NCBI RefSeq assembly: GCF_024170505.1 | Contig: NZ_JALJYG010000004.1 | Span: forward strand, 1 to 64,000 | Length of the DNA: 64,000 nucleotides | Source: Methanocalculus alkaliphilus | GTDB lineage: Archaea; Halobacteriota; Methanomicrobia; Methanomicrobiales; Methanocorpusculaceae | Direction of reading: 5' to 3' | In this document: piece after piece, positions 1-64,000 of the stretch | How positions within the stretch are numbered: the first letter of the stretch is position 1 | How the letters are laid out: each line of letters starts with the position of its first letter | Translations under genes and position numbers: made by a program | Notes under the pieces: model-generated | What the model was told of the DNA's origin: nothing | Database searches by the model: none | What the model saw: only the letters and a program-made list of their open reading frames with translations

Positions 1-170
1 CCATACTGGCATTATATTTGTTTGTACATATAATTGTACTTTATGGTTTTTCAATATAATTAGGTGGTACTTTTACAAAGGGTTCGCAAAGTGAGATCTA
101 CGCGTTTATCGCCTTTATAATCCGGCGAAGCGGTATCTTTTCAGAGAATATCTCATTCTTTGGACCAATC

Positions 171-1355
171 ATGGCAATAAAAACCGAGAAAGTTGGTTTT
201 TTTGATAGATTCATCCCTTTCGGTTCAATTCTGCGGGTCTACGGAACCGTTGGGGTTCTGATGGTCGTCGTCATATCGGGGCTGATGACGTATCTTCTGC
301 TGAAAACAACAGAACTCACTCTCCTCACACAGCCAGAGCCGACAGATTTCCAGAAACCGCAGAACATTCTCCTCATCCCCGGCATCAACGAGTTCATCCC
401 ATCGAGCTTTGCGGTCTGGACCGCTCTTGTTCTGACCATTGCAATCCATGAATTCGGTCATGGGATTCTCTGCAGGGTTGAGGGGATAGCTGTCAAAAGC
501 ACCGGACTTCTCCTGGCAGTCATCCCGATCGGCGCATTTGTCGAGCCGGACGAAGATGATCTCAATAAGACTCATGGTATGGCAAAGATGCGGATGTTTG
601 GTGCAGGAATAGCAAACAATCTCACCATCGGGGTCATCTGTTTCATCGCCCTTGTTCTGCTCCTCGGAATGGTTACTCCCTCCCCAACCCCTATCGTGAA
701 CGGGGTATATCAGGATTATCCTGCGTGGGAAGCGGATCTTCCGTATCCCTCCATCATCACCATGGTAAACGGTGCTCCCGTCCAGACGCGTGATGAGGTT
801 TCAGCTCTTCTTCAGGAGACTTCACCCGGGGATGCCATTACCCTGACGGTTGATAAGGATGGTCTGGTGACCAGCCATACCCTTACCCTTTCTGCATGGC
901 CGGAAGAGCTGGAGACGGGATATGAATCAGGCTTTATGGGGATAACATATTATGACAGTGAGCAGGTCGTTCACGTCTTTGGGAACCTGGCCTCGCCTCA
1001 GGGGATGCTCTATCTTCTGATAGCACCGCTGAATATCGTTCCTGGTGCGGAGTTCCTCCGGGTGATCCCGTATGAATCTGTGGAGAGCACCTATCTCCAG
1101 GTGCCTTTTGATGGATTCTGGGGTGTGATCCACCTCCTCTTCTGGATTGGGTGGATCAATATCATGGTCGGGATCTTCAATGCCCTCCCGATGGTGCCGC
1201 TTGACGGGGGATATATTCTCAAAGAAGGGCTGCACAGGCTCCTTGACCGGCGCGGCCTTGCAGGATATGTGGACAGGATTGTCAGCACAGTATCCTGGGC
1301 AGTCCTCCTGATGCTGATGGCACCCATCCTTCTGCCCTATCTCTTCCACCTCTGA
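171..1355 (+). CDS. Site-2 protease family (M50) membrane metalloprotease with PDZ domain
   Basis: This is an intramembrane zinc protease of the M50 (S2P/RseP) family, which cleaves transmembrane substrates. An N-terminal membrane segment lies at about residues 20-45. The zinc motif HEFGH is at residues 93-97 inside a second hydrophobic stretch. A PDZ-like region covers about 175-240. The second metal motif, N-A-L-P-M-V-P-L-D-G-G, lies at about 338-348 and supplies the third zinc ligand, so the active site looks complete. The last 30 residues form another membrane helix. The 394-residue length suits archaeal members. The ATG at 171 follows AT-rich DNA with possible TATA elements. The substrate is unknown, and the convergent neighbour does not help to predict it. 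Confidence 0.9.
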   Translation: MAIKTEKVGFFDRFIPFGSILRVYGTVGVLMVVVISGLMTYLLLKTTELTLLTQPEPTDFQKPQNILLIPGINEFIPSSFAVWTALVLTIAIHEFGHGILCRVEGIAVKSTGLLLAVIPIGAFVEPDEDDLNKTHGMAKMRMFGAGIANNLTIGVICFIALVLLLGMVTPSPTPIVNGVYQDYPAWEADLPYPSIITMVNGAPVQTRDEVSALLQETSPGDAITLTVDKDGLVTSHTLTLSAWPEELETGYESGFMGITYYDSEQVVHVFGNLASPQGMLYLLIAPLNIVPGAEFLRVIPYESVESTYLQVPFDGFWGVIHLLFWIGWINIMVGIFNALPMVPLDGGYILKEGLHRLLDRRGLAGYVDRIVSTVSWAVLLMLMAPILLPYLFHL

Positions 1356-1361
1356 TTTTTG

Positions 1362-1787
1362 TCAGTTTCGGACCATCGGAATTGCATTACAGCCTTCCAT
1401 CTCCCCGAAACAGAAGAGGAATCGCTCGCGAATCGTCTGAGGCATCTGCCTCTCCGCGATCCGGGTGAAGCCAAGAGAGCTGTAGAATGATATGAGCGGG
1501 AGTGTTGAATGGATGTAGATCGGCGCTCCTCCGCAGGCTGCAAGGAGGGCTTCGACGGTGAGGCGGGCGTACCCCTTACCGCGATGAACTTCCGGAGTGA
1601 AGACACAATCCATCTCAAAGCCATCGGGATGCCGGGTGCATCGGGCTGTTGAGGCGAGCACCCCGTCTTCAAAAACCCCGAAGATCCGTTCATGTCCCGG
1701 ATCTGCCTTCTGGCCACGATACTGGATCCAGAGATGTTCTGCATCCCGGAATTCTTCTCTTCTGAGTTCACGAACAGTCGGTGTCAT
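1362..1787 (-). CDS. GNAT family N-acetyltransferase
   Basis: This 141-residue protein has the GNAT fold. The acetyl-CoA binding motif is visible as V-H-R-G-K-G-Y-A-R-L-T at about residues 68-78 (the R/Q-x-x-G-x-G/A signature). The C-terminal part carries the usual aromatic stretch (ISFYSSLGF). It should transfer an acetyl group from acetyl-CoA to an amine, but the substrate cannot be deduced. The ATG at 1787 is preceded by a GAGG ribosome binding site (read on the minus strand). The gene is convergent with the site-2 protease, with only six bases between the two stops. Confidence 0.85.
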   Translation of the reverse strand: MTPTVRELRREEFRDAEHLWIQYRGQKADPGHERIFGVFEDGVLASTARCTRHPDGFEMDCVFTPEVHRGKGYARLTVEALLAACGGAPIYIHSTLPLISFYSSLGFTRIAERQMPQTIRERFLFCFGEMEGCNAIPMVRN

Positions 1788-1863
1788 TTCTTCCTCTGTT
1801 CTGAATATGGTAAATGAATAAAAAAAGGTTGTAGTCAGCGATCTGCTGATCTCTTCTCTGACG

Positions 1864-2946
1864 CTACTCTTTTGGATCGAGCTTCTCTTTTGCGATCATC
1901 TTCACATCAGATGTCTCGATATTCTCAATATCCTTTAGGATCTCCTGGGCAGAGGTGATGGCTTCATCCTTGCCGGGCATATCCCCGAGGATCTCGTCTG
2001 AAAGATCAAGAAGGCTCTCGGTCTCTTCCATATGCTCTTCGGTTGCCCCAAGGAACCTGGCACTCTGCTTGATGAGACTTGAGATCTCAAACGGCAGGAC
2101 GATCTTTGTCGATTCCCCTTCTGCCATCTTCTTCAATGCATCCAGCGAGAGGACGGTGATTGAACGCTTGTCCAGTGCGCGTGATCCGACGGAGAGGATA
2201 CGCAGCCCCTGTGCCTCACCCTGGGCGACCAGGATCTTACTCTGCCGGTCTCCTTCTGCCCTGAGGATCTTACTCTGCCGCTCACCCTCTGCCTCAAGGA
2301 TCATACTCTGCCGGAGACCTTCTGCACTGAGAATGGCAGCACGCTTCTCACCATCTGCCCGAAGGATTGCAGCACGCCGCTCACGCTCGGCAGACGTCTG
2401 TTCGGTCATCGCCTTCTTGACGGCGCCGATCGGATCAACTTCTTTGATCTCGACCCGCTCAACCTTGACACCCCATTGGTCGGTCTCCCGGTCAAGCATG
2501 TCCCGGAGCTTGTTATTGATGAGATCCCTGTTATAGAGCACCTCGTCAAGCTCCATATCGCCTATGATACCACGGAGGCTTGTCTGGGCAAGGGCAACGG
2601 TTGCAGCCTTGTATGCGGCAACCTCAAAGTATGCCTTCTCGGGATCCATCACACGGACGTAGATGATTGCATCAACATTTGTCGGCGAGTTATCCTTTGT
2701 GATCACTTCCTGTGATGGAACATCGATCACCTGGGTCCGGAGATCCAGCTTGATCACTTCGGTGATGAATGGAACGATCCATCTGAATCCGGGATTCATC
2801 CTCCCGGTATATGTTCCAAGCCGTATGGTCAGCCCCTGCTGATATGGCTGTATGATGACAACACCACGGGCAAAGACGAAAACAATCACTAAAATGAGAA
2901 TAAATGTGGTCAGGTTTAATGTAAACAGATTACCCAGAATTGACAT
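1864..2946 (-). CDS. SPFH/Band 7 (stomatin/prohibitin-like) membrane protein
   Basis: An N-terminal membrane helix (residues 5-30) is followed by a Band 7/SPFH domain (about 30-190). This is the slipin family, which forms membrane-associated oligomers. Residues about 185-250 are an alpha-helical stretch of near-repeats of the form (R)-x-x-x-I-L-x-A-E/D-G-E/x-R-Q-S, which is visible as repetitive DNA and predicts a long coiled coil. The tail is acidic. The start ATG overlaps the stop of the upstream NfeD gene by one base (TAATG), with GGAGG placed before it, so the two genes are translationally coupled. SPFH-NfeD pairs are widespread and are thought to act in membrane organisation or protein quality control; the exact role here is not known. 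Confidence 0.9.
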   Translation of the reverse strand: MSILGNLFTLNLTTFILILVIVFVFARGVVIIQPYQQGLTIRLGTYTGRMNPGFRWIVPFITEVIKLDLRTQVIDVPSQEVITKDNSPTNVDAIIYVRVMDPEKAYFEVAAYKAATVALAQTSLRGIIGDMELDEVLYNRDLINNKLRDMLDRETDQWGVKVERVEIKEVDPIGAVKKAMTEQTSAERERRAAILRADGEKRAAILSAEGLRQSMILEAEGERQSKILRAEGDRQSKILVAQGEAQGLRILSVGSRALDKRSITVLSLDALKKMAEGESTKIVLPFEISSLIKQSARFLGATEEHMEETESLLDLSDEILGDMPGKDEAITSAQEILKDIENIETSDVKMIAKEKLDPKE

Positions 2947-3401
2947 TATTCATGTACCTCCTCAACAATAACATGCACTCCCTCTGAACTGATGACCCGG
3001 ACGGGTGTTCCCGGAGGGAGTACTCTTCCGGTTGAGCGTGCGCTCCACTCGACACCGGCGATTGAGACCCTCCCAAAGACTTCATCACCGCCAACCTCTC
3101 GTGTCACTCTTCCTTCCCTGCCAACCAGCGAGTCCCTGCTCATGGTGGTCGGCAGCTGCTCGGGGGAGAGCCGCCGATAGAGGAGGACGGAGAGGCTTGC
3201 TGCAATCAATGCTGAGGCTACCCCGAGGATAACACCCCAGACCGTATTGAATACATCAATACCCATCAGGAACATGATACCCAGAACGATCATCGTCGTA
3301 CCAGGTACAGCTGCAAAGAATCCCGGGTTAATTGCCTCATAGAGGATGAGCAGTGCCCCGATGATGATTAGTGCAAAATACAGGTTGGTCTCAAGCACCA
3401 T
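2946..3401 (-). CDS. NfeD family membrane protein
   Basis: The 151-residue protein has three hydrophobic segments (about residues 7-25, 30-48 and 52-75) followed by a soluble OB-fold-like NfeD C-terminal domain (about 90-150) containing G-R-E-G-R-V and a terminal V-I-V-E-E-V. This is the short NfeD type lacking the ClpP-like protease domain. It is the first gene of a two-gene operon with the SPFH protein, and its stop overlaps the SPFH start. NfeD proteins are known partners of stomatins; the pair is expected to sit in the cytoplasmic membrane. Confidence 0.88.
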   Translation of the reverse strand: MVLETNLYFALIIIGALLILYEAINPGFFAAVPGTTMIVLGIMFLMGIDVFNTVWGVILGVASALIAASLSVLLYRRLSPEQLPTTMSRDSLVGREGRVTREVGGDEVFGRVSIAGVEWSARSTGRVLPPGTPVRVISSEGVHVIVEEVHE

Positions 3402-3447
3402 ATGGATAGATGGGGGGGAGGAGGTATAATTCCTTCCTTCAATCCAT

Positions 3448-4302
3448 TTATCTGAGGATGCGGGCGATCTTCACACCTTTCGGCACACCCAGATCCCGCG
3501 CAACCGGCTCACACTTCACCATCATCAGAGCGGCAATCGGGGGGAGTCCTTTATAGTCCGAAAGGGATTCATAGTTGGCAAGACCTTTGGAGATGATAAG
3601 GGTCGCTTTCTGGAGTGCCTGCCGCAGATCAGCGGGGATACAGGTGAGGTTGACCCCAAGTTCGGCGCCACCTCCTGTGGTGGTGAGGTGGTCGGCGACC
3701 TCCTCTATCCCGGCATCGCGTGCCTCATCCAGTGTCGCGTCATTGAGCATGGGTGCCTCTTTGACAGCCACAGTGACATGCGCACCAAGATTCTTCAGTT
3801 CCTCGATGAGGAGCTTGTCAAAGAGGATCTCTCCTGTATTATCGGTGAAGTAGACAACTCTGCGCGCACGTTCGGCGATCTCATCAGAGTCGTCATGGTA
3901 GAGCCCCTCCTCAAACTCACGCCTGAAAAATTCTGTGTAATCTTCGGCGATGGTATGTCCAAGAACACCGTAATCGATGGAATTTCCGATCGTGGCTGCA
4001 AGGATGGCTGACCTGAGATCTGTAATACAGGGCCGTACCTTCAGCAGAACCTCACGGGCGGTCTGTGTATCAGCATATTTCAGTGTCCTGTACGGATCCG
4101 TCGATCCGACGGTTCTGTAACAGCATCGGTGAACTGCCCCGGCAATAACGGGTGCCGGCACCTCATCGTTCCATCGCTCTTCAAGCAGGATCCGGGCGGC
4201 ATCGACTGCCTCATCGATCCGGTTTGGATCATTTGTGCAGAGTGATGCTTCAAAACGTACGCGGGAGAGGAGACAATCCCTGCAATCATCGGTAATTCTC
4301 AT
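3448..4302 (-). CDS. DUF89 / ARMT1-like damage-control phosphatase family protein
   Basis: This 284-residue protein belongs to the DUF89 metal-dependent phosphatases, archaeal AF1104-like branch. Visible signatures are the N-terminal Cys pair C-x2-C (residues 8-11), the G-N-S-I-D-Y-G motif near residue 106, the D-N-T-G-E-I-L-F-D motif near 155 (metal and phosphate site), and the late G-L-A-N-Y-E and K-C-E-P-V-A motifs. Family members hydrolyse phosphate from damaged or overflow sugar-phosphate metabolites; the actual substrate in methanogens is not established. The start at 4302 lies just upstream of tRNA-Pro on the same strand. The gene reads as intact. Confidence 0.85.
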   Translation of the reverse strand: MRITDDCRDCLLSRVRFEASLCTNDPNRIDEAVDAARILLEERWNDEVPAPVIAGAVHRCCYRTVGSTDPYRTLKYADTQTAREVLLKVRPCITDLRSAILAATIGNSIDYGVLGHTIAEDYTEFFRREFEEGLYHDDSDEIAERARRVVYFTDNTGEILFDKLLIEELKNLGAHVTVAVKEAPMLNDATLDEARDAGIEEVADHLTTTGGGAELGVNLTCIPADLRQALQKATLIISKGLANYESLSDYKGLPPIAALMMVKCEPVARDLGVPKGVKIARILR

Positions 4303-4333
4303 ATGATCAACCTGGTGTTAGAAAGAGTTGAAT

Positions 4334-4406
4334 GGGGCCACTGCGATTTGAACGCAGGTCAGAAGACCCCCAGTCTCCTAGGATGGCCAGGCTACCCTAT
4401 GGCCCC
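4334..4406 (-). tRNA. tRNA-Pro (anticodon GGG)
   Basis: On the minus strand a 73-base cloverleaf can be folded. The acceptor stem begins GGGGCCA and ends TGGCCCC without an encoded CCA. The anticodon stem GGAGA/TCTTC holds the loop CTGGGGG, giving anticodon GGG. The T-arm contains GTTCAAATC. No intron is seen. Confidence 0.93.
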
Positions 4407-4645
4407 GTCCTACATACATTCGGGATGATGATTTATGTAGTTTACTCTTTTGTTACGGGATGAGCGGGGCTGGTCTTCTTTCTCACTTCCACAAAAAAGG
4501 AAAAAGGTATTTAAGTCTACAGTTAACCAATGATTAATTTATCAGTGTCCATAGATCTTCCGGGCTGATTGCCGTGCCGGGGCGATCAGAAGGTGCAGGA
4601 AACGGTCATAGGTCGGAATCTGGAAAATGCTGGAGATTTTTATAG

Positions 4646-5020
4646 ATGTCATCATCAGGTACGCTTAAAGAGAAGGTTCGCCATTTTATCAATGATATCC
4701 TGGCTGTTCCGGGGGTGATCGAATGTGCCCTTGTCTCAAATGATGGTATTCTCATCGGAAAGTCCTTTGAAGATCCCATCTCGGCACAGTCGTTTGGAGC
4801 GATGTGTGCGACGATGATCGCCTCTTCAGAAGCAGCGGCTTCTGTCGTCGGTATGACAACTCCGCTCTGGGCTCTTGTCAGGAGTGATGAGAGGATGATC
4901 ATCATTGTCGGGGGCGGCCCCCGTCTCCTGATCGCTGCGATTGTCGATGGTGGTGCAGATATTAAGGAGGTATCAGCCAGGCTCCTTGACATTGGCGAAT
5001 CTATTGGAGGCACGCTCTGA
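4646..5020 (+). CDS. Roadblock/LC7 domain protein
   Basis: The 124-residue protein matches the Roadblock/LC7 fold. Early helices are followed by V-P-G-V-I-E-C-A-L-V-S-N-D-G-I-L-I, a characteristic beta-strand turn, then the central helix and the strand M-I-I-I-V-G-G-G-P-R-L-L. In bacteria and archaea these proteins often regulate small GTPases (MglB type) or act as signalling adaptors. The gene overlaps the following response regulator by one base (TGATG), so the two are probably co-translated. No GTPase gene is adjacent. A TATA-like sequence (TATTTAAG) lies near 4508. Confidence 0.82.
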   Translation: MSSSGTLKEKVRHFINDILAVPGVIECALVSNDGILIGKSFEDPISAQSFGAMCATMIASSEAAASVVGMTTPLWALVRSDERMIIIVGGGPRLLIAAIVDGGADIKEVSARLLDIGESIGGTL

Positions 5021-5655
5021 TGACCGCCACCATCCTGGTTATTGATGATAATCCTGCAATTGTTGAAGTCTTTGTTACCATGCTCAGGAGAGGGGGATAT
5101 GAGACCTATTCTGCCGGAAGCGGCCAGGAAGGCCTTAATCTCCTCGATGAAATATCTCCGGATCTGATCCTCCTTGATATCATGATGGAGCCGATGGATG
5201 GGTGGGAGACGCTTGAGAATATCAAACTCAATCCCGGAACGCGGGGTATCCCTGTTCTGATGCTGACTGCAAAGCAGCTCACTCCTGATGAGGCGCAGGA
5301 GTACGGGATGTATATTGAGGATTACATCATCAAGCCAATCACTCATAAGGAGCTCTATGATGGCATTGAACATGTCCTGGCACGGAGGCGGGAGATTGCT
5401 GAAGCTATTCATCTTGCTGAGGAGCGGGGCACAAATACAGCGCTCGTCACTGAATATGCGCGCCTTGTGAAGAGTGTTGATGTCAACAGACGTCTCATCC
5501 GGATTCTTGAGAACACCTATTCGTTAAAAGATCCAAGGATAGGCAGTGTCGATAAGATTGAGATTGCCATACGAAATATGAAAAATGGCCTCTCCATGCA
5601 GGAGACCCGTCTTGAAGAGCTTCGGGATCTGATCGGGGTTGGAAAGGCCGATTAG
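5020..5655 (+). CDS. Response regulator with CheY-like receiver domain
   Basis: Residues 3-120 form a REC domain. The acidic pair is D-D at residues 9-10, the phospho-acceptor Asp lies in L-I-L-L-D-I-M-M-E-P near 53, the conserved Thr is in L-M-L-T-A-K near 84, and Lys is in I-I-K-P near 107. The C-terminal ~90 residues are helical and probably coiled coil, with no recognisable DNA-binding or enzyme output domain. It is co-transcribed with the Roadblock protein, suggesting a two-component input into a Roadblock-regulated complex. No histidine kinase is encoded nearby, so the cognate kinase must lie elsewhere. Confidence 0.88.
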   Translation: MTATILVIDDNPAIVEVFVTMLRRGGYETYSAGSGQEGLNLLDEISPDLILLDIMMEPMDGWETLENIKLNPGTRGIPVLMLTAKQLTPDEAQEYGMYIEDYIIKPITHKELYDGIEHVLARRREIAEAIHLAEERGTNTALVTEYARLVKSVDVNRRLIRILENTYSLKDPRIGSVDKIEIAIRNMKNGLSMQETRLEELRDLIGVGKAD

Positions 5656-5664
5656 TCACCATCC

Positions 5665-5673
5665 TTTTTTTTT
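5665..5673 (+). terminator. Oligo-T tract between convergent genes
   Basis: A run of nine T residues directly follows the response regulator stop. U-rich tracts without a strong hairpin are the usual archaeal termination signal. It borders the stop of the convergent PsiE-like gene. Confidence 0.5.
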
Positions 5674-6186
5674 CTACATCTCGGTCTTCCAGAGGACAAA
5701 TATACCTGCGATTAATACTCCGATGATCCCGATGATTGCGATGGATTCGGTGATATGCATCTCCTCGACATTGATGATCAGAACTTTTCGTACCATGGCG
5801 GTCAGTCCTGCAATAAGTATCGGCCTGACGAGGATGCGCCCGGTCCTGAAATAGGAGGTGACGGTCTCGAGAACCTCTACCACGATGATCGTCAGAAGAA
5901 GGACATACAGAATTTCAACAATTCCCTGGATGAGGTTTTCATGTGAGAATATTGTCAGTATCAGATATACGGCATCAAAGAACGTCAGGAGTGCGATTAT
6001 GATCAGAAGGACTGCAATGAGGGCATAGATGATGAGGGTACTTCTTGATATGAAATCAAGAACCGTCTTCATTGTCGGGCTGAGATGATCATAGTCTGAC
6101 ATACGTTTTAGCTCACGTGATGAATACTTCTTTTTGCGCGCCAGAGAAAAGGGTGTCGATCCATACCTGATTTGCATTCCTCTCAT
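5674..6186 (-). CDS. PsiE-like (phosphate-starvation-inducible E family) membrane protein
   Basis: The protein has four predicted membrane helices: about residues 45-70, 80-100, 120-140 and 145-165 of the longest reading. It also has the PsiE-type core of a long helix followed by V-V-E-V-L-E-T-V and R-x-x-L-V-R-P-I-L-I-A-G-L-T-A-M-V-R-K-V. PsiE proteins are small inner-membrane proteins of unknown mechanism. The start is uncertain: ATG at 6186 gives 170 residues, while ATG at 6102 gives a protein that begins just before the first conserved helix. Nothing nearby points to phosphate regulation. Confidence 0.75.
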   Translation of the reverse strand: MRGMQIRYGSTPFSLARKKKYSSRELKRMSDYDHLSPTMKTVLDFISRSTLIIYALIAVLLIIIALLTFFDAVYLILTIFSHENLIQGIVEILYVLLLTIIVVEVLETVTSYFRTGRILVRPILIAGLTAMVRKVLIINVEEMHITESIAIIGIIGVLIAGIFVLWKTEM

Positions 6187-6283
6187 TCAGACCTGGTATC
6201 TACCGGGGATGGCGACGAGGATTAATCAGTTACCTTTATATGTGCTCATGACGTTTTTATAATGCTAGGTTTCATTGACCAGT

Positions 6284-6357
6284 GGGTCCGTAGCTCAGTC
6301 AGGCAGAGCGCCTGGCTTTTAACCAGGTGGTCGGGGGTTCAAATCCCCTCGGGCCCG
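6284..6357 (+). tRNA. tRNA-Lys (anticodon TTT)
   Basis: A 74-base cloverleaf begins GGGTCCG and closes with CGGGCCC plus discriminator G. The anticodon arm is CCTGG-CTTTTAA-CCAGG, giving anticodon TTT. The T-arm is GGGGGTTCAAATCCCC. The gene lies just upstream of the RNA polymerase operon. Confidence 0.96.
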
Positions 6358-6360
6358 TTT

Positions 6361-6383
6361 CCACGGCTGAAGCTGTGGTTTTT
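6361..6383 (+). terminator. Hairpin plus T-run downstream of tRNA-Lys
   Basis: The bases CCACGGCT-GA-AGCTGTGG form a stem of seven to eight pairs (one G-T wobble), followed at once by TTTTT. It looks like an intrinsic terminator for the tRNA. Its core (…GGCTgaAGCt…) also resembles the end hairpins of IS200/IS605-type elements, so it could be a relic of one. Confidence 0.45.
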
Positions 6384-6441
6384 GTGCGGTGAGATCTCTG
6401 AACATCATCCAATTCAACACTATTTGTAGGGGCTATCATTG

Positions 6442-6693
6442 ATGGGCACCAGGTTAAATGTTCTGATGCATGATATGGTGCCAAAGCATCAGATCATGGA
6501 AGATGAAGAAGCGAGCGAACTCCTCTCTGTTTATAATATTACGATTGAGCAGTTACCAAAAATATATCATGATGATCCGATAGTTAAAGCTGTCGAAGCC
6601 TTACCCGGCAATGTCTTACGGATCACCCGTAAGAGCCAGACTGCTGGTGAAGCTGAATCGTATCGCCTTGTTGTGAGGAGACCCAAGAAATAA
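6442..6693 (+). CDS. rpoH: DNA-directed RNA polymerase subunit H (Rpb5 homologue)
   Basis: The ~83-residue protein matches archaeal RpoH, the C-terminal domain of eukaryotic Rpb5. Signatures are [10 protein letters not shown] near the N terminus, [11 protein letters not shown], and the terminal R-I-T-R-K-S followed by Y-R-L-V-V-R-R-P-K. It is the first gene of the RNA polymerase operon, as in most Euryarchaeota, and binds the jaw of the enzyme. I take the ATG at 6442; a TTG immediately before it and an ATG at 6466 are in frame, but conserved sequence starts near the former. The next gene begins six bases after the stop. Confidence 0.93.
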
Positions 6694-6699
6694 TCGGAG

Positions 6700-8265
6700 A
6701 TGATCCATCTGATTGATAGAAGCGTATTATCGCAGGCATATTTTTCCAAAGATCATGTTGCACGTCACCAGTTTGAGTCGTATAACAATTTTTTAGATTT
6801 CAATCTTCAGAAAGTCGTCAATGAACAGCGTATCATCGAGACTGATATCGAACACAGAGGGAAGAATAACGAACCTGTCTGGGTCGAACTCGGAACGATC
6901 CGGGTTGAAAAGCCTATCGTCCGCGAAGCAGACGGCTCTCAGAGCGAGCTCTTTCCAACAGAGGCCCGGTTGCGCAACCTCAACTATGCCGCACCGATGA
7001 TCCTCGAGATGACCCTCTGTCAGGGTGACATACGGTATGATCCAATCGAGACGACGATTGGACAACTCCCGGTTATGATTGGGTCAAAAGCCTGTAATCT
7101 CTATGACCTCTCTGACACCGAGCGGGTTGAACGTGGTGAAGATCGACTTGATTCAGGAGGATACTTCATTGTTAACGGGACCGAGCGTGTCCTGATGACG
7201 CTTGAGGATCTCGCATCGAACAAGATCATGACCGAGTATACTGAGCGGTATAACGAACAGATACATGTATCCAAGGTCTTTTCACAGTACCGTGGATACC
7301 GGGCGCTTGTTGTTGTTGAGAAGAATAAAAAGAACCTTCTTGATGTCTCCTTCCCCTCTGTGGCAGGAAACCTCAGGTTTGCTGACCTGATGCGATCCCT
7401 TGGTCTTGAGACGGATGCAGATGTCGTCACGGCTGTCTCACGGGATGAGGATATCCTGACATACATGCTCCAGAATCTTGAAGCAGCCGAATGCAGCTCC
7501 GTCGAGGAAGGGGTCATGTATGTTGGGAAGAAACTCGCTCCAAACCAGACGAAGGAGTATCAACGGAAGCGGGCGGAGTTTGTCCTGGACAACTATCTCC
7601 TTCCGCACCTGAATTACCTTATATCGCCAACTCTCAAAGAGGGTGATCCCGGCCATGCCGAGATGGTCCTGAACGTCAGGCTTGCCAAAGCTCATTTCCT
7701 CGGGCGTATGGCAGAGGCCTGCTTCCATCTTGCACTCCATAAGAGGAAGCCGGATGATAAGGATCACTATGCAAACAAGAGGCTCAAGCTCGCTGGTGAT
7801 CTGATGGAGGACCTCTTCCGGATATCCCTGAACCGGTTGACACGGGATATCAAGTACCAGCTTGAACGTGCGAGCATGCGGCACCGTGATCTCTCGATCC
7901 AGACCGCAGTCAGGGCAGATGTTCTGACAGAGCGGCTGCTTCATCCGCTTGCGACAGGAAACTGGGTAGGTGGCCGAACCGGTGTATCCCAGCTGCTTGA
8001 CCGGATCGATCACATGTCGGTCATCTCACATCTGCGGAGGGTGATATCTCCCCTCTCACGTTCTCAGCCACACTTCGAGGCTCGTGATCTGCATCCGACG
8101 CAGTGGGGCCGTATATGCCCCTCAGAGACTCCTGAAGGACCGAATTGTGGTCTTGTAAAGAACTTTGCCCAGCTCGTTGAAGTGAGCAAGGGCATGGATG
8201 ATGATGACCATCTCAAACAGGTGCTTCTAAGCATTGGTGTGGAGCCCCTCCGAGGTGAGAACTGA
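6700..8265 (+). CDS. rpoB2: DNA-directed RNA polymerase subunit B'' (N-terminal half of B)
   Basis: The 521-residue protein is the N-terminal half of the split RNA polymerase B subunit, typical of methanogens. It includes the lobe region with [13 protein letters not shown], the fork region with [11 protein letters not shown], and H-L-R-R-V-I-S-P-L near 448. It ends shortly after [18 protein letters not shown], where the split normally falls. Its stop overlaps the B' start (TGATG). Together with B' it forms half of the catalytic cleft. Confidence 0.96.
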
Positions 8266-10082
8266 TGATACAGAAAGCACGTGTCTTTGTTGACGGAGCC
8301 CTCATCGGTCTTGCTGATGATCCTGCAGGACTTGTCAGAAAGGTTCGGGAACTCAGGAGGCGTGGTGACCTCCCCTCTGAGCTGAACATCTCGTTTAAGG
8401 AGTATAGTAGCGAGATTGTCCTCAATACTGATCGTGGACGCGCCCGCCGCCCCCTCATTATCCTTGATGGTGGAAAGCCGGTTATTTCCGATGAGGACAT
8501 CACCAGGATCCAGTCGGGCGAGTATACGTTCGATGACATGATTATGCAGGGGAAGATCGAGTACGTCGATGCAGAGGAGGAGGATGACCTCCTTATTGCC
8601 GTTAACCAGGAGGGCATCACCATCGACCATACCCATATGGAGATCGACCCCCAGCTCATTCTCGGCATTGGTGCAGCACACGTCCCCTTCCCTGAGCACA
8701 ATGCATCACCCCGTGTGACGATGGGTGCCGGAATGATCAAGCAGGCGCTCGGATTTGCCCAGGCAAATATGAAACTTCGGCCTGATACCCGTGGCCACAT
8801 GCTTCATTATGGGCACAAGCCCCTTGTCAAGACACAGGCTGCCGAGCTGATCGGATCTGAAGAACGTCCCCAGGGATACAATCTTGTGGTTGCCATCCTC
8901 AGTTATGAAGGATATAATATTGAAGATGCACTTATCTTCAATAAAGCGTCTATTGAACGCGGACTGGGACGCTCTCATTTCTTCAGGACGTACGATGGAG
9001 AGGAGCGCCGGTATCCAGGTGGCCAGATTGACCGGATTGAGATCCCCGACGAGGATGTCTCCGGCTCCCATGGAGAGGACGCATACCGCAACCTCGACTC
9101 TGATGGTATCATCGGTCCGGAGACGATCGTCTCTGAGAAGTCTGTTCTCATCGGCAAGACCTCACCACCACGTTTCCTTGAAGAGCCGACTGCAGAACTG
9201 ATAGCTGTCGAGAAGCGGCGGGATACCTCGGTCACGATGAGGAGCAATGAGCATGGTATTGTTGATACCGTCATCCTGACAGAGGGTGAGAACTCCTCCC
9301 GCCTCGTCAAGGTCAGAACCCGTGATCTCAGAATTCCTGAGATCGGTGACAAGTTTGCATCACGCCACGGGCAGAAAGGGATTATCGGTCTGATCACCCC
9401 GCAGGAGAACCTCCCCTTCACCGAATCGGGTATCACACCCGATCTTGTCATCAACCCCCATGCGATCCCGTCCCGTATGACCATTGGTCATATGATCGAG
9501 ATGATTGGCGGGAAGGTTGCCAGCCTTCAGGGGCGCCGGATAGATGCAACCCCATTCCGTGGAGAAAAGGAGTTCACTCTCAGAAAGGAGCTTCAGAACC
9601 TCGGATTCTCTCATAATGGACGGGAGGTGATGTATGATGGGATCACAGGGCGACGGTTTGCTGCTGATATCTATGTTGGCGTTATCTTCTACCAGAAGCT
9701 CTACCATATGGTCTCAACCAAGATGCATGCCCGTTCCCGTGGGCCTGTTCAGGTTCTGACCCGTCAGCCGACTGAGGGACGTGCCCGGGAAGGAGGTCTT
9801 CGGTTCGGTGAGATGGAGCGTGATGTCATGATCGGCCATGGTGCGGCGATGGCATTGAAGGAACGTCTTCTTGATGAGTCGGATGCCGTGAAGGAATGGG
9901 TCTGTGCCCAGTGTGGCATGGTTGCGACATATGACGCCAAGCGGAAGGTAACCCACTGTCTTGCATGCGGTGCAGAGACCGATATCTATGAGGTTGAGAT
10001 GAGTTACGCCTTCAAATTACTCCTGGATGAGATGATCAGCATGGGAATAGCCCCGCGGCTGGTGTTAGAGGATATTGTCTGA
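8265..10082 (+). CDS. rpoB1: DNA-directed RNA polymerase subunit B' (C-terminal half of B)
   Basis: This is the 605-residue C-terminal half of subunit B. It contains the hybrid-binding and wall regions: [12 protein letters not shown] near 218, and [10 protein letters not shown] near 362, which includes conserved catalytic-centre lysines. The C-terminal Cys4 zinc site is C-A-Q-C … C-L-A-C at about 547-571. The start overlaps the B'' stop, indicating translational coupling. It ends 12 bases before rpoA1. Length and motifs are those of an intact subunit. Confidence 0.97.
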
Positions 10083-10094
10083 GGTGATCGGGAT

Positions 10095-14069
<3,975 letters not shown>

Positions 14070-14070
<1 letters not shown>

Positions 14071-14360
14071 TGGATTTCAATACATCTTTACGCAGGGCAA
14101 TGAAGACCGGAACGGTCACACTTGGCCGGAACAGTACAGAGGCAAGCATTCAGGAATCGACAGCACGCCTTGTCATCATTGCACAGAACTGCCCGGAAGA
14201 CTTTAAAAAATTTGTCGAGGCACAGGAGAACCTTGCCGTTTATCCGTACAAAGGCTCAGGCCGCCAGCTCGGCCGTGAGTGTGGAAAAGACTTTATCGTC
14301 AGTGCGCTTGCCGTCATCGAACCTGGTGAATCTGACATCCTTACCCTTCAGAGAGCGTAA
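14070..14360 (+). CDS. rpl30e: Ribosomal protein eL30 (L30e, L7Ae superfamily)
   Basis: The 96-residue protein has the L7Ae/L30e fold: S-L-R-R-A-M-K-T-G-T-V-T-L-G at the start, A-R-L-V-I-I-A-Q-N-C-P in the middle, and Y-K-G-S-G-R-Q-L-G-R-E-C-G-K towards the end (RNA-binding loop). In archaea this gene sits between rpoA2 and nusA, exactly as here. The start overlaps the rpoA2 stop, and nusA follows after one base, so the genes form one operon. Confidence 0.93.
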
Positions 14361-14361
14361 T

Positions 14362-14799
14362 ATGTCCGAAATTACCTTAACAGAAGACTGCATGCGGCTG
14401 ATCTCCCAGTTTGAGAATCTCACCGGTGCCGGCGCACGTGACTGTGTCATTGATGACCGCTACGATCGGGTCATCTTCATCATCAATCCTGGTGAGATGG
14501 GTCTTGCCATCGGAAAGAAAGGTTCAAGCATTAAGAAAGCGTCCGAAGTGCTCGACAGGCGGGTTGAGGTCGTTGAATATTCCGATGATCTCGTTCAGTT
14601 CATCAGGAACTGCCTTCTCCCGGCACAGGTGCTCTCCGTAACCATTGAAGGAGAAGACGATGAACAGGTGGCCCATGTCGAGGTTAATGAGGAAGATCGT
14701 GGTCTCGCCATAGGGAAGGAAGGAAAGAATATTCTGAAGGCAAAATCCCTTGTCCGGAGACAGTTTGATATCTCGGATATCGAGCTTGTCCAGGAATAA
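14362..14799 (+). CDS. nusA: Archaeal NusA-like transcription termination factor (two KH domains)
   Basis: The 145-residue protein consists of two KH RNA-binding domains. The first carries G-L-A-I-G-K-K-G-S-S-I-K near residues 48-59, the second G-L-A-I-G-K-E-G-K-N-I near 115-125; both show the KH GXXG loop. Archaeal NusA lacks the N-terminal polymerase-binding and S1 domains of the bacterial protein, and this length is typical. The ATG at 14362 follows the L30e stop by one base. Elsewhere in Euryarchaeota the operon usually continues with S12, S7 and EF-2; here it stops and FdhD follows. Confidence 0.93.
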   Translation: MSEITLTEDCMRLISQFENLTGAGARDCVIDDRYDRVIFIINPGEMGLAIGKKGSSIKKASEVLDRRVEVVEYSDDLVQFIRNCLLPAQVLSVTIEGEDDEQVAHVEVNEEDRGLAIGKEGKNILKAKSLVRRQFDISDIELVQE

Positions 14800-14823
14800 A
14801 TCTTTCATCTCTTTTTACCCGAT

Positions 14824-15549
14824 ATGGAGAAAAATACGGTCTCCTCTATCCGCATATACGATATGTGGGATCTTCTGCCGGAGCGTGTCGTCGCCCTCTT
14901 TGTGAACGGGCGCTATGCAGCAACACCGATCATCATTCCTGACTCTGTTGAGGAGTTCGTTATCGGGTATCTCTTCTCAGAAGAGATCATCAGAAACCAC
15001 AAGGATATTGAGTCGATCAGGGTTGAGGAGAACCGGGTCAGTGTCCTGACCGTTGATCCCTTCAGAATCACCGGCAGAAGAAAGACGGTGCTTTCAGGAT
15101 GTGGTGGGAGTACATCCTATATCGATCTCACAAAACTTCCCCCGGTCCGATCCGGGTTCTCCCTCTCCCTCTCCGAGGTATCTTCTGCTCTCATGGAATG
15201 CTCCGGTGGTGGTGCATTCCCGTCCGAAGCATTCCTCTGTGGTAAGAACGGGGTGATTCTGCGGTCAGGAGATCTTGATCCCCTCAATGCGACCGACCGG
15301 GTGATTGGTTCGGGCTTAAAGGCAGGGACCGCCTTCTCCGAGACATTCCTTATCATATCAGGCCTCATCTCTTCAGAGATGGTACGGCGCTGCCTCCTTG
15401 CCGGTATCCCGATCCTTCTTGGTCGGTCAGCTCCGACTGATCTTGCTCATCGGATTGCCGGGGAGATGAATCTCACGCTCGGTACAATCTCTGCGGATGG
15501 CGCATTGGTCCTCTATACATATCCGGAGAGGATCAGCGCCCCTCAATGA
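14824..15549 (+). CDS. fdhD: FdhD-like sulfurtransferase (formate dehydrogenase accessory protein family)
   Basis: This 241-residue protein aligns with FdhD/NarQ. It has a two-half architecture with E-E-F-V-I-G-Y-L-F-S-E-G/E-I-I in the N-terminal half and L-L-A-G-I-P-I-L-L-G-R-S-A-P-T near the C terminus. FdhD passes sulfur from a cysteine desulfurase to the Mo/W-bis-MGD cofactor of formate dehydrogenase. The Cys region here reads S-G-C-G-G-S, with one Cys rather than a CxxC pair. The usual T-G-G-x-H-A-A segment reads S-G-G-G-A-F-P-S-E-A, so the conserved His is absent. Either it is a diverged FdhD or a paralogue with another target. It overlaps the convergent cysteine-desulfurase fusion by 17 bases. 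Confidence 0.8.
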   Translation: MEKNTVSSIRIYDMWDLLPERVVALFVNGRYAATPIIIPDSVEEFVIGYLFSEEIIRNHKDIESIRVEENRVSVLTVDPFRITGRRKTVLSGCGGSTSYIDLTKLPPVRSGFSLSLSEVSSALMECSGGGAFPSEAFLCGKNGVILRSGDLDPLNATDRVIGSGLKAGTAFSETFLIISGLISSEMVRRCLLAGIPILLGRSAPTDLAHRIAGEMNLTLGTISADGALVLYTYPERISAPQ

Positions 15550-18139
15550 TCTCCTGTACCGCTGCGATGAGGAGATCCACCTCGTTCTCTGTTGTATACA
15601 GCCCGATACCCGCCCTGACGGTTCCGTCGTTGAGCCCAAGCGACTCCATCAGCGGCTGGCAGCAGTGATGGCCTGAACGGACCAGAATCTCAGCATCGGC
15701 ATCAAGCCGCTCTGCAACCTCATGGGGATGGAGCCCGTCGATGGTAAATGAGACGACACCGATCCGATCCTTAGGTTCTGCAGGAGCATAGACCGTAACC
15801 CCTTTACGTCCAGAGAGTCCCTCAACCAGGCGTGTCGTGAGTTCTTCTTCATGCCGTCGTATCGCCTCCATCCCGATCTCTTCGAGATAGTCGACGGCTA
15901 CACCCAGCCCTATTCCCCCGGCGATATTCGGGGTTCCTGCTTCATACCTGCCATATCCCTCGACAGCCTGATGCCCATCCTGCGAGACTGATTCGACCAT
16001 ACCCCCGCCAAGGATGATCGGCCTGATAATCGGCTCCTTCATCCAGAGGACACCGGTACCTGTTGGTCCAAGCATCTTATGACCTGAGAAACAACAGAAG
16101 TCACAGTCGATCTCCTGGAGACAAAACGGCATATGCGGGATGGATTGTGCGGCATCGATGAGGAAAAGCGCCCCGTATTCTCTACAGAGCTGCCCGATCT
16201 CCCTGACCGGGGTGATGGTTCCGATAGCATTTGATGCATGGGTGATCGCAACAAGCCGTGCTCCTTGTGCAAGTGCGTCTCTCAGCCCATCCATGTTCAG
16301 TGTATAATCGCTATGAATGCCGACAATTTCCAGTTCGACGCCTTTATCTGCCAGTGCACGCCAGGGAAGGAGATTTGAATGGTGTTCCAGGATGGTGGTG
16401 ATTACCCGATCACCGGGTTTCCAGTCCAGACCTGAAGCGACCATGTTGATTGATTCGGTCGTATTCTTCGTAAAGACGGTTGTTCCTGCCTCCCCATGGA
16501 TGAACCGTGCAACCTTGGTATGGGCATGCCAGTACCGCTGGGTTGCTATCTGTGTGAACCTGTGAACCCCCCGGCCGACATTGGCACGGTACCGGTGCTC
16601 AAATTCGATGAGAGCATTGACGACCGGCTCGGGGGAGAGGCTCATCGCCGGAGAATCAAGATAGATAGCCTCATGGACGATAGGGAAATCCCGCCGTATC
16701 CTCCCAATCGGATACCCGGGTTCATCATGGGATACCGCCTCCCCGGGTACTCCCCTCTCCTCAGCAGGTAGTGGACGAAGCGTGTAGTCTTTGTCCACGA
16801 CTATTCCGTGATCCCGGCAGAGCTCCCTCATCTTCGGTGGAAGTGCCCTCCATCGCCAGAGGCCATATTCCAGATAGCCTTCTGGCATCCCGGTCTTCAT
16901 CGCCCATCGCCTGAGGAACGAATCCCATCTCTCCGTGAGATCCGGGTGTATCGTCCTGAGGGTCTCATACTCGCTCTCGAGCATTGCCGGGCAGAGATAA
17001 CAGCCGATCCGTTCAAGCCCCATATCATAGAGTGGGTTGATCGGGGCATTCTGCCACCAGAGGTAGAGATAGACTTCCAGTGCACGCCAGGATCTGATCG
17101 GTGATACATTGAGCTGGAGTGGATTTGCCGGGTTCTGGCTCGTTTCTTCAAGATCCGCTCTGTTCCATGACTCGTACCATCGGTTACCCTGAAATGTGAC
17201 GCATGGCCCGATCTCTGAGAGATACAGTCGGAGCGGGTGGAGTTTGAGAAGCTTACAGCACCACCGGTGGTCTTTCCCTGGTGGTCCGGTTCGCTCGACT
17301 GCTGCGAAGAAGTCACCTGCTTTTCTGATGATCGGAACATCCATCGACTCTATATATGTAATCGTCTCCGGAAGCTCGATCCCTGTGTCGATGAAAAATG
17401 CTGAGGTTACTCCTGCTTTCCGAGCGAGATAAAGGACTGCTGTGCTGTCTTTACCCCCTGAGAATGAGACATTTGCTATGGGACGATCAGTACTATGGGC
17501 TTTGATAACCCGGAGAGCATCACGTTCAAGGAGCTTGAGATGGTATCTGTTCTGCTCGATCACCCTCTTCCAGTCCGGATTCTTTGGTGTTACCGGGTCC
17601 ACCTGTGTAAGCTCCTTCACTCGCACATGGCCATCCTTCACAGTGCCGGTTCCATATTTATTCCGATAGGAGATGATGACTGATCCGTCGGGGACCGGAG
17701 ATTTGAGAGGAAACCGCTTCCCACCTATTCTGACTTTTCCGCTCTGATCGAGGTGCTCGTCCAGATGCAGAATGCCGTTTGTTGCATAGGGGAGGAGGAA
17801 AGGGAGAGCCTCGGGTGCAATCTCGAGTGAGTGCCTTCGCTTCACCGGATCAAAGAGGAGCCACCCAAACCGCTTCCCATGCATAATGACGAGATCTGCC
17901 CTGTCCGTTCCGCCCGATTTATTCAGGATTACGATCTTTGGAATCGGGATATCACCAAACTGTGCCAGAAGGAGATCTCTGATGAGCTTCATATCCGCTC
18001 TGAGGGCAGGCCTGAGATCGTAGGGCTCAAGGAGCGGGATACTCCGTCCTTCTGCTCCACATCCGCACCTTCGGCCGAGGAGGGGAACGTTGCAGCTATC
18101 GCACCAGAAGAGGTTCTTCTTGACGGCAGGCTCTCTCAT
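15533..18139 (-). CDS. Fusion: PAPS-reductase-family PP-loop enzyme + class V aminotransferase (cysteine desulfurase-like)
   Basis: The 868-residue chain joins two enzymes. Residues 10-30 are a small Cys cluster (C13, C16, C25, C27) resembling a zinc ribbon, followed by a PUA-like segment (about 80-170). A PP-loop ATPase domain of the PAPS reductase type (about 200-470) has S-G-G-K-D-S-T at 227-233 and a Cys pair in G-C-Y-L-C-P. Residues about 490-868 are a full SufS/Csd-type cysteine desulfurase, with the PLP lysine in S-G-H-K-M-L-G-P-T-G near 687 and the catalytic Cys in R-S-G-H-H-C-C-Q-P near 825. The layout suggests that persulfide sulfur from cysteine is passed within one protein to an adenylated acceptor, as in tRNA thiolation or sulfur assimilation. 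The acceptor is unknown. Confidence 0.88.
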   Translation of the reverse strand: MREPAVKKNLFWCDSCNVPLLGRRCGCGAEGRSIPLLEPYDLRPALRADMKLIRDLLLAQFGDIPIPKIVILNKSGGTDRADLVIMHGKRFGWLLFDPVKRRHSLEIAPEALPFLLPYATNGILHLDEHLDQSGKVRIGGKRFPLKSPVPDGSVIISYRNKYGTGTVKDGHVRVKELTQVDPVTPKNPDWKRVIEQNRYHLKLLERDALRVIKAHSTDRPIANVSFSGGKDSTAVLYLARKAGVTSAFFIDTGIELPETITYIESMDVPIIRKAGDFFAAVERTGPPGKDHRWCCKLLKLHPLRLYLSEIGPCVTFQGNRWYESWNRADLEETSQNPANPLQLNVSPIRSWRALEVYLYLWWQNAPINPLYDMGLERIGCYLCPAMLESEYETLRTIHPDLTERWDSFLRRWAMKTGMPEGYLEYGLWRWRALPPKMRELCRDHGIVVDKDYTLRPLPAEERGVPGEAVSHDEPGYPIGRIRRDFPIVHEAIYLDSPAMSLSPEPVVNALIEFEHRYRANVGRGVHRFTQIATQRYWHAHTKVARFIHGEAGTTVFTKNTTESINMVASGLDWKPGDRVITTILEHHSNLLPWRALADKGVELEIVGIHSDYTLNMDGLRDALAQGARLVAITHASNAIGTITPVREIGQLCREYGALFLIDAAQSIPHMPFCLQEIDCDFCCFSGHKMLGPTGTGVLWMKEPIIRPIILGGGMVESVSQDGHQAVEGYGRYEAGTPNIAGGIGLGVAVDYLEEIGMEAIRRHEEELTTRLVEGLSGRKGVTVYAPAEPKDRIGVVSFTIDGLHPHEVAERLDADAEILVRSGHHCCQPLMESLGLNDGTVRAGIGLYTTENEVDLLIAAVQEIIEGR

Positions 18140-18190
18140 TGTCTGATAGGTGTGTTGTTTGAGACAATGAAAGAGATGGTGGGGGGAGAA

Positions 18191-21100
18191 TCAGATGAGT
18201 ATCCGTCTATCAGCGGATGAAAGGCTTCCGGCTGTCTCGGGTGTTTTGTCTGAGTGGTATTCGGTGAACTGCTTGAGTGAGACGGTCAGGTCCCGGGTGA
18301 AGGCAAAATACCCAATCTGGGTATTTCTACAGAGGTTCATTGCCATATCCATCAGGCCCCGGGGGTCAGGCCGTGCCTCCCCAAGCCAGATATGGAAGAT
18401 ATTCCCTCCATCAACAATCGGGAAGAAGATATGTTCAAGTTCCATCCTCCTTGTGAGTGTCACCGGGGCAGAGGGGGTGACATGAATACCGTTTGTATAA
18501 TAAACCGGGAGGTCGAGTGTCTTCTTCGCCCGTTCAAACAGATTCTTTGTATCGCCTTTGACGATCTTTAACGCATGCGGACGGTACGTTTCATCGAGGA
18601 GATCCGCGACGGCAAACCGCTGTCCTGTTGTCTCTGCAGGAGTTCTGGCGAGTGCAATTGTCATTCCGTGTTCAGCTGAGAGCTTTTTGGCGTACTGTTC
18701 CATCTCCGTCATCGTTCGAACAGCGAACCGGAATGCATCCTTCGTCTCATGAAGCTGGAATCCCGTATGGTGCTGGATCATCTCGTTGACACCGACGATC
18801 CCGATGGTGTAGACGAGCCCTTCAAGATCGACTGCCACCGCGCCACGCTCATGCGTGATGGGATCTTTTGGTCGCTGCATTGCAAATGGCATCCTGCCGT
18901 TTGCCCGGACCAGTTCCATCCAGCGCCGCTTGATCCGGAATATCGAGACCGCTGAATCCATCATCCCTCGCAACTCTGCAAAGAGGGCTTCATCATCATG
19001 ATCGGCGCGGTATGCTGCGCGTGGGCAGTTGACCGATATCACCTGCCAGGATCCCATTGAGAAATGTGCACCATCACGGAAATGGAGCTTATCATCGAAG
19101 CTGGTGTCATTTGCGGCTGTTGTCGAGAACTGGTATGCACAGCACTGGTAACAGGATATCCCCTCGCCTGCCCCACGGTATGCAGGGAGCTGATTATCAT
19201 AGTAGGGTGTCCCGAACTTCGAGGCGAGTTCGAAGGTCATCAGGTACAGCTCCCGATATGTCGGAATATCCGGATGGTCGCGGTTGAAATCCTCGTCTTC
19301 GTCGATGAAGTCAGGTTCGATACTGATCTCCGGCTTTGGGAAGTTAAAGGGCTTCCCCCAGTCATCCCCTTCGAGCATCACTTCCATCAGTGTTGCAAAG
19401 AGGTGTCGTACTTCTCGTTCAAACTCCCCATAGGTCCGGAGCGGTGCCTGCTCCCCGTTCCAGACCTTTCCTTTGAAGACGATTGGCTTGTCACGCCAGA
19501 GTTTTGGAACACCTGGTGAGAGCTGGACTGACGAGAAGACCACCTGGCCGCCACGGGCGACCATCATCTGGGTCATCTCATAGACAAACATCTGCATCAG
19601 CTGTTTGATCTCGGTCTTGTTCATCCCCTCGACATAGGGTGCGAGGAAGGTGAGGAAGTTGTAGTATCCCTGACCCCCGGCAAAGTTCGTCTGGGCAGAT
19701 CCGAGGGCCTTGACAGCATGAAGAACGGCAACCTCCGGGCGTTTCGCAGGACCCGCAACACTTGCCTTTGTCCCGTTTCCATCCGGCATCAGACCATAGT
19801 AGAAGAAATAGCGGAGATCCCAATCCTGGCAGTTATGAATCAGGAGACCGTCTGCTGCATAGAAGGTGTGGCTCTCCTCGCTCCCGTCGCCTCCAAGGAA
19901 GAGATCATAGACATAGCTGCCAGAGGGTGCTGATGGTTCGATGGCCATAACACGCTCAGGTTTTTCGGTCCGATTAATTCTCTCTGTTTGTTTGAGGAAG
20001 CGATCGATATGATCCTGCCTCTCATCCAGAAATGAACAGTATTGGGAGAAAATATCGATATTCTTCCTTCCATGGAACTGTATGCGGTACAGAATCCTCC
20101 GCTCTGTTTCATCATTATACAGCTCAGTAATATGCACTCCTATTCCGAGTGTTGTCAGAAGAAGTGCAAGCTCCTGTCGGAGTGATGCAGAAACTGTGGA
20201 ATAGTTGACGATGCAATCCGACTTTTCCGGCCGGTAATACACCGTTCCATCACCGGTGAAGAGTGCTGAGAGGAACTCACGAAGGAGGATGTCATCTGCA
20301 TGATACACGATCCAGGGCAGGCGTTTCCCGGCACTTCCCTCAGGTATTCCAAAGATATACCGGAAGAGAAGATAGACGATCTTTCCTCCGAAATAGACCT
20401 GTTGTGCACGCATCCTGTGAACGTCAATACCGTAGATCTGTGTTGAATCCCGGGTAGGACGGGTGATCGTTGCATAGGTGTTGAGAGTTGTCTTTACTGA
20501 TGCCTGTATTGCCGCAGACTGATGATTCTCCGTGATTGCAAGGTTATACTGACCAACCTTCGGGAAGGCATTGTAATTGCCTTCAGAGACGAAGAATCCA
20601 AGCAGCCGCATCAGGTCGGCGGTGACTGGAAGGAGGGCAGGGAGATCATGATTACTGCCTGTTACCCCGACCGTTAAGCCGGACATATCGTCAATACCAT
20701 AGATCTCGCACAATGACCGGAAGTGGCGAATGGGCATGACACCTTTTGTATACCACTGCTTCCTGTGCTCTATCCCAAGAGCTCTGGAGATCGCGACGAA
20801 GGACTTTGCCTGACCCGTTCGGACAATGTCAGAGAACAGACTCGCCGCCCCCCGCACGTATATTCCCTCAAGGAGTTCTTCCGGCACAGTCTTCGTGAGT
20901 TCATAAATCAGGTGTATCTCCCTGACCGGCTCTCCCCGAACTGAATCTGATGGAGTAACTGCATAGAGGATATCACCTTCTGTAATCTCATCTGCCCGCC
21001 GGATAGCCATTCCTTCATCTGTATGTACCGGTATACGGTGCTCTTTTGTGACGGAGAGCGAACGGCCGGTTGATGTCTTTATCCTGAGTAGTTCTCCGTC

Positions 21101-21811
21101 ATCCGGGATCTTTCGCGTCACCTTTGTGACTCGCATCCAGCCCCTTGGGGTGAGAAGAGAGAGATCATCAGGGTGCAGGGTATCCCCGGAGAATACAAAC
21201 TCATCAGCACGGATACTTCTGATGCGATTATCAGATTTCACCGGGATGACTGTGCCTCCGTCTATACAGAATGGGCGTGTCCCAAAATATTCCAGGTCAT
21301 GGATATGCATATCCCCGGTGAGGTGAAGGTCAGCAAGCTCAGGGGGGAGCTGGAGAAGATACTGCTCTTTACTTATCTTGTCAGCCTTCTTCTTATGCGA
21401 GGTCTCGGCATTCTCCTGGAGATTGGAGTTATCCTTGGATTCAAACCCTCTCCCGACATCGATCAGGTGTGCGTCAAAGACCGGGGTTCCAACCCGTGTA
21501 CAGACATTGCGGTAGTCAACCAGCCCCTCTTCAAGGAGGGTCATATTCATAATCTCACGGATGAGAGGGCCTGAGAGGAAGGTGAGGCCGAGCTTTTTTA
21601 TTCTGCCCTCGACCTCACGTGCAATCCGCTCGGCAAGTTCGCGCTCCGCCCCTTCCCTGCCATAGAAGGTTCCAACAAGCCGCGTCTCCTGGAGAATCTG
21701 GTTTTCGATCTTTGATCGATCCCAGTCCATCATGTGGCCAAACGAAGTCCTGACCTTCGGCATGGCGGGCCGGAATGCCCCGTCGAGGGTCGACTGGCGT
21801 GTATCTTTCAT
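18191..21811 (-). CDS. nrdD: Anaerobic (class III) ribonucleoside-triphosphate reductase, intein-containing, without glycyl-radical C terminus
   Basis: The precursor has 1206 residues, of which 479 form an intein (see separate entry), leaving a 727-residue reductase. The catalytic barrel is recognisable: H-I-H-D-L-E-Y-F-G-T-R-P-F-C-Q-D-W-D-L across the splice site, the active-site region I-S-C-Y-Q-C-C-A-Y-Q-F-S, and the late T-N/Q-I-G-Y-F-A-F-T-R-D. The enzyme should reduce ribonucleotides to deoxyribonucleotides anaerobically. Oddly, the C terminus ends about 30 residues after Y-F-A-F-T-R-D and lacks both the Cys4 zinc site and the R-V-x-G-Y glycyl-radical motif. ATG 21811 is chosen because GGTGAAGG precedes it and the glutaredoxin stop lies just upstream. 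No nrdG is adjacent. Confidence 0.9.
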   Translation of the reverse strand: MKDTRQSTLDGAFRPAMPKVRTSFGHMMDWDRSKIENQILQETRLVGTFYGREGAERELAERIAREVEGRIKKLGLTFLSGPLIREIMNMTLLEEGLVDYRNVCTRVGTPVFDAHLIDVGRGFESKDNSNLQENAETSHKKKADKISKEQYLLQLPPELADLHLTGDMHIHDLEYFGTRPFCIDGGTVIPVKSDNRIRSIRADEFVFSGDTLHPDDLSLLTPRGWMRVTKVTRKIPDDGELLRIKTSTGRSLSVTKEHRIPVHTDEGMAIRRADEITEGDILYAVTPSDSVRGEPVREIHLIYELTKTVPEELLEGIYVRGAASLFSDIVRTGQAKSFVAISRALGIEHRKQWYTKGVMPIRHFRSLCEIYGIDDMSGLTVGVTGSNHDLPALLPVTADLMRLLGFFVSEGNYNAFPKVGQYNLAITENHQSAAIQASVKTTLNTYATITRPTRDSTQIYGIDVHRMRAQQVYFGGKIVYLLFRYIFGIPEGSAGKRLPWIVYHADDILLREFLSALFTGDGTVYYRPEKSDCIVNYSTVSASLRQELALLLTTLGIGVHITELYNDETERRILYRIQFHGRKNIDIFSQYCSFLDERQDHIDRFLKQTERINRTEKPERVMAIEPSAPSGSYVYDLFLGGDGSEESHTFYAADGLLIHNCQDWDLRYFFYYGLMPDGNGTKASVAGPAKRPEVAVLHAVKALGSAQTNFAGGQGYYNFLTFLAPYVEGMNKTEIKQLMQMFVYEMTQMMVARGGQVVFSSVQLSPGVPKLWRDKPIVFKGKVWNGEQAPLRTYGEFEREVRHLFATLMEVMLEGDDWGKPFNFPKPEISIEPDFIDEDEDFNRDHPDIPTYRELYLMTFELASKFGTPYYDNQLPAYRGAGEGISCYQCCAYQFSTTAANDTSFDDKLHFRDGAHFSMGSWQVISVNCPRAAYRADHDDEALFAELRGMMDSAVSIFRIKRRWMELVRANGRMPFAMQRPKDPITHERGAVAVDLEGLVYTIGIVGVNEMIQHHTGFQLHETKDAFRFAVRTMTEMEQYAKKLSAEHGMTIALARTPAETTGQRFAVADLLDETYRPHALKIVKGDTKNLFERAKKTLDLPVYYTNGIHVTPSAPVTLTRRMELEHIFFPIVDGGNIFHIWLGEARPDPRGLMDMAMNLCRNTQIGYFAFTRDLTVSLKQFTEYHSDKTPETAGSLSSADRRILI
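19832..21268 (-). other. Intein with LAGLIDADG homing endonuclease inside nrdD
   Basis: The insertion interrupts R-P-F | C-Q-D-W-D. The intein begins with Cys (C-I-D-G-G-T-V-I-P-V), has a block-B like T-K-E-H-R-I-P-V, two dodecapeptide LAGLIDADG motifs (L-L-G-F-F-V-S-E-G-N and L-S-A-L-F-T-G-D-G-T), and ends in block F/G Y-A-A-D-G-L-L-I-H-N. The +1 extein residue is Cys. The span is 479 codons in frame with no stops, so splicing and endonuclease function both look intact. It lies in the conserved active-barrel region, as is common for inteins in nucleotide-metabolism enzymes. Confidence 0.93.
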
Positions 21812-21818
21812 TCGGCCT

Positions 21819-22082
21819 TCACCGTTTACACAATTCTTCGACAGAGTTCTGTACCTCTCCATCTTTGAAGAGCTCTTTTGAGGTGAGGTATTCCTCCCCG
21901 ATCTGGAGGACCGGTGCCTCCATCACAAAGACCCCGTTCATCCGGAGATCGGTCAGCGCCTCGGGATCGTCCAGACTTATTTCAGCATAGTCAACTCCCT
22001 TTATCTGGAGGTAATTCTTGAGTATTTCACAGTTTGGACAGACTTCAAGTGAATAGACGATGATATTTTTACTATCTGACAT
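21819..22082 (-). CDS. Glutaredoxin-like protein (NrdH-type redoxin)
   Basis: This 87-residue thioredoxin-fold protein has the redox motif C-P-N-C at about residues 15-18 and the cis-Pro segment E-A-P-V-L-Q-I-G. Its stop is seven bases upstream of the nrdD start on the same strand. In Methanosarcina barkeri a redoxin of this kind has been linked with electron delivery to class III ribonucleotide reductase, so the simplest reading is that it reduces the neighbouring NrdD. The start ATG at 22082 is the only plausible one. Confidence 0.88.
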   Translation of the reverse strand: MSDSKNIIVYSLEVCPNCEILKNYLQIKGVDYAEISLDDPEALTDLRMNGVFVMEAPVLQIGEEYLTSKELFKDGEVQNSVEELCKR

Positions 22083-22221
22083 ATGGAGTACCCCGGTGTG
22101 ATGATCTATTGGTTCTGGCTAATTACCTACTTTGCCTTTTTGGAATATGAACTATCCTTTTTGTATACCACACCAGGTGAAACATTAACCTTCATCAACG
22201 CTGATTAACTGGGTAATTGCT

Positions 22222-22770
22222 ATGGTCCGGCTGTTTATCGCAATTGATCTCAACGAATCGTGCCGGAAGACGTTGTCTTCCCTGCAAAACCCCCTCATCG
22301 GAGTGAAGGGAAGACTTGCAATCGTGGATCCCTCTCTTCTCCATATTACATTGAAATTTCTTGGAGAGGTGCCGGGTGATCAGATCCCTTCGATCATATC
22401 CGCGCTCAAAACCATCTCTTCTCCACCATATGAGATTGATATCCGGGGCATAGCATCCAATAATCCACGTCAGCCGCGTGTCATCTGGGCAGAGGTTGAG
22501 GATGGCGGCCGGAGCGCCCGGCTTGCCGGTACGATCGAATCTATCCTTGAACCTCTTGGATTTCCTCGTGAGCAGCGTCCTTTTCGTCCGCATATCACCC
22601 TTGCGCGGGTAAAGGCGTTTCATCCCGATATACCCGGTCAGCTCAAAGCGATCTCTCAATCGGAATTGCCAGGTTCTGCTCCGATGCCCGTTACATCCTT
22701 TCTTCTGAAGAAGAGTACCCTCACCCCACGCGGCCCAGTCTATGAGACCCTTGCCGAGGTGCAGCTGTGA
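22222..22770 (+). CDS. thpR: RNA 2',3'-cyclic phosphodiesterase
   Basis: The 182-residue 2H phosphoesterase carries the two signature H-x-T-x motifs: H-I-T-L-K-F-L-G-E-V near residue 45 and H-I-T-L-A-R-V near 130. ThpR (LigT) opens 2',3'-cyclic phosphates on RNA to 2'-phosphates. Its stop TGA overlaps the GTG start of the CCA-adding enzyme (GTGA), coupling two tRNA-end-processing activities in one operon. Confidence 0.92.
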   Translation: MVRLFIAIDLNESCRKTLSSLQNPLIGVKGRLAIVDPSLLHITLKFLGEVPGDQIPSIISALKTISSPPYEIDIRGIASNNPRQPRVIWAEVEDGGRSARLAGTIESILEPLGFPREQRPFRPHITLARVKAFHPDIPGQLKAISQSELPGSAPMPVTSFLLKKSTLTPRGPVYETLAEVQL

Positions 22771-24140
22771 CCAGAACCTGTCTTGAAGAGGATGTCCTCT
22801 CACGGATCAGGCCGACACCTGAGGAGGTGCGCCACATCAGTACAATATCAGATGCGATCATCCGGTATCTCCGTGATACACATAACCGGCCTGCAATGGT
22901 CGTCGGTTCAGTGGCGCGGGGCACATTCGTCAGGGGGGATCGGGATCTCGATATCTTCATGCTCTTCCCTCCCGATCTTCCCCGCGATGAACTTGCCGAG
23001 GAAGGGATCAGAATCGCGCGGGATGTTGTCGATCACTTCGGGGGGACAGCTGTTGAGAAGTATGCCGAACACCCGTACCTGAATGCCCATCTCTATGATC
23101 TCGATTGCGATCTCGTCCCCTGCTACCATGTCGCTTCGGCAAGGGAGATCAAGAGCGCGGTTGACAGAACGCCATTTCATACCCTCTACATCACACCACG
23201 CATTCCATCTCTTGTCGATGATGCTCTCCTGTTAAAACAGTTCACAAAAGCAGGCGGTGTCTATGGATCCGATCATATGACGGAGGGCTTCTCAGGATAT
23301 CTCTGCGAACTCCTCATCCTTTATTATGGCGGATTCCGGCAGCTCATTGAAGCGGCGTCGGCATGGCGGCCCGGGTGTCTCATCGATCCCGAGGAGCACC
23401 GGACCCGCTCATTTGATGAACCGCTTGTGGTGGTCGATCCGACGGATCCCAACCGGAATGTCGCTGCCGCCCTCTCACTTGATCGGATGTGCGAGTTCAT
23501 TGAGCTTGTCCGGGGATATCGTGACGCACCTTCCGACGCCTTCTTCACCTGCCGACAGCCCGTCTCCTTCTCAAAAAATCAGCTCCGGGTGGCTCTTGAG
23601 GAACGGGGAACAGCACTCTATATGCTATCATTTCCAACCCCGGCATATGTCCCCGATACCGTCGTCCCACAACTCAGGAAGAGCCTTACTGCAATAACAG
23701 ATCTCCTCGAACGGAACGGTTTCCATATGAACCGGACTGATTGTTTCATGGGAGAATCCGTATCTTTCCTCCTCTTTGAACTCTTTAATGAGGCTGTGGC
23801 GCCGGTCGTCCGGCATATCGGGCCCCCTGTCTGGAATGGAGAGAACGCCGGGAAATTTGTGAGGAAGTACCTTGATGAATCGCCCCTCTCCGGACCGTTC
23901 ATTGAGGAAGGGCGGTATGTGGTCGAGATACGACGGCCATATACAAAAGCGGTAGATCTCCTCTCCTCAGAGGCCCTCCTCCATGCTGCCCTTGGAAAGC
24001 ATGTCAGAAAGTCAATGATGGGGGGGTGGGATATCAGGAGTGGTTCGGATTGCTGGGATGAGGATCTTAGCGGTTTCTTTGCAGCCTTCTTTGAGCGCTC
24101 AGGTCCCGGAATCCGGATAATGAGGCTTGGGAGGGAATAG
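22767..24140 (+). CDS. cca: CCA-adding enzyme (class I, archaeal tRNA nucleotidyltransferase)
   Basis: The 457-residue protein has the nucleotidyltransferase signature G-S-V-A-R-G-T … D-R-D-L-D-I-F near residues 47-66, with catalytic aspartates, and the long archaeal tail/body domains. It adds or repairs the 3' CCA of tRNAs; the four tRNA genes in this window do not encode CCA, consistent with a need for it. The start is GTG at 22767, overlapping the thpR stop by four bases. Length is normal for the family. Confidence 0.94.
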   Translation: MTRTCLEEDVLSRIRPTPEEVRHISTISDAIIRYLRDTHNRPAMVVGSVARGTFVRGDRDLDIFMLFPPDLPRDELAEEGIRIARDVVDHFGGTAVEKYAEHPYLNAHLYDLDCDLVPCYHVASAREIKSAVDRTPFHTLYITPRIPSLVDDALLLKQFTKAGGVYGSDHMTEGFSGYLCELLILYYGGFRQLIEAASAWRPGCLIDPEEHRTRSFDEPLVVVDPTDPNRNVAAALSLDRMCEFIELVRGYRDAPSDAFFTCRQPVSFSKNQLRVALEERGTALYMLSFPTPAYVPDTVVPQLRKSLTAITDLLERNGFHMNRTDCFMGESVSFLLFELFNEAVAPVVRHIGPPVWNGENAGKFVRKYLDESPLSGPFIEEGRYVVEIRRPYTKAVDLLSSEALLHAALGKHVRKSMMGGWDIRSGSDCWDEDLSGFFAAFFERSGPGIRIMRLGRE

Positions 24141-24145
24141 AAGGA

Positions 24146-24562
24146 ATGGATCAGATCAGCGTCAATCAGCATACCCTCCGCGTCTCCTGGTTCTATCTTC
24201 TGCTCTGGATCGCCTCAGCCTCAGCCCTTACTATTCTCCTTGTGATGCGGAGTCCATACTGGCTTGCTCCACTCCCTGGCCTTGTCTTTCTCTACATGTG
24301 GTTCATGCTTGTGACCCTCTACCCACGATCGGTTCACCCCGGTGAAACAGATATCACTCTTCTGATGACGGGGTCAGGGAGGGAGCGGCACATCCCCCTC
24401 TCAGCCCTCCGGGTGAATGAACAGGAACACCATGTTGAGATCAAATCCGCATCCGATGGGGGAAAGAGGAAGTATCTTCTCTCAAAAAAGGATCTCTCCC
24501 CGGAGGTGGCCGACTATCTTCGCAGTCGCTCACAACGTCCTCCCCGAAATCGAAGACGGTGA
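24146..24562 (+). CDS. Conserved hypothetical membrane protein with two helices
   Basis: I do not recognise a characterised family. The 138-residue protein has two adjacent membrane helices (about residues 14-36 and 40-60) and a soluble C-terminal domain rich in beta strands (T-D-I-T-L-L-M-T-G … R-H-I-P-L-S-A-L-R-V), ending in a basic tail. The arrangement resembles small PH-domain-like membrane proteins, but this is only an impression. It follows cca by five bases and is probably in the same operon, so a role connected with RNA processing is possible but unsupported. Confidence 0.7.
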   Translation: MDQISVNQHTLRVSWFYLLLWIASASALTILLVMRSPYWLAPLPGLVFLYMWFMLVTLYPRSVHPGETDITLLMTGSGRERHIPLSALRVNEQEHHVEIKSASDGGKRKYLLSKKDLSPEVADYLRSRSQRPPRNRRR

Positions 24563-24584
24563 TTGGTGGCCATATGGTCATCTC

Positions 24585-25442
24585 CTACCCGAAGGTATGA
24601 AGGGTCGCTGCAATGAAGATAAGTCCCCCAAGTGTCGTGTTGATAGCCGGGAGATACCAGTATACCTTCTCAATGTCGTGGTCTCTCTTCAGGAGGAGCA
24701 GGAGCGGAACTGCAGGGTAGATCAGGACAAGGAAAGCTGCCGGGTGTATTCCTGAAGCAGGTATGACGATCATGGAGAGCCCCGTCCAGAAGAGGAGGCA
24801 GAGGATGAGTGATGGCCGCTCTCCCAGCGTAACCGCCGTCGTCCGGAGCCCTGCCTTTGTATCATACCCGATATCAGGAATGGCAGAGAAGAGATGCATG
24901 GCAGCGATATGGAAGAATCCTGCAAGGATAAGGAACCATGGCGGCAGAAACCCTGATGCAAGGTAATAGCCGAAGATACCCGGCATGATATAGAGCATGT
25001 TTGAAGCAAAGTCGATACCGGGGATCTCTTTAAACCGGAGGGGCGGGGCACTATAGAAGAAGGAGAGGAAGAGGAACGAGGCGAAGATCAGCTGTGCCGT
25101 CAGGTCTGCCTGGGTGGCAAGGAGGATGAGACTGATGCCTGTAACAACTGCGAGGAGGGAGAAGAGACCCTTTTCATCCTTCTTTTCCAATCGATACTCC
25201 TGGGCATCTTTCTTTGGATTATTCTTGTCTGTCTCCTGGTCAAAGTAGTCATTGACGCCATAAATGAAGATATTGGCGGGGATGAAGAAGTAGAAGAGAT
25301 AGATCATATATTCCGGACGAAGGAACGCCTCCCAGGATCCCATTCCAAGGGCGAATCCGACAACGTAGGTCCCGCCGGTGTATATCCAGAACCGTATCCT
25401 GGAGATGCGTAGAGCGAGGGAGAGAATGTTCTCAGACATCAC
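24585..25442 (-). CDS. UbiA-family prenyltransferase (lycopene elongase-like)
   Basis: This 285-residue polytopic membrane protein (about eight helices) has the UbiA diphosphate-Mg motif N-D-Y-F-D-Q-E-T-D near residues 64-72 and a second Asp motif D-I-G-Y-D near 190. Its start overlaps the crtB stop (ATGA), and it lies last in a carotenoid operon. In haloarchaea a UbiA-type lycopene elongase (LyeJ) in the same gene company adds C5 units to lycopene on the way to bacterioruberin. That is the likely role here, inferred from context; another prenyl acceptor cannot be excluded. Confidence 0.82.
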   Translation of the reverse strand: MMSENILSLALRISRIRFWIYTGGTYVVGFALGMGSWEAFLRPEYMIYLFYFFIPANIFIYGVNDYFDQETDKNNPKKDAQEYRLEKKDEKGLFSLLAVVTGISLILLATQADLTAQLIFASFLFLSFFYSAPPLRFKEIPGIDFASNMLYIMPGIFGYYLASGFLPPWFLILAGFFHIAAMHLFSAIPDIGYDTKAGLRTTAVTLGERPSLILCLLFWTGLSMIVIPASGIHPAAFLVLIYPAVPLLLLLKRDHDIEKVYWYLPAINTTLGGLIFIAATLHTFG

Positions 25443-26317
25443 TCTTCACTCTTTCGGGAGCAGAGCCATGGAGCGGCTCCACAGGCTCTTCTGGAAGATA
25501 TCGCAATGGTGTTTCCGAGGGCAGTTGCGACGATCCGGGGAACTGAAGGCTTCACCTTTCGTTCATAGACGATTGAGGGCCGCTTTTGGATCACCCGGGC
25601 AGTCCAGGTGTACATATCCGATGCCGTCTTCACCGGAATAAGGGAGCGGGCGGGAATTGAAAAGTACCCGTCTTCTGCCTCTTTCTGCCAGATCTCATAC
25701 CTCGCGATCTGCTTTTGCAGAAATGCGTCGAATGCCAGAGGTTTGTCCCTGACATACCCCTCATCAAGACTGGCAAGCCCGAACTGCTCAAGTTCCTCCA
25801 TCGGGAAATAGAGCCTTCCCAATCTGATATCTTCGGGGATGTCCCTGATAAAATTGATATACTGCATTGCTCTTCCAAGGAGGCGTGCGGCATGATCCGA
25901 TCTCTCCGGGAGTCTCAGGACCCGTGCCATCATCAGGCCGACAACCTCGGATGATCCATAGAGATACCGGAGAAGATCCTTCTCAGTTTCATACTGGCTG
26001 ACGGTAATATCCATCTCCATGGATCTGAGGAAGGCATCAATCCATCCGGGTTCAAACGAGAGGCGGTGGGCAAGATTTACAAACCCATCAATGACCACAT
26101 TCCCGGTCACCTCACCGGAAGCGGCTCTCCGGTAGCTATCGACGAATGCATAAAACGCCTCCGTATCCTGAGGGATGGCATCTACATAGTCATCTGCCAC
26201 CCGGACGAAGCTGTAGAGGATGAAGACATCTCTTCTGATCTCGCGGGGAAAGAAGAGTGTACTGTAAAAATACGTCCTGCTTCCTCCATGGAATATCGAT
26301 AGTAATGTCGTATCCAT
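25439..26317 (-). CDS. crtB: Phytoene/squalene synthase family protein
   Basis: The 292-residue protein is a head-to-head prenyl synthase. The two Asp-rich motifs are visible: V-A-D-D-Y-V-D near residue 40-46 and R-D-I-P-E-D-I-R near 155-162. Together with the adjacent phytoene desaturase this supports phytoene synthesis from two geranylgeranyl diphosphates rather than squalene synthesis. The gene lies 12 bases after crtI and overlaps the prenyltransferase start. Confidence 0.9.
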   Translation of the reverse strand: MDTTLLSIFHGGSRTYFYSTLFFPREIRRDVFILYSFVRVADDYVDAIPQDTEAFYAFVDSYRRAASGEVTGNVVIDGFVNLAHRLSFEPGWIDAFLRSMEMDITVSQYETEKDLLRYLYGSSEVVGLMMARVLRLPERSDHAARLLGRAMQYINFIRDIPEDIRLGRLYFPMEELEQFGLASLDEGYVRDKPLAFDAFLQKQIARYEIWQKEAEDGYFSIPARSLIPVKTASDMYTWTARVIQKRPSIVYERKVKPSVPRIVATALGNTIAISSRRACGAAPWLCSRKSEE

Positions 26318-26328
26318 TCATATCCTCG

Positions 26329-27801
26329 TTATCTCATCTTTTTGGTGATATCTCCGGCAATTATCTGTGACGAGATCAGCGTCATCGGAACGCCGATCCC
26401 GGGATGGGTGTACTGGCCGGTATAGTAGAGGTTTTTGACCTTCCTGCTCTGGTGTGCCGGCCGCCAGAGGGCTGTCTGGAAGAGGGAATGCGTCAGGCCA
26501 AGTGCCGTGCCCCGATATGCATTGTACCGCTCCTCAAAGTCTCCCAGGGCAAAGATCCTCTTCGTCACGACCGCATCTCTGATATTCTCTTTGGTTGTTG
26601 CTTCGATATGATCGATGATCTGGTTGTAGAATCTCTCCCGAATCTCCGGCGAGTCCGGGATGCCGGGGGCAAGGGGGACGAGGATGAAGAGTGCCTCTCC
26701 ATCTTCGGGGGCCGCAGATGCATCGGTCTTTGACGGGACATTCACATAGTATGACGGGCTCTCGGGCCAGTCTGCCTGTGCAGGATCGAAGATGCGGTGG
26801 AAGTTCTCCTCCCAGTCTTTATCGAGGAAGAGGGTATGGTGCGCAAGAGACGGTACTTTTTTATTTACACCAAGATAGACGACAAATGCGGACGGGGCTA
26901 TCTCCCGCTTCTTCCAGTACTTCTCGGGATACGTGGCATATTGCGGCTCGAGTAATGCGGTCTCGGCATAGGGGTAATCTGCATTGACGATAACGATATC
27001 TGCTTCGTATGTCCCCTCCGGGGTGGTGACACCCGTTGCCACACCGTCCCTGACATCTATCGAGGTGACGGGTTCATTGAACCGGAAGGATGCACCATAC
27101 TGGCTGGCGAGATCATAGATCCCGTCAACGACCTTCCGCATACCGCCATCCGGGTACCATACCCCCATACTCAGATCGATGTAGGACATCATATGGTAGA
27201 ATGCAGGTGTATTCTTTGGGGAGCTTCCGAGGAACCCGACTGAGTACTGGACGATCCTGCGTGCTTCATCGCTTGAAAAACGCTTTTTGACGAAGGAGTC
27301 AAGGCTTTCAAAGATATGGAACTTCCTCCCTTCAAGGATCATATGGGGATCGAACATATCAAAGATGGATCGATAGTCCCGGTACAGCATCTGCCCGATT
27401 GCAAGGTCGTACTTCTCTTTTCCTTCGCTGAGGTATCTTCTGAGTTTCTCACCCCCATCCTTCTCAAATGTATCAAATAAGGCGATGTTTTTTGATACAT
27501 CCGATGCGATGTCGATGGTCGGACCTTCTTCGAAGTAGATCCTGTAGGACGGATCGAGGCGATCCAGATGATAGAAATCCTCTGGCTTTTTCCCAAACTC
27601 CGCAAAGAACTTCTCATAGACATCCGGCATCAGATACCATGACGGCCCCATATCAAATGCAAAGTCCCCGTCTCTGTGAGTACTTGCCCTTCCCCCGGGC
27701 TGTTCATTCTTCTCGATGACGGTGACATCACATCCCTCTTTGGCAAGCAATGCAGCGGCTGAGAGTCCACCGCATCCTGCTCCAACAATGACCAGTTTCA
27801 T
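26329..27801 (-). CDS. crtI: Phytoene desaturase / carotenoid desaturase (CrtI family)
   Basis: The 490-residue flavoprotein starts with a canonical FAD Rossmann motif G-A-G-C-G-G-L-S-A-A-A-L-L-A (residues 7-20) and G-G-R-A. It ends with the CrtI C-terminal signature Y-Y-T-G-Q-Y-T-H-P-G-I-G-V-P-M near 455-470. It introduces conjugated double bases bonds into phytoene in the membrane. Only one desaturase is present, so it may perform all steps or a partner may lie elsewhere. It is the second gene of the four-gene carotenoid run. Confidence 0.92.
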   Translation of the reverse strand: MKLVIVGAGCGGLSAAALLAKEGCDVTVIEKNEQPGGRASTHRDGDFAFDMGPSWYLMPDVYEKFFAEFGKKPEDFYHLDRLDPSYRIYFEEGPTIDIASDVSKNIALFDTFEKDGGEKLRRYLSEGKEKYDLAIGQMLYRDYRSIFDMFDPHMILEGRKFHIFESLDSFVKKRFSSDEARRIVQYSVGFLGSSPKNTPAFYHMMSYIDLSMGVWYPDGGMRKVVDGIYDLASQYGASFRFNEPVTSIDVRDGVATGVTTPEGTYEADIVIVNADYPYAETALLEPQYATYPEKYWKKREIAPSAFVVYLGVNKKVPSLAHHTLFLDKDWEENFHRIFDPAQADWPESPSYYVNVPSKTDASAAPEDGEALFILVPLAPGIPDSPEIRERFYNQIIDHIEATTKENIRDAVVTKRIFALGDFEERYNAYRGTALGLTHSLFQTALWRPAHQSRKVKNLYYTGQYTHPGIGVPMTLISSQIIAGDITKKMR

Positions 27802-27877
27802 TTCTGCCCGCTCCTCTTTTATAATTGGGTGTTTATCTTTCTTTTATAGACTATACGTGCCTATCCTCCTAATAAAA

Positions 27878-28666
27878 CTATTTTTTGGGGGTGTCTTGTG
27901 GAGTTTCAGTATATGGATAGAAGGGGAGTTGTCTTGTCATATGCAGCAGGGTGATAAGGAGTATACATCCGATAATGAACGGGATGAGCAATCCGGCATA
28001 CAGGAGGTACCCGGTCCATAATGCAATGATCAGAAGAAGGCTTGATGCCATACCGATTGCGATCGGTCTCTGTTCCATCAGTCTCTCTCGCATCCCGAGA
28101 TAGAGTATTCCGGAGTAGATGAGTCCTGTCAGCAGCCAGCCGAGGAAGTTGATAGCCGGAACCCCATAATACACGCCTCCACCAGGCCATATCCAGAGCC
28201 CTGCATGGACAATTGCGGGATCGATGGCAAGATCGATGAGGACGAGCAGGAGGGCACTCCCTGTGATCAGGCGCCAGGGATGCGTCCCTGCAAGATGTGA
28301 GGCGATTGTAAAAGCACCAAGGAGTATTGGGAGATAGGCGAATGCAACGGTGAGAGGAACGAGATCAAAGAGCCGCAGTCCAAGATCATCCGAATAATGG
28401 AACTCGCCATAGGGCAGGCCTGTAACAATAGCCTGCGCCTCAATGATGAGAGGAATGATGCTGAGGATAATCAGAAGCAGGATACCTCTGCCAAATCCGG
28501 CTTCCTTACAGAGGATATAATATGAGGGCAGGGCCATCGCGATGATAAAAAGCCCGGAGATCGCTGGAATATTGATATCTGTATCGAATCGAATAACCAG
28601 AAATCCTGCGAGAAACAGAATCACTGCTGTAATCATCAGGGCTGTTGTGAGATCTCTTCGTATCAT
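27878..28666 (-). CDS. Carotenoid biosynthesis membrane protein (CruF-like, DUF422)
   Basis: The 262-residue protein has about seven to eight membrane helices and the CruF/DUF422 look: G-L-P-Y-G-E-F-H-Y-S-D near residue 83, with D-L-A-I-D-P and G-V-Y-Y-G-V-P-A-I-N-F-L-G-W further on. Haloarchaeal CruF hydrates bisanhydrobacterioruberin; bacterial homologues are 1',2'-hydratases. It is the first gene of the carotenoid cluster, with a 76-base gap to crtI. A TATA-like stretch lies upstream. The presence of crtI, crtB, a LyeJ-like gene and this one favours a hydroxylated, possibly C50, carotenoid. Confidence 0.8.
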   Translation of the reverse strand: MIRRDLTTALMITAVILFLAGFLVIRFDTDINIPAISGLFIIAMALPSYYILCKEAGFGRGILLLIILSIIPLIIEAQAIVTGLPYGEFHYSDDLGLRLFDLVPLTVAFAYLPILLGAFTIASHLAGTHPWRLITGSALLLVLIDLAIDPAIVHAGLWIWPGGGVYYGVPAINFLGWLLTGLIYSGILYLGMRERLMEQRPIAIGMASSLLLIIALWTGYLLYAGLLIPFIIGCILLITLLHMTRQLPFYPYTETPQDTPKK

Positions 28667-28715
28667 GCACGGATACTATCCCCTGATGATAAAAAGGATT
28701 TCCGGGTGGCTGATA

Positions 28716-29756
28716 CTATCCCCGTGGGATCCCTCGTGCCGCCTTCTTTGCGGCAAGAGACTCAATCGGCTGCTGGTCAATCGTCTCATCTACAATAAGT
28801 GCCCCGGCAGCCACTGCGGAGTGAACAAACGCCTCTCCAACCCCGCTCCTGATGATGAGTGTCGTATAGCCATCCGGTGATCCGATTGCGCCTGCCGAGA
28901 TGTCGGCGTCCCTGGCGGTTAAATCCGTGCAGATCGTACATCCCGGCCGGATCGCCTCCTCCAGTTCCTTCAGGGGGATCCTGATCACTTCTCCATCCGT
29001 CTTTGTCACATCGAGGCCGCCTTTGACATTAAGCCTCTCAATATCATACGGCCTGAGCTGATGGCGCCTGCCAAGAATATCCCCGACAAGATGGTCGTAA
29101 TCAAATGTCTCGGTACAGAAGAGACCCAGCACGAGCCGTATTGAACGGGCGTATGGCCGGACAAGATCGTTGTCGCTCTTCCTCATCAGGGAAATCGCCT
29201 CAGTCACACAGGGGAGGCCGATGACAGCGATACGTCTGCATTTTTTCTTGAGGACGGCTTCTTTCAATGCAGCGAGGAGGGGCACCCACCAGGCGTACCT
29301 GCTCCCTGCATGCCGGATGAGCTCCCCCGCTGAAGTGATGACAACCGACTGTGGCTGAAGCGTAAACCGGTCTTCTGTAACAGTCACAACGGCATCTATC
29401 ATATCATTCTCCAATGCATGGGCGAGAATCGCCGTCACCGCACCACCGCTCTGCTTGTGGGGGATCTCGGCTCCGGCCTTTGCAGCAATGACTGACCGGT
29501 ACTCGCCAAGGAGACCGCGGCCCTGTATTGTTCCTACTCGTGGACAGACGGCATAACATGCGCCGCAGGGCACTCTGTCAACAACCTCTTTACAATAGAA
29601 CCTGTTCTCCGGACAGATGGTCTGCTCGGAGCAGAAGATGATAGCGTCGGCCGGACAGACCGCCACACAGGCACCACATCCGGAACAGCGCCCTGTCTTC
29701 CATACGTCTCGCTGCAGGTCCTCAAAACTACTTCCTGACACCACACTCACTCCCAT
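28716..29756 (-). CDS. FrhB/FpoF-like F420-binding iron-sulfur protein of the glutamate synthase operon
   Basis: The 346-residue protein begins with two Cys clusters: C-S-G-C-G-A-C-V-A-V-C-P near residues 20-31 and C-G-A-C-Y-A-V-C-P near 58-66, a ferredoxin-like pair. The rest matches the coenzyme F420 hydrogenase/dehydrogenase beta-subunit family. Such subunits carry FAD and exchange hydride with F420. Its start overlaps the gltB3 stop by ten bases, so it belongs to the glutamate synthase operon. Since no NAD(P)H-oxidising GltD gene is present, the inference is that it feeds electrons from F420H2 to the synthase. Confidence 0.85.
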   Translation of the reverse strand: MGVSVVSGSSFEDLQRDVWKTGRCSGCGACVAVCPADAIIFCSEQTICPENRFYCKEVVDRVPCGACYAVCPRVGTIQGRGLLGEYRSVIAAKAGAEIPHKQSGGAVTAILAHALENDMIDAVVTVTEDRFTLQPQSVVITSAGELIRHAGSRYAWWVPLLAALKEAVLKKKCRRIAVIGLPCVTEAISLMRKSDNDLVRPYARSIRLVLGLFCTETFDYDHLVGDILGRRHQLRPYDIERLNVKGGLDVTKTDGEVIRIPLKELEEAIRPGCTICTDLTARDADISAGAIGSPDGYTTLIIRSGVGEAFVHSAVAAGALIVDETIDQQPIESLAAKKAARGIPRG

Positions 29757-30490
29757 GTATATTTATTTGCAAACGGCCGGCCGCTTGCAGGGGTTATCCT
29801 CGTATATCTATCTTCGATGAGAGGGGCCGGATCGAGAGAAAATCGCTCGGCATACCGCCTGATGAAGGGGATAATCCTGGCTTTGTCCTCCTCTGTCGCT
29901 TCGGCCTTCTTTGCACCGACACCAAGGAGGCGTTCAGGAACGTCACCCCTGATGAATATCTCGCCTCCATGGATCCCTGACCCGATTCCGCGATCCGGCA
30001 GGACTCTCTTCTCCTGCAATCCAAGGATGATGACAAGTCCTCCTGCCATATATTCACCGAGGAAGGCGCGTGCATTCCCTCCAACAATCAGGACCGGGCG
30101 GTGATCGCCGTATTCCTTCATATGGATCCCGCCACGGTACCCGATATCGTCACGAACCATCACCATCCCTCCCCGCATCGAATGGGCTGTAGCGTCACCC
30201 GAGCTGCCATGAATGATGATCTCTCCTGCATCCATGGTGTTCCCCGGTGCATGGTCGCAGTTGCCGAAGACCTCAACGGTTGGGCCACTCATAAACATCC
30301 CGAGATCCCCTCCGGGGATGCCATGAACAGTGATGCTAACATCCCCCCTCAGCCCATCTGCGATGAACCGCTGGCCAAGGACATTCTCGATCCGAATCTT
30401 TGAGACACCGTCCCTGACAGCAGATCGGATCGCCTTGTTGAGGGGCGTGTAGTGCATCTCGTCTGCATCGATTATGATCTCCTTCTCCAT
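29747..30490 (-). CDS. gltB3: Glutamate synthase domain 3 (GXGXG repeat) subunit
   Basis: The 247-residue protein is the stand-alone GXGXG beta-helix domain of archaeal split glutamate synthase. Visible turns include G-P-T-V-E-V-F-G-N-C, D-A-G-E-I-I-I-H-G-S-S-G-D, G-G-M-V-M-V-R, and A-G-G-L-V-I-I-L-G. This domain structurally links the amidotransferase and FMN domains. It lies two bases downstream of gltB2 and overlaps the FrhB-like gene. Confidence 0.93.
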   Translation of the reverse strand: MEKEIIIDADEMHYTPLNKAIRSAVRDGVSKIRIENVLGQRFIADGLRGDVSITVHGIPGGDLGMFMSGPTVEVFGNCDHAPGNTMDAGEIIIHGSSGDATAHSMRGGMVMVRDDIGYRGGIHMKEYGDHRPVLIVGGNARAFLGEYMAGGLVIILGLQEKRVLPDRGIGSGIHGGEIFIRGDVPERLLGVGAKKAEATEEDKARIIPFIRRYAERFSLDPAPLIEDRYTRITPASGRPFANKYTWE

Positions 30491-30492
30491 AC

Positions 30493-32004
30493 CTATGCCC
30501 CCACCGGCTTGACATCAAGGACGTTCATCATCGCTTCATCAAGCAGATATGCCCTGAGCCGATCACGGTTTCCACGCAGGCTCTCGATACTGTTAATCCC
30601 GGCAGCTCCCATCAGCTCGCTGATCTCAAGCGTCCAGCCTTTGAAGAGGTTGGCGACATGCTGCCACTCGACATCCGGATTCAGGCGGTTCGTCAGTCCG
30701 GGCATCTGGGTTGCGATACCCCACGGACATTGCCCGCGATAACATGTGCCACAGACCCTGCACCCCATCGCGATCAACGCAGCCGTCCCGATATAGATGG
30801 CATCAGCTCCGAGCGCGATCGCCTTTGTCACATCGGCGGCGTCACGGATGCCTCCGGAGGCGATGATCGAGATCTCATTTCTGATACCCTGTGATCTCAG
30901 CTTCTGATCGACTGCTGCTATGGCGGCCTCGATAGGGATGCCGACATGATCCCGGAATACGCGTGGTGCGGCCCCGGTCCCTCCCCTGAATCCGTCAATG
31001 ACGACGGCATCGGCGGACGAACGCGCTATTCCGGATGCGATGGCGGCGACATTATGAACTGCGGCAATCTTCACAAATATTGGCTTCTTCCACTCCGTCG
31101 CCTCTTTCAGGGAATGAACAAGCTGTTTGAGATCCTCTATCGAGTAGATGTCATGATGGGGTGCAGGACTGATTGCATCGCTCCTCTCCGGGATCATCCT
31201 TGTCTGTGAGACATCAGGGCCGACCTTCTCCCCGGGGAGGTGGCCGCCGATACCCGGCTTAGCCCCCTGGCCTATCTTAATCTCAATTGCCGCTCCCCGT
31301 TCCAGATAGTCGATATCGACACCGAACCGCCCTGAAGCGACCTGGACGATCATACTTTCCTGGTACTGCCGGAGTGCCGGGTGTAATCCCCCCTCACCGG
31401 TTCCCATGAATGTTCCCTGATCAGCAACTGCCCGTGCCATTGAGAGCTGGGCGTTCAGGCTGATTGCCCCGTAGCTCATATGCCCGATCATGATCGGGGT
31501 ATCGAGGCGGAGATTTGGTGCAAGAGTTGTTTTGAGTTCAACATCCCCGTTCTCCTTCCGCTGAATATCCAGCCTTCGCGGCTTCTTCCCTATATAGGTC
31601 CGCAGCTCCATCGGTTCACGGAGGGGATCGATACTCGGGTTCGTCACCTGGCAGGCATCAAGGAGCAGGCGGTCGAAGATGCTTGGGAGATCCTGGGCAT
31701 TTCCCATTCCGGCAAGGACGATCTTCCCTGTCCGGGCCTGATTATATATCGCCTCACGCGCCTCCCTGCTCCAGAGAGGATGCCTCCTGTAGTCGATCGG
31801 TTTCTCCTCGATGGTTATTGCATCACGCGGGCACATCGCAACACATCGGTGACAGGCAACGCATCGGCGCGAATCGATATGGATCTTCTCGCCTTCAAGG
31901 CGATATGTTCCATATGGGCAGTTTTCGATGCACCGCTCGCAGAGCATACACTCGTCGGTATCAATCCTGACCTTGAACTTCATCGGTATTGATCCAAGAC
32001 TCAT
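30493..32004 (-). CDS. gltB2: Glutamate synthase FMN-binding subunit with ferredoxin domain
   Basis: The 503-residue protein opens with two 4Fe-4S motifs ([12 protein letters not shown] and [12 protein letters not shown], residues about 17-65). The FMN-binding TIM barrel follows: [20 protein letters not shown] and [11 protein letters not shown]. The 3Fe-4S motif [13 protein letters not shown] is near 425. It makes glutamate from 2-oxoglutarate and glutamine-derived ammonia. The start overlaps the stop of the amidotransferase gene (ATGA), which supports ATG 32004 over the in-frame ATG at 31983. Confidence 0.95.
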
Positions 32005-33053
32005 ATCCTGACCCTCCCGATGACCGGCTCACCGGCTTTTGGCATCCATACCCGGTCAAGATTCGGCTCCATCCGCCTGATTGCCGCTTCCTCGCTTGAT
32101 ATGTATAAACGGTCACCCGATTCGGCAGCGATGAGAGGCCGGAGCTTGATCCGATCGGTAAAACCTACGATCCCCTCGGCTGTTGCAACAACGATGGCAA
32201 AGGGTCCGTTCATCAAGGCAGATCCATAGGTCAGGCGGATCGCCTGGCTCAGCTTCTGTTGATCCTCCGGCATCGAATCGATCTCATCCCAGAACGGGGG
32301 GGCGAACGCCCGGACCATCAGATCCTCGGGAAGTCGATGCTTTCTGCCGAGGAGGTCACAGAGGTATGCGACGACCTCGGTATCGGTAAACATCGTACAC
32401 CGATAGCCGTAACTTTCAATATACCGACGGTTTGTGCCATACGAGGTGATCTCACCGTTATGTACAACACTCCAGTCGAGGAGGTTGAAGGGGTGTGCTC
32501 CCCCCCACCATCCTGATGTGTTTGTTGGATAGCGATTATGGGCAAGCCAGATATACCCTTCATATTTATCGATCTGGTAAAAGTCTGCCACCGCTTCTGG
32601 CCAGCCCGATGCCTTGAAGACGCCGATATTCTTCCCTGATGAGAAGACTATCGCACCGGGAATTGTCGTGTTGATCTGCATGACGAGCTTCATCACGATA
32701 TCTTCGTCAGGGGTCCTGCTTCCCGGCATCAGGGATATATCTGGTTTGAAGAAGTACCGCCATGGGATGTGGGTTCGTCTGAGATCAGGCTGCTCAATGG
32801 TTGGGATCTCCTCTTCGTCTTCAATATGACCCCATTTTCTGAGGATCTCATCGACTGCGACCTTCGGCTCCACAAGGTTATCAAAGAAGATATGAAGTGC
32901 ATAGTAGTCTGCATAATCGGGATATACACCGTATGCAGCATAACCGGCCCCTTCACCACTTCCCCGCTCATCCATCAGAGAGAGGGCCTTTTTAATGCTG
33001 GATCCATCCATCCCGGACCTGGATCTGTCTATGACACTGATAATTCCACACAT
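32001..33053 (-). CDS. gltB1: Glutamate synthase amidotransferase subunit (class II GATase)
   Basis: The 350-residue protein starts M-C-G-I-I-S-V-I, giving the N-terminal nucleophile Cys2 of class II glutamine amidotransferases. The conserved L-A-H-N-R-Y-P-T-N near 180 and V-V-H-N-G-E-I-T-S near 203 are also present. It releases ammonia from glutamine for the FMN subunit. It is first in the operon gltB1-gltB2-gltB3-frhB-like and is divergent from glnA. Its TATA box lies about 23 bases before the ATG, so the message may be leaderless. Confidence 0.93.
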
Positions 33054-33071
33054 TGGTCATCACACGAGGCT

Positions 33072-33080
33072 GAATATAAC
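33072..33080 (-). promoter_or_regulatory. TATA box of the glutamate synthase operon
   Basis: On the minus strand the sequence GTTATATTC lies about 23 bases upstream of the gltB1 ATG. A transcription start about 25 bases downstream would fall at or next to the start codon, suggesting a leaderless mRNA. Position and composition are the only evidence. Confidence 0.5.
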
Positions 33081-33116
33081 CTCATTATCTGGTGTCTATA
33101 TGGTTGTTCCATTAAC

Positions 33117-33124
33117 TATTTATA
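33117..33124 (+). promoter_or_regulatory. TATA box of glnA
   Basis: TATTTATA lies about 30 bases upstream of the glnA ATG. A start of transcription near 33146 would leave almost no leader. The operator-like palindrome sits directly downstream, across the predicted transcription start. Confidence 0.5.
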
Positions 33125-33133
33125 GTAATCAGT

Positions 33134-33147
33134 AGAAGTAATCTTCC
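33134..33147 (+). promoter_or_regulatory. NrpR-like operator of glnA (AGAA-N6-TTCC)
   Basis: The sequence AGAAGTAATCTTCC differs by one base from the methanogen nitrogen operator GGAA-N6-TTCC bound by the repressor NrpR. It lies between the TATA box and the ATG, where a bound repressor would block transcription. The match is imperfect, so this is a supported suggestion rather than a firm assignment. Confidence 0.55.
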
Positions 33148-33149
33148 AT

Positions 33150-34481
33150 ATGACAGGAGACAGTGTGTCCAGAATCCTGGAAAAGATTGAGGAAGACAGG
33201 GTGCAGTTCATCCGTCTTCAGTTTACTGATATCCTTGGGATGTCAAAAAATGTTGCTATCCCTGCGAAGCAGGCTGAGAAAGCACTGACTGATGGGATCA
33301 GCTTCGACGGGTCTTCTATCCAGGGCTTTGCCCGGATTGAGGAGTCTGACATGGTCTTAAAGCCGGATATCTCGACATACCGGATTCTGCCATGGCGCTC
33401 CGAGAAGAGCCGCGTTGCCCGGTTCATCTGCGATGTCTATACCCCAAAAGGAGTGCCGTTTGAGGGTGATCCGCGGTATATCCTCAGGAAGCAGGTAGAG
33501 GAGGCCCAAAAAATGGGGTATATATTCAACACAGGCCCTGAGCTTGAGTTCTTCCTCTTCCGGCAGCAGAATGGGCAGCCATCCCTTGAATTCCAGGATG
33601 TCGGAGGGTACTTCGATCTTGCCCCGACCGACCTTGCAGAGGATGTCCGCCGGGATATCATCATCGCTCTCACAGAAATGGGCTTTGATATCGAGGCGTC
33701 CCATCATGAAGTCGCGAAATCCCAGCATGAGATCGACTTCAAGTATGGCGATGCCCTCACGACTGCAGACAATGTCATCACCTTCAAGTTTGCAACCAAG
33801 ACGATAGCCCTGCAGAACGGTCTGCATGCAAGCTTCATGGCAAAACCGATCTTTGGGATCAACGGGTCCGGGATGCATACCAACTGTTCCCTTGGAACAC
33901 TGGATGGACAGAACGCATTCTATGATCCTGATGCGCCAAAGCAGCTCTCAGAGACTGCCATGCAGTTTATTGCAGGCATGCTGAAGCATGTGAAGGGGAT
34001 CACCCGGCTTGCCAACCCGACGGTCAACTCTTACAAGCGGCTTGTTCCGGGATATGAAGCTCCCGTCTATATCGGCTGGAGTGCCTCCAACCGGACCGCG
34101 CTTGTCCGTGTGCCTGCCCCCCGTGGCCGGAGCACCCGGGTTGAGCTGAGGAGCCCTGATCCAACCTGCAATCCGTATCTCACCTTCGCAGCAATACTTG
34201 CCGCAGGTCTTGATGGGATCAAAAACAAGCTTGAGCCCCCTGCAAGTGCAGATAAGAACATCTTCCATATGACTGCGGAAGAGAGGGAAAATGAAGGGAT
34301 CTATACCCTGCCTGGAAGCCTCATCGAGGCGAACCAGTACATGATGCAGGATCCCCTCATCTGCGCCACCCTTGGCCCTCATGTGACTGAGAACTTAAAC
34401 TCAATCGCAGAGATCGAATGGGATTCCTTCCGTACCGCCGTCACCGACTGGGAGACGAACCGGTATCTCTCAAGCTACTAA
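33150..34481 (+). CDS. glnA: Glutamine synthetase type I
   Basis: The 443-residue protein is a GSI. It has the beta-grasp N-terminal part with D-G-I-S-F-D-G-S-S-I-Q-G-F, the catalytic region G-P-E-L-E-F-F-L-F, the ATP-binding K-P-I-F-G-I-N-G-S-G-M-H-T-N, and the glutamate flap region N-P-T-V-N-S-Y-K-R-L-V-P-G-Y-E-A-P. It condenses ammonia with glutamate using ATP. A typical adenylylation-site tail is not evident. It is transcribed away from the glutamate synthase operon, giving a GS-GOGAT pair under a shared intergenic region. A T7 tract follows the stop. Confidence 0.96.
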   Translation: MTGDSVSRILEKIEEDRVQFIRLQFTDILGMSKNVAIPAKQAEKALTDGISFDGSSIQGFARIEESDMVLKPDISTYRILPWRSEKSRVARFICDVYTPKGVPFEGDPRYILRKQVEEAQKMGYIFNTGPELEFFLFRQQNGQPSLEFQDVGGYFDLAPTDLAEDVRRDIIIALTEMGFDIEASHHEVAKSQHEIDFKYGDALTTADNVITFKFATKTIALQNGLHASFMAKPIFGINGSGMHTNCSLGTLDGQNAFYDPDAPKQLSETAMQFIAGMLKHVKGITRLANPTVNSYKRLVPGYEAPVYIGWSASNRTALVRVPAPRGRSTRVELRSPDPTCNPYLTFAAILAAGLDGIKNKLEPPASADKNIFHMTAEERENEGIYTLPGSLIEANQYMMQDPLICATLGPHVTENLNSIAEIEWDSFRTAVTDWETNRYLSSY

Positions 34482-34494
34482 AACCCATCCCTTC

Positions 34495-34501
34495 TTTTTT
34501 T
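34495..34501 (+). terminator. Oligo-T tract after glnA
   Basis: A run of seven T residues begins 14 bases after the glnA stop codon and is a plausible archaeal terminator. No hairpin precedes it. Confidence 0.45.
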
Positions 34502-34605
34502 AAACCCTGCTGTGGGGCTTTTTCCAGAATTTCTGCATCTCATCTCAGGTGTTTCGTGCTCCTTCTTGATTCACAGGGGATCTGTTTCTGAAACAAAATA
34601 GAAAT

Positions 34606-34614
34606 CTATATAAA
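34606..34614 (+). promoter_or_regulatory. TATA box of the amt-glnK operon
   Basis: CTATATAAA preceded by the BRE-like GAAA forms a strong archaeal promoter. The predicted transcription start lies near 34635, giving an mRNA leader of about 145 bases before amt. Confidence 0.65.
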
Positions 34615-34618
34615 CAAT

Positions 34619-34632
34619 GGAAGATAACTTCC
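34619..34632 (+). promoter_or_regulatory. NrpR operator of the amt-glnK operon (GGAA-N6-TTCC)
   Basis: GGAAGATAACTTCC matches the consensus of the methanogen nitrogen repressor NrpR exactly. It lies between the TATA box and the predicted transcription start, the same placement as the degenerate copy at glnA. It should repress ammonium uptake genes when nitrogen is plentiful. The nrpR gene is not in this window. Confidence 0.75.
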
Positions 34633-34644
34633 TTCTATGTCATG

Positions 34645-34740
34645 TGTGAAGGGGGATACACCCGGGTATTCCGGGCTCATCCACCCTTCATATCTGACGT
34701 TAGTGGTCCATCTGACCGGGCTTCTGCCCCGGAGTGGCCA
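34645..34740 (+). ncRNA. Structured 5' leader of amt (candidate regulatory RNA)
   Basis: The leader begins with a nine-pair stem, TGTGAAGGG (34645-34653) with CCCTTCATA (34684-34692). This encloses a five-pair hairpin, CCCGG/CCGGG with loop GTATT. Further on, GGTC (34705-34708) can pair with GACC (34714-34717), or the overlapping CCGGGC (34716-34721) can pair with GCCCCGG (34726-34732), so two folds compete. The start coincides with the predicted 5' end of the message. It may be a regulatory element or simply a stable leader; no known riboswitch class is recognised. Confidence 0.4.
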
Positions 34741-34780
34741 TGCGCTGACTGAACAAACTCGGGAATGGGGTTGAAACAGA

Positions 34781-35977
34781 ATGGAACTTGATTCGGGTGC
34801 AACTGCCTTTGTGCTGATTGCAACTGCTATGGTTATGCTGATGACGCCCGGGGTCGGGCTCTTCTATGGAGGCATGGTACGGAGGAAGAACTTCATCTCA
34901 GCGATTGCGCTTGCGATGATATCGTTTGCGGTAGTCAGCATTCAGTGGGTGCTTATCGGGTATTCGCTTGCGTTCGGGACGAGTGTCGGTGGTTTTATCG
35001 GCAACCTGGATCACATTGGCCTTGCCGGTGTCGGCATGGAAGGTGACGGGATACCAGACCTCCTCTTCATGGTCTTCCAGCTCGTCTTTGCCGGACTGAC
35101 ACTTGCGATACTGACCTCGGCTCTTGCTGAACGGGTGAAGGTCAGCTCGTTCATCGTCTTCGGCCTTCTCTGGACGACCCTCGTCTATGATCCGCTTGCC
35201 CACTGGGCATGGGGTGGTGGCTGGGCTCACCAGATGGGGGCGCTGGACTTTGCAGGTGGAACGGTGGTTCACATCAGTTCCGGGTTTGGTGCTCTGGCTG
35301 TTGCGCTTGTCATCGGCAAACGGATCGGCTTTGGTACCCACTCAATGGAACCACATAACATCCCGATGACACTGCTTGGTGGTGCACTCCTCTGGTTCGG
35401 GTGGTTTGGATTCAACGCCGGTTCAGCCCTTGCCGCAGATGGTCTGGCTGCAACAGTCTTCGTTGCAACAAACATCGCAGCCGCTGCTGGCGCACTCTCA
35501 TGGATGTTTGCTGCCTGGCTGCACGGGAAACCATCATCACTTGGGTTCATCTCCGGTGCTATCGCGGGACTGGTTGCGATCACACCTGCCGCAGGGTATG
35601 TGGATCCGCTTGCTGCCATCGCCATAGGATTCATCTCAGGACTTGTATGCTACAAAGCGATGCTCTGGCGGATTAAAAAAGGCCTCGACGAGACTCTGGA
35701 CGCATGGGCTATCCATGGTGTCGGAGGTTTATGGGGTGCCCTTGCGACCGGTATCTTTGCAACAGCTGCAATTGGTGGTGTTAACGGTCTCCTCTATGGC
35801 AACGCTGCACAGTTTGGGATTCAGGCACTCGATGCAATAGCCGCGGTCATCTATGCCTTCGTCGTCACCTATATCCTCGCCTATGCGGTCCATAAGACGA
35901 TAGGTCTGCGGGTCACCGAGGAGGAGGAGTATGTTGGTCTTGACATCTCCCAGCATGGAGAGAAAGTGGCAAACTGA
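34781..35977 (+). CDS. amt: Ammonium transporter (Amt family)
   Basis: The 398-residue protein has eleven hydrophobic helices and the Amt signatures: [11 protein letters not shown] near residue 23, [13 protein letters not shown] near 155 (first pore His), and [13 protein letters not shown] near 308 (second pore His). It conducts ammonium across the cytoplasmic membrane. It is followed 12 bases later by glnK, whose product blocks Amt channels. Expression is probably NrpR-controlled through the operator at its promoter. Confidence 0.96.
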
Positions 35978-35989
35978 TGGAGGGACTCT

Positions 35990-36319
35990 GTGATGAAAAA
36001 GATTGAGGCAATCATTCGGCCTGAGCGGTTTGAAGTCGTTCAGAAGGCGCTTGAAGAGAATGGGTTTACGGCCATGACAATCTCGGAGGTACAGGGGAGG
36101 GGTGCCCAGAAGGGCATCACCCTTCAGTACCGTGGTGGAGCGATGAAGGTGAATCTGATCCCAAAGATCAAGATCGAGATCTTCACCAGGGACGCGGATG
36201 TCGAAAAGATCGTTGGTATCATCAAAACCAATGCAATGACGGGCAAGGTCGGGGATGGACGGATCTTCGTCCTGCCTGTCGAGGGGGAGTACTGGGTCCG
36301 AAACCACGAAGGTAACTAA
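35990..36319 (+). CDS. glnK: PII nitrogen regulatory protein
   Basis: The 109-residue protein starts M-K-K-I-E-A-I-I-R-P and contains the T-loop region with R-G-A-Q-K-G-I-T-L-Q-Y-R-G-G near 37-50 and the C-terminal G-K-V-G-D-G-R-I-F-V near 84-93. The conserved T-loop Tyr51 position is replaced by other residues, so regulation by uridylylation is unlikely, as in most archaea. GlnK senses ATP/ADP and 2-oxoglutarate and closes the adjacent Amt channel. Confidence 0.95.
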   Translation: MMKKIEAIIRPERFEVVQKALEENGFTAMTISEVQGRGAQKGITLQYRGGAMKVNLIPKIKIEIFTRDADVEKIVGIIKTNAMTGKVGDGRIFVLPVEGEYWVRNHEGN

Positions 36320-36327
36320 AAACAGAT

Positions 36328-36380
36328 GGGCTCCATCAGTGTACTATCTCCCACCATGGTGAGGGGGGCAGATGGAGCCC
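36328..36380. terminator. Long inverted repeat between glnK and the convergent glutamate dehydrogenase gene
   Basis: A perfect ten-base inverted repeat, GGGCTCCATC (36328-36337) and GATGGAGCCC (36371-36380), encloses a second palindrome, CACCATGGTG (36352-36361). It lies between two convergent stops and can form a large hairpin in RNA from either strand. It is most simply a bidirectional terminator or a transcript-stabilising end. Confidence 0.5.
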
Positions 36381-36409
36381 TATTATGTCCCCCTCATCAT
36401 TTTCAAAGA

Positions 36410-37693
36410 TTATATCCAGCCGCGAAGCTTCATTGCATTAATGATGCGCTCTGAGGCGACGACATATGCGGCTTTTCTCATGGTGATGCCGCTTGTCCTT
36501 GCCATCTGGAAGACATCACGGTATGCCTTGATCATCTTCTTTTCAAGCCTCTGGTTGACCTCATCCTCGGTCCAGGCGTCAAATGTCTTGTTTTGGATCA
36601 TCTCAAAGAATGATACCGTCACTCCTCCGGCATTGCAGAGGATATCAGGGATGACGTGGACACCCTCTTCAAAGAGAATCCGGTCGGCTTCGGGGGTCGT
36701 CGGCCCGTTTGCCAGCTCGGCAACGATCTTCGGGGTCATCTTCTCTGCGATTGAAGGGGTGATCGCATCTTCAAGCGCCGCTGCGATGACGATATCTGCC
36801 TCAAGGGTGAAGACGTCATCACCGTTCATCTTCTCAGTATTTGGCGCTCCGACAACGCTACCTGTCTTCCTCTTCTGGGCACTCACCTCTTCAAGGTTTA
36901 AGCCTTCGGCATGGTAGACACACCCTTTTGAATCAGAAACTGCAATGACCCGTGTATTGAGGAGGTTCCGTGCGAGGTATGCCGCATTGGCGCCGGCATT
37001 TCCAAAGCCCTGGATAGCCACGGTTGCATCTTTCAGCTGAATATTCAGTTCGCGTGCCGCCTCACTGATGGTTGCAATACCACCACGGGCTGTCGCTTCT
37101 GTCCTTCCAAGTGCACCACCAACCTGGATCGGCTTGCCTGTAATGACACCGGGCTGGTATTTCCCCTGAAGCCGGGAGTACTCATCCATCATCCATCCCA
37201 TCACCCGTGCATCGGTGCCGACATCGGGTGCAGGAACATCGGTCTCCGGACCGATGAACGGTGCTATCCGCTGGATATATCTCCTGGTCAGCCTCTGCAG
37301 CTCCCTGTCTGAGAGGGTCTTTGGATCGCAGACGATCCCTCCTTTAGCTCCACCAAGGGGGAGATCGAGGAGTGCGGTCTTCCATGTCATCCATGCGGCC
37401 AGTGATCTGACGGTATCGATCGTCTCATCGGGGTGGTACCGGATACCCCCCTTCATTGGACCGAGTGCGTCGTTCCACTGGATTCGATATCCGGTGAAGA
37501 CCTTGACCTGTCCGTCATCCATCCGGATTGGAATCGATACGGTCAGCTCACGCATTGGGTGGCAGAGATATTCTGCTGTCAGAGGATCGAGATTCATAAA
37601 CCGTGCACAGTCGAGGATTTGGGGTGGAAGGCCGTTATGTCTGTGTTCGAACATTTCTGGGACCTCCGTTTTATCTGCTCTTTTTTTACTCAT
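36410..37693 (-). CDS. gdhA: Glutamate dehydrogenase (Glu/Leu/Phe/Val dehydrogenase family)
   Basis: The 427-residue protein has the catalytic segment P-L-G-G-A-K-G-G-I near residues 115-123 (active-site Lys) and the substrate region with P-A-P-D-V-G-T. The Rossmann motif G-F-G-N-A-G is near 226. It interconverts glutamate and 2-oxoglutarate plus ammonia. Coenzyme preference cannot be read reliably. It adds an alternative ammonium-assimilation or glutamate-catabolic route to the GS-GOGAT genes next door. ATG 37693 begins a short Lys-rich N terminus typical of the family. Confidence 0.93.
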   Translation of the reverse strand: MSKKRADKTEVPEMFEHRHNGLPPQILDCARFMNLDPLTAEYLCHPMRELTVSIPIRMDDGQVKVFTGYRIQWNDALGPMKGGIRYHPDETIDTVRSLAAWMTWKTALLDLPLGGAKGGIVCDPKTLSDRELQRLTRRYIQRIAPFIGPETDVPAPDVGTDARVMGWMMDEYSRLQGKYQPGVITGKPIQVGGALGRTEATARGGIATISEAARELNIQLKDATVAIQGFGNAGANAAYLARNLLNTRVIAVSDSKGCVYHAEGLNLEEVSAQKRKTGSVVGAPNTEKMNGDDVFTLEADIVIAAALEDAITPSIAEKMTPKIVAELANGPTTPEADRILFEEGVHVIPDILCNAGGVTVSFFEMIQNKTFDAWTEDEVNQRLEKKMIKAYRDVFQMARTSGITMRKAAYVVASERIINAMKLRGWI

Positions 37694-37827
37694 GTACTAT
37701 CTCCGAAAAGATGCGTCCAGGGTATCCCTCCCCAAACGTCATTAATTCTGTACAGCGTGAGAATAATAAGTCCTTGCCTTCCATCCTTTTATAAAGGTGT
37801 TGAAAAGTCAACCAATTGCCAGACGTC

Positions 37828-38634
37828 TCAGGGCAGAATTCCTATCATAACGATGCCAATGATCACCATCATACCAGCAAAGACCCTCTTCAACCTCTCT
37901 GCGGGAAGCCGGTGTGCAGCTCCGACACCTAATCGTGAGAGTGGGATCATCGTTCCTGTCAGGATAATCCATTGCAGAAGGTCGATATACCCGAGATACC
38001 CCGCTCCCAGATCCGCGACTCTAAGGCCATGAACGATGTACGCAAGAATTCCGCCTGTGGAGAAGAAGAGGATACAGGCAGACGACGTTCCCACTGCCCG
38101 GTGAATCGGGAGATTGAAGAAGAGGAGGAGGATTGGGACGAGAAGAATACCCCCGCCCATACCAAGAAGTCCGGAAAGAATCCCGATGATCGCTCCAAGC
38201 AGCGTCCAGGAGAAGAGGCAGGAGTCCTTCTCTCCCCTGCATACCGGAGTCCCGGTCAACATCCGGATGGCGGCAATGATGATCATCACTCCAAAGAGGG
38301 GTTTTAGGATATCAGCCGGGAGATGTGATGCAAGTGTTCCTCCGGCAAAGCCTCCGATCAGTCCAGCACAACCTATTGGAACTGCGGCACCCCAGTCTAT
38401 TCCTCCCCTTGTGTGATGAGCAAAGGCAGCCGCACAGGAGACAGGAAAGACGACAGCCAGGCTTGTTCCAAAAGCGACCCGGATTGCTACTGTTGGATCC
38501 ATACCTGTAGAGACAAGGATCATATACTGAACCGGGACCATGAGAAAACCGCCGCCTATCCCGAGGAGGCCTGCGAAGAAACCGGCGATGATGCCGGTCA
38601 GAAGGAGAATGGAGATGATGAGGATAAGGTCCAT
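37828..38634 (-). CDS. TauE/SafE (TSUP) family transporter
   Basis: The 268-residue protein has about eight membrane helices arranged as two repeats, each with the TSUP motif G-x-x-A-G-F-F-A-G-L-L-G-I-G-G-G-x-x-x-V-P (near residues 15-37) and G-L-L-G-M-G-G-G-I-L-L-V-P-I near 160-173. Family members export or import sulfite, sulfoacetate or other small anions. The neighbourhood gives no clear substrate. It is downstream of the HEAT/TPR gene on the same strand, 18 bases apart. Confidence 0.88.
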   Translation of the reverse strand: MDLILIISILLLTGIIAGFFAGLLGIGGGFLMVPVQYMILVSTGMDPTVAIRVAFGTSLAVVFPVSCAAAFAHHTRGGIDWGAAVPIGCAGLIGGFAGGTLASHLPADILKPLFGVMIIIAAIRMLTGTPVCRGEKDSCLFSWTLLGAIIGILSGLLGMGGGILLVPILLLFFNLPIHRAVGTSSACILFFSTGGILAYIVHGLRVADLGAGYLGYIDLLQWIILTGTMIPLSRLGVGAAHRLPAERLKRVFAGMMVIIGIVMIGILP

Positions 38635-38652
38635 CGTCAGGATCTCAGCGGT

Positions 38653-40455
38653 TCAGATCGGCTCCTCACCGCGGTATTCAGCAAGGAGGCGTTCCATACG
38701 CTCATTCTTTCTGATACGACTGATGAGATCCCTGATCAGATCCTGATCATCAGAGAGGTGGAGTGCATCTTCAAGTGCGGGAAGAGCGTTCATTCCGATG
38801 CGGATGAGAATCCCTGATGCCGCATCTCTCAGAGCCGGATCCTCTGCATAGATAGCACCAATGAGTGCAGGAAGTGCATTCCTTCCCATTCCTGTGAGCG
38901 TATCTGATGCCCGCTCACGGACGCGACGTCTCGGATCAATGAGGAGATCCATAAGATGCGGGACTGCTGAGGGTACGGTATGGATTAATGCTGCCCTGAC
39001 ATGGTCTGCAAGACGATTATCTGCCGATATGAGTGTATCGATGAGAGGCTGGATCGCTTTGCCGTCCGAGGCGGCGATGAGAGCCTCAGATGCTGCTTCC
39101 CGGACGTTGCTATCCTCCTCAAATCTGAGCATCCGGAGAAGTTCAGGGATCGCACCTCCCCCTGCCTCCCCAAGGATCCCAAGGAGGCTGGCCCGGTCAT
39201 CTTCGTCTGCTGAAGCATATCGTCTCATCAGTGCAGGGAGTGACCGTTGGATTATTAGACGATTAACTGCCCGTGCGCGCTCACGAACCGCCGGGTCCGG
39301 GCTTTTCATGAGGGTGGCAACCCGGTCAACCGCACGCTCATCCCCGATTGCACCAAGTGCAGTCAGGGCAGCATAGATTACTGTGATGGAAGCGCTACTC
39401 GTTGCAGAGAGGAGGTGGATGAGGCACTTCTCCCCCCCTGTCCGCTGAAGGAGCCGGATAGCCCGTATTGTCCTGTTCTCATCACCACTATGGATCGCCT
39501 CCTCGAGTGCAGGCGTGGTATCGATACGCATTCTTCTGAGGGCGTGGCTGATGGCATCGAGGAGATCGGCGGATTTTCTTCCCCCTCCTTCCTCAGGGGT
39601 TTGTATCTTTAATGCAACCTGGACGAAGATATCGGCACACTCCTGATCATCCAGAGCAAGAAGTGTATGGAGTGCGCGAAGCCTGATTATTGGATCATCA
39701 TGGGAGAGGAGAGGCCGGATATGCCGGGTTGATCCTCTTCCAAGGCTGATCAGCACTTCTGCTGCCTTCTTTGCCTTTGCATCACCTGCATGTTCCAGGA
39801 TGCGGGCAAGCTGGAGATAATCTGCCTCTTCCCGGAGCGTCTCAAACTCACGATCCCCCTCACGCACTGCCTGTTCACGGTTCATCATCCGGATAGCTTC
39901 ACGGCGTGCTTCGGTGGCATGATGGTCACCTGGCCTTCCCTCCAGGACATGGTCAAAGGAGATGATCGCCTGACGGTAGCGTCGCATTCTGAGGAGAGCT
40001 CTCCCCCGTGCATACCATGCATCGGAGTCATGGATGTCCTCTCTGAGGGCGGCATCAAAGATGGTGAGCGCCTCATCATCCTGACCTTCGGATGCAAGGA
40101 TGCTGCCAAGGGCATATTGGGCCGGTCCCGGATGTATTGATGAGCCGATGGCTTTCTTCAGGCTCTCCTTTGCCAGCGTCCGACTCCCCATCATATTCAT
40201 GAGAAGGCCATGCAGATACCAGCCATCACCATCATCAGGATAGCGTCTCAGCACCTCATTGATCTGCTCTTCTGCTTCGGTGAGCATGGCACATTTCATG
40301 AGTGCCTTCGTTCGTTCGATCCACGCCTTCGGATCGTCGGGATTCCTCTCGATAGCCTCTGAGGAGAAGAATAATTTTCGGGTGGGGTCCCGTTCGAGAC
40401 GGGCCCGGGTGAGCAGCTCCTCTGCAGTTAATTGTTCACACCCCTCTTCTGTCAC
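38653..40455 (-). CDS. TPR and HEAT-repeat protein
   Basis: The 600-residue protein combines N-terminal tetratricopeptide-like repeats (about 5-190; for example D-D-P-K-A-W-I-E-R-T-K-A-L and D-S-D-A-W-Y-A-R-G-R-A-L) with many HEAT-like repeats (about 230-590; for example D-P-A-V-R-E-R-A-R and D-S-N-V-R-E-A-A-S-E-A-L). There is no signal peptide or catalytic motif. It is a scaffold for protein-protein interaction. HEAT proteins with this repeat type occur widely in methanogens, with roles mostly unknown. The start is GTG at 40455. Confidence 0.82.
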   Translation of the reverse strand: MTEEGCEQLTAEELLTRARLERDPTRKLFFSSEAIERNPDDPKAWIERTKALMKCAMLTEAEEQINEVLRRYPDDGDGWYLHGLLMNMMGSRTLAKESLKKAIGSSIHPGPAQYALGSILASEGQDDEALTIFDAALREDIHDSDAWYARGRALLRMRRYRQAIISFDHVLEGRPGDHHATEARREAIRMMNREQAVREGDREFETLREEADYLQLARILEHAGDAKAKKAAEVLISLGRGSTRHIRPLLSHDDPIIRLRALHTLLALDDQECADIFVQVALKIQTPEEGGGRKSADLLDAISHALRRMRIDTTPALEEAIHSGDENRTIRAIRLLQRTGGEKCLIHLLSATSSASITVIYAALTALGAIGDERAVDRVATLMKSPDPAVRERARAVNRLIIQRSLPALMRRYASADEDDRASLLGILGEAGGGAIPELLRMLRFEEDSNVREAASEALIAASDGKAIQPLIDTLISADNRLADHVRAALIHTVPSAVPHLMDLLIDPRRRVRERASDTLTGMGRNALPALIGAIYAEDPALRDAASGILIRIGMNALPALEDALHLSDDQDLIRDLISRIRKNERMERLLAEYRGEEPI

Positions 40456-40519
40456 GAGACCACCTCCCTTCTGATACTGGGGAAATATAAGTATCTTATG
40501 AATAATCTACTCTTCGTTA

Positions 40520-41644
40520 TCAGGGGATGATCTCACATCCATTGAATCGTGTATGCTGAAACGAAGCCTCCCCGATTGTCCCATGTTTCATGAGATTCTG
40601 TATCTCAGGGAGGTGATCCAGCAATGTTGAGCGGAGGTGGTGGATTGTTGAGCAGACCACATCTACCCCTTCTTCCGGCCAGGGGCGTATGAAATTTGAA
40701 TAGAGGCACCTTCCTCCGCAGAAGCCGTGGATGGAACAGTCTGTGCATGGATGGCCTGGGAGTGATAGAGGGAGGTGACAGGGATCTGCGGTCCTGATTG
40801 AACCAAGGATGAGATCCTTCATCCCGGTCATGATGGGACAGGGAATGATCGACCCATCGGCCTGGATGGTATAGTTTGTGACTCCTGAGCCACAACGAAG
40901 ACCGGAGGTTCTGTTGAGGAGGAGATCTTCGGTGGTGGAGAGGAAGGGGTACCATTTTGGTACCTCCTCATACTCTCTCATATGGGCTATCCAGTCCTCA
41001 ACAAGAGCGGATATGCCGGGGTTGTAGCTGTCTCTGACCCATTCCCCAAACCGCCGTCTCTTAAAATCCCCCTGGAAATTTGCATCCATCTGCCAGTGAA
41101 TCGATCGGAACGGATTGTTCATTTCGGAGGCGAGATGGGTCACCGATGCGTGGATGTCAGTCTCTTCATCGACGGTCATCCTGGCGATGAGCTCCCCGGA
41201 GAAGCCCTTATCCCTCAGCATCCGGATATTGGCAGTTATCTGGTTATAGACCCCCTCCCCACGGTTATTATCGGTCAGATCCTCTGCTCCGTCTATTGAG
41301 ACGAGGATCGTCTCAAACCTGTTCCGGTACTCCGTGGATAATCTGTTGAGGAGGAGTCCATTCGTCTGAAGCATGAAGCGGCTGCATGGGGCTTCATCCA
41401 TGATCCGGCAGATGAGATCCTGGCGGAGGAGTGGCTCGCCGCCGATGAAGGTGACAACAGGGTCGGGATCCCTGGCAAGGAACCGGTAGAGCGGATCGAG
41501 GAGGTTCTCATCGAACTCAGAGGGGAGATCGGATGCTATCTCGCAGGGAAAGTCCGTCTCATCGAGATCATCAAACATCTTCCCCCGGCAGTACCGGCAG
41601 CAGAGATTGCAGTCATCGGTCAGGTAGATGTGAAAGAATACCAC
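40520..41644 (-). CDS. Putative peptide-modifying radical SAM enzyme (AF1577-like, SPASM-type)
   Basis: The 374-residue protein has the radical SAM cluster motif C-N-L-C-C-R-Y-C near residues 12-19, the G-G-E-P motif near 66-70, and a Cys-rich C-terminal region (C-G-S-G … C-P … C-T-D-C-S-I-H-G-F-C-G-G-R-C) that would bind auxiliary Fe-S clusters as in SPASM enzymes. Such enzymes install cross-links or other changes in peptides. No short Cys- or repeat-rich precursor peptide is obvious next to it. The start is GTG at 41644. Confidence 0.85.
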   Translation of the reverse strand: MVFFHIYLTDDCNLCCRYCRGKMFDDLDETDFPCEIASDLPSEFDENLLDPLYRFLARDPDPVVTFIGGEPLLRQDLICRIMDEAPCSRFMLQTNGLLLNRLSTEYRNRFETILVSIDGAEDLTDNNRGEGVYNQITANIRMLRDKGFSGELIARMTVDEETDIHASVTHLASEMNNPFRSIHWQMDANFQGDFKRRRFGEWVRDSYNPGISALVEDWIAHMREYEEVPKWYPFLSTTEDLLLNRTSGLRCGSGVTNYTIQADGSIIPCPIMTGMKDLILGSIRTADPCHLPLSLPGHPCTDCSIHGFCGGRCLYSNFIRPWPEEGVDVVCSTIHHLRSTLLDHLPEIQNLMKHGTIGEASFQHTRFNGCEIIP

Positions 41645-41829
41645 TCAGATCTCTAAATTATGTGCCTGAGGATCGGATAAGGGCAGTGGATCGGGCACAT
41701 TTTCCCAGAGTAATCAGGGTAACCCGAGGAGAATTATTGTGTACTGCGTTGATGCCACATCATGGAATTACGTATCTTTCAGGCACTCTTCTGATAAGGT
41801 TCATATTCTTTTATAGCCTGTCCGTATGT

Positions 41830-42321
41830 ATGCGAGTACTCATTGCGTATGCGACACATGCCGGATCAACAGCAGAGATTGCCACCTTCATTGCATCTGA
41901 ACTCAAAAACCATGGTATCTCTGCAGAGGTGAAGGAGATCAGGGAGGTCATTGATCCCGGAGAGTATGACCGCCTCATCATCGGGGGTCCAATCTATGTG
42001 GGGAGGATGAAGGAGGTGGAGGAGTTCTGCAAACAGCATCAGGCCACAATCAAGGGGAGGCTCATCGGGGCATTTACCGTTGGTATGGCATTTACCGGGG
42101 ATGAGGTGAAGCAGGCGGAGGCGAGGCAGGTTCTGGATACGGCGATTGCTCCCTTCAGTCCGGGGAGGCTCGGATACTTTGCCGGGAAGACTGATCCATC
42201 GCGACTTTCGTTTTTTGAAAGGACGGCACTCAAAGTTGTCAAAGCCCCAATCGGGGATTTCCGGGACTGGAATGCGATCAGGACATGGATTACGGGTGTT
42301 GCAGACGATCTGAGGGGTTGA
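41830..42321 (+). CDS. Flavodoxin-domain protein (HemG-like)
   Basis: The 163-residue protein begins M-R-V-L-I-A-Y-A-T-H-A-G-S-T, the phosphate-binding loop of flavodoxins, and continues with Y-D-R-L-I-I-G-G-P-I-Y-V-G-R, the second FMN contact. The family includes protoporphyrinogen oxidase HemG and menaquinone-independent flavodoxins. I choose ATG 41830 since homology begins exactly there; an open frame extends further upstream without conserved sequence. The gene stands alone between the radical SAM gene and an anion transporter. Confidence 0.85.
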   Translation: MRVLIAYATHAGSTAEIATFIASELKNHGISAEVKEIREVIDPGEYDRLIIGGPIYVGRMKEVEEFCKQHQATIKGRLIGAFTVGMAFTGDEVKQAEARQVLDTAIAPFSPGRLGYFAGKTDPSRLSFFERTALKVVKAPIGDFRDWNAIRTWITGVADDLRG

Positions 42322-42446
42322 TATTCGTTCCGGGGTCGTTCTCAAGAACCCTTGATCCACGCCTCCCCCATTCCTTTCTCTATGAAAAAAGGGAAGATAT
42401 ATCTGGTATATCTGCATCCAGTAGTATATCCTGGATATGATATCAG

Positions 42447-44222
42447 ATGGCTGAGATGGCAATCGTCTTTGGTACCCTTCTCCTTGCCCTGGTCCTCTTT
42501 GCAACAGGGAAGATACGGTATGATATCGTCGCCCTCATAGCTCTTCTTATTGTCACAATCGCAGGGATCGTCGATCCGATGGATGCATTCCTCGGATTTG
42601 GCCACCCGGCGGTCATCACCGTTGCAGCTGTTTTAATTGTCAGCAGGGGACTTCAGAACTCCGGGCTCATCGATATACTGAGCCGGTGGGTTGGACGGGT
42701 TGGTGATGGTGAAGTGAAACAAATCTTCTCGATGACCGGTATCGTCGCTGTTCTCTCGGCTTTCATGAATAATGTTGGTGCACTTGCCCTGATGATGCCA
42801 GTTGCGATCAGGACTGCGAGGAAGAACGGACGATCCCCTTCCTTCCTTCTTATGCCGATTGCGTTTGGATCTCTCCTTGGCGGAATGACCACCCTCATCG
42901 GGACACCCCCTAATATCATCATTGCCACATACCGGGTTCAGAACGGGGCCGATCCCTTTCTCATCTTCGATTTTGCGTATGTCGGTATCGGTGTTGCGAT
43001 CTGTGGTATCCTCTTTATATCGCTCATCGGCTGGCGCCTGATACCGGTACGTGAGAGTCCTGCCTCGGCTGATGAACTCTTCTCGGTGAAGGACTATCTG
43101 ACAGAAGTGAAGGTTCCCGAAGGGTGTAAACTCTCTGGGAAGATGATCGCTGATATCGGGGCGGTTACTGAAGCCGATGTGATGGTTGTCGGTGTGATCA
43201 GGGGCGGGCGGCGGATCGTTGCCCCATCCAGCTATGAGAGAATACTTGATGAGGATATCCTGATCATCCGGGCAGATTCGGATGATCTTCAGACACTCCT
43301 TGATGCAACGAAACTGGAGCTTGCCGGGAAGGCGGATGTCTCAGAGGAGGTGATCGGATCTGACTCCGTTGGCATCATTGAGGCGATTGTCAAGCCCGAC
43401 TCACCGATCATCGATCAGACTGCATACTCCGCCAATCTCCGATGGATCCATGGGATTAACCTCCTTGCCGTTGCACGGGAGGGATCGAGGATCAGGGAAC
43501 GCTTAAACCAGATACGATTCCGGCCTGGCGACATTCTTCTTCTGCAGGGGAAGAAAGATGCGATGGCTGCAAGCCTTCCGACTCTTGGATGTCTCCCACT
43601 TGCTGAACGGGAGATACGGATCGGCACACCGAAATGGATCCTCCTTGCCATCGCCATCTTCGGCTCCGCCCTTCTGATATCAGCATTAGGAATTCTCCCC
43701 GTCCAGATTACATTCAGTGCCGCCGTTGTGCTGATGATCCTCACCTCCATCATCTCGCTGCGTGAAGCCTATGCCAGTGTGGAATGGCCGATTATTATTC
43801 TTCTTGGTGCGATGATCCCGGTCGGCCAGGCACTTGAGACGAGCGGCGGGGCGAAATTAATCGCAGAGACTATTGTCATCGGCTCTTCGATGTTCCCCCC
43901 ATGGATGACCCTTGCCCTCCTTCTGGTTATAACGATGTTCCTCTCTGATCTCGTCAATAATGCCGCCGCAGCTGTTCTGATGGCCCCGATTGCCATCGGT
44001 ATCGCACTGGATTTTGGAGCTTCCATTGATCCGTTCCTCATGGCAGTGGCTATCGGTGCGTCATGTGCGTTCCTTACCCCCATCGGTCATCAGTCCAATA
44101 CCCTGGTGATGGGTCCGGGAGGGTACCGGTTTACCGACTATTGGAGGTTGGGGATCGTTCTGGAGATGATCATTGTCATCGTCTCGATCCCGCTCCTCCT
44201 CATCTTCTGGCCGATGTACTGA
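42447..44222 (+). CDS. SLC13 (DASS)-family permease with two TrkA-C domains
   Basis: The 591-residue membrane protein has about five N-terminal helices, with S-R-G-L-Q-N-S-G-L and the motif T-L-I-G-T-P-P-N-I-I near residue 150. Two cytoplasmic RCK/TrkA-C domains follow (about 200-370, with E-G-C-K-L-S-G-K-M-I and R-F-R-P-G-D-I-L-L-L-Q-G). A second block of helices ends the chain, with T-P-I-G-H-Q-S-N-T-L-V near 540. This layout is the sulfate/anion type of divalent anion:Na+ symporters. Substrates are probably sulfate, phosphate or dicarboxylates; the sequence does not decide. Confidence 0.88.
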   Translation: MAEMAIVFGTLLLALVLFATGKIRYDIVALIALLIVTIAGIVDPMDAFLGFGHPAVITVAAVLIVSRGLQNSGLIDILSRWVGRVGDGEVKQIFSMTGIVAVLSAFMNNVGALALMMPVAIRTARKNGRSPSFLLMPIAFGSLLGGMTTLIGTPPNIIIATYRVQNGADPFLIFDFAYVGIGVAICGILFISLIGWRLIPVRESPASADELFSVKDYLTEVKVPEGCKLSGKMIADIGAVTEADVMVVGVIRGGRRIVAPSSYERILDEDILIIRADSDDLQTLLDATKLELAGKADVSEEVIGSDSVGIIEAIVKPDSPIIDQTAYSANLRWIHGINLLAVAREGSRIRERLNQIRFRPGDILLLQGKKDAMAASLPTLGCLPLAEREIRIGTPKWILLAIAIFGSALLISALGILPVQITFSAAVVLMILTSIISLREAYASVEWPIIILLGAMIPVGQALETSGGAKLIAETIVIGSSMFPPWMTLALLLVITMFLSDLVNNAAAAVLMAPIAIGIALDFGASIDPFLMAVAIGASCAFLTPIGHQSNTLVMGPGGYRFTDYWRLGIVLEMIIVIVSIPLLLIFWPMY

Positions 44223-44224
44223 TG

Positions 44225-44683
44225 TTACCGGGAATAGATTGCATGTGTCGATCCAAACTGGATAACACGCCCTGCAAGGGCAGCGGCAAGCTCTTTTTTA
44301 GTCGCACCTGCCTCAAGAGCGAGTGGTGCATCGATTGCATAGACCTTGAAGATATATCGATGCGGAGTGCCGGACTCCGGGCAGGGGCCCCGGTATCCTA
44401 CCTCTCCATAGTCGTTCCTTCCCTGGACAGCACTGACCGGGAAGCTGATGGTTGGTTCTTTCTCCAGTCCCTCCGGCAGTATCCTGACAGGATCGATGTT
44501 CCAGATGATCCAGTGGGTGAAGTTACCACCATCTTTTGAGCTTTCATCCTCCATGATGAGGGCGAGAGCTTTCACGTTCTCGTTAAGGCCCTCGATGTGG
44601 AGAGGAGGGGAGCGGTCTTTGCCGTCACAGGTATAATCGGCTGGAAACTCACGGGTTCCGAAGCGAATTGATAATTTCTCCAT
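44225..44683 (-). CDS. YbhB/YbcL family (PEBP-like) protein
   Basis: The 152-residue protein matches the Raf-kinase-inhibitor/PEBP family. It has the anion-pocket motifs D-G-K-D-R-S-P-P-L near residue 21 and H-W-I-I-W-N-I-D near 58, plus G-Y-R-G-P-C-P-E-S-G near 98 and H-R-Y-I-F-K-V-Y-A. The function of prokaryotic members is not established. A paralogue lies 90 bases upstream on the same strand, a clear tandem duplication. Confidence 0.9.
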   Translation of the reverse strand: MEKLSIRFGTREFPADYTCDGKDRSPPLHIEGLNENVKALALIMEDESSKDGGNFTHWIIWNIDPVRILPEGLEKEPTISFPVSAVQGRNDYGEVGYRGPCPESGTPHRYIFKVYAIDAPLALEAGATKKELAAALAGRVIQFGSTHAIYSR

Positions 44684-44772
44684 TCTTTCACCAGTGAGTC
44701 TGAAAGGTTTCCCTCTATAAAAAACCAGATGGTGGAATGATAGGTTTTTTTGTATCCTGTATTGGGAGTGGA

Positions 44773-45222
44773 TTACCGCTGGCAGACTGCTTTTGTATCA
44801 CCATACTGGATGACATGCCCTTTCATCGCCTCGATGACTGCGTGCTTGTCAGATCCGGGTGGGATATCGAGTTTTGCGTCCAGACCATATACCTTGAAGA
44901 GATACCGGTGTGTCTCTCCGGGTGGTGGTGCGGGTCCGCGATACCCGGTCTCGCCATAATCATTTGTCCCCTGCACTGCATGGATCGGATGATCGATCTC
45001 CGGCATGGGTGGGAGTCCGGCGGGGATGCGATGGTCGGCCGGAATATCCCAGGCAATCCATGCACAGAATGAACAGCCCGGTTCAAAGGGGTTAAATGCA
45101 AAGACTGCAAGATATGGAGATTTGAGGTTGGCAAGGCGGATCAGTGGGGAGAGGTTCTGGCCGTCTCCGGTATGAGTCGGTGGAAACTCCACAAAGCCGA
45201 GGTTGACAGTCAGTTTTTCCAT
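44773..45222 (-). CDS. YbhB/YbcL family (PEBP-like) protein, paralogue
   Basis: This 149-residue PEBP-family protein has H-T-G-D-G-Q-N-L-S-P-L, G-Y-R-G-P-A-P-P-P-G-E-T-H-R-Y-L-F-K-V-Y-G-L-D and a C-terminal A-M-K-G-H-V-I-Q-Y-G-D-T like its neighbour. The pocket His of the H-W-I-I-W motif is replaced by C-A-W-I-A-W. I use ATG 45222, where homology begins; an open frame continues 18 codons further without conservation. The IsrB element begins about 50 bases upstream of this start and may have landed in its promoter region. Confidence 0.88.
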   Translation of the reverse strand: MEKLTVNLGFVEFPPTHTGDGQNLSPLIRLANLKSPYLAVFAFNPFEPGCSFCAWIAWDIPADHRIPAGLPPMPEIDHPIHAVQGTNDYGETGYRGPAPPPGETHRYLFKVYGLDAKLDIPPGSDKHAVIEAMKGHVIQYGDTKAVCQR

Positions 45223-45275
45223 ACGTCGATGTATCGCCTGACAAGATGAAATAACCAGTGGTTTGTAGTCAACCA

Positions 45276-45295
45276 CCCATGACTAAAGTCATGGG
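45276..45295 (+). repeat. Left-end hairpin of the IsrB element
   Basis: CCCATGAC-TAAA-GTCATGGG is a perfect eight-pair stem with a TAAA loop. It shares the core GACTAAAGTC with the hairpin at the other end of the element, as expected for the subterminal hairpins recognised by IS200/IS605 Y1 transposases. A second six-pair hairpin (GTGGTT/AACCAC, 45258-45276) lies immediately before it. Confidence 0.75.
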
Positions 45296-45500
45296 CTTGC
45301 AAACGGCTACGCGAGACTAAACAGTTAGACTAGGAGGCATATAAACCATGCAGCAGCATTACAGGCTACAAGAACGGCAGAATGTTTCTCTAGTTCTGCC
45401 CTCTTCCGGACACGCCGAATCCGACGTATCTTTTCAGATACTACGCCTGTCTTGCCACTCCGAAGAGACATTTCACCCCGGTTTAACCGGGAGGAGGTAA
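45276..45500 (+). ncRNA. Candidate omega RNA scaffold of the IsrB system
   Basis: IscB and IsrB use a guide RNA encoded directly upstream of their gene, with the guide at its 5' end reading into the flanking DNA. This 225-base gap has no credible gene and folds into several hairpins: CCCATGAC/GTCATGGG; GGCAGAA (45376-45382)/TTCTGCC (45394-45400); GTATCT (45426-45431)/AGATAC (45436-45441); and CCCGGT (45477-45482)/ACCGGG (45486-45491) just before the isrB ribosome binding site. The exact ends are not visible. Confidence 0.65.
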
Positions 45501-45506
45501 TACCTC

Positions 45507-46562
45507 ATGCGAATCCCTGTATTAGATATCAACAAAACACCTCTCATGCCGACAACACCGGCAAGAGCCCGGCTCTTACTGAAACAAGGTAAAGCCAGAC
45601 CTTATTGGAACAAACTCGGTATATTCTGCATCATCTTAACCTATCAGGTCAATCCAGACAACCAATTTCTCGTCATCGGTATTGATCCGGGTAGTTCCTT
45701 TGAAGGTTGGTCTATTGTTGGTACACAAGAAACCGTTCTAAACGGCATGTCCGAAACACCAAAGCATGTCAAAAAGGCGGTTGAAACCCGTCGAACCATG
45801 CGAAGATCCAGAAGATACCGTAATTGTTGGAGGCGTCCTGCACGATTCAAAAACCGTCTCAAAAACAGATCCTCCATCCCTCCAAGCACTTTTGCACGAT
45901 GGAACGCCAAACTTCGTATCCTGACGCAAATTCAGAAGATCATCCCTCTGACAGATGTTGTTGTCGAAGATATTGCCGCAGTAACCAAAAAGAACTGCAA
46001 ACGATGGAACTCCAACTTCTCTCCTTTAGAGGTGGGTAAACAATGGTTTTACCGTACAATCCGATCTCTCAACTTTGATCTCCATCTTCGTACCGGATAC
46101 GAAACCAAAGACCTCCGGGATCGATTCAACCTCAGAAAGACCTCTCAGAAGAACAAACCTGTCTTCTCCTCTCATGCAGTAGATGCCTGGGTTATGGCGG
46201 CAGACGTTTCCGGAGCCAAACAACCAACAGAACACGGTTTATTCTATTGGACTCCGATCAGGTTTCATCGTCGTCAACTCCACCGACTCCAACCCGAAAC
46301 AGGAGGGATCAGAAAACCTTATGGGGGAACGATCTCTCTGAACCTAATCCGTGGAACACTAGTCAACCATTTCAAACACGGTTTATCGTACATTGGAGGA
46401 ACCCTGAAAGAACGGCTCTCATTACACCATTTCAGAACAGGTAAACGATTAACCCAATCTGCAAAACCAACAGACTGCACAATCCTGACCAGAATAGCAT
46501 GGAGAACAACACACTATGCCGATACCAGGCAATCGGCATTCCTCTCACGACTAAAGTCGTGA
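45507..46562 (+). CDS. isrB: IsrB-type OMEGA RNA-guided nuclease (HNH-less IscB relative)
   Basis: The 351-residue protein has the IscB/IsrB-specific PLMP motif at residues 12-15, followed by A-R-A-R-L-L-L-K-Q-G-K-A. RuvC-I is V-I-G-I-D-P-G (D60), and the Arg-rich bridge helix is at about 94-117. RuvC-II is V-V-V-E-D (E154) and RuvC-III is S-S-H-A-V-D-A-W (H223, D226). Only about 65 residues separate RuvC-II and RuvC-III, so the HNH nuclease of IscB is absent, as in IsrB, whose length this matches. The C terminus carries Y-G-G-T, G-T-L-V, Y-I-G-G and T-G-K-R-L-T-Q-S-A-K-P. The catalytic set is complete, so RNA-guided nicking of DNA is predicted. GGAGG precedes the ATG. Confidence 0.9.
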   Translation: MRIPVLDINKTPLMPTTPARARLLLKQGKARPYWNKLGIFCIILTYQVNPDNQFLVIGIDPGSSFEGWSIVGTQETVLNGMSETPKHVKKAVETRRTMRRSRRYRNCWRRPARFKNRLKNRSSIPPSTFARWNAKLRILTQIQKIIPLTDVVVEDIAAVTKKNCKRWNSNFSPLEVGKQWFYRTIRSLNFDLHLRTGYETKDLRDRFNLRKTSQKNKPVFSSHAVDAWVMAADVSGAKQPTEHGLFYWTPIRFHRRQLHRLQPETGGIRKPYGGTISLNLIRGTLVNHFKHGLSYIGGTLKERLSLHHFRTGKRLTQSAKPTDCTILTRIAWRTTHYADTRQSAFLSRLKS

Positions 46563-46563
46563 G
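46544..46563 (+). repeat. Right-end hairpin of the IsrB element
   Basis: CTCACGAC-TAAA-GTCGTGAG is a perfect eight-pair stem with the same loop and inner pairs as the left-end hairpin. The isrB stop TGA lies inside it. The DNA just after it (GTTTCCTGCCTGATTC) should contain the cleavage site and the native target-adjacent sequence. Confidence 0.75.
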
Positions 46564-46582
46564 TTTCCTGCCTGATTCGATC

Positions 46583-47422
46583 ATGATGGAGAAAGTACTA
46601 CTCTATACGGATGGTGCCTCACGGGGAAACCCGGGGAACGCAGCACTTGCTTACCTTGTCGTGCAGGGTGAACGGATCATCAGGGAGCATGGTGAACATA
46701 TTGGCCGAATGACCAACAACGAGGCTGAGTACAGGGCGATCATTGAAGGCCTGAAGGCGGCTGCACAGCTTGGCGCAGATGAGGTGGAGGTCTTCTCGGA
46801 CAGCCAGCTCGTCGTCAGGCAGATGAACGGTCAGTATGCCGTCAGGGCACAGGGGCTGATACCGCTTCATCGGAAGGCTCAGGAGGCGGTCAGTATGTTC
46901 TCCTCTGTCCGGTTTGCCTCTGTTCCACGGGAGCACCCCTATATCCGGATGGCAGATCAGCTTGCAAATGAGGCACTGGATGGAAAAAGATCCTCTGTGC
47001 AGGTCGAAGAGAAGAATCTTCCTGGCGTCGGGCTCAGGCCGATTGGCATTGTCCGATCTGCATACAAAGTGCAGGCAGATGCTCCACGGCAGGGGCGAAC
47101 TGAGCCGGTTGAGAGCATTATTGAGATATATCCTGACTATGAAGCCGGTTTGGAGAGTGTCTCCTCATCCCGACACCTGTTCATCCTCTCATGGTTTGAT
47201 CGCAGCAGCCGTGATGTTCTCTCTGTCGAACGCCCCGAATGGCCGAAGCCGCGCGGGGTCTTTGCAACCCGCTCTCCAAACAGGCCAAACCCGATTGGCC
47301 TCTCGCTCGTCGATCTCATCGGCATTGAAGGCCGCGTCCTCCGGGTGAGGGGGCTTGATGCGCTCGACGGTACTCCGGTCCTTGATATCAAGCCCTATTC
47401 AGCCGGTATAGATTCGCCATAA
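46583..47422 (+). CDS. Fusion: RNase HI-like domain + TsaA/TrmO tRNA methyltransferase domain
   Basis: Residues 1-135 are RNase H-like with all catalytic acids: L-Y-T-D-G-A-S-R-G-N-P-G (Asp), N-N-E-A-E-Y-R-A (Glu), V-F-S-D-S-Q-L-V (Asp) and R-M-A-D-Q-L-A-N (Asp). Residues about 150-280 are a TsaA/TrmO domain, with P-I-G-I-V-R-S and P-R-G-V-F-A-T-R-S-P-N-R-P-N-P-I-G-L-S. TrmO methylates t6A37 of tRNA using SAM. Two start ATGs (46583 and 46586) are adjacent; an open frame continues upstream through the IsrB element end but is not conserved. Fusing the two activities is unusual. Confidence 0.88.
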   Translation: MMEKVLLYTDGASRGNPGNAALAYLVVQGERIIREHGEHIGRMTNNEAEYRAIIEGLKAAAQLGADEVEVFSDSQLVVRQMNGQYAVRAQGLIPLHRKAQEAVSMFSSVRFASVPREHPYIRMADQLANEALDGKRSSVQVEEKNLPGVGLRPIGIVRSAYKVQADAPRQGRTEPVESIIEIYPDYEAGLESVSSSRHLFILSWFDRSSRDVLSVERPEWPKPRGVFATRSPNRPNPIGLSLVDLIGIEGRVLRVRGLDALDGTPVLDIKPYSAGIDSP

Positions 47423-47548
47423 AATGACTCGATATCTGATAAAACGTGATTGTGGCTTTTTAAATCCATCTTTTCATTTCATGCACCGATCTATACACCT
47501 ATAATCTCTCTTTGACAACCTCTTGTAGGAATAGATCTGAGGAATATT

Positions 47549-48412
47549 ATGGCGAATCAACCAGATGGACAGGATTGCAATGGACAGTGTGAAGGATGCA
47601 CATCAAAGACTGAAGGGTGTGACTCAAACCTTCCAAAGAAGGCTGATATCGATGTAAAACATGTGGTGCTGGTTCTCTCCGGAAAAGGCGGGGTCGGGAA
47701 GAGCACCGTCTCGGTGAACCTGGCATATGCCCTCTCAAACCATGGATTTAAAACAGGTCTGATGGATCTCGATATCCATGGTCCAAGCATCCCGAAGATG
47801 CTCGGGCTTGAGGATCACAAGCTTCAGGTTATGGGAGAGAAGATCCAGCCGGTTGGTGTGACGGGGTCGCTCTCGGTCATCTCGATGGCCTTCCTCCTCC
47901 CCGAGCGATCCACACCGGTCATCTGGCGTGGGCCTATGAAGATGGCGGCTATCGGACAGTTCCTCTCGGATGTTAACTGGGGTCCCCTTGACTTCCTTGT
48001 TGTTGATCTTCCGCCCGGGACTGGTGATGAAGCACTCTCGATCATTCAGCTTGCGCCAAATATCGCAGGTGCGATCATCGTGACGACTCCGCAGGATGTC
48101 GCTATCCTCGACTCGAGCAAAGCCCTCAAGTTTGTCGAACAGATTGGGATCAGGCCCCTTGGGATCATCGAGAATATGAGTGGGATGGTCTGCCCGCATT
48201 GCAGGGAATCAATCGACCTCTTTGGAAAGGATGGCGGGGCAAAGGCAGCAGAGGATTTCAAGGTACCCTTCCTTGGCAGCATCCCGCTTGACATTGATAT
48301 GCGGAAGGCCGGGGATGAAGGAAAGCCCTTCATTATCCGCCGTGGGGATAACCCGACATGGGCGGCTGTGGACGCCGTCATGGAGAAGCTTATCGACGTC
48401 ATTGAGAGCTAA
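47549..48412 (+). CDS. mrp: Mrp/NBP35-type ATP-binding iron-sulfur carrier
   Basis: The 287-residue P-loop protein has a Cys-rich N terminus (C-N-G-Q-C-E-G-C near 10-17), the deviant Walker A G-K-G-G-V-G-K-S near residue 49, D-L-D-I-H-G-P-S near 75, and the Fe-S binding C-P-H-C near 213-216. These proteins assemble and deliver Fe-S clusters. It is a single gene with AT-rich flanking DNA. Length and motifs are normal. Confidence 0.93.
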   Translation: MANQPDGQDCNGQCEGCTSKTEGCDSNLPKKADIDVKHVVLVLSGKGGVGKSTVSVNLAYALSNHGFKTGLMDLDIHGPSIPKMLGLEDHKLQVMGEKIQPVGVTGSLSVISMAFLLPERSTPVIWRGPMKMAAIGQFLSDVNWGPLDFLVVDLPPGTGDEALSIIQLAPNIAGAIIVTTPQDVAILDSSKALKFVEQIGIRPLGIIENMSGMVCPHCRESIDLFGKDGGAKAAEDFKVPFLGSIPLDIDMRKAGDEGKPFIIRRGDNPTWAAVDAVMEKLIDVIES

Positions 48413-48512
48413 AACCTCTCCATTCTCTTTTTAAAATCCAAAACAACAATACTTAAATCATCTTCTATCGATGATCTCATACGTATCATATCCGATACAA
48501 TGGTGGGAAATT

Positions 48513-49163
48513 ATGAAGATTGGAATTGTCGGTGGTACCGGAGATATTGGTGAAGGGATGGCACTTCGCCTCTCCCATCTCCATGAAGTGATTCTTGGAT
48601 CCAGAGATGAGTCGAAGGCATGTGCAACAAGCGATTGTACAATAGAGACACTGAAAGGCCGGGGTGTGACCTCGCACTGCTCGGGTGTCTCAAATCAGGA
48701 GGCTGTTGATGCAGCCGATGTGATCGTCCTTGCCCTGCCCTTTCAGCATGTCAGGGCAACCCTCTCAGGGCTGACCGGGTTTGAAGGGAAGATCGTTGTC
48801 TCACCTGTCAATCCGATGGGGAAGAAAGGTCATTTCTTCTATGATCAGCCTGAAGAAGGATCCGCTGCTCTCTATATCAAAAAGATGCTGCCTGAGAGTG
48901 CACGGCTGGTCACCGCGTTTAACAATATCGCCGCACACAAGTGGAAGGAACTTGATGCCGTCCTTGACTATTCAGTAGCGGTCTGCAGTGATGACCAGGA
49001 GGCAAAGAAGGTTGTCATGAGCCTCATATCTGATCTCCCAAACCTGACGCCACTTGATGCCGGCCCCCTCTCGTCATCATCGATTGTTGAGAGTATCACC
49101 CCTCTCCTCCTCAATATCGCAAAGAATAATGGTATGCGGGATGTCGGGGTCTATTTCAGGTAA
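48513..49163 (+). CDS. npdG: F420H2:NADP oxidoreductase
   Basis: The 216-residue protein begins M-K-I-G-I-V-G-G-T-G-D-I-G-E-G, the NADP-binding Rossmann loop of archaeal Fno/NpdG. Later it has V-S-P-V-N-P-M-G, F420-side residues, and T-A-F-N-N-I-A-A-H. It passes hydride between F420H2 and NADP+, supplying NADPH for biosynthesis in methanogens. ATG 48513 is chosen because the motif starts there, although an open frame extends 14 codons upstream. Its presence supports an F420-based metabolism, relevant to the FrhB-like gene in the glutamate synthase operon. Confidence 0.93.
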   Translation: MKIGIVGGTGDIGEGMALRLSHLHEVILGSRDESKACATSDCTIETLKGRGVTSHCSGVSNQEAVDAADVIVLALPFQHVRATLSGLTGFEGKIVVSPVNPMGKKGHFFYDQPEEGSAALYIKKMLPESARLVTAFNNIAAHKWKELDAVLDYSVAVCSDDQEAKKVVMSLISDLPNLTPLDAGPLSSSSIVESITPLLLNIAKNNGMRDVGVYFR

Positions 49164-49413
49164 ATAACAACCTACTTTATCCCCTCTCTTCTTCTTTCGA
49201 TCAGGTACTTGTGGACCTGACCATATTGCATGTCACATTCCATCCTTATTTATACTCTCTTCTTGCCGACCTGGTATTATGCGATATCCTTATATATTCA
49301 ATTTTTAGTAATATTTTTATACTGATGGAAGGAAATCTCTTATAACTAATAGATTCTACAGGGTAATGAGGTTTCATGGCGCTGCCAAATTGCCTCTTTC
49401 AAGGAGATAGAAT
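49164..49413. other. AT-rich intergenic region upstream of the orphan GltB-like gene
   Basis: About 250 bases hold no plausible gene. A TATA-like cluster (ATATTTTTATAC near 49310) and a later TTATAAC lie within promoter distance of the next start. No GGAA-N6-TTCC operator is found here. The ribosome binding site AAGGAG precedes ATG 49414. Confidence 0.4.
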
Positions 49414-51003
49414 ATGAATCTGCGAAGACCCAATGCAAATGAAGCAATCGGGACGTTTAATCGATCACGTGATGTTGTACCGATGTCAGGCATCTGCACA
49501 CGATGTGTCGACGGGTGCAAAGGTGGTTGTGATATCTGGCTATCATCATTCCGGGGGCGTGAGTCCATCTATCCTGGTCCCTTCGGGGAGATGACTGCCG
49601 GGGCTGATAAGAATTATCCTGTTGACTACTCGCATCTGAATATCCAGGGGTATGCTGTTGGTGCAAAAGGATTGCCGGAAGGGACTGAGATCAACCCGGA
49701 TACCGCCATCTTCTCAGCCGCAGACACCACGACGGAGTACGGATGGGATCATAAGGTGCAGATGCGGGCCCCGATCTTCACCGGGGCACTTGGATCCACT
49801 GAGATCGCCCGGGCAAACTGGGAACATTTCGCGATTGGTGCTGCAATTTCCGGTATAACCCTTGTCTGTGGTGAGAATATCTGTGGTATCGATCCCGGTC
49901 TCGTCCTTGATTCCAGGGGCAAGGTGAAGGAGTGCCCGGAGATTGATCGTCGGATCACGACGTATAAGAAGTTCCATGACGGCTATGGAGAAATTCTCGT
50001 TCAGCTCAATGTCGAGGATACCCGTTTTGGAACGGCAGAGTATGTCTCATCGAAGCATCATCTTGAGACGATTGAACTGAAGTGGGGCCAGGGTGCCAAG
50101 TGCATCGGTGGAGAGATCAAGGTGCAGTCTCTCGATTGTGCAACCGAGCTGAAGAACCGTGGATACATTGTCCTGCCGGATCCGACTCTCCCTGAGGTGC
50201 GCAAGGCATATGATTCCGGAGCAATTAAGGAGATTGAACGCCATTCCCGTGTCGGTTTCATTGGAAGAGAGGCGTTCCTTGATGAAGTGGATCGCCTCCG
50301 CGATATCGGGTTCAAGCGGATCACCCTTAAGACCGGTGCCTATTCCGCTGTTGAACTGGCAATGGCGATCCGCTATGGATCGGAGGCGAAGATCGATCTT
50401 CTGACCATCGATGGTGCCCCTGGTGGAACCGGCATGTCACCATGGCCGATGATGAACGAATGGGGTATCCCGACGATCTATATCCAGAGCCTTGCCTACC
50501 AGTATGCCGAGGTACTCCGGAACCGCGGAATGCGGGTGCCGGATCTTGCGATTGCAGGTGGCATTGCCGATGAAGCAAACGGGTTTAAGGCCCTCTGCAT
50601 GGGAGCACCGTACTTTAAGGCCGTCTGTATGGGTCGTGGCCTCATGATCCCGGGAATGGTTGGAAAGAATATCCAGAAGTGGCTTGATGCAGGCGAGCTC
50701 CCGAAGAATGTTGCAAAGTATGGAAATACGGTGGAAGAGATCTTCGTCTGTTATCATGATCTCAAAGAGAAGTACGGTGACCGCATCAGCGAGATCCCGC
50801 TTGGTGCAATGGGTATCTACAGCTATGTTGAGCGGTACAGGGTTGGTATGCAGCAGATCATGGCAGGAAGCCGGAACTTCAGCCTGAAATCAATCTCCCG
50901 CAATGATCTGATGGCACTCACCGAGGAGTCTGCGAAGGTGACGGGCATTCCATACGTCATGGATGCATACAGTGATGCAGCCGAGGCTATCCTTCTCAGC
51001 TGA
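49414..51003 (+). CDS. FMN-binding glutamate synthase-like protein (orphan, Cys-rich N terminus)
   Basis: The 529-residue protein has the glutamate synthase FMN barrel: G-Q-G-A-K-C-I-G-G-E-I-K near residue 213 and G-A-P-G-G-T-G-M-S-P near 335. It begins with an unusual Cys motif C-T-R-C-V-D-G-C-K-G-G-C-D-I-W (residues 28-42). It lacks both the ferredoxin domain and the 3Fe-4S C-x2-C-x2-C signature seen in gltB2. Proteins of this class are common in methanogens and are annotated as glutamate synthase, but their reaction is unproven. No GATase or GXGXG gene is adjacent, so true glutamate synthesis from glutamine is doubtful. A strong AAGGAG site precedes the ATG. Confidence 0.82.
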   Translation: MNLRRPNANEAIGTFNRSRDVVPMSGICTRCVDGCKGGCDIWLSSFRGRESIYPGPFGEMTAGADKNYPVDYSHLNIQGYAVGAKGLPEGTEINPDTAIFSAADTTTEYGWDHKVQMRAPIFTGALGSTEIARANWEHFAIGAAISGITLVCGENICGIDPGLVLDSRGKVKECPEIDRRITTYKKFHDGYGEILVQLNVEDTRFGTAEYVSSKHHLETIELKWGQGAKCIGGEIKVQSLDCATELKNRGYIVLPDPTLPEVRKAYDSGAIKEIERHSRVGFIGREAFLDEVDRLRDIGFKRITLKTGAYSAVELAMAIRYGSEAKIDLLTIDGAPGGTGMSPWPMMNEWGIPTIYIQSLAYQYAEVLRNRGMRVPDLAIAGGIADEANGFKALCMGAPYFKAVCMGRGLMIPGMVGKNIQKWLDAGELPKNVAKYGNTVEEIFVCYHDLKEKYGDRISEIPLGAMGIYSYVERYRVGMQQIMAGSRNFSLKSISRNDLMALTEESAKVTGIPYVMDAYSDAAEAILLS

Positions 51004-51092
51004 GATGTACAGGTACTCTCTCCAACTATTCCCTCCCCTTTCTTTGATATCCGGCAGTATTCTATACCCTGGATGTCAACTATTTTCTATTC

Positions 51093-52199
51093 ATGTCGTG
51101 GCGCAGTATCCTCTTTCTTCTCTGTCTTCTCTGCCTCTCTTCAGGATGTTTTCAGCCCGATTCCATTCCTCCATCGATAACGCCCCTCTCTACAGATACC
51201 ACCGTGCATCCCATCAGCCATAGCTTCCTCTTTGAGGAGAGCAGGGTGACGATCGATGTTCCGGTTGATATGGGGGTCTATCGGGGGGCACAGCAGTCGA
51301 ACAAGAGGATCTACCTCTACCGGGATCTTCCGGACTCGGAATGGTACCCGATCTACTATACGGCTTTCATCGATGATCCCCACCAGGACCCCTTCTTCCA
51401 GGATCTGATATCGGCACTCCGAAGTGTCCGCAGTGATCTCCGTCTCGATGATGACCGGTATCTTGAACTCTGTTCGGTCTTTGTCCAGTCACTCCCCTAT
51501 GATGATGATACCGTTCTCATCGAGCCGAAGTTCCCGATAGAGACGTACGGGGACGGGACCGGGGACTGTGATGACAAAAGCCTTCTGCTTGCCGGAATAC
51601 TCTCACGTGAGGGGTATGATGTTGCTCTTCTTTTATATCTCGAGGAGAAGCATATGGCCATTGGTATACGGGGGGATGGATGCAGTGATGTTGGCGATGG
51701 GTATTCCTATCTTGAGACGACAAGGGCACATTTTGTCGGGATCGTTCCCGACCGTCTCGCCGGGAATGTGACCATCTCCTCGACCCCGATCATCATTCCC
51801 GTTGGCGATGGGACGCTTGGGTATGGGGCGTGTCTTGAGACACGAGCTCTTTTTGATCTTCTCTCGTACTGCCGGGATCAGGTGGATGAGCTGAATGCTC
51901 AGATGGATCGAGAGCGTGTCGTCCTTGAAGGGATGAAGGAGGAGATCGCCGCCCGGCAGTCTTCAATGGAGCTCCTCCGCAGCCAGGGGAGGTATACCGA
52001 GTATAATCATCAGGTTGCCGGTTTCAATGCGGAGATTGAACGGTATAATGACAGGTTAAGGAGGTATAATGAGCTTGTCAGGGAGGCTGAGCGGTATGTG
52101 GGGATTCATACCACCATCCTGGACCGGATGTATGATCGGCATGGGTTGTACCGGCAGATGGAGAGGATCGGGATTCTTGCAGAGATGAGGGGGAGGTAG
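51093..52199 (+). CDS. Putative lipoprotein with transglutaminase-like domain and C-terminal coiled coil
   Basis: A signal peptide (residues 2-20) ends in a lipobox L-S-S-G-C, predicting a lipid-anchored surface protein. Residues about 110-220 look transglutaminase-like, with G-D-G-T-G-D-C-D-D-K-S (candidate catalytic Cys), E-K-H-M-A-I-G-I (His), and D-G-Y-S-Y-L-E-T-T (acid). The last ~110 residues are strongly helical, with repeats of E-I-E-R-Y-N-D-R-L-R-R-Y-N-E, so they are probably coiled coil. The domain may act as a cysteine protease or as a fold without catalysis. No partner is evident. Confidence 0.72.
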   Translation: MSWRSILFLLCLLCLSSGCFQPDSIPPSITPLSTDTTVHPISHSFLFEESRVTIDVPVDMGVYRGAQQSNKRIYLYRDLPDSEWYPIYYTAFIDDPHQDPFFQDLISALRSVRSDLRLDDDRYLELCSVFVQSLPYDDDTVLIEPKFPIETYGDGTGDCDDKSLLLAGILSREGYDVALLLYLEEKHMAIGIRGDGCSDVGDGYSYLETTRAHFVGIVPDRLAGNVTISSTPIIIPVGDGTLGYGACLETRALFDLLSYCRDQVDELNAQMDRERVVLEGMKEEIAARQSSMELLRSQGRYTEYNHQVAGFNAEIERYNDRLRRYNELVREAERYVGIHTTILDRMYDRHGLYRQMERIGILAEMRGR

Positions 52200-52253
52200 C
52201 CCGGGAAGCCTTTCTTACCGTACCATTTTTACCAGATTCCCCCATATTTTGTT

Positions 52254-52946
52254 ATGATGCCTAAGGTGATCGTTCATAGTTCGATCTCTCTTGATAATGC
52301 CGTTACCGGCTTTGATATTGATATTGAACTCCACTATGGCCGCCTTCATTCGCTCTCCCCTGATGCGGTCCTTGTTGGCTCAACGACGGCCCGCACCGGT
52401 ATAGAGATGTTTCTGGATGCCGCCATGCCGGAGGCGCTGGAAGATATGAAACACCCTCTGCCTGTTGCCGGTGATACCCGCCCGCTTGGCATCTTCGTTG
52501 ATAGTACCGGTGCTCTTCTCAACCGGCTTCATTTCTACCGGCGGATGGAGCATATCAGGGATGTCATCGTTCTCATCTCAGAGGCGACCCCGCCCGGGTA
52601 TGTCGCCTACCTCCGGGAACGGGAGTATCCGTTCATCGTCTGTGGGAGAGAGAAGGTGGATATTGCCAAAGCATGCAGAATTATCGGAGAAGCGTATGGG
52701 ATCTCCTGCATCGTCTCGGAGAGCGGCAGGGACCTCAATGATCACCTGATACAGGAGCAGATAGCAGACGAGATCAGTCTTCTGCTGACGCCGGTGATCG
52801 CCGGGCCGGGTGGGAAGCGACTCTTTGCAACAGTGCAGGCGCCGGTTGCCCTTGACCTCTTCGATCTTGAGGATCTGGGGAAAGGCCGGGTGCATCTTCG
52901 GTACCGGGTGGTGAAGAAGGATGTGGTGACGGGTGGCAGTGAATGA
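52254..52946 (+). CDS. RibD C-terminal / dihydrofolate reductase-like family protein
   Basis: The 230-residue protein matches the RibD_C fold. It starts K-V-I-V-H-S-S-I-S-L-D-N-A-V, has D-A-V-L-V-G-S-T-T-A-R-T near residues 40-50, and L-L-L-T-P-V-I-A-G-P-G-G-K-R-L-F near 180-195, the NADPH and substrate regions. Archaeal homologues reduce a riboflavin-pathway pyrimidine (2,5-diamino-6-ribosylamino-pyrimidinone phosphate); this copy is diverged, so that role is only likely. The gene stands alone on its strand. Confidence 0.75.
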   Translation: MMPKVIVHSSISLDNAVTGFDIDIELHYGRLHSLSPDAVLVGSTTARTGIEMFLDAAMPEALEDMKHPLPVAGDTRPLGIFVDSTGALLNRLHFYRRMEHIRDVIVLISEATPPGYVAYLREREYPFIVCGREKVDIAKACRIIGEAYGISCIVSESGRDLNDHLIQEQIADEISLLLTPVIAGPGGKRLFATVQAPVALDLFDLEDLGKGRVHLRYRVVKKDVVTGGSE

Positions 52947-53023
52947 GGGAACGGGTCAGGGAAGCTCTTTGAGGTGGGTTTTCTGTCTGAAGGGTGTGAA
53001 TTGGCTCTCTTTCACCATGATTG

Positions 53024-53671
53024 TCAGGGCATACCTGATTCGCATTCACCTTCCTTCAGCTGTCGGTAGATCTCCCCTATCCTGCCCCAGCACGCTTCCC
53101 CATGGCTCTTCCAGTCTTTTGCCGAGAGGCCGGAGGTTGATGGAGCGACAAATACGGAGCTCTCTCCGATCATCTCAGATTGCATGCCGTAGCTGATCGT
53201 CCTTTTCCTGAGGGCATGGTATGCGGCTGCCTTGCCATTAAAGACGATATATTGTGGAGCGTAGTCCAGCATCACCCTGATGAATCTCTCCCTGTCGTAC
53301 TGCTCTTTGGATAAGGATTTGTCTGAGCCTGATTCAGTCTTATTCAGGTCTGTCAGCCCTATCCTGTATTGTAATACGATCCTGCAATCCTCAATGGAGC
53401 CTGGCACTATCCTATCAGAACCGGTCATTCTGGAGAACTGATCCCAGAATTTATTTCCGGGACCGGAGTAATAACATCCTTTCTCAGCTGATATTCGGCT
53501 GGCGGCAGATCCACAAAAGACGATGAAGAGGTTATGGGCCAGGATATCTTCGAGAATGTGCATCTGTTTGTGATTGTGAGGATTGATCACCCATTCATTT
53601 TCCTCTGACTGGTGTCGATCCTGAAGGAATTGAAGCTCATTTTCATGATCAACGAAGTTTTGTTGAGACAT
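53024..53671 (-). CDS. Uracil-DNA-glycosylase-like (Mug-type) protein with a foreign N-terminal segment
   Basis: From about residue 37 the 215-residue protein resembles the UDG superfamily (Mug/TDG type): I-V-F-C-G-S-A-A-S at about 49-57, then Y-Y-S-G-P-G-N-K-F-W, I-G-L-T-D-L near 105, and A-P-S-T-S-G-L-S near 177. The glycosylase motif-1 Asn is not present as such, so activity is uncertain. The first ~27 residues (M-S-Q-Q-N-F-V-D-H-E-N-E-L-Q-F-L) instead match the N-terminal signature F-V-D-R-E-x-E-L-x-F-L of archaeal AAA ATPases. A related start occurs at 54956. The gene therefore looks like a chimera using another gene's promoter and start. Confidence 0.68.
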   Translation of the reverse strand: MSQQNFVDHENELQFLQDRHQSEENEWVINPHNHKQMHILEDILAHNLFIVFCGSAASRISAEKGCYYSGPGNKFWDQFSRMTGSDRIVPGSIEDCRIVLQYRIGLTDLNKTESGSDKSLSKEQYDRERFIRVMLDYAPQYIVFNGKAAAYHALRKRTISYGMQSEMIGESSVFVAPSTSGLSAKDWKSHGEACWGRIGEIYRQLKEGECESGMP

Positions 53672-53693
53672 TCGTAGACTACGTTTATGTCAA
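53647..53693. repeat. Duplicated gene-start segment, copy 1
   Basis: This segment covers the ATG and about 20 upstream bases of the UDG-like gene and matches 54932-54978 at roughly 38 of 47 positions. Both copies encode M-S-Q-Q-x-F-V-D on the minus strand and preserve upstream promoter-side bases. Confidence 0.65.
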
Positions 53694-53839
53694 TGAAACT
53701 GATTAAGGAGAGGGTGTGTGGCGAATACCTGATATGAGGCTATTAAAAGGATCATCCTCTCTTGTTGATGGTCTCAGGTGGATCAGTTTGTGATGAGTGG
53801 ATACGAAATATTATGTTCTATATCTACCTATGGGTTATT

Positions 53840-54070
53840 ATGGCAACAACAATTCAACTTCAGCCGGAGACAAAATCCCGTCTGGATGAATTAAAAATAC
53901 ATCCCCGGGAGAGTTATGATGAGACGCTCAACCGCCTCCTGGATATGGCATATGACCCAGAACCCCTCTCTGAAGAGACATTGCAGCAGATAGAGGAAGG
54001 GATCGCAGATATTCGGGCCGGTCGCCTGCGCTCACTTGAAGATATTGCTTTGGAACTGGGTCTGGAATGA
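53840..54070 (+). CDS. Antitoxin of a RelE-type toxin-antitoxin pair
   Basis: The 76-residue protein starts M-A-T-T-I-Q-L-Q-P-E-T-K-S-R-L-D-E-L-K and has the ribbon-helix-helix look of small archaeal antitoxins (strand I-Q-L, then two helices). Its tail is acidic, as expected for toxin binding. Its stop overlaps the toxin start (ATGA). I use ATG 53840; the longer open frame upstream is not conserved. Confidence 0.8.
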   Translation: MATTIQLQPETKSRLDELKIHPRESYDETLNRLLDMAYDPEPLSEETLQQIEEGIADIRAGRLRSLEDIALELGLE

Positions 54071-54339
54071 TCTGGCGAGTCCTCTTCACTCCGCAAGCGG
54101 AACGTGACTTGAAACGCCTTCCAATGTCTGAGGAGCAGCGGATAAAAGACGAACTAACTGCTCTCGCAGAAGAATCATATCCTCGCTTACACATAAAAAA
54201 ACTGAAGGGATACCAAAGCATTCCGATTTACTCTTATCGGATAGGGCGGCTTCGGATTATACTCACAATTGAGGATGATGTGATGGTCATCTTTGTGATT
54301 GAGATCGGAGACCGAAGCACAGTCTACCGAGAGTACTGA
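54067..54339 (+). CDS. RelE/ParE family toxin
   Basis: The 90-residue protein has the RelE fold: F-T-P-Q-A-E-R-D-L-K-R-L-P at the start, L-K-G-Y-Q-S-I-P-I-Y-S-Y-R-I-G-R-L-R-I-I-L in the middle and I-E-I-G-D-R-S-T-V-Y at the end. RelE toxins cut mRNA on the ribosome. It overlaps its antitoxin by four bases. The basic residues R-I-G-R-L-R are kept, so it is probably active. The pair lies in a patch of decayed genes, as is common for such modules. Confidence 0.88.
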   Translation: MIWRVLFTPQAERDLKRLPMSEEQRIKDELTALAEESYPRLHIKKLKGYQSIPIYSYRIGRLRIILTIEDDVMVIFVIEIGDRSTVYREY

Positions 54340-54378
54340 GATGGAGAGGTTTCGTATGGCTCTTCGCTGATACATGTT

Positions 54379-54577
54379 CATCGAAGCGGATGGTACTGCA
54401 GGGCAGTCTTCCTGAGCCAATCGCAAGAGCGTTGCCATGCCTTCACCATGTCCAGATCAGACCAGTCATCATTCCAGTACCCTGGAGCCACCTCAGGATG
54501 GAACTCCACACGCTCGAAAAAACCCTCCCAAAGAGATCCGAAGATAATCTGGCTCTCTCTGTCTCTTCATGATACAT
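54379..54577 (-). pseudogene. Frameshifted remnant of an unknown protein
   Basis: On the minus strand an ATG at 54577 opens M-Y-H-E-E-T-E-R-A-R-L-S-S-D. A one-frame change then leads into a coding-like stretch L-W-E-G-F-F-E-R-V-E-F-H-P-E-V-A-P-G-Y-W that ends in A-L-Q-Y-H-P-L-R and a stop. The amino-acid composition looks like a real, soluble protein, but I do not recognise the family. The required frameshift suggests a decayed gene. Confidence 0.35.
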
Positions 54578-54613
54578 TGGGGAGGATGTGTACATCTCCA
54601 TCATCTGGTCGAG

Positions 54614-54956
54614 TCAGTTGCCATTATCTGCCAAAAAAAACTTCTCTGAAAGCAGGGTGATCTCCTCAAGGTCGATGACATGATGCCCCTCATCACGGAA
54701 CTGCTCTTTTCCGTCAATTTTCCTGGCGACCAGTGCATAATGTTCTTTCCGCTCGCCGTTCCTCCACCGCACACCTTCAGCCTTCTCCCTGAGAGCCGCG
54801 ATGACAGATCGTGCACCCCGGGTGCTGAGTTCGGAGCATTTGCACTCAAAGAATAGAGACGAGCCTATCCGTTCACCCACTTGGATTTCTAGGATGCTAG
54901 ACGTCCAAACGGAACCCGAGCTCATCATTACGATCAACGAAGGCTTGTTGAGACAT
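54614..54956 (-). pseudogene. Remnant of an archaeal AAA ATPase with C-terminal nuclease-like domain
   Basis: The minus-strand ATG at 54956 gives M-S-Q-Q-A-F-V-D-R-N-D-E-L-G-F, the N-terminal signature of archaeal P-loop ATPases, and meets a stop after 19 codons. In another frame the DNA continues directly with the family's C-terminal DUF234/PD-(D/E)xK-like part: S-S-L-F-F-E-C-K-C-S-E-L-S near 54845, ending in H-V-I-D-L-E-E-I. The whole central ATPase domain, with Walker motifs, is missing. The gene thus has an internal deletion plus a frameshift and is dead. Confidence 0.7.
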
Positions 54957-54978
54957 AAGTATACTACTTTGTCGTCAA
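54932..54978. repeat. Duplicated gene-start segment, copy 2
   Basis: This is the partner of 53647-53693. It includes the start of the ATPase remnant (ATG 54956, minus strand) and upstream promoter-side bases. The two copies share GATCAACGAAG and TTGTTGAGACAT exactly. Confidence 0.65.
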
Positions 54979-55106
54979 CTTACATGATATGGGTGATGGG
55001 GTTATTGCGATCGAAGATCGGAGCTGAGTCTACAGAGGGGTATTGAAGGAGCGGGAAAAACAAAGATCAGGCGTATTGATGACGGATTGTGAATCTGACT
55101 TCTTTA

Positions 55107-55180
55107 AGCCGCCAGGGGGATTCGAACCCCCGACCTGCTGATTACGAATCAGCCGCTATACCGGGCTAAGCCACGGCGGC
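55107..55180 (-). tRNA. tRNA-Thr (anticodon CGT)
   Basis: The minus strand folds into a 74-base cloverleaf. The acceptor stem is GCCGCCG/TGGCGGC with discriminator T. The anticodon arm GCTGA-TTCGTAA-TCAGC gives anticodon CGT. The T-arm is GGGGGTTCGAATCCCCC. No intron or encoded CCA. Confidence 0.96.
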
Positions 55181-55224
55181 AGTGTGTCAAATAGATTGGT
55201 GTTGAAAAGTATAAAAGGTTCTGA

Positions 55225-55518
55225 TCAGGAGTAGCCCCGCATCGTCACCGATTCGTTTGCCTTCTGCTCGGTCGGCTGTTCTATTGTCCCGAATTTGGAT
55301 TCAAACTCCTTTACGCTCTGGTCAAGAACCAGAAGCAGCTTCTTTGCATGTTTTGGGCTGATGGTGACGATTGCCTTTGCCTTTGCCTGGTTGATATTTG
55401 GTATCTGGTGGAGGAACATCAGGGTGAACTCGTCGTCACGGAAGGCGATCTGGATCATATTGCTATAGACCGGATCGAGACTCCCAGGAACATTAACGGT
55501 AATTTCCTTCTGGGTCAT
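55225..55518 (-). CDS. DUF3467 family protein
   Basis: The 97-residue protein matches the DUF3467 family: Y-S-N-M-I-Q-I-A-F-R-D-D-E-F-T-L-M-F near residues 18-35, and T-I-S-P-K-H-A-K-K-L-L-L-V-L near 52-65. Members occur in many bacteria and archaea and have no established function. It lies between tRNA-Thr and a divergent Cas4-like gene with only 20-40 bases between the starts. Confidence 0.88.
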   Translation of the reverse strand: MTQKEITVNVPGSLDPVYSNMIQIAFRDDEFTLMFLHQIPNINQAKAKAIVTISPKHAKKLLLVLDQSVKEFESKFGTIEQPTEQKANESVTMRGYS

Positions 55519-55539
55519 GCAAATCTATTAGCAGAGTGG

Positions 55540-56259
55540 ATGCAAAAACCTTTGTGTACAATGCTTCCCCCCTCCTTCGCCGGAAGGCCCGAATTCATCC
55601 CGATCTCCACCCTCGTCCGGGCCTCCGCCTGTCCGGTCCGGGTCTATCTTGAGCGCCACGATCCAATCCTGGAGCCATATGAATACACCGTTGCAAAACA
55701 GGTCGGCTACCATCTTGGTGACACTCTGGATGCTGATGCGATCTGGCGTGAGATCACCCTTGTCCGGCCGGACACCCCCATCTCCATGCAGGAGTATCTG
55801 CGAGGCTGCGTCTCTGTGTGTGCCGGGCTCTCCTGGCGTCTGCCACGGACTGTTGATCTCACCATCACGAACAGGCGGTATGCGGTATCCGGGCGTATCG
55901 ACTGGTTCTTCGATACTGAACCGAAGATCGGCATTCTTCGGGCAACACGGGCTCCTGATCATGGCGTCTGGAGGCAGGACCGGCTCAGGGCAGCCGGGTA
56001 CCTTCTTGCAGCCGAGGAGCTTGCCGATGAGACGGTCAGTGAGGTGCAGATAGCATACCTGCCCTCGGGAATCGTCCGCCGGGTTGTTCCGAATGCATCG
56101 GATCGCCGCACCCTCCTCTCCGTACTGAAGAGCGTGGAGGCGATCCATCGCGGAGAGACACCGCGTCCCCCGCCCAATGCCCCTTGTGATCGGTGCGGGA
56201 AGAAGGATCTCTGCAACAAGGAGCCGCCGACCCTCTTTGAGCGGTTCTTTAAAAGATAA
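55540..56259 (+). CDS. Cas4-like PD-(D/E)xK family protein, catalytic residues degenerate
   Basis: The ~239-residue protein has the Cas4 architecture: an N-terminal Cys in A-S-A-C-P-V-R-V-Y-L-E and three C-terminal Cys in C-D-R-C-G-K-K-D-L-C, which together would hold a 4Fe-4S cluster. The RecB-like core has S-G-R-I-D-W-F-F, giving the first Asp, but the expected E-x-K strand reads G-I-L-R-A-T-R-A-P and the following Q is R. The nuclease centre therefore seems lost. There is no CRISPR array or other cas gene in the window. Starts at 55540 and 55561 are both possible. Confidence 0.8.
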   Translation: MQKPLCTMLPPSFAGRPEFIPISTLVRASACPVRVYLERHDPILEPYEYTVAKQVGYHLGDTLDADAIWREITLVRPDTPISMQEYLRGCVSVCAGLSWRLPRTVDLTITNRRYAVSGRIDWFFDTEPKIGILRATRAPDHGVWRQDRLRAAGYLLAAEELADETVSEVQIAYLPSGIVRRVVPNASDRRTLLSVLKSVEAIHRGETPRPPPNAPCDRCGKKDLCNKEPPTLFERFFKR

Positions 56260-56271
56260 GGTGATAAATTA

Positions 56272-57198
56272 TCAGCGTTTCAGAAGCGTTTTGGAGATGA
56301 TATACTCGCCACGTGCCTCACGGGTGGTGCCGACGACGAGCCAGCGTTCATCTCCATGATCCTCGATCACCCCTGCCGCCTCGATAACCTCACCATTCCG
56401 GGCCTGGCCTGAGTAGGTATGGGTAAACGAGAGGACATAGGCGATCTCGTCATGGTCAACCTTATAGACTGCCGGGCTGTCAAAGGAGAGTGATGCGTCC
56501 GTCACAACCGCCTCGATCACACCTCGGCCAACCGGCTCACCTTTTTGTATTCTGACCCTGCTCAGATCCTCATATGCACGGGTATAGAGGAGATCAAAAT
56601 AGGTTCCCTCATATTCGCCCCGGTTGAATTTTCTGGCTTCGTGAGTGACGAACTCATCAAAAGAAATCTCAGGTACCCGCTTTGTATAGACCTTCTGCCA
56701 CATCTCACCGCTCATTGAGGGGATTCTGCCGGCTGCAACCGCCTCCTGCAACTGACGCTGTGCAGAGAACCAGTGATCCCCATACACCACGAGATCAATG
56801 TCCGATGCCTCATTCTCCAGTCCGCAGAGGAGGGAACCGGTGCAGCCGACCGCCCCCTCAGGAAGCGGGAAGAGCTTCATCAGCCGCTGGAGGCGGGGAA
56901 TACGATCCTGCATGGCTGCCATCATCTCCTCAGGCTTGAAGACACGGGCAATCTCTGATAGCGGTATTCGATGGACGGTATCAGCCCATTCAGGGCGGTT
57001 ATTTTGGATCCATGTGTACGCGTCCTCAAACTCTACCTTCCGGTACCGTACCCCGTCCGGTCCTCTTCGTTCCCCGTCGGGATCCGGGAGGTACCGGAGG
57101 ATACAGCCGGCATGCGTCTCGTTATCATAGACTGCGACCGAATAGATTGCCCCGTCTTCTGTGGCGACGAAATCCCTGAGCCGGATCGGTTTTGCCAC
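56272..57198 (-). CDS. Predicted nucleotidyltransferase (COG1665-like)
   Basis: The 308-residue protein contains the polymerase-beta-type nucleotidyltransferase signature G-S-L-L-C-G-L … S-D-I-D-L-V-V-Y near residues 120-140, with two catalytic Asp. An N-terminal region (1-90) and a C-terminal ~100-residue domain, possibly an OB-like RNA-binding fold, flank it. The target is unknown; tRNA or protein nucleotidylation are possibilities. It lies two bases downstream of the Sua5 gene on the same strand, which hints at a tRNA-related role. Confidence 0.75.
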   Translation of the reverse strand: MAKPIRLRDFVATEDGAIYSVAVYDNETHAGCILRYLPDPDGERRGPDGVRYRKVEFEDAYTWIQNNRPEWADTVHRIPLSEIARVFKPEEMMAAMQDRIPRLQRLMKLFPLPEGAVGCTGSLLCGLENEASDIDLVVYGDHWFSAQRQLQEAVAAGRIPSMSGEMWQKVYTKRVPEISFDEFVTHEARKFNRGEYEGTYFDLLYTRAYEDLSRVRIQKGEPVGRGVIEAVVTDASLSFDSPAVYKVDHDEIAYVLSFTHTYSGQARNGEVIEAAGVIEDHGDERWLVVGTTREARGEYIISKTLLKR

Positions 57199-57200
57199 CG

Positions 57201-57779
57201 TCAGCCCATCCTGATGAGGTAGTCGACGATCTCGTCAAGCTGACTGCCCGGCCTGATGATCTCTTTGTTCTGGAGATCCACGACCGTGCTTGGTGTTCCC
57301 GGCAGCTCTCCCCCATCGACGACGAGATCATTTCTGACATTCACTTCAGAGATACGCCTTGGGGAGATCTCACCGGAGATATTGGCGCTTGTTGCGGTGA
57401 TCGGGGCATCCAGCTCCCTGATGATGGCAAGTGCGATCTTGTGATCCGGCCATCTGATCCCGATCTTCCCGGTTCCTCCGGTCAGTTCATCAGGAACACA
57501 TCCTTTTGCCTCGAGTATCACGGTGACGGGGCCCGGGAGGAACCTGTTGATGAACCCCATCGCCTTCTCATCAATATATGCGACACAGGCGAGCATCTCG
57601 ATGTCGGAGACTGCTATTGATACCGGCTTTCCCCGAAGCCTGCTCTTCGCCTCATAGACCCGTTCAATTGCTATATCAGAGAACGCATCGCCACCAAGAC
57701 CATAGATGGTATCTGTCGGGTAGACGATGATCCCGTCCCGCCGAAGTACGGTTACAGCACGCTGAATTATATCATCCAT
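57201..57779 (-). CDS. sua5: L-threonylcarbamoyladenylate synthase (Sua5/YrdC family)
   Basis: The 192-residue YrdC-fold protein has G-I-I-V-Y-P-T-D-T-I-Y-G-L-G-G-D-A near residues 16-32, K-S-R-L-R-G-K-P-V near 44-52, and T-S-A-N-I-S-G near 135. It makes the threonylcarbamoyl-AMP used for t6A37 of tRNA. It is the short form without the Sua5 C-terminal domain. Its start overlaps the stop of the ACT-domain gene by one base, and the nucleotidyltransferase follows. The TrmO fusion at 46.6 kb acts on the same tRNA base. Confidence 0.93.
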   Translation of the reverse strand: MDDIIQRAVTVLRRDGIIVYPTDTIYGLGGDAFSDIAIERVYEAKSRLRGKPVSIAVSDIEMLACVAYIDEKAMGFINRFLPGPVTVILEAKGCVPDELTGGTGKIGIRWPDHKIALAIIRELDAPITATSANISGEISPRRISEVNVRNDLVVDGGELPGTPSTVVDLQNKEIIRPGSQLDEIVDYLIRMG

Positions 57780-58453
57780 CAGAATTCACGCCCTTTTACA
57801 CGATTTATATCAAAAACTGCCTTCCCAGAGACATGCATTACGGCAAAGACCCCTGCCTGGATCGGATCCGTGACAACGAGATCGGCATGATCAACGACGC
57901 TTCCTGCCATCTTCAGGGCTATCACGGGTATCCCTTCTGCCTTCACATTCTCCACCGCCTTGCTGATCTTTCCACCCATGATGGAGCCGGCAAGAACCAG
58001 TATCGATGCACGGGGCAGTCTGGTGACGGCATCCACCGCAAGAGCGAGCGTCTCCTCCCCCACAAGAGGGATTGTATCCACCGAGATCCGCTCTCCCCGG
58101 ATATTATGCCGATCAGCCTCGTTCACAGCACCCATTGCGACCTGGGCGACCTGGGCGCCGCCCCCGATGATGATCACCCGCTGTCCGAATATCTTTGAGA
58201 AGGATTCGTGGGTCTCCACCTCCCGGACATAGGGATGGGCGGCAAGGTCTGCAACGATTGCTCCATAATCCTCGACCTCCTCAATCTCGAGATCTGCCCA
58301 GGCAAGCCCCGCCTCAGGCCCTCTTTTTATGATCTCCTGCTGAATCGTCAGGATATTGACATTATGGCTTGCAAGAATGATGGCAATATCCCGGAGAACA
58401 CCCCGTTTGTTCTCTGTAATTATGCTGATGGCGTAGCTCTGAGAAGAGTGCAT
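57779..58453 (-). CDS. ACT-domain protein (DUF5612 family)
   Basis: Residues about 5-80 form an ACT domain (S-I-I-T-E-N-K-R-G-V-L-R-D-I-A-I-I-L-A), the type that binds amino acids or other small ligands. The rest (about 90-224) matches an archaeal domain with G-G-A-Q-V-A-Q-V-A-M-G-A and G-S-I-M-G-G-K-I-S-K-A-V, repeated Gly-rich strands of unknown function. It is the first gene of the sua5 operon, just downstream of tRNA-Gly on the same strand. A regulator of amino-acid metabolism is plausible but unproven. Confidence 0.82.
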   Translation of the reverse strand: MHSSQSYAISIITENKRGVLRDIAIILASHNVNILTIQQEIIKRGPEAGLAWADLEIEEVEDYGAIVADLAAHPYVREVETHESFSKIFGQRVIIIGGGAQVAQVAMGAVNEADRHNIRGERISVDTIPLVGEETLALAVDAVTRLPRASILVLAGSIMGGKISKAVENVKAEGIPVIALKMAGSVVDHADLVVTDPIQAGVFAVMHVSGKAVFDINRVKGREF

Positions 58454-58458
58454 TCCGA

Positions 58459-58529
58459 TGCGATAACCGGGATTCGAACCCGGGCTAGAGGCTTGGGAAG
58501 CCCCTGTCCTACCACTAGACTATTATCGC
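58459..58529 (-). tRNA. tRNA-Gly (anticodon CCC)
   Basis: On the minus strand a 71-base cloverleaf begins GCGATAA and ends TTATCGC with discriminator A. The anticodon arm GGGGC-TTCCCAA-GCCTC gives anticodon CCC. The T-arm is CCGGGTTCGAATCCCGG. No intron is seen. Confidence 0.95.
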
Positions 58530-58667
58530 GTTTCCTCATTCTATCTGCGTTCTGGCATATAGAAGTTTTTGTTTCGGACACAGGGATGCGGAACAGACAG
58601 GGGGCGTTGATGGGGAATCAAAGGAATTTCGCCACCCTGTATTCATTGATTAATTTATGTTGTCTCA

Positions 58668-59921
58668 TCAGGGCAGACCGGCATTAAACCTCGTCTGGAT
58701 CTCAGCCGGGCTTAACGCCCGCTCGTATGTGCTGAGGCCGCGGATCTCGCCGTCGAATTTTCGTTGATTCAGGCTTCCGCCAAAGGTAATGCCATCGGGA
58801 CCGCCGACCTGATATGCACCTGGTGATGGCCTCAGTCCCACAGTACTCACTCCCAGACTGCGCTCTGGATTGCCGTTCACGTAGATGAGAAGGTGGCCAG
58901 TCTCCTGGTTGTACACCCCGGTCAGGTAATACCATATGCCTTCCATGGGCTGTGTATCTGACTGAATATAATCCCCGACGCCTGTTGAATCCGGTGTTCT
59001 GATAGCAATCTCAAATCGTGTATTGCCATGGTTATGCAGGAGGTGGTATCGTCGGTTACTATCGGTGTTACCATCAATGACAACTGTTGCCCACCGCTCA
59101 TTATTTGAACCGGGAGCCGGATTCTTATTCCACTTCACCCACGCCTCGACTGTAAAGCCTGCAATCTCAGAGGTAACCACAATCTCCTTTGCGGTAGAGT
59201 TGGATCCGAAACTGTTCGCCACCGTAAGTGTAACGGTGTAGGTCCCCGGATCGGTGAAGGTATGCTCCGGGCTCTGCGCAGTCGATGTCCCCCCGTCCCC
59301 AAAGTCCCATATCCAGGATCCGATCACGCCGGTCGAGGTATCGGTGAACTGGACGGTAAGGGGTGCTGGTCCTGAATACTGATCAGCAGCAAAGCCTGCT
59401 ACAGGCGGATCAGCCGGCCCCGGCCCGCTGCCTGCCATGGCAAGGGTGGATCCAAATACAAGTACCTTGGCATTCGTGTCGATGATGACAAGGTCAAGAG
59501 ATCCTGCAGGAAAGCCGGTGCCTGCCCCGGCAGCGTTTCTATCCTTTGTGATCTTTGGGCCTTCTGCTGTATTATAGAGGTAGATCGTCTCTCCCGGCTT
59601 CCATGTGACGGGATCGTCTGCTCGCGCCAGCACCGATCCGCCCCCGGCCGCCGTTGTCCTGATATCGATCGGGATGCCACGGGCGGCGCCTGATCCATTC
59701 AGGAAGACATCGTCGCCGCCCCGGTGGGTGATGGTGAGAAACTCTGTTCCGTTGACTATGTCCACGTCCGTCCCGACGGCGACATACGCTGACTTTTCGA
59801 GGCCTCCGGGAATGCCGTAGATGAAGGCGTAGATGATTATCGCGATGAGTGTGGTGAGGAGGACGAGCAGCATGACGCTGATTGCCGGGGTGACTGCATC
59901 GTGATGTTTTCTTGCAACCAT
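58668..59921 (-). CDS. Archaeal pilin-like surface protein with PKD and LamG-like domains
   Basis: The 417-residue protein starts with an archaeal type IV pilin N-terminal domain: a short basic head, then A-V-T-P-A-I-S-V-M-L-L-V-L-L-T-T-L and more hydrophobic residues at about 8-37. It continues with the shared Y-V-A-V-G-T domain (40-155). A PKD domain follows (about 165-250, with W-I-W-D-F-G-D-G-G-T-S), then a LamG/concanavalin-like domain (about 255-417, with F-T-V-E-A-W-V-K-W-N and L-I-Y-V-N-G-N-P-E). GGAGG lies seven bases before ATG 59921, which fixes the start. It is probably a cell-surface or adhesive filament component, perhaps carbohydrate-binding. Confidence 0.85.
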   Translation of the reverse strand: MVARKHHDAVTPAISVMLLVLLTTLIAIIIYAFIYGIPGGLEKSAYVAVGTDVDIVNGTEFLTITHRGGDDVFLNGSGAARGIPIDIRTTAAGGGSVLARADDPVTWKPGETIYLYNTAEGPKITKDRNAAGAGTGFPAGSLDLVIIDTNAKVLVFGSTLAMAGSGPGPADPPVAGFAADQYSGPAPLTVQFTDTSTGVIGSWIWDFGDGGTSTAQSPEHTFTDPGTYTVTLTVANSFGSNSTAKEIVVTSEIAGFTVEAWVKWNKNPAPGSNNERWATVVIDGNTDSNRRYHLLHNHGNTRFEIAIRTPDSTGVGDYIQSDTQPMEGIWYYLTGVYNQETGHLLIYVNGNPERSLGVSTVGLRPSPGAYQVGGPDGITFGGSLNQRKFDGEIRGLSTYERALSPAEIQTRFNAGLP

Positions 59922-60029
59922 GTCTGTATCCTCCAAAAACCTCTGAATTATTAAAATAATATATTATAAATCTATACTATTCTACTTTTGTTTCATGTTT
60001 CAATAGAACGTTGGTGACGATAATATTGA

Positions 60030-60911
60030 TTATCCGGTCACCTCAACCTCCTGTATCCAGTTCTGGTTGAGTTGCAGGAGTATCCGTAATCTGATCTCTT
60101 TTGCTCCGTCAGTTGACTCGATGATGATTGGAGTGACCACAGCAGTTCCGACTCCGGCAAAGTTCCGGTTTGTGTATGTCAGGGTAGCAATGCCATTGCT
60201 GTTGATATTTGGATTCCATACGGCATTGGCTGAGATGACGACTGCCTGATCGACAAGTGCATTGCCGGGACGCTCACGAAGTGAGGCAGCACCTGGCAGA
60301 CTTCCATCATATGGGGTGCCATCCGGGTTATTCACCCTGAAGGTTATCGAGGTCTGTGTATGGGTTACATACTCGACTGCCTCGGGAATTGGTGATGGCG
60401 TGGGAACGGGGCCGGGCAGCAATCCTTGAACGGATATATGTTCCATAAAGACCAGCAGCTGGGATGCAATATCAACTGCGGTAATTGATCGTTCACCCGG
60501 TGCACATCCAATACCGGAACTGATGGCAATCATCCTGTCCTTTGTGAGGCGGGGTCCCTCAGATGTATTGAACATATAGATGCTTTCTCCCGGGCCCCAG
60601 TTCATGGGGGCAAGCGGAACCGCCCGGACTCTTTGGCTTTGCATGGTGACAAAGAGATCAAGTACTTTTCCCTTTTCTGCGCCGGTTGTGTTCAGGAAGA
60701 TGGTATCCCCGCCTTTATGCCGGAGTTCGATGTAGGGTGTGCCATCGGGATCATGGAGTTCGCTCTCAATGGCGATGAACGGCGGCTGGACAACTGTGGA
60801 GGTGAGGCCATAGATAGAGCCATAGATGATGATTGCAAGTATGGAGACGAGGGCGATCATCAGGAATACGCCAATTACCTGAGACACTGCATCATTTGGT
60901 TGGGATTTCAT
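60030..60911 (-). CDS. Archaeal type IV pilin-like surface protein
   Basis: The 293-residue protein has a pilin-type N terminus (N-D-A-V-S-Q-V-I-G-V-F-L-M-I-A-L-V) and the same 120-residue domain as its neighbours (Y-I-E-L-R-H-K-G-G-D-T-I-F-L-N-T-T-G-A). A unique C-terminal domain of about 110 residues follows, rich in Thr and Val (T-S-I-T-F-R-V-N-N-P-D-G-T-P-Y). A Pro-rich linker (P-G-P-V-P-T-P-S-P-I-P) separates the two. The start at 60911 is preceded by GGAAGGAG. A second, upstream ATG is in frame but lies within this site. Confidence 0.82.
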   Translation of the reverse strand: MKSQPNDAVSQVIGVFLMIALVSILAIIIYGSIYGLTSTVVQPPFIAIESELHDPDGTPYIELRHKGGDTIFLNTTGAEKGKVLDLFVTMQSQRVRAVPLAPMNWGPGESIYMFNTSEGPRLTKDRMIAISSGIGCAPGERSITAVDIASQLLVFMEHISVQGLLPGPVPTPSPIPEAVEYVTHTQTSITFRVNNPDGTPYDGSLPGAASLRERPGNALVDQAVVISANAVWNPNINSNGIATLTYTNRNFAGVGTAVVTPIIIESTDGAKEIRLRILLQLNQNWIQEVEVTG

Positions 60912-60980
60912 GTCTGCTCCTTCCATGGTCCGTTCTGTATGGCGGTTGGTTCTGATTGCCGGGGCTCCAAAAGATAGAGA

Positions 60981-62891
60981 TCAGAATGGATAATCATTCG
61001 GATCTCCGATGTACTGGTCAAGGTTCTTGAAGGTGACCTGTGTCCCGCCACTCGTTACATAGAACCCGTCACGGGCAATGACGACACCTTCGAGGATTGC
61101 CCCGTTAAAGGTGACCCTGCCGTTTGGTGCAAAGAAGACACCTTTAATCACATTATCATCTCCTGTAATTGTAATATCCCCTGAATGGGCTATGATGATG
61201 ACATTTTCATATGGGGGAGGATTTGGCCACCAACTTACCGCTCCTGTATAACTTGGTGCATAAATCTTCATGTTACTTATCAAGGGACTCTCTGACACAT
61301 ACCCACGTGCTGCGTACCAGTCAGCAGATTTTGTGGAGGGAATATCCTGATCCGGCATGTCGAATCCGGGGACCGATGAATCTTGTATACATCTATCTAA
61401 AATATATTGAACCTCAGGTGGATATGGTTCATTGAAGTGATGTACTAAAGTACCTGTATAATATAATCTGGTATTCTCTGAAAAAATAAAGTCATTGACT
61501 CCAGTTTCTCCAAGGATAAGGTTTCCATCGATATAGAATGTTCCATGCAAAATTACTCCTCTGATTGAGGCATCGCCTTTGACATAGACATCACCATAAA
61601 TATTTCTACTCCCTCCATTAAGGTTCATGTTTCCGTTTACATAGATATTACCTGGCTGAGTAGATGATCCAAGTCCCGCACTCCCAGATAGAAGATTCAC
61701 GTCTCCATCAAAGTATATGGTTGAAACTGCTACCGCGGCTCCCTGATTAATATCAGCAGTTGTGAACCCACCGGTGATCACCACCGTGGCTCCAGGTCCG
61801 GTGACACTATTCCCACTGAAACTGAGCACATTCCCATACACAAAGACGTTCTCATCGATGACGAAATCGACAAAACCCTTTGCGTGTATGAAATTGGTCT
61901 TTGTAATTGAATCATTCCCTGCTGCATTTGCCACCGTCAGTGTAACATTATAATACCCGGCCGTGGTGTAAGTATGGATCGGATGTTGTTCAACCGATGT
62001 TGTTCCGTCTCCAAAGTCCCAATCCCATGCATCAGGTGTGCCTGTGGAGGTATCGGTAAACTGGATGATTAATGGGATCTCTCCTTCGGTAGCGTTTGCA
62101 ACAAAGTTAGCTACCGGGAGTGGATCAACCGGGTTTATAACGATGATGAAATTCTCTTTTGTTTTAATACTACTCCCATTCGGGTTTGATGCCGTCAGGG
62201 TGACGGTGAAGGAACCGGGACTACTGAATGTATGCATCGGGTTTTGTAGGGCAGATATATTCCCGTCACCGAAGCTCCAGCTCCACGCCGTTGGCAGCCC
62301 GGTGGATTGGTCGATGAACTGTACAGTAAGTGGGGGATATCCTGATGTGGTGTTGGCTGTGAAGTTTGCTACCGGCACCTCAGAGGGATCCGGAATCCAT
62401 CCTCCTCCGGCGATTGTCTTTCCAAACACCAGAACATCAGCATCGGTATCAACGATTATAAGATCTATTGACCGCCCCCCGAATCCAAGGGAGGTCATGG
62501 CAGATGTCCGATTGGTTGTGATGACCGGGCCTGTTGATGTGGTATAGATATACAATGTCTGGCCGGCACCCCAGACAATCGGACCATCAGGCTCTGCACG
62601 TATCTGCTCTCCACCCGCATGAGTGATCCTGACATCGATCTTCGGGCTCCGTTCAGCACCAGATCCATTCAGGGCTACGGTATCCCCGTTCTTATGATGG
62701 AGTGTTATATAATCAGAACCATTCATTGACTCAACATTTGACTCAACTGCAATATAGGCAGTTTTCGTTAAACCCCCGGGGATTCCGTACACGAGGGCAA
62801 ATACAATAGCACCGAGGGCGAGCACCATGAGTATAATCAGGATGGTACTGACAACCGCTGTCACTGCTTCTTCATTCAATCCTGACGCCAT
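60981..62891 (-). CDS. Archaeal pilin-like protein with two PKD domains and beta-helix-like C-terminal module
   Basis: The 636-residue protein has a pilin-type N-terminal helix (about 8-35) and the shared N-terminal domain. Two PKD domains follow (about 170-255 with W-S-W-S-F-G-D-G-N and 260-340 with W-D-W-D-F-G-D-G-T). The C-terminal module (about 345-636) has repeating short strands of the form Y-V-N-G-N-M-N-L-N-G-G-S and I-Y-G-D-V-Y-V-K-G-D, like polymer-forming beta-helical proteins, and ends G-D-P-N-D-Y-P-F. The same module makes up the next gene. These domains suggest a surface-exposed filament or adhesin. Confidence 0.85.
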   Translation of the reverse strand: MASGLNEEAVTAVVSTILIILMVLALGAIVFALVYGIPGGLTKTAYIAVESNVESMNGSDYITLHHKNGDTVALNGSGAERSPKIDVRITHAGGEQIRAEPDGPIVWGAGQTLYIYTTSTGPVITTNRTSAMTSLGFGGRSIDLIIVDTDADVLVFGKTIAGGGWIPDPSEVPVANFTANTTSGYPPLTVQFIDQSTGLPTAWSWSFGDGNISALQNPMHTFSSPGSFTVTLTASNPNGSSIKTKENFIIVINPVDPLPVANFVANATEGEIPLIIQFTDTSTGTPDAWDWDFGDGTTSVEQHPIHTYTTAGYYNVTLTVANAAGNDSITKTNFIHAKGFVDFVIDENVFVYGNVLSFSGNSVTGPGATVVITGGFTTADINQGAAVAVSTIYFDGDVNLLSGSAGLGSSTQPGNIYVNGNMNLNGGSRNIYGDVYVKGDASIRGVILHGTFYIDGNLILGETGVNDFIFSENTRLYYTGTLVHHFNEPYPPEVQYILDRCIQDSSVPGFDMPDQDIPSTKSADWYAARGYVSESPLISNMKIYAPSYTGAVSWWPNPPPYENVIIIAHSGDITITGDDNVIKGVFFAPNGRVTFNGAILEGVVIARDGFYVTSGGTQVTFKNLDQYIGDPNDYPF

Positions 62892-63062
62892 CTTTCTCTC
62901 CAGGTTGATTATTGCATTGATAGAGTGATATATGGTAATAATGTTACAGTGAGTTTATTAATATTTTCATCCAACATTTGAAGTATGATATATGTTTGAA
63001 ATGAACATTGTTAAGAAATAAGGTTTCTTTTTATAATATTGGTGATCTTCATAGTCTTCTCC

Positions 63063-64000
63063 TCAGAATGGGTAATCATTTGGGTCTCCGATGTATTGGT
63101 TGAGGTTTTTAAAGGTGACACGTGTCCCCTCATTTCCAAAGAAGAACCCATCACGGGCGATGACAACACCTTCAAGAAACTCCCCTCCGAAGATAACTTT
63201 GCCTTTTGGTGCAAAGAAAACGCCGGTAATCCCCTCGGCCCCTAATCCTGTAATTATGATGTCACCTGAATGTGCAATGATAATGACATTTTCATATGGA
63301 GGAGGATTTGGCCACCAACTAAAGGTTCCGGTATAGCTTGGAGCATATATCTTTAATCCATCCCTCAGCTCTCCCCCAGAGACATACCCGCGTGCTGCAT
63401 ACCACTCAGCGGCTTTTGTCGGAGAGATCTCCTGACCCGGCATATCGAATCCGGGGACCGTTGGCTGGTGGATGCATTTGGCAAGAATATTAACATCATA
63501 ATTTGCTGGATGCGTAATCGCTCGGGTATAGTATATCCGGGCATCATCTGCAAGCCATGGTGTCCATCCCAATTCGAGATCCCCATCGACATAGACGTTC
63601 CCATGGATACGGGCATCTTTCAATCTGAAGTCTCCGGCAACAAAGACATCACCGTAGATGTTTCGTGTTCCTGTCCACAAGTCAAGATTTCCATTTACAT
63701 ATATATTCCCAGGGTGGCTCTGGGATCCAAGGCCTGCAGATCCATCGCTTAGCGCTACATCGCCATTGATGTAGATGGTGGTGACATCAATTGAAGCTCC
63801 CAGATTTGTATCTCCCGTATCCAGCCCACCGGTTATCACCACAGTCGATCCCGGCCCGGTGACGTCGTCTCCTGCAAAACTGAGCACGTTCCCGTACACA
63901 AAGACATTCTCATTAATAATGAAATCAACAAATGACTCTTGACCAGCGACGACAATATAGCCGACTTTCGTTGCGGTCTCCTGGACCCCACTCTTCGTCA
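63063..64000 (-). CDS. Pilin-family-associated surface protein with beta-helix-like module (partial at window edge)
   Basis: The reading frame enters from beyond base 64000 (first full codon ACG at 63998-63996) and runs to the stop at 63063, so the N terminus is not visible. The visible 311 residues include F-V-D-F-I-I-N-E-N-V-F-V-Y-G-N-V-L-S-F and match the C-terminal module of the 60981-62891 protein along their whole length, including the terminal G-D-P-N-D-Y-P-F. The unseen 5' part probably holds a pilin N-terminal domain and PKD repeats. Recent duplication is likely. Confidence 0.85.
   Translation of the reverse strand, partial: TKSGVQETATKVGYIVVAGQESFVDFIINENVFVYGNVLSFAGDDVTGPGSTVVITGGLDTGDTNLGASIDVTTIYINGDVALSDGSAGLGSQSHPGNIYVNGNLDLWTGTRNIYGDVFVAGDFRLKDARIHGNVYVDGDLELGWTPWLADDARIYYTRAITHPANYDVNILAKCIHQPTVPGFDMPGQEISPTKAAEWYAARGYVSGGELRDGLKIYAPSYTGTFSWWPNPPPYENVIIIAHSGDIIITGLGAEGITGVFFAPKGKVIFGGEFLEGVVIARDGFFFGNEGTRVTFKNLNQYIGDPNDYPF

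What the first reader, a model, noticed from the sequence alone, without database searches (positions are those of the whole stretch)
45270..46570. Archaeal IsrB OMEGA system in a transposase-free IS605-like element
The sequence shows a 351-residue IscB-family protein with PLMP motif, bridge helix, D60, E154, H223 and D226, and too short a RuvC-II/III gap for an HNH domain. That combination defines IsrB, an RNA-guided nickase ancestor of Cas9. It sits behind a structured 225-base gap and between matching end hairpins. IscB/IsrB systems are mostly described from bacteria; an intact methanogen copy is worth study.
Basis: partly seen in the sequence, partly recalled or inferred. Interest (0 to 1): 0.85.

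Follow-up and report, generated by a model that had tools for sequence, protein, structure and literature searches.

The report
Archaeal IsrB RNA-guided transposon element
A methane-producing archaeon carries an intact 1.3-kb mobile element with a Cas9-ancestor-type RNA-guided nickase (IsrB) and its guide RNA; it lands exactly in front of gene start codons, which would explain how a guide lying outside the element gets transcribed.

Summary
The finding is real. Window 45268-46582 is a complete 1315-bp IS200/IS605-type element: an omega RNA with covariation support (45268 to about 45491) followed by an intact 351-aa IsrB. The best solved-structure match is DtIsrB (E 1.8e-48). The RuvC D/E/H/D set is present, no HNH domain is found, and the two residues that read the TAM in DtIsrB are kept. 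Exact empty sites in sister genomes fix three insertions: no target duplication, always 5' of ATGA, a match to DtIsrB's NTGA TAM. The predicted guide plus TAM is still present in the sister's empty allele (19 of 20 bases), but not at the occupied site, so the element should not target itself. No Y1 transposase is found in this genome; TnpB elements there have the same ends in reverse orientation, so trans-mobilisation is likely.

As a category it is known: archaeal IscB is common, and IsrB is reported in Borgs. The least expected result is siting. Across 61 IsrB elements, 31 lie exactly before a host start codon (2.2% of control RTGA sites do), co-oriented with host genes. I propose that host promoters must supply the guide transcript. 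Nicking and expression are untested.

The parts
45248..45267 (+). Predicted 20-nt guide segment of the omega RNA (GAAATAACCAGTGGTTTGTA), which is host DNA 5' of the element
   Evidence: Adjoins the left end as fixed by the empty site L090; 20-nt guide length taken from DtIsrB (PMC9581776); 19 of 20 bases kept next to ATGA in the sister's empty allele
45268..46582 (+). Whole IsrB element, 1315 bp, GTCAAC...GATC, no target-site duplication
   Evidence: Exact empty site in G003/L090; same ends at two other insertion sites with empty alleles
45268..45491 (+). Omega RNA (HEARO) scaffold, DtIsrB-like order of helices: S1, SL1, SL2, S2, SL3, S3, SL4, SL5, SL6, SL7, with adaptor and nexus pseudoknots; the true 3' end is not known
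   Evidence: Rfam RF02033 45268-45474, E 3e-11; covariation; helix coordinates
45276..45295 (+). Left-end hairpin CCCATGACTAAAGTCATGGG (= SL1 of the omega RNA)
   Evidence: 6 of its 8 pairs covary
45304..45307 (+). Adaptor pseudoknot, 5' side (CGGC), pairs with 45414-45417 (GCCG)
   Evidence: 95.8% of cells paired
45387..45391 (+). Nexus pseudoknot, 5' side (UCUCU), pairs with 45464-45468 (AGAGA); the middle pair is compensatory in 3 of 6 sequences
45477..45491 (+). Terminal hairpin SL7, directly followed by the Shine-Dalgarno-like sequence of isrB
   Evidence: pairs in all six sequences
45507..46562 (+). isrB, 351 aa: PLMP domain, RuvC I-III, bridge helix, no HNH, TAM-interacting C-terminus (R314, Q317)
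46544..46563 (+). Right-end hairpin CTCACGACTAAAGTCGTGAG, containing the isrB stop codon
   Evidence: the stem covaries in L005 and L006
46583..46586 (+). TAM-like target tetranucleotide ATGA, which is also the start codon of the RNase H/TrmO-domain gene 46583-47422

Best explanation
This is an intact IsrB OMEGA element of the IS200/IS605 superfamily in a Methanocalculus genome. A host-initiated transcript runs through 20 nt of left flank (the guide), the omega RNA and isrB. The IsrB-omega RNA complex recognises the empty allele (guide match followed by ATGA) and nicks its non-target strand with RuvC, which favours copying the element back into empty sites after excision. The occupied site is safe because there the guide is followed by GTCA, not NTGA. 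Movement depended on a Y1 transposase acting in trans on ends shared with local TnpB elements. Shown by sequence: protein family, RNA structure, boundaries, target motif, shared ends. Inferred: transcription, nicking, homing, trans-mobilisation.
For: PDB best hit DtIsrB 8dmb, E 1.8e-48; the predicted fold (mean pLDDT 73) also matches 8dmb best, E 1.2e-28. Catalytic residues and the TAM readers R323/Q326 (R314/Q317 here) are conserved. HEARO RNA with covariation and both pseudoknots. Three exact empty sites, all 5' of ATGA, matching the NTGA TAM of DtIsrB (PMC9581776). Cognate target only in the sister's empty allele. Copies are intact with dN/dS 0.12-0.16. TnpB elements in the same genome and a Y1 TnpA element in G006 carry matching ends.
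Against: No expression or activity data. The HEARO score is below Rfam's curated cut-off. The genome has no Y1 transposase, so the copy may be immobile now. ATGA may be the transposase's target rather than an IsrB TAM. The RECL residue R124 of DtIsrB is K119 here and N265 is Q262. The draft genome is in 37 contigs.
Confidence: 0.88

Rival explanations
1. Start-codon siting reflects a landing preference or mechanism of the transposase (or RNA-guided spread to other SD-spacer-ATGA sequences), not selection for host transcription of the guide.
For: The target RTGA itself resembles a start codon; 17 of 31 start sites have an SD-like motif within 13 nt upstream.
Against: TnpB elements and scars with the same ends hit a gene boundary in only about 2 of 8 sites, against 5 of 5 for the archaeal IsrB sites read by hand (p 0.016, small n). 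Non-start intergenic IsrB sites are also co-oriented with the next gene, 14:1 against 446:311 in controls (p 0.004).
Confidence: 0.35
2. The locus is a decaying passenger: a fossil with a dead RNA and a merely intact-looking ORF.
For: No Y1 transposase in the genome; only two copies; single-hairpin scars of about 46 bp in a relative.
Against: Three intact copies at three sites in two species, dN/dS 0.12-0.16 with dS 0.13-0.24, and compensatory changes in the RNA.
Confidence: 0.07
3. IsrB here acts as an RNA-guided regulator of the downstream host gene rather than as a nickase for the element.
For: The element sits between the host leader and the start codon.
Against: All RuvC catalytic residues are conserved; at the occupied locus the guide lacks a TAM; insertion sites differ between species.
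Confidence: 0.05

Closest known systems
DtIsrB (Desulfovirgula thermocuniculi IsrB, PDB 8dmb; PMC9581776)
   Same: Full domain order, no HNH, catalytic residues, TAM-reading Arg/Gln, NTGA-type TAM, omega RNA with core stems and both pseudoknots in the SL2-SL5 / SL4 arrangement of group B
   Different: About 32% identity over the structural alignment; archaeal host; scaffold shorter (about 224-239 nt against 262); no SL8 found; activity untested
HEARO RNA / IscB (RF02033; ISC elements)
   Same: Upstream structured RNA, IS605-like hairpin ends, insertion without target duplication 5' of a tetranucleotide (the ISC insertion rule is from memory of Kapitonov et al., not read here)
   Different: IscB carries HNH; this protein does not
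IsrB genes reported in Borgs (PMC12660748)
   Same: IsrB in the archaeal world
   Different: Borgs are extrachromosomal elements of methane-oxidising archaea; this is a methanogen genome, with mapped empty sites. Their sequences were not compared here
TnpB (IS605/IS1341-type) elements of the same genome (L084-L087)
   Same: Same terminal hairpins and RTGA/TCAY target
   Different: Reverse orientation relative to the ends; TnpB instead of IsrB; guide expected from the 3' flank

Membership tests
IsrB (OMEGA nickase) | PLMP domain + RuvC I-III + bridge helix, about 350 aa | tested here: met
IsrB (OMEGA nickase) | No HNH domain between RuvC II and III | tested here: met
   No HNH family at E<1; E154-H223 gap 69 residues; archaeal IscB controls do show HNH
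IsrB (OMEGA nickase) | Clusters with IsrB rather than IscB | tested here: met
   Quick tree: with DtIsrB and other IsrBs, apart from 13 IscBs, support 100. The labels 'arch_IsrB' on L121, L123, L127, L128, L131 and L132 come from a regex that missed their HNH; Pfam finds HNH in L121 and the rest cluster with IscBs
IsrB (OMEGA nickase) | Upstream omega RNA with conserved fold and pseudoknots | tested here: met
   below Rfam's curated cut-off, as are the other archaeal IsrB loci scanned
IsrB (OMEGA nickase) | RNA-guided nicking of the non-target strand next to a TAM | not testable with these tools
   Needs biochemistry; TAM-like ATGA and TAM-reading residues are consistent
IS200/IS605 superfamily element | Subterminal hairpins, insertion at a short motif, no target duplication | tested here: met
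IS200/IS605 superfamily element | Y1 TnpA in the element (autonomous members) | tested here: not met
   None in the element; none in the genome at E<=0.001. A non-autonomous element; Y1 TnpA occurs in 5 of 8 genus genomes
IscB / HEARO-ORF | HNH domain present | tested here: not met
Equivalog IscB of NCBIfam NF040563 | Score above the curated cut-off of 175 | tested here: not met
   123 bits

The most novel reading that the evidence does not exclude
IsrB (and probably IscB) elements are start-codon insertion elements. Because their guide lies 5' outside the element, they can only be programmed by a host promoter, and they persist where they sit between a host gene's leader and its ATG(A), so that the host 5' leader becomes the guide and the start codon becomes the TAM. 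TnpB elements share the same ends but face the other way and need no such siting.
Probability: 0.5. Interest if true: 0.78.

Novelty: new member of a known kind. Interest (0 to 1): 0.6.

Why it matters
It documents IsrB elements in methanogen genomes with exact empty sites, so target, guide and TAM can be read directly from natural alleles, and the host belongs to a genus with cultured members. The siting rule, if it holds, answers how a 5'-guided OMEGA RNA is transcribed at all and suggests why the TAM resembles a start codon. The shared ends show IsrB and TnpB as alternative cargoes of one transposon end system, reading the same tetranucleotide from opposite strands.

Tried and rejected
Other RuvC families as the best match: rejected. 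Chance RNA structure: rejected. Hidden Y1 transposase in the genome: none found. Standalone omega RNAs in the genus: none; the four short hits in G006 match only the first 31-34 nt and belong to a TnpB end, two single-hairpin scars and one unresolved end. Other genomic targets of the guide in the genus: none within 3 mismatches. First attempts at right-end detection in bacterial loci picked wrong positions and were replaced. Group I intron (IStron) explanation for the TnpB element inside an enolase gene: no Rfam intron match. A cyanobacterial survey by genome handle was not possible. The careful tree did not finish, so only the quick tree is used.

Full report
What is there. The window comes from a Methanocalculus genome: its nearest relative is M. 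chunghsingensis, whose record L004 is the contig of handle G003. The ORF 45507-46562 encodes 351 aa. Pfam gives only RRXRR (PF14239, 2.7e-41). The best solved structure is DtIsrB 8dmb (E 1.8e-48), far ahead of IscBs (1e-16 or worse). An AlphaFold2 model (mean pLDDT 73, so moderate) also matches 8dmb best (E 1.2e-28, TM 0.71). RuvC residues D60, E154, H223 and D226 align with DtIsrB D65, E159, H226 and D229, and no HNH domain is found. In DtIsrB, R323 and Q326 read the TAM (PMC9581776); here they are R314 and Q317.

The RNA. Rfam HEARO matches 45268-45474 over its full length (59.9 bits, E 3e-11). The score is below the curated cut-off of 83, but so are those of the other archaeal IsrB loci scanned (51-81 bits). 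Six archaeal-type relatives give a 75-pair structure: 97.3% of cells paired, 22 pairs with compensatory change (shuffles 11.3 on average, 0 of 500 reach it), and slid controls at 29-43% paired. One of the six is on a contig labelled Pseudomonadota (L007). Both pseudoknots of the DtIsrB RNA can be written, and the nexus one has a compensatory pair. I added the two pseudoknots by eye after seeing the sequences, guided by the DtIsrB model. The presence of SL3 and SL6 and the SL2-SL5 / SL4 arrangement resemble subgroup B1 of the paper; no SL8 was found. The terminal hairpin abuts the Shine-Dalgarno sequence, much as in DtIsrB. The true RNA ends are not known.

Element boundaries. The allele of M. 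chunghsingensis lacks the element and reads ...CAGTGGTTCGTA|ATGACGAAG, against ...CAGTGGTTTGTA|GTCAAC...GATC|ATGATGGAG here. The second copy in this genome (95% protein identity) and the M. chunghsingensis copy have equally clean empty sites in the other species. All three insertions are 5' of ATGA without target duplication, and two Methanoculleus copies have the same layout. Neither species has the element where the other has it, so movement or loss happened since they split. dN/dS between copies is 0.12-0.16.

Guide, target, self-protection. The 20 nt left of the element should be the guide. A search of the 8 genus genomes, allowing 3 mismatches, found only two places: the occupied site itself, where the guide is followed by GTCA, and the empty allele in M. 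chunghsingensis, followed by ATGA. This is what a homing or retention system should look like. Nicking is inferred.

Mobility. The genome has no Y1_Tnp match at E<=0.001, though 5 of 8 genus genomes do. Four TnpB elements in this genome carry the same ends in reverse orientation (83-89% identity over the right end), and the Y1 TnpA gene of G006 is preceded by a similar hairpin end. So the same tetranucleotide (RTGA = TCAY) adjoins both kinds of element, and I infer that one transposase family moved both.

Siting at start codons. This was not in the finding. In the five archaeal copies the ATGA is the start codon of an RNase H/TrmO-domain gene (the window), of a GXGXG-motif gene (L004, also the stop of the gene before it), of a biotin-ligase-like gene (L005) and of an ornithine/aspartate-carbamoyltransferase-family gene (L006), or the stop codon of a co-oriented upstream gene (L002). 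This reading of the five is by hand; the automatic classifier used below scored L002 and L006 as 'coding'. Over 61 archaeal and bacterial IsrB elements the classifier gives 31 start, 3 stop, 15 intergenic and 12 coding. Among 4448 control RTGA sites in the same joined flanks, 2.2% are starts, 0.6% stops and 14.6% intergenic. Start against intergenic: odds ratio 13.5, p 1e-15. An SD-like motif lies within 13 nt upstream in 17 of 31. Start sites occur in 22 of 33 assemblies. Outside genes the downstream gene is co-oriented 46:2, against 545:311 in controls (p 3e-7). For the non-start intergenic sites alone it is 14:1 against 446:311 (p 0.004). A second set of IsrBs on viral contigs gives 10 start and 7 stop of 37, against about 4% of controls (p 2e-14); several right ends in that set are visibly mis-set. 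Same-end TnpB elements and scars hit a boundary in about 2 of 8 (p 0.016 against 5 of 5).

Limits of that statistic. Gene calls are longest-ORF calls, not a gene finder. Right ends were found by a motif rule that requires RTGR right after the tail, so the prevalence of RTGR in the bacterial set is partly imposed. I adjusted that rule and the classifier over several attempts while looking at the same loci; the numbers given are from the last version, and the viral set used looser settings again (shorter minimum ORF, RTGR instead of RTGA controls). Most bacterial loci are Poribacteria. The TnpB comparison is small and was hand-counted. The p-values should be read as strong leads, not as a pre-planned test.

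Interpretation. Since the guide lies 5' outside the element, a transcript that carries it must begin in host DNA. Sitting between a gene's leader and its start codon, or at an operon's stop/start overlap, supplies that. Disruption avoidance alone fits poorly, because sites between SD and ATG should be harmful, yet they exceed neutral intergenic sites. A transposase preference is the main rival.

Relation to known systems. Archaeal IscB/HEARO is known and widespread (PMC9755519), and IsrB is reported in Borgs (PMC12660748). In a sample of 393 genomes of this phylum I found three more IsrB loci (L135, L137, L139). In the quick tree archaeal IsrBs fall in several places and the Methanocalculus/Methanoculleus group is sister to a bacterial group, which suggests more than one transfer; long branches make this unsure. 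No paper in the library searched reports the start-codon siting, but the founding OMEGA and ISC papers were not held, so I cannot say it is unreported.

Noticed in passing
L084 (G000:C3) 579-1804: A TnpB element with the same ends interrupts an enolase gene; joining the flanks restores a 467-aa enolase frame. Fluoride riboswitches lie upstream on both strands, so this may be an accessory fluoride-responsive copy; whether a second enolase exists was not checked.
   Followed up: partly
L220 2125-2170; L221 923-969: Single-hairpin remnants of 46-47 bp with both transposon termini in G006, probably left by recombination between the two end hairpins.
   Followed up: partly
L007: IsrB fragment 84% identical to the archaeal protein, on a short contig labelled Pseudomonadota; likely a mis-binned methanogen contig.
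   Followed up: no
L147-L149: IMG/VR contigs carry IsrBs 55-68% identical to the window protein; HEARO RNA was found upstream in L147 and L149. Possibly archaeal viruses.
   Followed up: partly
L120, L121, L124, L132 (archaeal IscB), L135 (archaeal IsrB): Archaeal IscB elements, and L135, also appear to end at an ATGA that starts a co-oriented gene, so the siting may extend to IscB. Boundaries were not verified.
   Followed up: partly
window 44225-45276 (-): Two neighbouring genes on the minus strand look like paralogues of the phosphatidylethanolamine-binding protein family; Pfam confirms the second.
   Followed up: partly
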